From contig MGVS01000040.1 in NCBI GenBank assembly GCA_001800605.1, forward strand, positions 1 to 32,368: 32,368 nt of DNA. The letters are read 5' to 3'. Each line of letters begins with the position of its first letter. The first letter of the stretch is position 1. Origin of the DNA: Elusimicrobia bacterium RIFOXYD2_FULL_34_15. Lineage in GTDB: Bacteria; Elusimicrobiota; UBA8919. A program made the position numbers and the translations under genes. This document shows positions 1-32,368 of this stretch, piece after piece. Below the pieces are notes generated by a model. It was not told the DNA's origin. It was given only the letters and a program-made list of their open reading frames with translations, and made no database searches.

Positions 1-5
1 TGCCT

Positions 6-78
6 TTGGGGTGATCCCGATGTATCGGGACGACCACTCGCACCCCAAGCGAGTGCCCTACCACTGGGCCACACCCCG
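6..78 (-). tRNA. tRNA-Pro (anticodon GGG), non-canonical T-arm
   Basis: On the minus strand this folds as a tRNA. The acceptor 5' strand CGGGGTG (78-72) pairs with CACCCCA (13-7), with one C-A mismatch at the first pair. The D-arm is a GCCC/GGGC stem with loop AGTGGTA. The anticodon stem CTCGC/GCGAG encloses the 7-nt loop TTGGGGT, giving anticodon GGG (proline). No CCA is encoded. The T-arm lacks the usual TTC-containing 7-nt loop: the palindrome TCCCGATACATCGGGA sits directly against the acceptor strand. The gene is either functional with an odd T-arm or a repeat-damaged pseudo-tRNA. The proline identity is clear; function is uncertain. Confidence 0.75.
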
Positions 79-328
79 AAAATTTTCGCTACGCTCAAAT
101 TTTAAGTAATTAGTAATTAGTATTTAGTAATTAGCGCAAGGATTTCTAGTTTATAAGAGCAAAAATTTTTCCTAACTACTAATTACCTGCCTGCCGGTAG
201 GCAGGCTCAAACTAATTACAAATTTAAATTTAAATTAAATCTTTATGTCTTTATTTTTATTTATACTTTTAATTTATACTTGCAGTTTATATATTTTATG
301 TAAAATAAAACGTTTGTCAATAATAAAG
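79..328. repeat. AT-rich intergenic region with small repeats
   Basis: This is non-coding sequence between tRNA-Pro and pcm. It holds a 7-bp hairpin (AAAATTT 79-85 with AAATTTT 97-103), iterated TAATTAGT units at about 107-134, and a GC-rich palindrome CCTGCCT/AGGCAGG (186-192 with 199-205) that recurs at 31599 and 32130. A stretch of alternating AAATTT and TTTAAATT follows. A TTGACA box reads on the minus strand at 320-315, but no well-spaced -10 box follows it. I see no gene here. Confidence 0.6.
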
Positions 329-973
329 TTAAATACTTATCCCGTGCTTACCTATTAGAGGCACAAATGTTACGGCACCATAGTTTATAATATGCAATTT
401 ATTATTGATTTTATCAGCCATAATTAGGTTTTGCATAAACCTGTCACCAACCGGCATAACAATGCGACCGTTTTCTGCAAGTTGTTCTTCCAACGGTTGT
501 GGTATTTCATTTCCCGCAGCGGTTACAATTATTCTGTCATAAGGTGCAAAATCTTTTAAACCTTCACTGCCGTCACTATTAAATAAAAATATATTTTTAT
601 AACCAAGTTCTTGAAGAGTTTTTTTTGTTTTTTCGTAAAGTGAAGAAATCCGTTCGATTGAATATACTTCCTTTGACAATTCCGCAAGTATTGCGGTTTG
701 ATAACCGGAACCGGTTCCTATTTCCAGAATTTTCTCATTACCTTTTAATCTAAGTAATTCTGTCATGAGAGCGACAATGTAAGGTTGAGAAATTGTCTGG
801 TTTTCCCCTATCGGAATAGGATGATCATCATAAGCTTCTTCAATAAACTTTTTGTCAATGAACTTTTCCCGCGGTATTTTTCTTAGGATGTTAATAACTT
901 TTTTATCCGAAATTCCTCTTGTAATTATTTGTGTTTCAACCATTTCATTGCGTAATTTTTTGAAATCGCTCAT
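329..973 (-). CDS. pcm: Protein-L-isoaspartate O-methyltransferase
   Basis: The 214-aa product matches the PCMT family in length and motifs. It has the SAM-binding motif I EIGTGSGYQTAILAEL (about residues 85-100), the upstream ISQPYIVALM segment typical of the isoaspartyl-binding region, and a C-terminal FVPLIGKHG-type ending. The enzyme methylates L-isoaspartyl residues in aged proteins with SAM so that they can revert to aspartate; it is cytosolic. Its ATG overlaps the TGA of the upstream MerR-type gene by 4 nt (ATGA), implying translational coupling in a HU/IHF-merR-pcm operon. Confidence 0.93.
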   Translation of the reverse strand: MSDFKKLRNEMVETQIITRGISDKKVINILRKIPREKFIDKKFIEEAYDDHPIPIGENQTISQPYIVALMTELLRLKGNEKILEIGTGSGYQTAILAELSKEVYSIERISSLYEKTKKTLQELGYKNIFLFNSDGSEGLKDFAPYDRIIVTAAGNEIPQPLEEQLAENGRIVMPVGDRFMQNLIMADKINNKLHIINYGAVTFVPLIGKHGISI

Positions 974-1320
974 TTGAGTAATTCGGAAATAGCTTTCAAT
1001 TCTTTTTTAATGTTACTTAATATTTCGATACTTTCAGTTTCTTTTCCAAAACTAAATTCAGATTGTTTTTTTCTTTTTCTTTTTTCTTCTATTAGATATT
1101 TTTTTGCTCCGCCGATTGTAAAACCTTTTTCATATAATAATTCTTTTATTTTCAGTATTAATTGAATATCGTTTTTTGTATATTTCCTTTGCCCGGAAGT
1201 TCTTCGTGCGGGTCTGAGAATTCTAAATTCCTGTTCCCAATAACGCAAAATATATGGTTTAACACCTGTTGTTTTTTCTACGTCACCGATTGAATAAAAA
1301 CTTTTTTCGATAAGATCCAT
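970..1320 (-). CDS. MerR-family transcriptional regulator
   Basis: About 116 aa. The N-terminal MerR-type winged helix-turn-helix is clear: FYSIGDVEKTTGV (first helices), ILRYWEQEF, then the wing RRTSGQRKYTKNDI. A helix follows with the KELLYEKGFTIGGAKKYL pattern of the MerR coiled-coil linker. A highly charged C-terminus has no recognisable ligand domain, as in the short MerR proteins found beside ihfA in many bacteria. I chose the ATG at 1320. A TTG at 1329 overlapping the upstream TGA is possible, but the AGAG Shine-Dalgarno-like stretch is better spaced for the ATG. Its target is unknown. Confidence 0.85.
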   Translation of the reverse strand: MDLIEKSFYSIGDVEKTTGVKPYILRYWEQEFRILRPARRTSGQRKYTKNDIQLILKIKELLYEKGFTIGGAKKYLIEEKRKRKKQSEFSFGKETESIEILSNIKKELKAISELLK

Positions 1321-1325
1321 AAAAT

Positions 1326-1589
1326 TCAATTCTCTATTGGTATTTCCGATGGTTTAAATCTTATTACTCGTTTAGGTTTAATTTTCATTATTTCTCTAGT
1401 TTTTGGGTTTCGGACTCTTCTTTCTTTGCGCATTTTAACGTAAAGTGTGCCGATACCTTTTAAATGGATTTTTTCTCCGCGAAATAATGTTTTTCTTGCT
1501 GCGGATAAAAATTCTTCAAAAGCATCTTTTGCTTCCTTAATACAGCAGGTTCTTCGAGACATTACTTCTATTATTTCTCTTTTATCCAT
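1326..1589 (-). CDS. HU/IHF family DNA-binding protein
   Basis: The 87-aa protein has the HU/IHF fold signature: N-terminal helices (MDKREIIEVMSRRT, EAKDAFEEFLSAARKTL), then GEKIHLKGIGTLYVKMRKERRVRNPKT, the conserved arm motif RNPKTRE and a closing IKPKRVIRFKPSE strand. Such proteins bend DNA and help organise the nucleoid. Here a proline/isoleucine-rich C-terminus replaces longer tails. It lies directly upstream of the MerR-type gene (2-3 nt overlap or a short gap, depending on the MerR start). Whether it is HU-like or IHF-alpha-like cannot be settled by eye; RNPKTRE and the MerR neighbour favour IHF-like. Confidence 0.9.
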   Translation of the reverse strand: MDKREIIEVMSRRTCCIKEAKDAFEEFLSAARKTLFRGEKIHLKGIGTLYVKMRKERRVRNPKTREIMKIKPKRVIRFKPSEIPIEN

Positions 1590-1595
1590 AATCTA

Positions 1596-1716
1596 CCCCG
1601 TTAGAGATAGGAAGCATTTCTGAATGCTTCCGTGACTCTCAAATAAATCTGTATTTATTAATATCCACTTACCCGTTAAATATGTATATAAGCTTACAAA
1701 CCAATCTCTAACGGGG
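1596..1716. repeat. 121-bp element with 13-bp perfect terminal inverted repeats
   Basis: CCCCGTTAGAGAT at 1596-1608 is the exact reverse complement of 1704-1716. Inside lies a perfect 9-bp hairpin with a 4-nt loop (1610-1618 with 1623-1631). The element begins one base after the gpsA stop codon and fills the gap to the HU gene. The same terminal sequence occurs directly after the stop codon at 20500 and close to one at 16670, so it is a dispersed family, MITE-like or regulatory. Confidence 0.8.
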
Positions 1717-1717
1717 C

Positions 1718-2698
1718 TTACTCCGGTTTTACATTTCTCATCATGAGAGTAGAGATTGCTTTTTTCGGATTTTTTCCTTTCAATATAATTTTATATACTT
1801 CATTAGTTATCGGCATTTCTATTTTTAGTTTTCCAGCTAATTTTATTACCGCTTGTGTTGTATAAACACCTTCTACAGTCATTCCTATTTTTTTTATCGC
1901 AATATTAGTTTTTAATCCCTTTCCGATTAATTCACCAAAACTTTCATTTCTTGAATTTTTTGAAAAAGAAGTCATAACCATATCACCCAACCCTGATAAT
2001 CCCGAAAAAGTTTCTTTTTTTGCGCCGAGCTTTACGCCTAATAATGCTATTTCAACCAGTCCGCGGGTTACAATTGCCGCAAGTGAGTTGTCTCCCAATC
2101 CCATACCTCTTGCAATACCGCAGGCTATGGCTATTATATTTTTTAATGCACCGCCGGTTTCAACACCAATTATATCGGTATTTGTGTAAATTCTTAAATT
2201 TTGTGATGAAAAACATTTTTGTATTACTTTGGATATCTTTTCTTGTCCCGCCGCAACTATTGCGGTCGGGAATCCTTTGGCAACTTCTATAGCGAAACTG
2301 GGTCCGGATAAAACTACAACATTATTTGTTTTTAATTCTTCCTTGACTATTTTTGAAAGAGGTTCACCAGTCTTTATCTCTATTCCCTTGCTCGCTATTA
2401 TAAAAATCTGATTTTTATTTGTGTATTTGTAAATCTCCTTGACAGTTGTGCGCATGGATTGAGAAGGAACTGTTAATAATAATATATGGGCATCTTTAAT
2501 AATTTCGCTTAAGTTGCTTGTTAAATATACTTGTTTGCTTAGTTTAACATGAGGAAAGAAAACCGGATATCTGTTCTTTTTAAGATGATTCAAACGGGAT
2601 TTATCAAATTCCCATAATGAAACTGTATGGTGATTTTTATATAGATATTGAGCTAATGTTGAACCCCATGCCCCGCCGCCCAAAACAGATATTTTCAT
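1718..2698 (-). CDS. gpsA: Glycerol-3-phosphate dehydrogenase [NAD(P)+]
   Basis: 326 aa, normal for GpsA. The N-terminal Rossmann motif is GGGAWGST (residues 7-14). Family landmarks follow: LLTVPSQSMR, ASKGIE, VLSGPSFAIEVAKGFPTA, and the catalytic-domain GALKNIIAIACGIARG and GLSGLGDMVMT stretches. The enzyme reduces dihydroxyacetone phosphate to sn-glycerol 3-phosphate, the backbone for phospholipids. It is the last gene of a pgsA-plsY-gpsA cluster and starts 1 nt after plsY ends, so G3P supply is co-expressed with its acylation and head-group steps. Confidence 0.96.
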   Translation of the reverse strand: MKISVLGGGAWGSTLAQYLYKNHHTVSLWEFDKSRLNHLKKNRYPVFFPHVKLSKQVYLTSNLSEIIKDAHILLLTVPSQSMRTTVKEIYKYTNKNQIFIIASKGIEIKTGEPLSKIVKEELKTNNVVVLSGPSFAIEVAKGFPTAIVAAGQEKISKVIQKCFSSQNLRIYTNTDIIGVETGGALKNIIAIACGIARGMGLGDNSLAAIVTRGLVEIALLGVKLGAKKETFSGLSGLGDMVMTSFSKNSRNESFGELIGKGLKTNIAIKKIGMTVEGVYTTQAVIKLAGKLKIEMPITNEVYKIILKGKNPKKAISTLMMRNVKPE

Positions 2699-2699
2699 A

Positions 2700-3275
2700 T
2701 TAATTCTCAGTTCCTTTTAAAATTTTTTTTATATTTGATTTATGCCGCCAAATTATAATAATAGCTAAAACAATCGAAATATATTTTAATATAGACTGTT
2801 CTTTTAAAATAAACAAAACAATTGGTAAAGTAATTGCGGCAAATATAGAACCAATTGCAACTAATTTTGTAACGGATAGAGTAATTACAAATACAGTCAA
2901 CGCAATTAAAGCAGCAATCGGATTTAATCCTAAGAATACACCGAAACTGGTGGCAACACCTTTCCCACCCCTGAATCTTAAAAAAGGGGTCCAGATGTGT
3001 CCGGTAATTGCAAGAAATCCTGTTATCATCGGAACATATAAAGATGCATCAGGAAATATTTTTTTGCTTATTAATACAGGAAAAAATCCTTTGGAAAAAT
3101 CAAACAGAAACGTTATACTACCTGGTATTTTCCCGAGCACACGCCATACATTGGTAGCACCGGGATTGCCGCTCCCGTGTTCACGTATATCAATACCGTA
3201 AAATATTTTTGATATTAAATATGCCATTGGTATCGAACCAATTAAAAAAGATAAAATAAAAAATAAAGAAATCAT
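2700..3275 (-). CDS. plsY: Glycerol-3-phosphate acyltransferase PlsY
   Basis: 191 aa, several hydrophobic helices, integral inner-membrane protein. The three PlsY signatures are visible: GSIPMAYL and GSGNPGATNVWRVLG near the N-terminus, GHIWTPFLRFRGGKGVATSFG in the middle and a late IWRHKSNIKKIL stretch. PlsY transfers acyl groups from acyl-phosphate to G3P to form lysophosphatidic acid, the committed step of phospholipid synthesis. No plsX lies in this window. It overlaps pgsA by 4 nt and is followed by gpsA after 1 nt. Confidence 0.96.
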   Translation of the reverse strand: MISLFFILSFLIGSIPMAYLISKIFYGIDIREHGSGNPGATNVWRVLGKIPGSITFLFDFSKGFFPVLISKKIFPDASLYVPMITGFLAITGHIWTPFLRFRGGKGVATSFGVFLGLNPIAALIALTVFVITLSVTKLVAIGSIFAAITLPIVLFILKEQSILKYISIVLAIIIIWRHKSNIKKILKGTEN

Positions 3276-3799
3276 TTTTTTTCAATTTCCTTTATACCTG
3301 GTATAATGTAAGTAAAAGTTGAAATTACTATTGATAAAAGCATTAAGTACATTATTGGATTTAAGATATTTTCAGGCGTATTTATCAAAACGAGAAGTAC
3401 AACAGTCATCTCTAACACAGTAGAAGTTTTTCCAAATAAAGTTGGCGATATTTCTGCATTTCTCATAATATGATATCGCAGCCACCAACCTGTAAAAACA
3501 ATGATATTTTTAGTTATAACAACAATCAGTACCCAGACAGGAATTTTTTTTAAAACAACAAGAACTATAAATGAACTTATAAGAAGAAGTTTATCTGCTA
3601 AAGGATCTAAAAATGAACCTAATTGCGTGCGTTCTCCGCGAATTCTTGCAAATAATCCGTCAAGAAAATCTGTTAAAATACAAAAAATAAAAATAGAAAT
3701 TGAAAGCCATTCATTGCCCGCAATTACAGAAATAATATAAACCGGGACTAAGATAATTCTTGAAATTGTTAAGTTGTTGGCTAATGTTAAATGTTTCAT
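3272..3799 (-). CDS. pgsA: CDP-diacylglycerol--glycerol-3-phosphate 3-phosphatidyltransferase
   Basis: About 175 aa from the ATG at 3799, which overlaps the hflX TGA (ATGA); in-frame codons upstream lie inside hflX and add a non-conserved extension. The CDP-alcohol phosphotransferase motif is complete: DFLDGLFAR followed by GSFLDPLADK. Multiple transmembrane helices are expected. It makes phosphatidylglycerol phosphate from CDP-DAG and G3P. An N-terminal NNLTISRIILVP is typical of PgsA. With plsY and gpsA downstream it forms a phospholipid operon. Confidence 0.93.
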   Translation of the reverse strand: MKHLTLANNLTISRIILVPVYIISVIAGNEWLSISIFIFCILTDFLDGLFARIRGERTQLGSFLDPLADKLLLISSFIVLVVLKKIPVWVLIVVITKNIIVFTGWWLRYHIMRNAEISPTLFGKTSTVLEMTVVLLVLINTPENILNPIMYLMLLSIVISTFTYIIPGIKEIEKK

Positions 3800-5037
3800 T
3801 TTAAGTGTGTTATTTTTTTTATTTGTTCCCAATTTTTATTATCAATCATAATTTTTAACTCAGCGTAATTTCCGTGCGGCTTATATTTAATTATTTTGCC
3901 TACAGTTTTAATTTTATCTAGGATTGACAACTGATTGTAAGGTATAGATATATTTTTATATTCGAGATTAAGTTCAAGTTTTCTGTCTATTAGATTAAGT
4001 AATTCCAAAACTTTGTTTCCTTTTGATGCCGAAATACAAAGATAATTACTGTGAGAAAATTTTGTTTTAATTAAATCGCATTTGTTATAAACATCTATTA
4101 GCGGTATTTTATCCGCTCCGATTTCTTTCAAAACATTTAAAACAACTTTTTCTGTATTTTGATAATTCTGATTGGTTATATCGATAATGTGTATAATTAA
4201 GTTTGAATGAGTGATTTCTTCTAAAGTCGATTTAAAAGCAGCTATAAGCTGATGCGGTAATTTATTTATAAATCCGACAGTATCTGTAAATAGTACTAAT
4301 TTACCGCTTGGCAGATTGACTTTTCTTGTTGTTGTATCCAATGTTGCAAAGAGTTTGTTATCTGCATATACTGAATTTTTCTTTGTGAGATAGTTTAATA
4401 GTGTTGATTTCCCGACGTTAGTGTAGCCGACCAGTGATATAATAGGGACAGGGACTTCCTCTCTTTTTGATCTTTGTGTTTCCCGATGGTCTTTAACTTT
4501 TTCAATTTCTTTTTTAAGATATGAAATTCTGTCACGAATTCTTCTTCTGTCAATTTCTATTTTTCTTTCACCCGCTCCGCCTCTTACGCCGATATTTCCA
4601 ACCTGCTGAGCTAAGACACCTCTTTTTCCAATTAGTCTTGGAAGTTGATAATATTTTTCAGCGAGTTCAATCTGAAGTTTTGCTTCTTGTGTTCTTGCAC
4701 GCTGAGAAAAAATATCAAGAATTAATTGTGTTCTGTCTATAACTCTTGCCGGGATTTCATTCTCAAGGTTTTTTTGCTGTGCAGGCGTTAAGTTTTCGTC
4801 AAAAATAACAATATTTATTTTTTCTTTTTCACAGATTTTTTTTATTTCAAAGACCTTTCCTTTGCCGATAAAAAATTTAGGATCGGGTTTTACTTTTTTC
4901 TGTATTATGGTATCAATTGTTTGTGCACCTTTTGTATAGGCAAGTTGACTTAGTTCTTTTAGCGATTCTTCGACAGAAAATTCTTTTTTTTCAGATAGAT
5001 CAATGCCTATTAAGAGTGCTCTTTCTTTGTTGCTCAC
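3796..5037 (-). CDS. hflX: GTPase HflX
   Basis: 413 aa. The N-terminal HflX domain carries the glycine-rich GNIGVRGGAGE linker (148-157) and a basic helix. The G-domain has Walker A GYTNVGKST (204-212), the G3 motif DTVGF and G4 NKCD. HflX binds the 50S subunit and splits stalled ribosomes under stress. It starts with GTG at 5037 and has no good Shine-Dalgarno sequence; it overlaps the 3' end of miaA by 38 nt, so translation is probably coupled. The hfq gene that often separates miaA and hflX is absent. Confidence 0.95.
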   Translation of the reverse strand: MSNKERALLIGIDLSEKKEFSVEESLKELSQLAYTKGAQTIDTIIQKKVKPDPKFFIGKGKVFEIKKICEKEKINIVIFDENLTPAQQKNLENEIPARVIDRTQLILDIFSQRARTQEAKLQIELAEKYYQLPRLIGKRGVLAQQVGNIGVRGGAGERKIEIDRRRIRDRISYLKKEIEKVKDHRETQRSKREEVPVPIISLVGYTNVGKSTLLNYLTKKNSVYADNKLFATLDTTTRKVNLPSGKLVLFTDTVGFINKLPHQLIAAFKSTLEEITHSNLIIHIIDITNQNYQNTEKVVLNVLKEIGADKIPLIDVYNKCDLIKTKFSHSNYLCISASKGNKVLELLNLIDRKLELNLEYKNISIPYNQLSILDKIKTVGKIIKYKPHGNYAELKIMIDNKNWEQIKKITHLK

Positions 5038-5959
5038 GAGGATAAAGTATATCAGATTTTTTTAGATAATTCAATATTTTTCTTAACGGATCATTGTCAA
5101 TATCCATCCAAATAATACGTTTATCTTTATTAAACCATGTCATTTGTCTTTTCGCATATTTTCTTGTATTTTGTTTTATCAATTCTATTGCAATATCTTT
5201 GGAATATTCACCGTTTAGATAACCGATAATTTCTTTATAACCAATTGTTGATTGAAGTATAGGATTTTTAAAGGAAAATTTCTTAACTAGTTTTTCTACT
5301 TCTTCATTCAAACCGTTATTTATCATGATATCTACGCGTTCGTTAATTCTCGCATAGAGTTTATTTCTATCTGTATAAAGACCAAATATTATATATTTGT
5401 AATCGGATTTTTTTGTTAATTTTTTTAAATCAGAAAATTTTTTGCCTGTCTGCAAACAAATTTCAATAGCCCGGATTACCCTTACAGGATTATTTTTATC
5501 AATTATTTTAGCTGTTTCGGGGTCTAATTTTTCAAGTTTATTATAGAGGAATTTAAGTCCATATTTTTTATATTGATTTAATATTTTTTTCCTTAATTTT
5601 AAGTCGTTTTTAATTTCAATTAAACCGTCAATAAGTGATTTTATATATAATCCGGTACCGCCGGAAATTATTGCGGTTTTTTTGGAATACAAAATTCTTT
5701 TAATTTTTTTATTGGCAAGTTTCGCAAAATTACCTGCATTAAACTGATGTTTGGAATTTATATCAACAATACTTATTAAGTGATGTTTTATAGTTTTTAA
5801 TTGTAGTTGGGTTGGTTTGTTTGTTCCAATATTTAGATTTTTATAAATTTGTCTGGAATCAGCAGATATGATTTCAGCATTAATTATTTTAGCGAGGTTG
5901 ATTGCTACTTCGGTTTTACCGGTTGCTGTAGCTCCCGCAATCACAATGATAGTTTTCAT
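5000..5959 (-). CDS. miaA: tRNA dimethylallyltransferase MiaA
   Basis: 319 aa. The P-loop is GATATGKT (9-16), followed by the family signature ISADSRQIYKNLNIGTNKP and the central ISGGTGLYIKSLIDGL. The C-terminal half contains RKYAKRQMTWFNKD, typical of MiaA. It transfers a dimethylallyl group to A37 of tRNAs reading UNN codons; the product i6A37 is the substrate of MiaB, also encoded in this window. It overlaps mutL by 4 nt upstream and hflX by 38 nt downstream. Confidence 0.96.
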   Translation of the reverse strand: MKTIIVIAGATATGKTEVAINLAKIINAEIISADSRQIYKNLNIGTNKPTQLQLKTIKHHLISIVDINSKHQFNAGNFAKLANKKIKRILYSKKTAIISGGTGLYIKSLIDGLIEIKNDLKLRKKILNQYKKYGLKFLYNKLEKLDPETAKIIDKNNPVRVIRAIEICLQTGKKFSDLKKLTKKSDYKYIIFGLYTDRNKLYARINERVDIMINNGLNEEVEKLVKKFSFKNPILQSTIGYKEIIGYLNGEYSKDIAIELIKQNTRKYAKRQMTWFNKDKRIIWMDIDNDPLRKILNYLKKSDILYPREQQRKSTLNRH

Positions 5960-7662
5960 TTTCTTAAGAATCTTTTATCAAGTTCATCTTTGGTTATTTT
6001 AGTTATTGTAGGTCTTCCATGCGGGCAGGTATAGGGATTTGAGCATTTAAAAAGATCATCAAGAAGTATTCTTATTTCTATTTCAGAGAGTTTATCTCCG
6101 GATTTTACTGCAGTTTTACACGCGGTTTTCATAATGTCATCTAAAATACCGGAAGCGTCGCTTATTTTTCCGACTTTCTTCTGTTTTATTATTTCTGTTA
6201 TTATTGAAAGAGGTGATGCATTATTTATAACCGCCGGGATGGATTTTACTATAAAAGAGCTTATACCAAATTCTTCTATTTCAAATCCAAGTTTTTCCAA
6301 ACTACTTTTTAATTCCTGTAATATGCTGAATTCTTTCGGTGAAAGCTCAATATTTACAGGAAGAAGCAAGTTTTGAATTTCCAATGTTTTATTTGATATA
6401 TCATTTTTAAGTTTTTCGTAAAGTACTTTTTCCTGAGCAGCGTGTTGGTCTATTATTAGAAGCTCATCATTTTCTTCAGCTAAAATATATAATTCAAAAA
6501 TTCTACCTATATATTTGAGTTGTGTGCTTAAACTTTTTTTAAAATTTGTTGTTGCCGATTGCGGAATTGAAAATTCCTGCGTGGTGTATTTTACCGGCGC
6601 AGATGAAAAATTTTCAGGTGGTTTTATAGTTGATGCATAGTTTTCATTCTTAGTTTCTATTGCCGGGATAACTTCTTTTGTCGTAAGCCGTGACCGTACT
6701 ATCTGCCTCACCGTTGAATAAACCGGTCCTTCGTCTTTGAATTTAATTTCTCTTTTTGTCGGGTGAACATTAACATCTATAGATTCCGGTTTTATATCAA
6801 ACATTAAAAACAAGGCAGGGTTTTCTTTTTTTCGTAAAAATTCATCATATCCGTTTAATACAGCACTGATAATAATTTTTGAATTTACAGGCCGTTTGTT
6901 TATGAAAGTAAAAATGCGGTTTCTGTTTAAAAATGTCTTGTCAGGTTTACTTATAAATCCGGAAATAGAAATTTGTTCGTGCTTAAAATTTATATCTAAA
7001 AGTTCTTCTATGAATGCATTTCCGAAAATCTGGGCTAAACGAATCTGTAAACTGTTCGCCGGCGGATAATTAAAAAGTTCTTTATTGTCAGAAATCAACC
7101 GGAACGATACATCAAAATTAACAATGGCATATTCTGTAATTAAAGAGATTATTTTATTTTTTTCGGTATTATCAGATTTAAGAAATTTTAATCTGGCAGG
7201 AACATTATAAAAAATATTTTTAACTTCTATGGTAGTTCCGGCAGGGCATCCTGTTTCTTTTGAGCTAACTATTTTACTATCCGCTACTTCTAAAAAAAAA
7301 CCGGAACTAGAATTACTTGTTTTAGTTATAATAATTAAATTTGATACTGATGCAATAGACGGTAGCGCTTCCCCGCGGAAACCTAATGTTTGAATAGTTT
7401 CCAAATCGGTTATATTTGAAATTTTACTAGTTGAATGTCTTTCAATAGATAAAATTGCATCGTCTTTTAACATTCCACAACCGTCATCGGTTATTGAAAT
7501 AAGTTCTTTACCGCTTTTTTTTATTTCCGCGATAATATACTTTGATCCTGCATCCAGGGAATTTTCTATTAGTTCTTTTACAACAGAAGCGGGTCTTTCA
7601 ATTACTTCACCGGCAGCAATTTTACTTACTAAATCGGAAGGTAGAATTTTAATCTTGCTCAT
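5956..7662 (-). CDS. mutL: DNA mismatch repair protein MutL (endonuclease type)
   Basis: 568 aa. The N-terminal GHKL ATPase shows KIAAGEVIERPASVVKEL, DDGCGM, HSTSKI and GFRGEALPSI. The C-terminal half carries the metal-binding endonuclease motif DQHAAQEKVLYE (DQHA-x2-E-x4-E) plus ACKTAVKSGDKL and CPHGRPT. This indicates the nicking form of MutL found in bacteria without MutH. MutL couples MutS mismatch recognition to strand incision. Its ATG overlaps the TAA of the PilZ gene by 1 nt, which puts it in a mutS-pilZ-mutL operon. Confidence 0.96.
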   Translation of the reverse strand: MSKIKILPSDLVSKIAAGEVIERPASVVKELIENSLDAGSKYIIAEIKKSGKELISITDDGCGMLKDDAILSIERHSTSKISNITDLETIQTLGFRGEALPSIASVSNLIIITKTSNSSSGFFLEVADSKIVSSKETGCPAGTTIEVKNIFYNVPARLKFLKSDNTEKNKIISLITEYAIVNFDVSFRLISDNKELFNYPPANSLQIRLAQIFGNAFIEELLDINFKHEQISISGFISKPDKTFLNRNRIFTFINKRPVNSKIIISAVLNGYDEFLRKKENPALFLMFDIKPESIDVNVHPTKREIKFKDEGPVYSTVRQIVRSRLTTKEVIPAIETKNENYASTIKPPENFSSAPVKYTTQEFSIPQSATTNFKKSLSTQLKYIGRIFELYILAEENDELLIIDQHAAQEKVLYEKLKNDISNKTLEIQNLLLPVNIELSPKEFSILQELKSSLEKLGFEIEEFGISSFIVKSIPAVINNASPLSIITEIIKQKKVGKISDASGILDDIMKTACKTAVKSGDKLSEIEIRILLDDLFKCSNPYTCPHGRPTITKITKDELDKRFLRK

Positions 7663-8117
7663 TACGGAGCTACCTGTTTTTTCCTTTCAGAATAATGGCA
7701 GTGTGCGAAATAACTGCAGTCTTTTTTACAAATAGATTTATCATCATAGAAAAGTCTTGTTCTGCAGGCATCAAAATCATCTGCCATCTTGCATAATTTA
7801 TCAGCAATAGCTTTATCTATTTGTTCAAACTGAATTCCTATAATGCAAGCACCGCCTTTGTTTTCGCATCTTACTATTGTTGCCTTAACATTTTCCATTT
7901 GTATGTCTTTTAACTTAAAAGAAATTATTAATTTTTCTCCAATCGATAGAGGTGAAAAAGTAACTAGAGCCATACCGCCGGCAGAAAGATTTGCCATAAT
8001 CGCAGGTAATTCTGAATCCTGGTTTTTCCCCGCCCTCATTATCAAAACAGGCTTAACCAGATGATACAGTACGGGAAATCTTTTAATTTTTCTTTTTTCA
8101 TTTTGTGATATTGTCAT
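7662..8117 (-). CDS. PilZ-domain protein with C-terminal cysteine cluster
   Basis: 151 aa, cytosolic. The c-di-GMP-binding elements of PilZ are visible: an R-x3-R motif (R9, R13) and N-x-S-x2-G (NLSAGG, 43-48) followed by beta-strand-like sequence to about residue 100. After it lies a Cys-rich tail, C118-x11-C130-x3-C134-x5-C140 (also C109), that could bind zinc or an Fe-S cluster. It overlaps mutS by 20 nt and mutL by 1 nt, so it is translated within the mismatch-repair operon. A role in repair is only suggested by context; the target is unknown. Confidence 0.85.
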   Translation of the reverse strand: MTISQNEKRKIKRFPVLYHLVKPVLIMRAGKNQDSELPAIMANLSAGGMALVTFSPLSIGEKLIISFKLKDIQMENVKATIVRCENKGGACIIGIQFEQIDKAIADKLCKMADDFDACRTRLFYDDKSICKKDCSYFAHCHYSERKKQVAP

Positions 8118-10680
8118 TTAGCCTCCTTTTCCATTCATATATTTTTTGAAGAGCGTCTTTAGGGGTCATATCATCCGGATTAGTTTTTTCTATTTCTTCT
8201 AAAAGCGGAGATTTTTCTAAAACTTTATCATTATTTGAAAAAGTAAATAATTCCTGTTGTTTATTATCTCTATTATTATAATTTTTTTCGAAAAAAGCAA
8301 GTAGTTCATCGGCGCGTTCTAAAACTATTTGAGGAAGTCCCGCAAGTTTACCGACGTGGATACCGTAAGACCTATCGGCAGAACCATCTATAATTTTGTG
8401 TAAAAATAAAACATCACCTTTCCATTCTTTTACAGAAACGTTAAGGTTAATAATTTCTGGATGTATATTTGAAAGTTCAGTAAGTTCAAAATAATGTGTT
8501 GCGAAAAGTACTTTTGCACAAAGAGGTTTAAGATATTCAATCGTTGCCCACGCAATAGAAATTCCGTCAAATGTAGATGTTCCTCTGCCGACTTCATCAA
8601 GCAGAATATAACTTTTTTTAGTTGCGTTATTTAATATATTTGCTACCTCTTTCATCTCAACCATAAAAGTTGATTCTCCGGCTGTTAATCTGTCAGATGC
8701 GCCTATTCTTGTAAATATAGAATCAACAATTCCTATTTCAGCATTTTTTGCCGGGACATAACTTCCAATTTGTGCCATAATTATGATAATTGCAGTCTGC
8801 CTGAGATATGTTGATTTACCGGACATATTGGGTCCCGTAATAATTGCAATTCTTCTTTCGCTAGACAACAAAAGATCGTTCGGCACAAATTTTCCGCCCA
8901 AAACTTTTTCTATAACAGGATGTCTGCCATCAACGATATTTATTGAGTCAGCATCATTAACAATAGGTTTTATATAATTATTTTCAGCAGCAAGTTCGGC
9001 AAGTGCCGAGAACATATCAATACCGGCAATTGCTTTTGCATTTAGTTGTATCGCTTCTGAATTTTCCATGATTTGCTGCCGTATTTTTAAGAAAATCTCA
9101 TATTCCAATGCTGAAATTTTTTCCTGTGCACCTAGAATCATAGATTCTTTTTGTTTAAGAGCTTCTGTAATAAATCTCTCTCCGGTTGCGATCGTTTGTT
9201 TTCTTATATAGTCAGAAGGTACTTTATCGAGATTAGTTTTAGTGATTTCGATAAAATAACCGAAAACAGAATTATATTTTACCTTAAGTGAATTTATTTG
9301 TGTTCTTTGTTTTTCTTCTGTTTCAAATCTAGCAATCCACTCTTTTGCATTTTTAGAAATAAATTTCAATTCGTCCAAATCTTTGTTATAACCGTCTTTT
9401 ATAAGATTTCCTTCTTTGATTGTCGGAGGCGGTTCATCAATTATTGATTTTTCTATTAATTCAACAATATTTTCCAAAGTTTTCAATTCTAAAAAGTAAC
9501 TTCTGATAATTTCAGAATTACCCAGAAATTCAGAAGATTTCAAAGTTTCGGAAATTTTGTTTTTAATCTTAGGAATAGTTGTTAAACTCTTCTTAAGAGC
9601 GACCAAATCCCTGCCATTAGCTGTTTGTGCTGTAATCTTGGATAGAAGCCGTTCTATATCCTGACAATTTTTTAATATTTCCCTTATTTCCATTTTTAGA
9701 AGACCGTTATTCAGGAAAAATTCAATTGCATTTTGCCTGTCGGAAATAAGTTTTATATCTAAAAGTGGTTCAAGAATTGATTTTCTTAAAAGTCGCGCTC
9801 CCATAGAAGTAATTGTTCTGTCTATAGTTTCAAAGAGCGAACCCTCCCTTGAAGCAGAAGCAAGCCCTTCGACGAGTTCAAGGTTTTTTATAGCCAAATC
9901 ATCCAGAGTCATAAAGTCGCTGTATGTTATTTTTTTAATACTTTTAATATTATTTAAAATATCGGGCTGAGTTCTTTTAATATATAAAATTATTGCAGAG
10001 CACACAATTTTAGAATATTCTGTTTCAGGTATATCTACGGTTAATTTTGAAATATTTTCTTTAATACCTTCGGGTGAAAAATAAATATTATCCAGAAAAT
10101 TAATAATATTCTTTTCTTTTTTAATGTTTTTTATTAATTCTATATTTTCGCTTTCAGATTTTGGAAGTAAAATTTCTGAAGGTGTAAATTTGGCAAGTTG
10201 CAGGTTTAACTTTCTGTAATTGGAATCGTCTTTAATTTCCTGGTAGAAAAACTCGCCGGTTGAGATATCGCAAAAAGCAACTGCAAGTTTTTTTTCAAAA
10301 TAATATATAGCACATAAGAAATTGTTTATTTTTGATTCAAGCAGATTGTCTTCTAAAACCGTTCCGGATGTAATAACCCTTACGACATCCCTTTTAACAA
10401 GTCCTTTTACTTTTGACGGATCTTCCATCTGTTCGCAGATTGCGACGCTAAAACCTTCTTTAATCAGTTTTGCTATATAAAATTTGGATGAATGATACGG
10501 TATGCCGCACATTGGCACTTTTTGCCTGGCAGTTAATGTTAGCCGTAACACTTTGGAAGCTATTTTAGCATCATCATAAAACATTTCATAAAAATCACCA
10601 AGCCTAAAGAAAACAATGGAATCTTTATGATTGTTTTTTATTTGCTGGTATTGACGCATTAAAGGTGTTAGATCTGTCAT
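8098..10680 (-). CDS. mutS: DNA mismatch repair protein MutS
   Basis: 860 aa, usual MutS length. The mismatch-reading Phe-x-Glu motif is in GDFYEMF (F30, E32). Other landmarks are CGIPYHS and VAICEQMEDP, then the connector and lever domains, the clamp, and the ATPase with Walker A GPNMSGKST (about residue 615), Walker B ILLDEVGRGTSTFDG and the ATHYFELTEL switch. It binds mismatches and recruits MutL. It is followed by the PilZ gene and mutL. An AT-rich 62-nt gap separates it from miaB upstream. Confidence 0.97.
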   Translation of the reverse strand: MTDLTPLMRQYQQIKNNHKDSIVFFRLGDFYEMFYDDAKIASKVLRLTLTARQKVPMCGIPYHSSKFYIAKLIKEGFSVAICEQMEDPSKVKGLVKRDVVRVITSGTVLEDNLLESKINNFLCAIYYFEKKLAVAFCDISTGEFFYQEIKDDSNYRKLNLQLAKFTPSEILLPKSESENIELIKNIKKEKNIINFLDNIYFSPEGIKENISKLTVDIPETEYSKIVCSAIILYIKRTQPDILNNIKSIKKITYSDFMTLDDLAIKNLELVEGLASASREGSLFETIDRTITSMGARLLRKSILEPLLDIKLISDRQNAIEFFLNNGLLKMEIREILKNCQDIERLLSKITAQTANGRDLVALKKSLTTIPKIKNKISETLKSSEFLGNSEIIRSYFLELKTLENIVELIEKSIIDEPPPTIKEGNLIKDGYNKDLDELKFISKNAKEWIARFETEEKQRTQINSLKVKYNSVFGYFIEITKTNLDKVPSDYIRKQTIATGERFITEALKQKESMILGAQEKISALEYEIFLKIRQQIMENSEAIQLNAKAIAGIDMFSALAELAAENNYIKPIVNDADSINIVDGRHPVIEKVLGGKFVPNDLLLSSERRIAIITGPNMSGKSTYLRQTAIIIIMAQIGSYVPAKNAEIGIVDSIFTRIGASDRLTAGESTFMVEMKEVANILNNATKKSYILLDEVGRGTSTFDGISIAWATIEYLKPLCAKVLFATHYFELTELSNIHPEIINLNVSVKEWKGDVLFLHKIIDGSADRSYGIHVGKLAGLPQIVLERADELLAFFEKNYNNRDNKQQELFTFSNNDKVLEKSPLLEEIEKTNPDDMTPKDALQKIYEWKRRLNDNITK

Positions 10681-10742
10681 AGAAAATCAAGTTAAAATTA
10701 AAAGTTAAAATTAAGTCTTTATTATAATTTATACTTTTTATT
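10681..10742. repeat. AT-rich dispersed repeat (AAGTTAAAATTAAAAGTT type)
   Basis: The gap between miaB and mutS is made of iterated GTTAAAATTAAA units that also occur near 28301-28337, 29560-29666 and 30061-30140. It starts immediately after the miaB stop, where the gene family would normally continue into a TRAM domain. Confidence 0.55.
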
Positions 10743-11795
10743 TTAATTGCCTTTTAGTAGGGCGTTGAGTCTTGCAAGGCGTTCTTTTTTTATATTCATT
10801 GGTACATCGTCTTTCATAGAAAAAGCTTTTGTATATTCTCTAGGAGAATACTTAAACGTATATGCCGAAAGGAATCCCACTTTTTTTGTAATTTCTAGTG
10901 TTTCGCTGAAATCTTCGTCTGTTTCAGTAGGAAAGCCCACGATAATATCCGTTGTAAATTTAACATCCGGAATCTTCTTTCTTAATTTCTCAATTATAGA
11001 TAAATATTTCTCTTTTGTATAGTGCCTATTCATAAGTTTTAAAATCTTATCTGAGCCGGATTGTAAAGGAAGATGTATCCGATGCGAGACCTTTTCGCAG
11101 CTTGCGATTGAATCAATAATTTTATCAGACATATCTTTCGGGTGACTAGTCATAAAACCTATTTTTTTTACTTCAGGAATGTCATTGATTTTTACAAGCA
11201 AATCGGCAAAATCGATTCCGCCGAAATTATAGCTGTTTACATTTTGACCGAGTAACGTAATTTCGTATTTTCCGGAATTAGTAAGTTTTTCAATATCCAA
11301 AAGTATTTTTATAACCGGTCTTGATTCTTCGGGGCCGCGGACATAAGGGACAATGCAATACGAGCAGAAATTTGAACATCCCCGTGTTATAGTTATAAAT
11401 TCAGAAAAGGTTTCATTTGTTGTTCTTGATGTTGTATAGTAAAAATCTTTTTTTAGGATTTCCGATATTTTTTCTATTTCATTGGCAGGGATAATATGGT
11501 CTATATAAGGAAATTTTTTCTTAAGACTTTCCTTTAATCGTGATGCAACACAACCCAGCACAACAATTTTTAATTTTTCATTTTTAATTTTTAATTGTCC
11601 TAAGTCGCCTATATAACTAAATGCGCGATCTTCAGCGTGCTGTCTGACTGTGCAGGTATTAATAATGATGATATCGGATTCATTCAGTTGTTCGGTCAAA
11701 GAAAATCCTTTTTCAATCAGTTGCTGTGCAACAGTATCCGAATCTGCCACGTTCATCTGACAACCGAAGGTGCGTATGAAAAACTTAATAGACAT
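10743..11795 (-). CDS. miaB: tRNA-2-methylthio-N6-dimethylallyladenosine synthase MiaB, lacking TRAM domain
   Basis: 350 aa. The N-terminal UPF0004 domain has cluster cysteines C12 (RTFGCQMN), C48 (NTCTVR) and C82 (LGCVASR). The radical-SAM motif is RGCSNFCSYC (C-x3-C-x2-C), followed by IVPYVRGPEESR, the sequence favouring MiaB over other MTTases. It adds the methylthio group to i6A37 made by MiaA. The protein stops after KKERLARLNALL, about where the C-terminal TRAM (tRNA-binding) domain should begin, so it is roughly 80-90 aa shorter than usual. A repeat-like stretch (QLKIKNEKLKIV, 67-78) interrupts the N-terminal domain. Confidence 0.92.
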   Translation of the reverse strand: MSIKFFIRTFGCQMNVADSDTVAQQLIEKGFSLTEQLNESDIIIINTCTVRQHAEDRAFSYIGDLGQLKIKNEKLKIVVLGCVASRLKESLKKKFPYIDHIIPANEIEKISEILKKDFYYTTSRTTNETFSEFITITRGCSNFCSYCIVPYVRGPEESRPVIKILLDIEKLTNSGKYEITLLGQNVNSYNFGGIDFADLLVKINDIPEVKKIGFMTSHPKDMSDKIIDSIASCEKVSHRIHLPLQSGSDKILKLMNRHYTKEKYLSIIEKLRKKIPDVKFTTDIIVGFPTETDEDFSETLEITKKVGFLSAYTFKYSPREYTKAFSMKDDVPMNIKKERLARLNALLKGN

Positions 11796-11946
11796 AGTAT
11801 TATTACATAAACAAATTTAAATTTATTAAACCCTTCCGTAGCTTTAGCGTAGGAGGGTTCATTTGGCAACCGAAAGCTTTTAGGAAAAATAGTTTAATTT
11901 CTTTAATATTTTGCATTTTTATATTTACTCAGCTGAACGTGTATGA
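11796..11946. repeat. Upstream region of miaB with degenerate copy of its own start
   Basis: The gap holds a palindromic block (CCTTCCGTAGC...GTAGGAGGG, 11831-11857) followed by CATTTGGCAACCGAAAGC (11860-11877). The latter resembles the miaB start region (11754-11795) displaced by 106 bp. The same arrangement, better preserved, occurs at 14003-14147. Confidence 0.65.
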
Positions 11947-13794
11947 TTATTTTATAGGTAATTTTATCTTAAAAGTTGTTCCCTTACCAATTTCGCTTTC
12001 AACTTCAATAGTCCCGTTGTGTTTCTGGACTATTTCATAGCATAAACTCAGACCCAATCCTGTTCCTTTTCCTACTTCCTTTGTTGTAAAAAATGGCTCA
12101 AATATATGTTTTTTTACTTCTTCTGTCATTCCTTTCCCTGTATCTGATATATCTATCTCTATTTGATTTTCAGTTTTTTTTGTAGTAATTGTTATTCTCC
12201 CACTCTTTGGCATTGCATCTATTGCATTGTTACACAAATTCATTATTACTTGTTGTATCTGATTCTTATTCGTTGTTGTCTGTGGTATATCTTTACCATA
12301 CTCCTTAATTATCTCTACACCCTTTACTCTTACTTGTGCTTCTACTTCTACTAACATCAGTGTATCTTCTATCACTGTGTTTATATTTACTATCTCTGCT
12401 TGCGTCTTGTCTGCCCTTGAAAATATTAACAAATCCCCTACTAATTTTTTACATCTTATTGCCTCTCGTTCTATTGATTTTAATGGCATATACAAAGGAT
12501 TATCTTCCGTTATGTCTTTTACAACTATCTGAGAAAACCCAAGAATCACTCCCATCGGATTGTTTATTTCATGTGCTACACCTCCTGCTAATTGTCCTAC
12601 TGCTGCCATCTTTGTTGTTTGAACTAATTTCTCTTGAGAATCCTTAAGTTCTTTTGTCCTTTCTTCAACTTTTTGTTCTAATGTTCTATTGTATTCTATA
12701 ATATCTTCCTTGGATTTTTTCAAATCTTTTATCATTTTATTGAAAGAATTAGATAATTCTTCAATTTCATCCCCAGTTTTTATATCAAGTAAGACATCCA
12801 TATTCCCCTGTGCAATATAAACCGAAGCTTCCCTCAATTTCATTATAGGGATGGAAATGCTGCGGGAGATTTTGAAGCTTAAATAAAATACTATAACAAT
12901 AAAGAGAAAAAGCAATCCTAGTTGTATATTCCTCATTTTATTTATAGTAGTTTTAATTCTAGTAGTAGGTACCAAATTACTCAGCATTCCAGTAATCTTC
13001 TCGCTATCGTCTCTTATCGGTAAAAAACTAGATTCATAATCAATTCCGTTTATTTTCATTTCTGTCGAATATGTTTCTCCCTTTTCTAAAACCTTGCTCA
13101 AAATTTTGGGATCATCGATTGTTGCCATGTCTGCTCTCTCAAATCCGACAATAGTTGAAGCTAAAACCTCATTACCGTAATAAATTATAGTGTCTGTTCC
13201 AATTGCGTTCTTAATATCATCAACTAGAAGAAGACTAAATCCAACATTTACCGTTCCAATAAGATTGTTGGCATCATCATATATTGGAGCTGCTGTATTG
13301 AGCCAAAAATCAGTTTTATGGGCACCTTCCGGTTCGAGTTCTAAAAAAGTAACTGCTTTGCCGGTCGAAAGAACTTCGCTAATAGTTTTTCTATGTTTCC
13401 TATCCTCCCCAAATTTTATCTTTTCCAATGACGATTTTTCAGCATCAGCAATCAAAAATCCATTTTTATCTGTGATATCAAGGCATTCAACTCCAAATTC
13501 TTGATATAGAGGGAAGTATAATTTATTCATGTAATTCTGTGTTTTATGATTGTTCCCCTTGAGTAATAGACTTTTTAGCATTTCATCGTTCTGGAAATTT
13601 TTTGTAAGAAATCTCCCTTTTTTTATATATCTGTTGTATAAATTCATAGCTGACCTTTGCTCTTTTTCCAGGTTTAAGTGTATCTCATCATGTAATGACT
13701 TAGTTGCTCTATTTACCGAAACAGTTGTCAATAACAATATCGGGATAACTGCAGTTGCAAGGAATCCAAAGGTCAATTTTTGTTTTATTCTCAT
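11947..13794 (-). CDS. Membrane sensor histidine kinase (Cache-HAMP-HisKA-HATPase)
   Basis: 615 aa from the ATG at 13794, which has a good AGGAGA Shine-Dalgarno; an in-frame extension to 13848 lacks one. Order: TM1 (about 9-28), an extracytoplasmic Cache-like sensor region (about 30-285), TM2 (about 290-308), HAMP, a coiled coil rich in Glu/Lys, HisKA with H408 in GGVAHEINNPMG, and HATPase_c with NLCNNAIDA, DTGKGM and GTGLGLSL. No response regulator adjoins it, so it is an orphan or works with a distant partner. A hemerythrin gene lies upstream, and the intervening DNA is full of duplicated fragments. Confidence 0.92.
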   Translation of the reverse strand: MRIKQKLTFGFLATAVIPILLLTTVSVNRATKSLHDEIHLNLEKEQRSAMNLYNRYIKKGRFLTKNFQNDEMLKSLLLKGNNHKTQNYMNKLYFPLYQEFGVECLDITDKNGFLIADAEKSSLEKIKFGEDRKHRKTISEVLSTGKAVTFLELEPEGAHKTDFWLNTAAPIYDDANNLIGTVNVGFSLLLVDDIKNAIGTDTIIYYGNEVLASTIVGFERADMATIDDPKILSKVLEKGETYSTEMKINGIDYESSFLPIRDDSEKITGMLSNLVPTTRIKTTINKMRNIQLGLLFLFIVIVFYLSFKISRSISIPIMKLREASVYIAQGNMDVLLDIKTGDEIEELSNSFNKMIKDLKKSKEDIIEYNRTLEQKVEERTKELKDSQEKLVQTTKMAAVGQLAGGVAHEINNPMGVILGFSQIVVKDITEDNPLYMPLKSIEREAIRCKKLVGDLLIFSRADKTQAEIVNINTVIEDTLMLVEVEAQVRVKGVEIIKEYGKDIPQTTTNKNQIQQVIMNLCNNAIDAMPKSGRITITTKKTENQIEIDISDTGKGMTEEVKKHIFEPFFTTKEVGKGTGLGLSLCYEIVQKHNGTIEVESEIGKGTTFKIKLPIK

Positions 13795-13875
13795 ATTATT
13801 TATTCTCCTATATTTCCAATATTTTAATCGTTGCGGAATGCCACGCACTTGTTATCTTCCATTTTCCAGCGATTG

Positions 13876-13900
13876 ATCCGCCACTGAATCGTCGGTGGAT
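13876..13900. repeat. 25-bp palindromic element
   Basis: ATCCGCC and GGTGGAT can pair over 7 bp with one G-U. The core resembles, in reverse complement, the TCCGCCA...TGGCGGA element at 25314-25336 and the one at 17475-17490, so it belongs to a dispersed family. Confidence 0.6.
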
Positions 13901-13930
13901 AGGTATTTCCTTTGTATTCCCCTTGAAATT

Positions 13931-13974
13931 ATACTCAAAAACGTTAATAAATTACTGTATTTTTCAGTTTTCCC
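13931..13974. repeat. 44-bp repeat, copy 2 (upstream of histidine kinase)
   Basis: It shares all but a few positions with 14707-14751, including the block CTCAAAAACGTTAATAAATT. Both copies lie upstream of a gene (kinase here, hemerythrin there) in the same orientation. Confidence 0.8.
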
Positions 13975-14002
13975 CTCGTTGAATGGTTTTACAGGTTCAG
14001 AG

Positions 14003-14147
14003 CATCTGACAGCCGAAAGTGCGTATGTAAAACTTAATAGACATATATAACTCAAGAGTAAATTAATTTTAATAAATCCTTCCGTAGCCTTGGCGAAGGA
14101 GGATTCATCTGAAAGCCAAAAGTGCGTATATAAAACTTAATAGACTT
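14003..14147 (-). pseudogene. Two tandem copies of the miaB 5' end
   Basis: Positions 14044-14003 and 14147-14106 match the first 14 codons of miaB (11795-11754) with 3 and 6-7 differences in 42 nt. The first encodes MSIKFYIRTFGCQM and then hits a stop. The second has AAG in place of the ATG. Spacing between copies is 103 bp, with a TCCTTCCGTAG...GAAGGAGGA palindrome between them. These are non-functional fragments. Confidence 0.8.
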
Positions 14148-14155
14148 ATTTAAAA

Positions 14156-14686
14156 TTATTCTAAATTATCTACTATGGTTTTATATTTTTCATGAATAAG
14201 TTTTCTATCAAATTCCCAGGATTCCTGAAGCATATTATCTTTTTCTTCCTTACTAAAATATTCCATTATAGGAATAAAAAAATGTTTGTCCTCTTTTTCA
14301 ATGTGCACTGGATAAAATTCAATTAATTCTTTCATAATCCCAATTATTTCATTAATTGAATCTTTACTTCCATTTAAGTAATTTTCTTTGGCAAGGACAA
14401 GCCTTTTTGTAGCTTCTCTCCCCCAAATGTGTTCTTTGATCAATTCATCCATGATTTTCTTATGTTCGTTTGTAATTTTTTTCTTTTTGAGTTCCCGGAA
14501 AAGAATATCTTCTTCTTTTCCATGATGGCATCTATCGGCATATGTTTTAATGAAATCAACTGCAGTGTCAATGAGACTAACATTTAATATATTTGTTTCA
14601 GAAATACTGATTAATTTCATATTGAGAATCTTTATCATTCTTTCAATCAGCCGATGTTCTATCATCAGGGGTCCAATTGGCAGCAT
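14156..14686 (-). CDS. Hemerythrin HHE-domain protein
   Basis: 176 aa, all-helical and soluble. Candidate iron ligands follow the HHE pattern: H11 (IEHRLIE), H54/H55 and E58 (CHHGKEED), H86 (KEHIWG), then H128, E132 and H135 (HIEKEDKHFF). These proteins bind a di-iron centre and sense or buffer O2 or NO, or act in iron homeostasis. The start has a strong AGAGGAG Shine-Dalgarno sequence. It is 73 nt downstream of rsgA, separated by a 45-bp repeat that also precedes the histidine kinase gene. A functional link with that kinase is only inferred from position. Confidence 0.9.
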   Translation of the reverse strand: MLPIGPLMIEHRLIERMIKILNMKLISISETNILNVSLIDTAVDFIKTYADRCHHGKEEDILFRELKKKKITNEHKKIMDELIKEHIWGREATKRLVLAKENYLNGSKDSINEIIGIMKELIEFYPVHIEKEDKHFFIPIMEYFSKEEKDNMLQESWEFDRKLIHEKYKTIVDNLE

Positions 14687-14706
14687 TTTATACTCCTCTT
14701 TATAGT

Positions 14707-14751
14707 ATGCTCAAAAACGTTAATAAATTACTATATTTTTCAGTATTTCCC
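14707..14751. repeat. 45-bp repeat, copy 1 (upstream of hemerythrin)
   Basis: Near-identical to 13931-13974, in the same orientation, and located 8 nt beyond the rsgA stop codon. Confidence 0.8.
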
Positions 14752-14759
14752 GTTTGTTT

Positions 14760-15842
14760 TCAAAACTCATATTTTCTTTTATGCTTTTGTATCTGTTTTG
14801 ACAATTTGCTAATTTTCTTTTTTGTTACTAATTTTTCATTATTTGATTTTATTTTTTCTTTGCGAGTTGCTAAGTATCTAAGTTCTTTTTTTAATTTAAT
14901 ATAACTTTGAAATCGTTTAGGATCTAAGTCCCCTTTTTCTATAGCACTTCTAACAGCACATCCCGGTTCATCTATATGCTTGCAGTCTCTAAACCTGCAA
15001 TTATCGGCTAAACTTTCCAAGTCACTGAAAGTATTTTCTAATGTATCTTCATTTTTCCACATTTGAAGTTCGCGTAAACCCGGATTATCAATAACAATTC
15101 CTCCTCCTGGGAGAATTATTAATTCTCTGTGAGTTGTTATATGTCTTCCGTGACTATCCGATTCGCGTACAGCACCGACTTTTAACCTTTCTTCACCTAA
15201 TAAACAGTTAATTATTGTTGATTTGCCCACGCCCGAAGAACCTATAAAAGCTATGGTGATTCCTTTTTTAATATATTTATTTAGAATCTCAATTCCGCTG
15301 AAATTACGGGCACTTAGAGTGTGTACAGGAAATCCGGCTGAAATAGATTCCACTTCTGCTATTTTTTTCTGAATATCAGAACATACATCTGTTTTGTTCA
15401 GTAAAATAACCAGTTTTGCACTGCTATCCCATGCAAGAGCGAGATAACGTTCGATACGTCTCAGGTTATAATCCCCGTCAAGGCCGTTTACCAGGAATAC
15501 AATATCTATATTAGCAACTAATATTTGTTCTTCCGTTATATTACCGGCTTCTTTTCTGGAGAATTTACTGAATCTTGGAAGGATACCCTCAATTATTGCA
15601 AAGTTGCCTTCGGGTGATAATCTTGCTATTGCCCAATCCCCTACAACAGGGAAATTACCACTTGATTTAGCGTTAAGACGGAATTTTCCTGATATTTCCG
15701 CTTTAAACTCGCCGAGATTGCTATATATCCAGTATATTTCTCTTTGAGCTTTTACTACTCTTGCCGGAAATATTTCTTTAGTTTTAATTTCATTAAAATG
15801 TTTCTCAAAAAATTCATTCCATCCCAAATCTTTTAAATCCAT
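14760..15842 (-). CDS. rsgA: Ribosome small-subunit-dependent GTPase RsgA
   Basis: 360 aa. An N-terminal OB-fold is followed by a circularly permuted GTPase: G4 NKTD (149-152) precedes Walker A GSSGVGKST (201-209) and DNPG (252-255). The C-terminal zinc-binding motif is C282-x4-C287-x-H289-x5-C295. RsgA checks late 30S subunit maturation. The last 40 residues form a Lys-rich tail. It follows the methyltransferase gene after 46 nt. No nearby gene shows a specific functional partner. Confidence 0.95.
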   Translation of the reverse strand: MDLKDLGWNEFFEKHFNEIKTKEIFPARVVKAQREIYWIYSNLGEFKAEISGKFRLNAKSSGNFPVVGDWAIARLSPEGNFAIIEGILPRFSKFSRKEAGNITEEQILVANIDIVFLVNGLDGDYNLRRIERYLALAWDSSAKLVILLNKTDVCSDIQKKIAEVESISAGFPVHTLSARNFSGIEILNKYIKKGITIAFIGSSGVGKSTIINCLLGEERLKVGAVRESDSHGRHITTHRELIILPGGGIVIDNPGLRELQMWKNEDTLENTFSDLESLADNCRFRDCKHIDEPGCAVRSAIEKGDLDPKRFQSYIKLKKELRYLATRKEKIKSNNEKLVTKKKISKLSKQIQKHKRKYEF

Positions 15843-15888
15843 TGTTTACCCTAAAACCCTTGTTATTTCTTTATTACTCTTTTCATTT

Positions 15889-16455
15889 TCATTTTTTATT
15901 TAATAGAACTGAGTAGTTTCTTTTTATTTCAGGATAATCTGTAATTTCTAAACCTGCGGATTGGGCAATAGATAACGTTTCATTAAAACCTTCTTTAGTT
16001 TCATGGGATTTTGGGTCCGAAATTAATATTTTACTGTTATGTTTCATCGAGCTAACAATCTCTGAGAAAAGGTGTTTTTTATCGGGGACTTCATGTATTA
16101 CGGCAAATGCTAATACAAAATCGATTTTTGTAGTTAAGTCGTCTATTTGGAGAGAATCTTTGCTACATAAGCGAGTTTCAATTATTTCAGATACAGCGGT
16201 TTTGATGGCACGTTTTCTTAAGGAACTAAGCATCCTTTCCTGGACGTCAACACAAATTAGTTTTCCGCTATCACCTGTCATTTTAGCAAGCGGAATACTG
16301 AAAAATCCCATTCCGGGACCGATCTCTAAAATTGTCATCCCTTCCCGTATATATGGACTTAATATTTTTTTAGGGTTATCCCATAAACGTCTTAAAGGAC
16401 TTATCAATAGATAACCCAGCCACCAAGGACATATAAGATTCTTATTTTTAGGCAT
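15889..16455 (-). CDS. Class I SAM-dependent methyltransferase
   Basis: About 188 aa from the ATG at 16455; an upstream TTG at 16461 would add two residues and has no better ribosome-binding site. Motif I is ILEIGPGMGFFSIPLA; the acidic post-I residue is in LICVDVQ; FVLAFAVIHEVPDK resembles motif II and its flank. The N-terminus ICPWWLGYLLISPLRRL is hydrophobic and may bind a substrate or membrane. The substrate is unknown; the fold resembles methyltransferase domain 11/31 proteins (UbiE-like). A TATAAT box lies just upstream. Confidence 0.85.
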   Translation of the reverse strand: MPKNKNLICPWWLGYLLISPLRRLWDNPKKILSPYIREGMTILEIGPGMGFFSIPLAKMTGDSGKLICVDVQERMLSSLRKRAIKTAVSEIIETRLCSKDSLQIDDLTTKIDFVLAFAVIHEVPDKKHLFSEIVSSMKHNSKILISDPKSHETKEGFNETLSIAQSAGLEITDYPEIKRNYSVLLNKK

Positions 16456-16477
16456 TTTCAATAGGTTTAATATGTAA

Positions 16478-16483
16478 ATTATA
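16478..16483 (-). promoter_or_regulatory. Possible -10 box for the methyltransferase gene
   Basis: TATAAT on the minus strand, 23 nt before the ATG. The -35 region is A/T-rich without a good match to TTGACA. The upstream transcript is closed by the terminator at 16522-16560, so a promoter here makes sense. Confidence 0.4.
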
Positions 16484-16521
16484 GCATTTTAATACTTAAA
16501 AATAAAGCAGATTTTCGATAG

Positions 16522-16560
16522 AAAAAAAAACAAGGAATAACATTATTCCTTGTTTTTTTT
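16522..16560. terminator. Bidirectional intrinsic terminator
   Basis: A perfect stem, ACAAGGAATAA with TTATTCCTTGT, has a CA loop and is flanked by a run of A on the left and of T on the right. It can therefore terminate in either direction. On the minus strand it ends the protease transcript. Confidence 0.88.
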
Positions 16561-16654
16561 GAATGATTATAAATTTATATTAATAACCTCGTACGAAAAT
16601 GTTACCAACACGAATTTCTTATTATAATTAACTTAATAAATACTATAATCTGTA

Positions 16655-16670
16655 TTTTCTAACGGGGCTT
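16655..16670. repeat. Post-stop repeat end (TTCTAACGGGGCTT)
   Basis: The 16-nt sequence TTTTCTAACGGGGCTT is identical to 20487-20502 and close to the right end of the 1596-1716 element. It lies 7 nt beyond the protease stop codon. No matching left inverted repeat is seen before 16560, so this copy is partial. Confidence 0.65.
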
Positions 16671-16677
16671 TCTAAAA

Positions 16678-17412
16678 TTATTTGCCGAATATGCTCCAAA
16701 GTCCAAGTTTGTCGCCGTTACCGAGGGTTTGTTTTTTCAACTCACCTTCAGTAGCGTATCCGTACATGGTTAATTCTGATGTTTGTAGCCGATATAGGTC
16801 ACTTAATGACAATACGTGTCCGGCTTCATGAGTAGTAATATTCTGCGCATCAAAAGCAGCCGGATTTGCTATTCCCCATGGCAAATCAGTGTTAAAAGCC
16901 ATATCGAATTCAAGTATTATTTTTGTACGGGTGTTATAGATTATTTGAGTAATAGCTATTACATCCGAACCGAAAAGAGTGGTTAATGGTTGCCATGAAA
17001 CGGTATTAGAATTATCCCTTTCAAGATTGCCGCCGATTATAACTGCCGGTGGATTGAAAATCTCTTTGCTTGACCAATTATCCCATTCTTCAAATCCTTT
17101 TTCAACTACAGCAAAATAGGTTGATGAATTTATGCCGTAACTGACAGGTAAACTTGCCCATCGTAACCCTTTTGCTATAAGTTTATAGCTTGGATTATCT
17201 TCGCCGGCTGATACAGGCGGAGTATTATTTTTTGCCTTACGGAAAATAAATAGCATTTTCTCCAGCTCAGGCTCGCCTTTTACCGGGTGAATCATCACTT
17301 TTGTCCTTATGTCTTCATCATCACTCGGCTGTTCAGCAATGGCAATTTTACTACTACAAACAATTAAACAGGTTGTCAATAAGAAGAAAAACAACACAAA
17401 CAGCTTTTTCAT
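16678..17412 (-). CDS. Secreted matrixin-like zinc metalloprotease
   Basis: 244 aa with an N-terminal signal peptide (MKKLFVLFFFLLTTCLIVCSS, about 1-26, probably cut after AIA). The catalytic motif is H195-E-A-G-H199 with D205 as probable third zinc ligand (HEAGHVLSLSD), followed by a Met-turn-like LTMYGYATEG. The preceding region, with repeated Trp and a FEEWDNWS segment, fits M10-type pro/catalytic folds. It probably acts outside the cytoplasm. Its own promoter (17537-17565) and a terminator make it a single-gene unit. The leader is built of palindromic repeats that also supply the GGGAGGG Shine-Dalgarno. Confidence 0.82.
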   Translation of the reverse strand: MKKLFVLFFFLLTTCLIVCSSKIAIAEQPSDDEDIRTKVMIHPVKGEPELEKMLFIFRKAKNNTPPVSAGEDNPSYKLIAKGLRWASLPVSYGINSSTYFAVVEKGFEEWDNWSSKEIFNPPAVIIGGNLERDNSNTVSWQPLTTLFGSDVIAITQIIYNTRTKIILEFDMAFNTDLPWGIANPAAFDAQNITTHEAGHVLSLSDLYRLQTSELTMYGYATEGELKKQTLGNGDKLGLWSIFGK

Positions 17413-17513
17413 ATTTACCCTCCCGAAGGTTCGCTTAACTCTCTGCGAACCGTAGGCCTCGCCAGTGGTCCGTCTCCGCCAGTTGGCGGATGGCGGAAGT
17501 GGCGGGCTTGTTT
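17413..17513. repeat. Palindromic repeat cluster in the protease leader
   Basis: It holds a perfect hairpin GGTTCGC/GCGAACC (17428-17434 with 17445-17451), then TCCGCCA-GT-TGGCGGA (17475-17490). It shares CCTCCCG, GGCCTCGCCA and GTGGCGGGCTTG with the cluster at 25285-25381 in the same order. GC-rich in an AT-rich background. Confidence 0.75.
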
Positions 17514-17536
17514 TTACCTTGATGAGTATTTTCTAA

Positions 17537-17565
17537 ATTATATCAAATTTTTTTTATTTCAACAA
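17537..17565 (-). promoter_or_regulatory. Promoter for the protease gene
   Basis: On the minus strand: -35 TTGTTG, 17-nt spacer, -10 TATAAT. It is followed by ATACTCATCAA, a string also found just after the valS -10 box. The predicted leader is about 120 nt and passes through the palindrome cluster. Confidence 0.6.
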
Positions 17566-17566
17566 G

Positions 17567-18502
17567 TTAATATTTTGCAGTGTAACTACCGTTTGTTTTA
17601 TTTGAATCTTTTTTTGCTTTTGATTTTAGTTCTGTCAATTTCTCTATTATTAGAGGAAGTTGCGGAAATGGTTGTTTCTCGTTAGTTAGAATGCCTATAG
17701 AAATTGTCATGAAAGGATATTCTTTTAATTTATCATCAAAATCTCTTGCAATCATGAAGCCTCTTGTTACATCCACTTCATCGTAGTGCTCAACAATCGA
17801 TTCATCAAATTCTTTTGTAATATATTTAGAAATAGAATTTAGTTTGTCGGTGGTTGTTATTAAAATGAAATCGTCCCCCCCAAAGTGTCCGATAAAATCA
17901 TCGGGATTACCCATTTCATTTATAGCCATTTTTAAAATATTTGATATGAATAATAATACTTCATCACCTTTTTTATAACCGTATAAATTGTTGTATATTC
18001 TAAAATCATTAATGTCTAAATAGCAAAGTGCAAAACTACCCTTCATATCTATGCGATTGGTTAGTTCTCTTTCTATATAAAAATTTCCGGGAAGTTTTGT
18101 TAGCGGATTGTATCCTAACTTATCGCTATGCCTTGAAAGCAGCCGTTCTAAAATTATCTGCAATTCGGTGACGTTAAAGGGTTTTGTTAAAAAATCATCG
18201 GCGCCTATTTCGATGCCTTTTGTTATTTCATCAGGACCTATTTTATTGGATGTGTATAAGACTATAGGTAAATTTCGTGTTTTTGGATTTTCTCGTAGTT
18301 CACAGCATACTTCGTAACCGGACAGTTTGGGCATCATAATGTCAAGAAAAACAAGATCCGGCAATTCGGTTTCTATACTTTTTAATGCTTCTTCTCCGGA
18401 ATTTACCACGTTAACGGAATATCCATATGATGTAACAAAAAGCAATTCAAGATACTGAAGTGTGGTTTTATCATCGTCTACAATAAGGATTTTTTTCTTC
18501 AT
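17567..18502 (-). CDS. Response regulator with GGDEF-like output domain (GGDDF)
   Basis: 311 aa. The receiver domain (1-120) has the acidic pocket DDD (9-11), phospho-acceptor D54 (FLDIMMPK) and K107 (LTKPF). The GGDEF-type domain (about 130-300) starts at NPLTKLPGN, has the metal-site YLDINDF and KKGDEVL, but the signature reads GGDDF (208-212). This conservative change may leave diguanylate cyclase activity or turn the domain into a GTP/c-di-GMP-binding effector. The gene follows the GT2 gene after 32 nt and may regulate that glycosyltransferase. No cognate kinase is adjacent. Confidence 0.9.
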   Translation of the reverse strand: MKKKILIVDDDKTTLQYLELLFVTSYGYSVNVVNSGEEALKSIETELPDLVFLDIMMPKLSGYEVCCELRENPKTRNLPIVLYTSNKIGPDEITKGIEIGADDFLTKPFNVTELQIILERLLSRHSDKLGYNPLTKLPGNFYIERELTNRIDMKGSFALCYLDINDFRIYNNLYGYKKGDEVLLFISNILKMAINEMGNPDDFIGHFGGDDFILITTTDKLNSISKYITKEFDESIVEHYDEVDVTRGFMIARDFDDKLKEYPFMTISIGILTNEKQPFPQLPLIIEKLTELKSKAKKDSNKTNGSYTAKY

Positions 18503-18534
18503 ATTGTACTAAAAATGTATTAAGTATTTTATAA

Positions 18535-19998
18535 TTATCTTTGTTTGAAGAGCTGAGCAAATGATGATATCGCAAAATACATAAAGCCGCATTGAAATAA
18601 CAAAATAAGAGGTATTAGATAATATAAATGAGATTTAATAGTTAAAAATAATACAAAAGTAAAATATGTAGCCATTATAATCTCGGCATAAAAAACTATG
18701 GTCTTTCTTGATTTATAGTTTTTATTGTTAGGATCTTTCTGTTTTTGACCCTGGGATATACCATATTTAGGAGTTCTAACAAATTCACTGCTATGCCCCG
18801 CAATTCCTTCAAGAACGAATTTTGCATTGTTGATTGCAAGCCCTATTCCTGCAGACATTAAAAACGGAATATACTTAAAAGAATCCCAGGAACTAAATCC
18901 AAGTTCTTTTTGAGAAGTATAATAAAAATAGAAAATAGACAGTGTACCGAGTATAAATATTGGAAGATCTATTAAAAAAATTTTTGTATGAGGAGTATTT
19001 AATCTTACAAGTATTGCCGGAATTAATAATAGTGAAACAATTGTTAATAACGGATAACTTAAATTACTTGTTAAATGAATCATTGCTTCAAATTTAACTT
19101 TAAAAGATGTTTTACTTTTTAATATTTCGCTTATAAGTTTTTTAGCTACTTGAATAGTACCTTTTGCCCACCTACCTTGCTGCATTTTGAATGCGTTTAT
19201 ATCTATAGGTAGTTCTGCCGGTGCTACTACTTCGGGAACGAAAATGAATTGATAACCTTTAATTTGTGCTCTGTATGATAGGTCCATGTCTTCGGTTAAG
19301 GTATCACCCTGCCATCCGCCGGCGACTTCAATTGCTTTTTTTAACCAGATACCGGCGGTTCCATTAAAATTAAAAAATCTACCCGAACGGTTTCTTGCAG
19401 TTTGTTCTATCAAAAAGTGGCCGTCCAAAATTATAGCTTGTATTTTAGTTAATAATGAATATTTCCTATTAGTATGTCCCCATCTTGCCTGAACCATTGC
19501 TATATTATCATTTGAAAAATAGGGCAGTATTTTTTTAAGAAAGTCAGGTTTAGGAATAAAATCGGCATCAAAAATTGCAACAAATTTACCTTTGGATGTT
19601 TTTAATCCGTTCTGTAAAGCGCCGGCTTTGAAACCATTTCTGTTTATTCTGCGGATGTAAGTAATATTAAAATTTTCATTTTTATATTTATTTACTATTT
19701 CTTCTGCTATTTTCTGGGTTTCATCAGTAGAGTCATCAAGAACTTGTATTTCCAATTTGTCTTTGGGATAATCAAAATTCGTGACACTTTCAATTAGACG
19801 GGATACAACATTTAATTCGTTGTAAATAGGTAGTTGAACGGTTACTACGGGAAATGGATCGGATAGCGGTTTTGTCTCCGGTGTGTTTCTTTTGTATTTT
19901 TTATAAAGATAAATCAGAACATAACGGTGACTTCCAAATATGATGAGTCCTGTAAGAGATGCAAAATACAAAAAAAGAAGAATATTGTTAATAGTCAT
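18535..19998 (-). CDS. Cellulose-synthase-like family 2 glycosyltransferase
   Basis: 487 aa. TM1 (about 5-22) is followed by a cytoplasmic GT2 domain with the processive-enzyme residues: DDS (88-90), DAD (144-146), TED (235-237) and QQGRW (273-277). At least four more hydrophobic helices follow (about 305-360 and 440-485). It resembles the CslA/mannan-synthase-like branch that builds and exports a beta-linked polysaccharide. It lies 9 nt after the DksA/TraR gene with an AAGGAG Shine-Dalgarno, and is followed by a GGDDF response regulator, suggesting signal-controlled exopolysaccharide synthesis. The product is unknown. Confidence 0.88.
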   Translation of the reverse strand: MTINNILLFLYFASLTGLIIFGSHRYVLIYLYKKYKRNTPETKPLSDPFPVVTVQLPIYNELNVVSRLIESVTNFDYPKDKLEIQVLDDSTDETQKIAEEIVNKYKNENFNITYIRRINRNGFKAGALQNGLKTSKGKFVAIFDADFIPKPDFLKKILPYFSNDNIAMVQARWGHTNRKYSLLTKIQAIILDGHFLIEQTARNRSGRFFNFNGTAGIWLKKAIEVAGGWQGDTLTEDMDLSYRAQIKGYQFIFVPEVVAPAELPIDINAFKMQQGRWAKGTIQVAKKLISEILKSKTSFKVKFEAMIHLTSNLSYPLLTIVSLLLIPAILVRLNTPHTKIFLIDLPIFILGTLSIFYFYYTSQKELGFSSWDSFKYIPFLMSAGIGLAINNAKFVLEGIAGHSSEFVRTPKYGISQGQKQKDPNNKNYKSRKTIVFYAEIIMATYFTFVLFLTIKSHLYYLIPLILLFQCGFMYFAISSFAQLFKQR

Positions 19999-20007
19999 TT
20001 TTACTCC

Positions 20008-20352
20008 TTACTTCTTCTGCTCAAATTTAGGTTGGCACTGTATACAATAACGTGCATATGGCATTGCTTTAAGACGTTCAGTTGGGATTTTTGTTGAACA
20101 TCTTTCACAAATCCCATAATTGTCGTGTTCCATTTTATGCAAAGCAGATTCTATTGAATCAAGCATTACTTTTTCATTATCAGTGAGACCAAATATGAGT
20201 TCCTTTTCTTCACTATCGCCGGCTGCATCAATTTCGTCACCGACTATAGGTTCTTGCAAATCTTTCTGTTTTTTATGATCAACAGCTTTTAGCAGATCGT
20301 TTTTTCTTTCAGTAAGAGTTTTTTTCAATTCACTTAATTCTTTTGCATTCAT
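20008..20352 (-). CDS. DksA/TraR-family zinc-finger protein
   Basis: 114 aa from the ATG at 20352; the TTG at 20367 overlaps the GGAGG Shine-Dalgarno and is therefore not the start. N-terminal coiled-coil helices, a DxxDxA-type acidic motif (GDEIDAAGD) and a complete C4 zinc finger CERC...CIQC are present. Such proteins insert into the RNA polymerase secondary channel, with or without ppGpp, and reshape transcription in starvation. It follows the SpeA-type gene across a 148-bp gap holding a palindromic element and is followed closely by the GT2 gene. Confidence 0.9.
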   Translation of the reverse strand: MNAKELSELKKTLTERKNDLLKAVDHKKQKDLQEPIVGDEIDAAGDSEEKELIFGLTDNEKVMLDSIESALHKMEHDNYGICERCSTKIPTERLKAMPYARYCIQCQPKFEQKK

Positions 20353-20391
20353 AATATTATCCTCCAAGGTTTTGCCAAAAAGTCATTTATT

Positions 20392-20500
20392 CCGTTAGAG
20401 AGAGTTACCGGCAAAACCGATGGTAACCCTTGTTAAATAAACGTAGGTTTAATGCTAACGTTACATTAGACCGTTAAAGGATGAGGTTTTCTAACGGGGC
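20392..20500. repeat. 109-bp element with CCGTTAGA terminal inverted repeats
   Basis: CCGTTAGA (20392-20399) is the exact inverse of TCTAACGG (20490-20497). Inside is a GTTACC/GGTAAC hairpin. The right end abuts the stop codon of the decarboxylase gene, exactly as the 1596-1716 element abuts the gpsA stop. The interior sequence differs between the two copies, so only ends and position are conserved. Confidence 0.75.
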
Positions 20501-21955
20501 TTATTTAACAACTCTAATGGTTTTAAGCGCGTCATTTTCCTGTCCGCTGATTCTAATATCTTTTTGTGATAATTCAAGGAGATAATCGCAAATCTCCTGG
20601 GTAATTCTTTCCCCAGGTATAAGTATCGGAATTCCTGGCGGGTAAGGAGTTAAAGTTTGTGCGCTTATATGTCCCACCGATTTGCTTAATGATACTCTTT
20701 TGTATTCTCTGGATAAAAATACATCTCTCGGAATAAGTACCATCTCGGTTGTTAATGATGGTAAATTTAAATTCCAATTTTTTTGCTCACCGTGATATTT
20801 TTTTTCTATATCTTCAAGCGCATTTACTAATCTATCCACATCTGCTCTTGTGGAACCTATTCCCATAATTGCAATTAAATTGAATATATCTGCGCAATCA
20901 ATTTGAACATTATATTCTTCATTTAACAGATCTTCAATTTTTAATCCTGTTAGTCCGGTTTTTGTTACATTTATTGTAAGTTTTGTAACATCTAAATCAT
21001 AACCTCTTGACCGTATATCTTTTCTTGTAAAGCATGTAAAGGTTTTTAAACGGTTAATTTTTTTTCTGCCATATTCTGCTGCCTGAATAACCTGCCCTAA
21101 AAGCCGCTCTCCGTGTAAAACCGCCTGTCTTCTTGCAAGATCGATAGTTGATAGGATAAAATAATTCGGGCTTGTTGTCTGAAGCATTGAAACCACTTTT
21201 TTTACCCTGTTTATATCAATATTATCAGAATTAACATGTAGAACCGAGCCTTGAGACATAGCCGACAGAATTTTATGTATGGATTGAACCACCATATCTG
21301 CACCGGCTTCAACAGCAGAAATAGGAAAATCTCTATGAAATCTTAAATGCGGACCATGTGCCTCGTCTACTAGCAATAGTTTATTGTTTTCATGGCAGAT
21401 ATTTGCAATTTCCAAAAGATCGCTTGTTACTCCGTTATATGTAGGGCTTGTAAGGAAAACAGCTTTTGCTTCCGGGAATTTTTTTATAGTTTCTGCGATT
21501 TGGTCCGGTTCCGCATCAAGGATAACATCAAGATTTTGATCGATTTTAGGTTGAATCCATATCGGCCAAATACCTGCTAAAATTATACCGCCTAATACGG
21601 ATTTATGAATATTTCTTGAAAGAATAACAGAATCGCCCGGTTTACATGCGGAAAGAAACATCGCTTCATTACCTACGGAAGAACCATTAACTAGAAATAG
21701 CGAATGTTCAACCCTGTAAGCTTTAGCCATTAATTCTTGTGCTTGTTTTATACAACCGGTCGGATCATGCAGCGAATCAACTTCCGGAAAGACTGTTACG
21801 TCCATATAATAAACTTTTTTTCCGGTAAAATCTAGCAATTTTTTATCAATACTTCTGCCATTTTTATGGCCCGGAGTATGAAAAGAAACCATTCTCTTTT
21901 TTGCATGTTCAAGAACAGTTTCAAATATTGGTGCGTTTGATTGATTTTTTTTCAT
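20501..21955 (-). CDS. Fold-type I PLP decarboxylase (arginine/ornithine/lysine decarboxylase, SpeA-like)
   Basis: 484 aa, the size of the short Gram-positive-type (SpeA/YaaO) enzymes without a wing domain. Landmarks: FHTPGHKNG (25-33), the PLP-phosphate region NGSSVGNEAM, the D197-E-A-H200 pair that holds the cofactor, and PLP lysine K228 in SIHKILSAMSQ. The C-terminal domain ends with LTPYPPGIPILIPGE, typical of this group. The likely reaction is decarboxylation of arginine to agmatine (or lysine/ornithine) for polyamine synthesis; the substrate cannot be fixed by eye. It has its own strong promoter at 22015-22043. Confidence 0.9.
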   Translation of the reverse strand: MKKNQSNAPIFETVLEHAKKRMVSFHTPGHKNGRSIDKKLLDFTGKKVYYMDVTVFPEVDSLHDPTGCIKQAQELMAKAYRVEHSLFLVNGSSVGNEAMFLSACKPGDSVILSRNIHKSVLGGIILAGIWPIWIQPKIDQNLDVILDAEPDQIAETIKKFPEAKAVFLTSPTYNGVTSDLLEIANICHENNKLLLVDEAHGPHLRFHRDFPISAVEAGADMVVQSIHKILSAMSQGSVLHVNSDNIDINRVKKVVSMLQTTSPNYFILSTIDLARRQAVLHGERLLGQVIQAAEYGRKKINRLKTFTCFTRKDIRSRGYDLDVTKLTINVTKTGLTGLKIEDLLNEEYNVQIDCADIFNLIAIMGIGSTRADVDRLVNALEDIEKKYHGEQKNWNLNLPSLTTEMVLIPRDVFLSREYKRVSLSKSVGHISAQTLTPYPPGIPILIPGERITQEICDYLLELSQKDIRISGQENDALKTIRVVK

Positions 21956-22014
21956 TTTTATTTACATCAACAGGTTAACTTCCTAGTTGTTAATATCAAA
22001 AAAGATGAAATATA

Positions 22015-22043
22015 ACAATATAAAATTTTGAAATGCTTGTCAA
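22015..22043 (-). promoter_or_regulatory. Sigma70-type promoter for the decarboxylase gene
   Basis: On the minus strand: -35 TTGACA (22043-22038), 17-nt spacer, -10 TATTGT (22020-22015). The leader to the ATG at 21955 is about 50 nt. No Shine-Dalgarno close to the start is visible. Confidence 0.7.
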
Positions 22044-22060
22044 GATATTTTTTATTTATT

Positions 22061-22888
22061 TTAATTTTTTATTGTCTTATTCATGCTGCCGGTTCTATAA
22101 CCTTCTAAATCAAGCGTAATATATTTATAATGATATTTCTTTAAAATGTCAACCATTTTTTTATAAATATTATTTTTAAAAATTTCCTTAAATTGATTTT
22201 CATCTATTTCTATTCTAGCAGTATTTTCATAGTCGCGTAATCTTAGATTTTTTAGATGCAACTTTCTTAATTCATTTTCAGCTTTACCGATTTTTCCTAA
22301 TTTTTTAACCGTAATTTTGCTGCCATACGGAAATCTCGAGGCAAGGCATGGAGAAGCTTCTTTATTCCATGTCGGAAGATTAAATTTTTTTGATAAAATT
22401 CTTATATCATCTTTTGAAAGTTTTGTATCAAATAACGGATGTTTTATCCCCCATTTTTTTGCTGCTGCCATTCCGGGGCGGTAATCGTTTCTATCGGAAT
22501 AATTTGTTCCGTCGCAAACTGCGTCTATTTTGTTTTGTTTAGCCAGCTTTGTTAAATTACAAAAAAGTTCATCTTTACACCAAAAACATCTTTTTGGTGT
22601 ATTGCAGGCAAAATTCTTGTTTTTTAATTCATTGGTTTTTATAAAAATATTTTTAATTCCAAATTTGCTGATTATTTTTTTTGCAGTTATTAAATCATTT
22701 TTTGGATATGTTTCCGAAATAGCGGTAACAGCAAAGATATTTTTTTTACCAAGCGTATCCGCTGCAACTTTAAGTAAAAATGTTGAGTCGGTACCCCCGG
22801 AAAATGCAATTAAAATATTTTTATATTTTCTTAAGATATTCTGTAAATTTTTTAATTTATTCTTTAAATCTTTTTCCAATTTCTGCAA
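22061..22888 (-). CDS. larE: LarE-type ATP-dependent sulfur transferase
   Basis: 275 aa. The N-terminal PP-loop SGGTDSTF (30-37) is followed by the LarE features C101-x2-C104 (RCFWCKDELF), ASPC181LASRFPYG and the late GYRTGSMN. LarE adenylates P2CMN and inserts sulfur for the nickel-pincer cofactor. C181 matches the sacrificial-Cys position. With C101/C104 it makes the three-Cys set used by [4Fe-4S] LarE proteins such as that of Thermotoga. It starts with TTG at 22888 (GGAGG 5 nt upstream) and overlaps the flavin-reductase gene by 32 nt. No larB, larC or larA is in the window. Confidence 0.87.
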   Translation of the reverse strand: MQKLEKDLKNKLKNLQNILRKYKNILIAFSGGTDSTFLLKVAADTLGKKNIFAVTAISETYPKNDLITAKKIISKFGIKNIFIKTNELKNKNFACNTPKRCFWCKDELFCNLTKLAKQNKIDAVCDGTNYSDRNDYRPGMAAAKKWGIKHPLFDTKLSKDDIRILSKKFNLPTWNKEASPCLASRFPYGSKITVKKLGKIGKAENELRKLHLKNLRLRDYENTARIEIDENQFKEIFKNNIYKKMVDILKKYHYKYITLDLEGYRTGSMNKTIKN

Positions 22889-23399
22889 ACCAACCTCCGC
22901 CTAAATGATGAACCGTTTTTATTTTGTCGGTATTTATCGATTCATCAAAATATTTTTCTTCCACATCAGCATATACGACTTTAGAAATAAAAAACAAAAC
23001 ATCAGAATATCTATATTTTTTTACTACTTTACATTCCAGATGAGCAAAGCATTCTTTAATTTTTGGAGCTTTTACAATTTTGGAATTTATAGTTGTAAGC
23101 TTTGATGCTTTAAATTTGTTAATATTTTCTCCGGTATGGTTACCGCAATATAAAATACTACGCATTAGTTTTTTGTCAGGTATGTTCATAACAAATTCTT
23201 TTGATTCTTTTATTGATTTTTGAGAATACGCCTGATTTCCTACTGCGATTGCCACAAGTGGAGGTTCGGAGTTTACTACAGAAGTCCATGCAATTGTCAT
23301 AATATTAGGTTTGTTGTTTTTATTTATAGTTGTTATTAAAGCAATAGGCCCATGATTTATTAATCTATAAGCGATTTCCGGCTTAATTTTCTTTAACAT
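22857..23399 (-). CDS. Flavin reductase-like FMN-binding protein
   Basis: 180 aa, split-barrel flavin reductase fold. Visible are ITTINKNNKPNIMTIAWTSVVNSEPPLVAIAV (written in segments in the family as the FMN-phosphate strand), the S-Q-K-S-I-K-E helix, and a FVMNIPDKKL stretch followed by G-x-H-T-G-E-N. Members bind FMN non-covalently and reduce it with NAD(P)H, or act as small redox proteins. The start sits directly after a GTAACGGG microrepeat that also encodes the end of rdgB. Coupling with larE by overlap suggests a shared redox or cofactor role, which is inference. Confidence 0.82.
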   Translation of the reverse strand: MLKKIKPEIAYRLINHGPIALITTINKNNKPNIMTIAWTSVVNSEPPLVAIAVGNQAYSQKSIKESKEFVMNIPDKKLMRSILYCGNHTGENINKFKASKLTTINSKIVKAPKIKECFAHLECKVVKKYRYSDVLFFISKVVYADVEEKYFDESINTDKIKTVHHLGGGWFAEIGKRFKE

Positions 23400-23402
23400 T
23401 TA

Positions 23403-23432
23403 CTCGTTACTCATTACCCGTTACCCGTTACG
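23403..23432. repeat. GTAACGGGTAATGAGTAA microrepeat at the rdgB/flavin-reductase junction
   Basis: On the minus strand an iterated GTAAYGRG unit runs through the last codons and stop of rdgB into the 14-nt gap. An opposite-orientation copy occurs at 28428-28458. Confidence 0.7.
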
Positions 23433-24016
23433 GTCTTTAAAAGTTTCTTTGCCTTCTTAAATGCTTTTGCTCTATGGCTTATTTTATTTTTTTCTTTGGT
23501 TGTTAATTGTGCAAAAGTTTTTTTAAGTTTTGGATAATAAAAAACCGGATCGTACCCGAAACCATTTGTGCCTTTTGGTTCGTTTGTTATATAACCATAA
23601 ACAGAACCTTCCGTTGTTTTTATTGAACCATCTTCAAAAGCAATTGCAACTACTGTTGTAAATTTTGCTTTTCTTTTCTTATAAGGAACATTTTTTAAAA
23701 GTTTCAATAATTTTTTATTATTATCTTCATATCTGCAACCTTCACCCGCAAATCTTGCCGAGTACACTCCGGGTTCACCGTTTAAAAAATCAACTTCGAG
23801 ACCGCTGTCATCGGCAATAGAAGTAATTTTTGCAATTTCAAATATCTCTTTTGCTTTTTTTATTGCATTTTCTTCTAATGTTTTGCCGTCTTCAATTATT
23901 TCCGGGAAATTTTTGAGAGTAAGAATTTCAAAACAATTACCGAGTATTTTGTTGATTTCTTTGATTTTGTCTTTATTTTTAGTAGCTAAAACAATTTTAT
24001 TTTTTTTTAATGACAT
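23414..24016 (-). CDS. rdgB: XTP/dITP diphosphatase (non-canonical purine NTP pyrophosphatase)
   Basis: 200 aa, HAM1 family. The N-terminal IVLATKNKDKIKEI binds triphosphate; ADDSGLEVD holds the catalytic Asp residues; GVYSARFAG and the later GTNGFGYDPVF and ISHRAKAF motifs complete the family pattern. It removes ITP, dITP and XTP from nucleotide pools. It overlaps rph by 20 nt, the common rph-rdgB pairing. The final residues TVTGNG and the stop codon fall inside a dispersed microrepeat, so the native C-terminus has been altered by it. Confidence 0.95.
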   Translation of the reverse strand: MSLKKNKIVLATKNKDKIKEINKILGNCFEILTLKNFPEIIEDGKTLEENAIKKAKEIFEIAKITSIADDSGLEVDFLNGEPGVYSARFAGEGCRYEDNNKKLLKLLKNVPYKKRKAKFTTVVAIAFEDGSIKTTEGSVYGYITNEPKGTNGFGYDPVFYYPKLKKTFAQLTTKEKNKISHRAKAFKKAKKLLKTVTGNG

Positions 24017-24710
24017 TTTTTTGCATTTCTATTATTTCAAAAATACCTTTTTTTGCCAGCTTGAGCATTTTATCAAGGTCTTTTTGCGAAAAAGTCGCTT
24101 CTTCACCTGTCCCTTGAATTTCAACAAATCTACCTGTATCTGTCATAACGACATTCATATCAACCGACGCTTTATTATCTTCATGCGCACATAAATCTAA
24201 AAGTATCTCATCTTTATAAATTCCCACGGAAATTGCCGCTATATAATTTTTTATTGGAATTTTGTCAATGCTTCCCTCATTTTTCATTTTGTTTAATGCG
24301 TCGTAAAGAGTAATAAACGCACCATTTATAGATGTCGTTCTGGTTCCACCATCTGCCTGAATGACGTCACAATCTATTAAAATTGAACGTTCTCCAAGCG
24401 CTGGCAGATCTACTATTGATCTAAGCGACCTACCAATCAATCTTTGTATTTCCTGTGTTCTTCCGGAATTAATAGATCTTTGTCGTGAATTTCTTTGGGT
24501 GCCGGCTCTTGGCAAAAAAGCGTATTCTGAAGTAACCCAGCCGGTGCCGCTATCTTTTAAATGATTGGGAACGGAGTTTTGTATTGTTGCTGCACACAAA
24601 ACTTTTGTGTTTCCGCATTGTATTAAGCAGGACGCATCTGCATATTTTTGATAATTACGGACAATCTTAATTTTTCTTATTTCATCAAATTTTCTTTCAT
24701 CTATTCTCAT
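23997..24710 (-). CDS. rph: Ribonuclease PH
   Basis: 237 aa, full length. Landmarks: NTKVLCAATI, GWVTSEYAFLPRAGTQRNSR, GRTQEIQRLIGRSLR and CDVIQADGGTRTTSINGAF, with the phosphate-binding Arg/Thr region intact; the C-terminus has VVMTDTGRFVEIQGTGEEATFS. It trims tRNA 3' ends phosphorolytically. It starts with an ATGA overlap on the upstream lipoprotein gene and overlaps rdgB downstream, so these genes are translated from one message. Confidence 0.96.
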   Translation of the reverse strand: MRIDERKFDEIRKIKIVRNYQKYADASCLIQCGNTKVLCAATIQNSVPNHLKDSGTGWVTSEYAFLPRAGTQRNSRQRSINSGRTQEIQRLIGRSLRSIVDLPALGERSILIDCDVIQADGGTRTTSINGAFITLYDALNKMKNEGSIDKIPIKNYIAAISVGIYKDEILLDLCAHEDNKASVDMNVVMTDTGRFVEIQGTGEEATFSQKDLDKMLKLAKKGIFEIIEMQKNVIKKK

Positions 24711-25276
24711 TTTGTTTCCTCAGCAGTTATTTTTTTAGCAAGTTTACTTGCACCATCTTCTACTATATCATTCAAAAGTTCAATTGGATAAATCCAATTA
24801 TTTTTTGCAGCTCTAAGTTCAATAGAAGAAGCTATTGTTCCCGTTTCAATGTCCACAATTCTTAAATTTACATTCAGTTTTGCTCTGGGATAAATTGTTC
24901 TGCCGTATTGAGTTATGCTTCCAAAAACCATAGCATCAACGTTTGCCAATTTACCGATTTTTACCGCAGTATTTACATCGGTAATCCCTGTTGCCTGAAG
25001 TTTTTGCTCTACAAGTATTTTATCTATGTTTTGTCTTTCAACTACCTGAAATTTACCTTCCTTTGCCAATCCCGCTATCAATTTTTCCTGAATTATTTTG
25101 GAAGGATTCTGATATTTCTTTTTTTCCTTATCAGTTCTTTCATCACTAAATTCCAAAATTGCTATTTTCTTTATGTTCTTGGAGACCACAACTTTTTTTG
25201 GTTGAAAATAATAACTTGAGCACCCAAATAAAACAGACACAAAAACTAACTGCAAAACCAAAGACAATTTTCTCAT
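24707..25276 (-). CDS. CsgG-like outer-membrane lipoprotein
   Basis: About 189 aa from the ATG at 25276, preceded by GGGAGGAAA. An upstream in-frame ATG at 25321 would add 15 residues encoded by repeat DNA and displace the signal peptide, so it is rejected. The N-terminus MRKLSLVLQLVFVSVLFGC ends in a lipobox (LFGC, Cys19). The body, IAILEFSDERT, KFQVVERQNIDKILVEQKL, DAMVFGSIT and LRIVDIETGTI, matches the CsgG/LpoB-like fold found in secretion pores and cell-envelope lipoproteins. The exact role is unknown. It precedes rph by a 4-nt overlap. Confidence 0.85.
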   Translation of the reverse strand: MRKLSLVLQLVFVSVLFGCSSYYFQPKKVVVSKNIKKIAILEFSDERTDKEKKKYQNPSKIIQEKLIAGLAKEGKFQVVERQNIDKILVEQKLQATGITDVNTAVKIGKLANVDAMVFGSITQYGRTIYPRAKLNVNLRIVDIETGTIASSIELRAAKNNWIYPIELLNDIVEDGASKLAKKITAEETK

Positions 25277-25284
25277 ATTATTTC

Positions 25285-25427
25285 CTCCCGTAGGTCTCGC
25301 CAAGGATTTCTTGTCCGCCAACGATTTAGTGGCGGAACTGGCGGACCGAAGGCCTCGCCAACGGTTTAGTGGCGGGCTTGCCCCACAATGGTGGGTCTAA
25401 TGCCTCTCCCATGTTCACAGGGCGGGC
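25285..25427. repeat. Palindromic repeat cluster upstream of the CsgG-like gene
   Basis: Several GC-rich hairpins: TCCGCCA/TGGCGGA (25314-25320 with 25330-25336), a second TGGCGGAC at 25339, and CCCAC/GTGGG near 25382-25395. It shares GGCCTCGCCA and GTGGCGGGCTTG with 17455-17510. Its left edge CCTCCCG supplies the Shine-Dalgarno of the lipoprotein gene. Confidence 0.75.
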
Positions 25428-25435
25428 AATATTTT

Positions 25436-28291
25436 TTACTTAATATCTAAATTTTTTACTATTTCTTCCAGTTTTTTCTTTTTATCGTATAATTCCTGAA
25501 GTTTTTGTTTTACACGTTCAACTTCTTCAGGATTTGCTTTTTCTAAGAAGTTTTTATTTGAAATTTTCGCTGCACAGACGTTTGCTTCCTGATTGATTTT
25601 GTGTATTTGTGATTCAAGACGTTTTTTTTCTTTTTCCAAGTCTATTTTACCTTCTAAAAGAACAAAAATTTCAATATTACCGATAATTGCCGAAGCAGAT
25701 AATTTGGGTTTTTCTGAAGTTTTTGAAAATTTGATTTCTTTAACTTTTGCCAGAGAATTTATATATTGTTTATTTTCATTTATTATTTTTTCAGATTCAT
25801 CGGAAGAAATTTTTATGATTATATCTACTAAATCCGATTGTTTAACGTTCATTTCAGAGCGGATATTTCTAATTGCGGTAATAACTTCTATAACTTCCCG
25901 GATTTCTTCATCAGCAGTTTTATCAGTTTCAGATTCATCATATTTCGGATAATCGGATATCATAATACTTTTACTTTGTTTTTTTAGATTTTGAAATATT
26001 TCCTCGGTTATAAACGGCATTATCGGATGCAAAAGTTTAAGTATTTTCTCAATTATTTCAATATGAACTTTTTGTGTAGTTGATTTTGTCTTTTCATCAT
26101 TGCCGTACAGACGGGTTTTAGAAAATTCCACATACCAGTCGCAATATTTTGACCAGATAAATTCATATAAGAGACGCGAAGCTTCTGAAGGATTGTAATC
26201 CTCAATTGCTTTTGTAACATTTTTTATAGTTAAATTTAACTCTGAAAGAATCCATTTATCGGTTAATTCTAAATCATCGAGATTCTTCGCGGAGCTCCCG
26301 CCAGAGGCGAGGCTCGCCAAGGGCGGCAGAATGACGGCATTTTGGTCTAAGTTCATCATAACGAATCTTGAAACATTCCATAGCTTATTGGCAAAATTTC
26401 GTGCCATTAAGAAATTTTCATCTGAAATCTGCATATCACGTCCGGGAATCCCCTGGTATGCAAGTGCAAAACGCAGTGCATCTGTTCCGAATTTTTCCAT
26501 AATTCCTAATGGGTCAATAACATTGCCAAGTGATTTTGACATTTTTTTGCCCTTGGAATCACGGACGATACCGTGTATGTAAACATCATGGTAAGGAACA
26601 TTATTTCTAAATTCAAGACCCATCATAATCATTCTTGCAACCCATAAATAAAGTATTTCATGGCCTGTAACCAAAACATCGGTTGGATAGTAATATTTTA
26701 ACTCTTTTGTTTCTTCGGGCCAGCCAAAAACAGACATAGGCCATAGTGCCGAAGAAAACCAAGTATCAAGCACATCAGGATCGCGAATAAAATCGGATTT
26801 CCCGCACTGCGGGCATTTTTCAGGCTGTTTTTCAGAAGCAAAAACACCTTTTGAATCAATATTTATGTTTCCTACTTCATAATCTTTAACTTTTTCCTTT
26901 ATTTGCTGAGGAGTAAGTTTCAAAGTTTCTAACATCCATTTTATACTGACAGCTTTATCATCCAGAGTGCCAAGTATATGTTCTCCTGCGCAATTCATGC
27001 AATACCAAAGCGGAATCTGATGTCCCCACCATATTTGGCGGGAAATGCACCAATCTTTAAGATTTTCCAACCATAAAAGATAGGGTTTTAGCCACTTTTC
27101 AGGGAAGAATTTTGTCTCTTCAGTTTTCGCAGATTCCATTGCCCGTTTTGCCATGCCGTTCATCTTTAGGAACCATTGTTTTGAAATTAACGGTTCAGTG
27201 GCTGTATCGCACCTGTAACATCGAGTGATCGGCAGTACATAATTCTCTTCTTTTTCAAGCAATTCTTTTTCTTTAAGTTTTTCAATAAGTATTTTTCTTG
27301 CTTCATAACGGTCTTTGCCTATTAATTCATTTGCTTCAAAGTTTTTAATTGGCTGTCCGTTAAGATCATTAATAATAAAACTTGTAATTTTTGCTTCTTT
27401 GTCAATCGCATGAATCAATACAAGATTATGTCTTCTTGCTGTTTCTGCATCGTTGCGGTCGTGAGCAGGTGTTATTTTTACTGCACCGGTTCCGAATTTA
27501 GGGTCAACCATTTCATCGGAAATAATCGGGATAATACGGTTTACAAGCGGAAGAACAGCATTTTTACCTATGAATTTCTTATATCTTTCGTCATTTGGAT
27601 TAACCGCAACTGCGGTATCGCCTAACATCGTTTCGGGCCGAGTTGTTGCAACGATTATTAATTTGTCAGATTCGTTCTGAATAGGATATTTAATATACCA
27701 AAGCTTTCCTTTTTCGTCTTCCTGTTCAACTTCGCTTTCATTTAAAGCTGTTCCGCATCGGGGGCACCAGTCAACAATACGTTCTCCGCGATAAATAAGT
27801 CCTTTTTCATATAATTTGGTAAATGCGTAGTTTACAGACTTTGAACGCCTATCATCCATTGTGAAACTTGTCTTGTCCCAGTCGCATGAACACCCCAATT
27901 TTTTAAGTTGATATAAGATAGTATCTCCGGTTTCTTTCCTCCATTTCCACATTTCCTCAAGGAACTTATCACGTCCGATATTTTCCCGCAATATACCAGC
28001 TTTTTTCAATATTCTTTCAACCACATTCTGAGTAGCTATTCCGCCATGATCAGTGCCAGGAACCCAACAAGAATTGAAGCCATTCATCCTTTTAAAGCGA
28101 ATAATTATATCTTGAAGTAAATTATTAAGTGCGTGACCCATATGAAGCGATCCGGTTACGTTTGGGGGAGGTATTACAATCGTGAATGGTTTGGAATTAT
28201 TAGGTTCGGAATGGTAAAGTTTGTGTTCTTCCCAGAAATTAAGCCATTTTTTTTCAATTTCTATTGGTTCGTAGGTTTTAGAGATTTCCAT
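25436..28291 (-). CDS. valS: Valyl-tRNA synthetase
   Basis: 951 aa, class I synthetase. HIGH-type motif HMGH (50-53), zinc-binding-like pairs DWCPRCG and KCPQCG, the editing-domain VATTRPETMLGDTAVAV, the KMSKS motif (583-587), an anticodon-binding domain and a C-terminal coiled-coil arm (LEKEKKRLESQIHK...) are all in order. It charges tRNA-Val and edits Thr-tRNA-Val. Between the catalytic and anticodon domains (about 653-672) lies a Pro/Ala/Gly/Ser-rich insert, VILPPLASLASGGSSAKN, encoded by a dispersed palindromic repeat. A promoter lies at 28376-28404. Confidence 0.97.
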   Translation of the reverse strand: MEISKTYEPIEIEKKWLNFWEEHKLYHSEPNNSKPFTIVIPPPNVTGSLHMGHALNNLLQDIIIRFKRMNGFNSCWVPGTDHGGIATQNVVERILKKAGILRENIGRDKFLEEMWKWRKETGDTILYQLKKLGCSCDWDKTSFTMDDRRSKSVNYAFTKLYEKGLIYRGERIVDWCPRCGTALNESEVEQEDEKGKLWYIKYPIQNESDKLIIVATTRPETMLGDTAVAVNPNDERYKKFIGKNAVLPLVNRIIPIISDEMVDPKFGTGAVKITPAHDRNDAETARRHNLVLIHAIDKEAKITSFIINDLNGQPIKNFEANELIGKDRYEARKILIEKLKEKELLEKEENYVLPITRCYRCDTATEPLISKQWFLKMNGMAKRAMESAKTEETKFFPEKWLKPYLLWLENLKDWCISRQIWWGHQIPLWYCMNCAGEHILGTLDDKAVSIKWMLETLKLTPQQIKEKVKDYEVGNINIDSKGVFASEKQPEKCPQCGKSDFIRDPDVLDTWFSSALWPMSVFGWPEETKELKYYYPTDVLVTGHEILYLWVARMIMMGLEFRNNVPYHDVYIHGIVRDSKGKKMSKSLGNVIDPLGIMEKFGTDALRFALAYQGIPGRDMQISDENFLMARNFANKLWNVSRFVMMNLDQNAVILPPLASLASGGSSAKNLDDLELTDKWILSELNLTIKNVTKAIEDYNPSEASRLLYEFIWSKYCDWYVEFSKTRLYGNDEKTKSTTQKVHIEIIEKILKLLHPIMPFITEEIFQNLKKQSKSIMISDYPKYDESETDKTADEEIREVIEVITAIRNIRSEMNVKQSDLVDIIIKISSDESEKIINENKQYINSLAKVKEIKFSKTSEKPKLSASAIIGNIEIFVLLEGKIDLEKEKKRLESQIHKINQEANVCAAKISNKNFLEKANPEEVERVKQKLQELYDKKKKLEEIVKNLDIK
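26278..26335. repeat. Palindromic repeat inserted in frame in valS
   Basis: This 58-bp GC-rich block begins CGAGATTC and ends GGCGGCAGAATGAC, with CTCCCGCCA-A/G-AGGCGAGGCTCGCC in between. The same start, middle and end occur at 31591-31695 in intergenic DNA. It keeps the valS frame open. Confidence 0.82.
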
Positions 28292-28375
28292 AATAAAGGC
28301 AATTAAAAGTTAAAAGTAAAAAGTTATAATTAAATCTTTCTTTTTACCTTTTATTTGAATTTTTGATGAGTATTA

Positions 28376-28404
28376 ACTATATCAAATTTTGCAGTAAAAA
28401 TCAA
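28376..28404 (-). promoter_or_regulatory. Promoter for valS
   Basis: On the minus strand: -35 TTGATT, 17-nt spacer, -10 TATAGT (28381-28376), followed by ATACTCATCAA as at the protease promoter. The leader is about 75-80 nt and consists largely of AT-rich repeat. Confidence 0.6.
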
Positions 28405-28548
28405 TAAAATAAAGACTGAAAAAAAAGTAACGAGTAATGAGTAACGGGTAATGAGTAAAAAGTTTATATTTTGAAATCTGTGTAATCGTCGTTCAAAATC
28501 TGTGTAATCAGTGATTGTTAGGTTTTTAACAATCACATAAAAAATAGC

Positions 28549-28577
28549 TTGACAAAATATTTGAAATTCTTTATACT
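28549..28577 (+). promoter_or_regulatory. Strong sigma70-type promoter for the M23-bactofilin operon
   Basis: A consensus -35 TTGACA (28549-28554), an exact 17-nt spacer and a near-consensus -10 TATACT (28572-28577). The start of transcription is expected near 28583-28585. A perfect 10-bp inverted repeat lies 12 nt upstream of the -35 box. Confidence 0.82.
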
Positions 28578-28591
28578 TATAGGGCGCAAAA

Positions 28592-28622
28592 AAAACAGAT
28601 AAAATACTGATAAATCTGTTTT
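28592..28622 (+). terminator. Possible leader attenuator hairpin
   Basis: AAAACAGAT (28592-28600) pairs perfectly with ATCTGTTTT (28614-28622) and is followed by a T-rich run to 28630. It begins within about 10 nt of the predicted transcription start, so it could attenuate or simply shape the leader. The stem is A/U-rich and its strength is uncertain. Confidence 0.45.
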
Positions 28623-28644
28623 AATTTTTTATTTGAAAAATTAT

Positions 28645-29550
28645 ATGAAAAGTAATAAGCACAAGATGTTAACATTTATGATAGTTCCCCATTCTACAAG
28701 AAAACCAATTACCCTTGATTTATCAAAAGGGTTTATTTTCTCTTTAGTTATTATTTTTGTAGGAATTATTGTATGGGCGAGTCTTATAATTCATAAACAA
28801 ATTGATTATTGGAGTATGATTTCTGAAAATAAAGTGCTCACAAAAGAAACTGAGTATTTTGCAAAAGAAATGTTGAAAACCAGGCAAATGGCTGATGATT
28901 TAAGAGAAATGGACAGGGAACTTAAAAAATTGATAGGCCTTAAAAATAAAAAGAACATTATACAGTCGGGCGGTCCTTCTGTCTCCGAACTTGAAAATAT
29001 AACAAAATATTTGACCGAAAAAAATTTATCAATTACCCCACAGGAATTTAAGGAACATTTTTCTGCGCTACAAAATGAAACTAAGGAATTAAAAAACAGT
29101 TTTTATGAGACATCAGAGTTTATAAAAAATGAGAAATCCAGATGGGCAGCTACACCATCTATGTTTCCTTGCTACGGACGTATTAGTTGCCCTTTCGGAC
29201 CGCGTATACATCCTATCAAAGGTCACAAAGAAATACATTTGGCAATTGATATTGCAGCTGATAGAGGAGTACCTATAAAAGCATCGGCTGCCGGTGAAGT
29301 GATATTAGCAAGTTGGCAGCCCGGGTATGGAAAATTAGTGGTTATTGAACATAACTGGGGTTTTATGACGCGTTATGGGCATTGTTCTTCTATTATAGTA
29401 GAACAAGGGCAGAAAATTAAAAAAGGACAGATTATCGCTTATGTGGGCTCTACCGGATATGCAACTGCTCCCCACCTTCATTATGAAGTATGGAAAAATA
29501 GCGTTGCACAAAATCCACAAAAATATTTAACGGAAGCAATACTTAAATAA
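28645..29550 (+). CDS. M23-family membrane-anchored endopeptidase
   Basis: 301 aa from the ATG at 28645; a TTG at 28633 would add four residues, and neither start has a clear Shine-Dalgarno. One N-terminal transmembrane segment (about 28-50) is followed by a coiled coil (about 60-165) and a C-terminal LytM/M23 domain with ligands H198 and D202 (HLAID), H246 (RYGHC) and H277/H279 (PHLHYEV), so catalysis should be intact. It cleaves peptidoglycan cross-bridges in the periplasm. It is followed by a bactofilin gene, matching the known bactofilin/M23 pairs that control cell shape. Confidence 0.93.
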   Translation: MKSNKHKMLTFMIVPHSTRKPITLDLSKGFIFSLVIIFVGIIVWASLIIHKQIDYWSMISENKVLTKETEYFAKEMLKTRQMADDLREMDRELKKLIGLKNKKNIIQSGGPSVSELENITKYLTEKNLSITPQEFKEHFSALQNETKELKNSFYETSEFIKNEKSRWAATPSMFPCYGRISCPFGPRIHPIKGHKEIHLAIDIAADRGVPIKASAAGEVILASWQPGYGKLVVIEHNWGFMTRYGHCSSIIVEQGQKIKKGQIIAYVGSTGYATAPHLHYEVWKNSVAQNPQKYLTEAILK

Positions 29551-29684
29551 CAGCAAGTTAAAAGTAAAAAGTTAAAAGTTTAAATAGAAGCAAGAAAACA
29601 GGTAAGTTAAAGGTATAAAGTTATAATTAAATCCTTAATTTTCATTTTAACTTTTAATTTAAACTTGCCTCTCTTGGGGGTTCA
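29551..29684. repeat. AT-rich inverted repeat between the M23 and bactofilin genes
   Basis: AAGTTTAAAT (29576-29585) is the exact inverse of ATTTAAACTT (29657-29666). The flanks are iterated AAGTTAAAAG units also found at 10690, 28301 and 30080. TTGGGGG just before the bactofilin ATG serves as Shine-Dalgarno. Confidence 0.6.
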
Positions 29685-30050
29685 ATGTTTGGAAAAAAAG
29701 AAAATATAGGCAGGGTTGAAACAATAATATCTACCGGTACAGAAATAAAAGGTGATGTTTCAACTGAAGGAACCGTCCGTGTTGATGGACTTGTTGACGG
29801 GCATATTTTAAAAGCGCATGGTGTTATTATAGGCGAAGCAGGAAAACTTACAGGTGATGTAAAAGCCGAATCGATAGTAATCGGCGGTGAAGTTTCCGGA
29901 AATGTCGACGCTTCGGCAAATCTTGAATTATTGGCAACAGCAAAGGTATACGGAGATATAAAAACACAAATGCTTTCAATACAGGAAGGCGCAGTTTTTG
30001 AAGGTAAGTGTACAATGAGTGCTATCAAAAAAGAACCCACCGAAGATTAA
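29685..30050 (+). CDS. Bactofilin (polymer-forming cytoskeletal protein)
   Basis: 121 aa. The central region is the bactofilin beta-helix with repeating short strands: ISTGTEIKGDVSTEGTVRVDG, then VIIGEAGKLTGDVKAESIVIGGEVSGNVDA and KVYGDIKTQMLSIQEGAVFEG in the expected register of Gly-Asp turns. Short polar tails flank it, as usual. Bactofilins polymerise without nucleotide and position cell-wall enzymes at the membrane. The M23 gene immediately upstream is the probable partner, sharing the strong promoter at 28549. Confidence 0.94.
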   Translation: MFGKKENIGRVETIISTGTEIKGDVSTEGTVRVDGLVDGHILKAHGVIIGEAGKLTGDVKAESIVIGGEVSGNVDASANLELLATAKVYGDIKTQMLSIQEGAVFEGKCTMSAIKKEPTED

Positions 30051-30190
30051 ACAAAAAATCAATTCAAAATTTAAAATGCAAAATTAAAAATTAAGGTTTT
30101 ATTCCAACATTTTTCATTTTTAACTTTTAATTTATAATTGTTTTTATCCACTATTGATCACGGGTACTGCATAATACTAACTTTAAGGGG
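30051..30190. repeat. AT-rich repeat between convergent genes
   Basis: The region between the ends of the bactofilin gene and the GGDEF gene is made of AAAATTAAAAATTAA and its rough inverse TTTTTCATTTTTAACTTTTAA (about 30066-30130). It may terminate transcription from both sides, but there is no GC-rich stem. The pattern resembles the stretch inside miaB at 11564-11597. Confidence 0.5.
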
Positions 30191-31357
30191 TTACTGAACT
30201 AATTCTGAATCTAAGAATTTAGGTCTTCCGTCAACATAAATAGCGATGTTGTTTTTTTGGTTGGATTTTACAAACCTCATAGCGGTGTTGGCATCTTTTA
30301 TAAGTTTGGAATTATCTTCTCCTTTGCCGGAATAAGATATTCCTATTGATACTGTCAATTTCAGCTTATCATTGGATATTTTAAATAAATGTTTCTGTAT
30401 AAGTGACTGCAGTGCCTTTGCAAAAGATATCGCCATATCAAGATTGGCATTAGGTAGTAATACTACTACTTCATCCCCGCCTTCAGCATATGCATATCCG
30501 TTGGACTCGGTAACGGAATTAATTAAGTTTTGATATTCAGGTAGTACCGTCTTATCCACGTTACTTTCAGTATATTCGGTATTTAACATTTTAAAGTTGT
30601 CGATGTCGAAATATAAACAAGAGGTGCCAAGTATGCTTTCTTTTGCAGAAGTTATGTCCCTTTCTTTTAGGTTCGGTGAATCTAATATTCCGAATTTCTC
30701 GGATTTCTGACGCTGACTGGTTGTTTTTAGTTTTTCCGTTTTTTGAGAAACATAATTTAATATTGATTCACAGCACTCTATTAAAAAATTAAAGTCTACA
30801 GGTATCTGGTTAGTGTTTCTGAATAATACATGATAACTGCTTGCAGGACAGGATAAAAAGAATTTGCTGTATATATAGGTTATTACTATTTCTGTAAGCG
30901 GATCTTCAAAATCAAATGATTTGTTTACTATTTTCTTCAGAGAATCGCGTAATTCAAAACTGCGTTTGGCTACTTCGACACTCTCATCATAAGTGTTGTC
31001 GTATCTGCTGGTTGAATGTTTTATGTATGCGACCAGTTTCTTTGACATCGTATCCAGCCTTTCAATTGAAATACTGAAAAATGTGTTGGCTAGTTTTATT
31101 GAATCATAATCACCGCTTTCGCTGGTTGCTTCATCTATAATTTTCTGTATTAATATTACTCTTTCTTCTTTTATTCTTTTTTTGTTTATGTTTTCTAACT
31201 CAGTGGTTAATAGGTGGTTGGTTACAATTACATTTATAAATCCAAGAAAACACCGCTGTTCTTCTTCAAAACAATTCCAGGGATCTTTGGATGCATCTTT
31301 TAATTTTGATAACCATCTTTCTGCCTGTTTGATTATTAAATTTAATTCTTCACTCAT
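30191..31357 (-). CDS. Protein with unknown helical N-terminus and divergent GGDEF domain (GGDEV)
   Basis: 388 aa, no signal peptide or transmembrane segment. Residues 1-235 are mostly helical, with a cysteine pair (FLIECCESIL), and match nothing I recognise. The C-terminal part is a GGDEF-type palm domain: YFDIDNFKMLN (D251 as metal ligand), signature EGGDEV (293-297) with Val for Phe, and VSIGISYSGKG. The usual GHxxGDxxL segment is replaced by an atypical NVDKTVLPEYQ stretch. It could be a diguanylate cyclase, another nucleotide cyclase or an inactive sensor. It has its own consensus promoter at 31413-31441. Confidence 0.8.
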   Translation of the reverse strand: MSEELNLIIKQAERWLSKLKDASKDPWNCFEEEQRCFLGFINVIVTNHLLTTELENINKKRIKEERVILIQKIIDEATSESGDYDSIKLANTFFSISIERLDTMSKKLVAYIKHSTSRYDNTYDESVEVAKRSFELRDSLKKIVNKSFDFEDPLTEIVITYIYSKFFLSCPASSYHVLFRNTNQIPVDFNFLIECCESILNYVSQKTEKLKTTSQRQKSEKFGILDSPNLKERDITSAKESILGTSCLYFDIDNFKMLNTEYTESNVDKTVLPEYQNLINSVTESNGYAYAEGGDEVVVLLPNANLDMAISFAKALQSLIQKHLFKISNDKLKLTVSIGISYSGKGEDNSKLIKDANTAMRFVKSNQKNNIAIYVDGRPKFLDSELVQ

Positions 31358-31751
31358 ACTAGATAATTATACCTTTATTTTTACAATTTTCAATAAAAAA
31401 AACTATTGCTAAATTATAAATTATATCGCAATAATAGTCAACGACACTTTTCCACTTTTTCATGTCATTTTTCTACTATGTGTATTTTGGTATTTTTAAA
31501 GAATTTCGGTAGGTATTAATAAAAATAGTTCTACTATTCTGATGTCACCCTGAGGTTGCCGTGGCGACCGAAGGGTCTCGTTGTTAAAAACGAGATTCCC
31601 TGCCTGCCGTTAGGCAGGTTCGTTTCGCTTACGCTACTCTCCCGCCAAAGGCGAGGCTCGCCTATTTAAATTTAAATGAAAGGCGGCAGAATGACTTCAA
31701 CGTCAATCACTATTTGCTAATCCCTAAATTCCATGAACCATTAACTATGAA
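31358..31751. other. 394-bp intergenic region with composite palindromic elements
   Basis: Besides the promoter, 31540-31695 is a mosaic of GC-rich pieces: CTCGTT/AACGAG hairpin (31577-31594), CCTGCCT/AGGCAGG (31599-31618) and CTCCCGCCAAAGGCGAGGCTCGCC ending GGCGGCAGAATGAC at 31695, the last shared with valS. Inside it sits ATTTAAATTTAAAT. The rest is AT-rich; no gene is seen. Confidence 0.7.
31413..31441 (-). promoter_or_regulatory. Sigma70-type promoter for the GGDEV protein gene
   Basis: On the minus strand: -35 TTGACT (31441-31436), 17-nt spacer, -10 TATAAT (31418-31413). The leader is about 50 nt. A second TATAAT lies closer to the start codon, without a good -35. Confidence 0.75.
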
Positions 31752-32368
31752 CTATCTTATTATCGCAAGCTTTCCTTTCTTCGTCTGTCCTGCGTTGTTC
31801 GTTATCATGTATATATACACACCGCTTGCTATTGGTTGTCCTTTATTATTCTTTACATCCCAGCTTAGTTCGCCTGCCGGAGTGTCTTTATCTTCTTCAT
31901 ATACTAATTCTCCGGATACATTGAATACCTTTATATTTGAATGCGTTGTCAGGTTAGCAAAATATATCTTTGTGTGGCCAATGCTTGGTTTAAATGGGTT
32001 CGGGTATGCATGTGCTGTGTTTAAGTCACTTTGTAATACTGCAAATATTCCGTAATAAGATAAGTGTTTTGTCTTTGTAGTTAATAATCTGTTGGTTTTG
32101 TCTATTGTAGTTGTCGTTACTTTTTCCCACCTGCCTGCCGAAGTTCCTACGGAGGCAGGATTCTTTGTATTATACGTACATACTATTAATTTTGTGTTGG
32201 TTATGTCTTTATCGTCAATACGGTTATCACTGTTTGTGTCTTTGTATGGCATAGTTATTTCTATGTCTTCTGAAAATTCTTTCTGCCCACTCTCCAGCTC
32301 TATCTGATATATATATCCTACCTGTATTAAATTCTTACTTACCAATGGCGCACTTTGCGGATTGATAG
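31752..32368 (-). CDS. C-terminal part of a secreted protein with FlgD/T9SS-like sorting domain (partial)
   Basis: The frame is open to the window edge, so the 5' part is missing; at least 204 residues are seen. A calcium-loop/dockerin-like DTNSDNRIDDKD lies near the start. The last 85 residues have the pattern AYPNPFKPS...KIYFANL...IKVFNVSGELV...LSWDVKNNKGQPIASGVYIYMIT...KKGKLAIIR, typical of FlgD Ig-like C-terminal domains used as sorting or anchoring modules in secreted proteins. A dispersed palindrome (32130-32159) is translated in frame as PASVGTSAGRW. Upstream domains are unknown. Confidence 0.85.
   Translation of the reverse strand, partial: INPQSAPLVSKNLIQVGYIYQIELESGQKEFSEDIEITMPYKDTNSDNRIDDKDITNTKLIVCTYNTKNPASVGTSAGRWEKVTTTTIDKTNRLLTTKTKHLSYYGIFAVLQSDLNTAHAYPNPFKPSIGHTKIYFANLTTHSNIKVFNVSGELVYEEDKDTPAGELSWDVKNNKGQPIASGVYIYMITNNAGQTKKGKLAIIR
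32130..32159. repeat. Palindromic repeat inside the sorting-domain protein gene
   Basis: CCTGCCT (32130-32136) pairs with AGGCAGG (32153-32159). The same stem occurs in intergenic copies at 186-205 and 31599-31618. It keeps the reading frame open. Confidence 0.75.

What the first reader, a model, noticed from the sequence alone, without database searches (positions are those of the whole stretch)
26278..26335. Dispersed palindromic repeat translated inside ValS
A GC-rich block in valS has the same start, middle and end as an intergenic mosaic at 31591-31695 and adds about 19 residues (VILPPLASLASGGSSAKN) between the catalytic and anticodon-binding domains. This parallels Rickettsia palindromic elements, in which a selfish repeat is tolerated in frame at a protein surface. 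Such elements in an essential synthetase outside Rickettsiales would be notable.
Basis: partly seen in the sequence, partly recalled or inferred. Interest (0 to 1): 0.75.

Follow-up and report, generated by a model that had tools for sequence, protein, structure and literature searches.

The report
Translated palindromic repeat in ValS linker
A small hairpin-shaped repeat scattered through this Elusimicrobiota genome also lies, in frame, inside the essential valyl-tRNA synthetase gene and about ten other genes; this is a new variant of repetitive palindromes already known to be tolerated in bacterial proteins, with the twist that the same loop of the enzyme carries different repeats in related bacteria.

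Summary
The block (26278-26335, minus strand) encodes residues 653-671 of the only full-length ValS. It belongs to a real dispersed family: 51 copies of GTCAYYCTG-N(0-30)-AGRRTC in the genome, none for the reversed control. Its arms covary (48 of 51 complementary; shuffled mean 22, maximum 37) around exchangeable inner hairpins. About 15 of 58 copies lie in frame inside longer ORFs.

The insert sits in the linker between catalytic and anticodon-binding domains, the only internal stretch modelled below pLDDT 50. The sister species has the same ends with another core at the same site. Another genus has a GTCATTGCG element there, and two genomes carry an unrelated dispersed repeat (CAGATTACRCAGAT). 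The linker is thus a recurrent repeat site.

The Rickettsia-like reading is right in kind. Its novelty premise is not: in-frame REPs, even in tRNA synthetases, were reported outside Rickettsiales in 2013 (CGTC-tagged REPs, to which RPE-4 and RPE-6 belong). This family resembles CGTC REPs (inverted pairs, no transposase association) but differs in stem, tail and tag. How it moves is inferred, not shown.

The parts
25436..28291 (-). valS, valyl-tRNA synthetase, 951 aa; intact HMGH (residue 50) and KMSKS (residue 583) motifs
26278..26335 (-). in-frame dispersed palindromic element encoding VILPPLASLASGGSSAKNL (residues 653-671)
26327..26335 (-). 5' end of the element, GTCATTCTG (GTC tag plus left arm ATTCT)
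26298..26327 (-). core hairpin GCCGCC-CTT-GGCGAG-C-CTCGCC-TCT-GGCGG, lying between the GTCATTCT arm and GAGCTCCGCGAAGAATC
   Evidence: similar cores at 31642-31687 and C1:13570
26278..26286 (-). 3' end of the element, AGAATCTCG (right arm AGAAT plus tail)
31544..31580 (+). intergenic copy of the ACCCT/AGGGT subfamily, GTCACCCTGAGGTTGCCGTGGCGACCGAAGGGTCTCG

Best explanation
The block is one copy of a dispersed REP-like hairpin element (GTC - 5-bp arm - GA - exchangeable inner hairpin - GA - complementary arm - TCG tail). SHOWN: it is repeated genome-wide, its arms covary, and it is read in frame in the linker, predicted disordered, between the catalytic and anticodon-binding domains of the single full-length ValS. 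INFERRED: an element entered this linker in the common ancestor of the two sampled species of the genus and was kept because the linker tolerates any open frame without loss of function; the inner hairpin then changed in one or both lineages by recombination or template switching between copies. INFERRED and weaker: spread occurs through a single-stranded DNA hairpin acted on in trans by a host or foreign enzyme, since no associated transposase was found. The insert is most likely neutral in the protein.
For: Repeat family: 51 copies, reversed control 0; 48 of 51 arm pairs complementary, shuffled mean 22, maximum 37 in 10,000 shuffles; mean inner stem 2.6 bp against 0.37 for shuffled cores. 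In-frame copies in other genes with Pfam/NCBIfam identities such as HATPase_c, PMT_2, Methylase_S, N6_N4_Mtase, DapF, and RibE in the sister. Comparison: relatives lack the block; about 90 other bacterial ValS linkers run nearly always 39-46 residues over the same stretch, against 53 here. Structure: the only internal segment below pLDDT 50 is 660-668, between helices 624-646 and 676-697. Common ancestry with turnover: G001 ValS has GTCATTCTG-ATCCCGACTTGTCGGGAGA-ATAATCACGAT at the same site; the PMT and TPR2 orthologues also hold related but different elements in the same loops in both species.
Against: No empty site exists within the genus, so the insertion event itself is not seen and no target duplication could be defined. 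The elements differ so much in core that two independent insertions at the same site cannot be excluded. Predicted folding energies of single copies are not better than shuffles, so the hairpin rests on covariation. Native linker residues appear replaced rather than simply interrupted. No expression data; the genome is a draft in 119 contigs.
Confidence: 0.8

Rival explanations
1. Independent insertions: the ValS linker is a hot or highly permissive site, and G000 and G001 acquired their elements separately, as G004, G005 and G007 did with other repeats.
For: G004 carries a GTCATTGCG..GCAATC element there in another frame while its congener G007 lacks it; G005 and G007 carry the unrelated CAGATTACRCAGAT repeat there, in G005 with the 22-bp spacing seen elsewhere in that genome.
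Against: G000 and G001 share orientation, frame, 9 of 9 left-end bases and most right-end bases at the same position, and a shared remnant is also seen at TPR2 (CAGGGTGACGGCAAA in both), which favours one old insertion for this pair.
Confidence: 0.25
2. The insert is functional: selection keeps it as a regulatory RNA hairpin in the valS mRNA or as a useful linker extension.
For: Arms are well conserved in both species although the surrounding ValS DNA is only 86% identical.
Against: Length, core and sequence differ between sister species; other relatives have none; predicted RNA folding of the ValS copy is no better than shuffles (z -0.78); the same elements sit in unrelated genes.
Confidence: 0.07
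3. Elements are mobilised by RAYT (Y1) transposases, as GTAG REPs are.
For: Five PF01797 genes in this genome and several in most family members; inverted pairs with tags outward resemble REPINs (the resemblance is from general knowledge).
Against: No GTCATTCTG, GTCACCCTG or GTCATTGCG motif within the roughly 1.5-kb flanks of the four own RAYT loci examined; G008 has 47 copies and G023 has 34 with no PF01797 match, and G031 has 8 matches with no copies.
Confidence: 0.15
4. Assembly artefact: the repeat was wrongly joined into valS.
For: Draft assembly; N-gaps occur at repeat sites in G001, including one inside a gene.
Against: Frame and both flanking domains are intact, and a separate assembly of the sister species has a related element at the same position.
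Confidence: 0.03

Closest known systems
CGTC-tagged REPs (Di Nocera et al. 2013, PMC3733652), including Neisseria dRS3
   Same: Short palindromes with an unpaired GTC-containing tag at one end, stem beginning with an A-T pair, inverted pairs, heterogeneous stems and loops, no linked transposase, in-frame copies inside genes
   Different: The base before GTC is T or A more often than C; tail is TCG/TCA rather than CCA; stem is 5 bp plus GA/GA plus a variable inner hairpin instead of 8-9 continuous bp; Elusimicrobia are not mentioned in the paper's main text
Rickettsia palindromic elements RPE-4, RPE-6, RPE-7 (Ogata et al.; PMC3767692)
   Same: In-frame in many genes, solvent-exposed sites, shared ATGAC end motif (reverse complement of GTCAT), different element groups near the same position in orthologues
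   Different: RPEs are described as 100-150 bp, against 25-60 bp here; sequences otherwise not compared here
GTAG REPs / REPINs with RAYT
   Same: Dispersed hairpins, inverted pairs, some in genes
   Different: No GTAG tag; no association with RAYT genes found
Intragenic MITEs (ERIC, RU, QMITE; review PMC10969869)
   Same: Non-autonomous, occasionally fused in frame
   Different: Longer (70-300 bp) with terminal inverted repeats resembling degenerate insertion sequences

Membership tests
CGTC-tagged REP | Terminal unpaired CGTC (variants TGTC, CCTC) | tested here: inconclusive
   GTC always present by the search pattern; preceding base T 23, A 14, C 11, G 3 of 51
CGTC-tagged REP | Stem of 8-9 bp with AT in first and second position | tested here: not met
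   5-bp arm (mostly AT first) then a GA/GA interruption and a variable inner stem; 46 of 51 have the GA..GA step
CGTC-tagged REP | Short unpaired tail, mostly CCA | tested here: not met
   The three bases after AGRRTC are TCG 24, TCA 6, TCT 6 of 51
CGTC-tagged REP | No dedicated transposase | tested here: met
   No copies next to the own RAYT genes examined; many copies in genomes without a PF01797 match; other transposase families not tested
CGTC-tagged REP | Predominantly one type of inverted dimer | tested here: met
   Close neighbouring pairs in the place list are mostly + then - (C55, C76 twice, C97, C114, C118), rarely - then + (C1) (in G001 C9, C34, C48)
CGTC-tagged REP | Some units in frame inside genes over 120 aa | tested here: met
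Rickettsia palindromic element | Palindromic repeat in frame in unrelated genes at surface sites | tested here: met
   (site in the structure examined for ValS only)
Rickettsia palindromic element | Sequence homology to an RPE family | not tested
   Only the shared ATGAC motif was noted from PMC3767692
GTAG REP / RAYT system | GTAG tag and REPs flanking a RAYT gene | tested here: not met
   Conserved end is GTC; RAYT flanks lack the element
MITE | Target-site duplication and terminal inverted repeats of an insertion sequence | tested here: inconclusive
   No empty sites in near relatives; sister genome too diverged or gapped at the compared sites

The most novel reading that the evidence does not exclude
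The interdomain linker of ValS is a recurrent landing site where unrelated dispersed repeats (GTCATTCTG elements, GTCATTGCG elements, CAGATTACRCAGAT repeats, and probably others in distant phyla) are captured and then swapped in place, so that an essential enzyme's linker is rewritten again and again by noncoding repeats, the inner hairpin being exchanged as a module while it is being translated.
Probability: 0.4. Interest if true: 0.65.

Novelty: new variant of a known kind. Interest (0 to 1): 0.48.

Why it matters
It extends in-frame REP capture to a phylum not discussed in the main text of the 2013 survey, and gives a compact system (one linker, one bacterial family, at least three repeat families) in which to ask how such repeats enter essential genes, whether the site or only tolerance is special, and how hairpin cores are exchanged without a linked transposase.

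Tried and rejected
RAYT link: looked for repeats around PF01797 genes and compared counts over 295 genomes; no association seen. Empty intergenic sites in the sister species: about 28% of G001 was compared; sites were too diverged or fell in N-gaps, so no target duplication could be read. Folding energy as evidence for the hairpin: not better than shuffles. Literature search for the element's sequence itself: nothing relevant. Two in-ORF hits (L237 at 5172, L228) were set aside as probably upstream of the true start codon, and L187 as a chance pattern match. PMT and TPR2 look at first like independent insertions in the two species, but alignment shows shared orientation or a shared remnant.

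Full report
WHAT IS THERE. The window lies in a 2.47-Mb draft genome of 119 contigs. Its phylum is Elusimicrobiota: a genome placed in the same phylum, G029, has its ValS on a contig of 138,379 bases, exactly the length of the named Elusimicrobium minutum contig found by the GTDB scan, with an identical linker sequence, and the best named ValS relatives are Endomicrobia. valS is intact (951 aa, 1155 bits to the NCBIfam equivalog, HMGH and KMSKS motifs) and is the only full-length copy. The block at 26278-26335 encodes residues 653-671.

IT IS A REAL DISPERSED REPEAT. The 76-base query gives 19 places in the genome, the best besides itself at E 6e-13. The ends GTCATTCTG and AGAATC occur together 26 times, and the generalised pattern GTCAYYCTG-N(0-30)-AGRRTC 51 times, against zero for the pattern read backwards. 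The two arms change together: TT with AA 25 times, TC with GA 19, CC with GG 4, and 3 exceptions; shuffling partners gives 22 matches on average and never more than 37 in 10,000 trials. Inside the arms come GA and GA, and then an exchangeable hairpin: ACGAAGT, ACCGAAGGT, GTCACAGAC, TCCCGATTCATCGGGA, AGTCGCCACGGCGACT and others. The short core GCGAAGC is, from general knowledge and not tested here, the sequence of an unusually stable DNA mini-hairpin, which would fit a single-stranded DNA form. Predicted folding energies of single copies are not exceptional.

HOW THE ValS COPY PARSES. Read on the minus strand it is GTCATTCT-[GCCGCC CTT GGCGAG C CTCGCC TCT GGCGG]-GAGCTCCGCGA-AGAATCTCG. Without the bracketed hairpin it has the form of the ordinary 25-base element, so it may be one hairpin nested in another; a similar core appears in the mosaic at 31590-31695 and at C1:13570.

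IN OTHER GENES. Of 58 copies examined, about 15 lie inside longer ORFs in frame: two in a PMT_2 membrane protein, two in the HATPase_c domain of a histidine kinase, two in a DNA methylase, one in a Methylase_S (HsdS) protein, one each in three TPR membrane proteins, several in a large surface protein and its paralogue; a GTCATTGCG-type element lies in DapF (equivalog, 251 bits). In the sister species two copies lie in riboflavin synthase and others in the PMT and TPR2 orthologues. Paralogue comparison within the genome shows one such insertion against an uninterrupted loop (TPR1 against TPR3). Most copies are outside genes, as expected if most insertions into genes are lost (inference).

THE ValS LINKER AS A SITE. 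Over about 90 other bacterial ValS sequences the stretch from RNF.NK to just past the conserved W is nearly always 39-46 residues; here it is 53. In the sister species G001 (ValS 91% identical) the site holds GTCATTCTGATCCCGACTTGTCGGGAGAATAATCACGAT: the same ends, another core, same orientation and frame. In G004, another genus, it holds GTCATTGCGAGCCCGTACTGACGAAGCAATCTC in a different frame, while its congener G007 does not. G005 and G007 carry CAGATTACRCAGAT there, a motif found 38 and 19 times in those genomes and 36 times in the window's genome, with no control hits; in G005 the two ValS copies keep the 22-bp spacing seen at other loci. Odd linkers in more distant ValS genes (L117, L060, L024, L085) also look repeat-derived, but this was not tested in their genomes. 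On the AlphaFold model (mean pLDDT 88) the insert holds the only internal segment below 50 and joins two confident helices.

AGE AND TURNOVER. Three loops (ValS, PMT, TPR2) are occupied in both species of the genus by related but different elements; ValS and PMT copies share orientation, and TPR2 shares the remnant CAGGGTGACGGCAAA. The simplest reading is old insertion followed by replacement of the inner part. Independent insertion remains possible, as G004 shows that it happens at this site.

HOW IT SPREADS. The family is patchy over 295 genomes of the phylum: from none in about half to 134, 144 and 157 copies. Y1 transposase genes do not track it: G008 and G023 have 47 and 34 copies and no PF01797 match, G031 has eight matches and no copy, and the four own RAYT loci examined lack neighbouring copies. 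A trans-acting enzyme or template switching at hairpins is therefore proposed, as inference only.

COMPARISON WITH WHAT IS KNOWN. The closest kind is the CGTC-tagged REP superfamily (PMC3733652): tagged palindromes, inverted dimers, no transposase, and in-frame copies in genes. That paper lists tRNA synthetases with intragenic REPs in X. oryzae, E. lithoralis and S. alaskensis, names RPE-6 and RPE-4 of R. conorii as CGTC-1 and CGTC-4, and reports REPs at about the same site in recB of two Xanthomonas species. The R. japonica paper (PMC3767692) reports the ATGAC end motif and different RPE groups near one position in orthologues. Two defining features of CGTC REPs, the continuous 8-9 bp stem and the CCA tail, are not met here, so this is filed as a related variant and not as a member of the four described families.

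VERDICT. A correct and well-spotted observation of a known kind of event in another phylum, with an unusual local feature: one essential linker occupied by different repeats in different relatives.

Noticed in passing
G005:C8:34411-34446 and G007:C193:781-794 (ValS linkers): The ValS linker contains an unrelated dispersed repeat, CAGATTACRCAGAT, present 19-38 times in these genomes and 36 times in the window's genome.
   Followed up: partly
L180:162-1034 (own genome C69) and L327:1281-2066 (sister G001 C48): DapF carries an in-frame GTCATTGCG-type element and riboflavin synthase of the sister species carries two elements in frame.
   Followed up: partly
L117, L060, L085 (ValS linkers of a Desantisbacteria, a Deltaproteobacteria and an Omnitrophica MAG): Long or odd linkers such as GACGCACGACGCACGACG and GTCAGAAGTCAGAAGTCGGAAGT look like noncoding repeats; in L117 and L060 the same motif occurs a second time within the ValS match range.
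   Followed up: partly
window 25300-25430: The gap downstream of valS is a mosaic of GGCGGAC and GGCGGGC hairpin repeats of another family.
   Followed up: no
window 23395-23431 and 28434-28470: Inverted pair of GTAATGAGTAACGGGTAATGAGTAA-type simple repeats flanking a stretch that includes valS.
   Followed up: no
window 11754-14168 and 13911-14751: Repeated blocks CATCTGACAGCCGAAAGTGCGTATG (three copies) and AAAACGTTAATAAATTACTGTATTTTTCAGT-like (two copies), mostly between genes.
   Followed up: no
L246:6420-6548 (G001 C3): The sister assembly has an N-gap just where the own genome's TPR3 gene carries an element, suggesting a repeat there that the assembler could not resolve.
   Followed up: no
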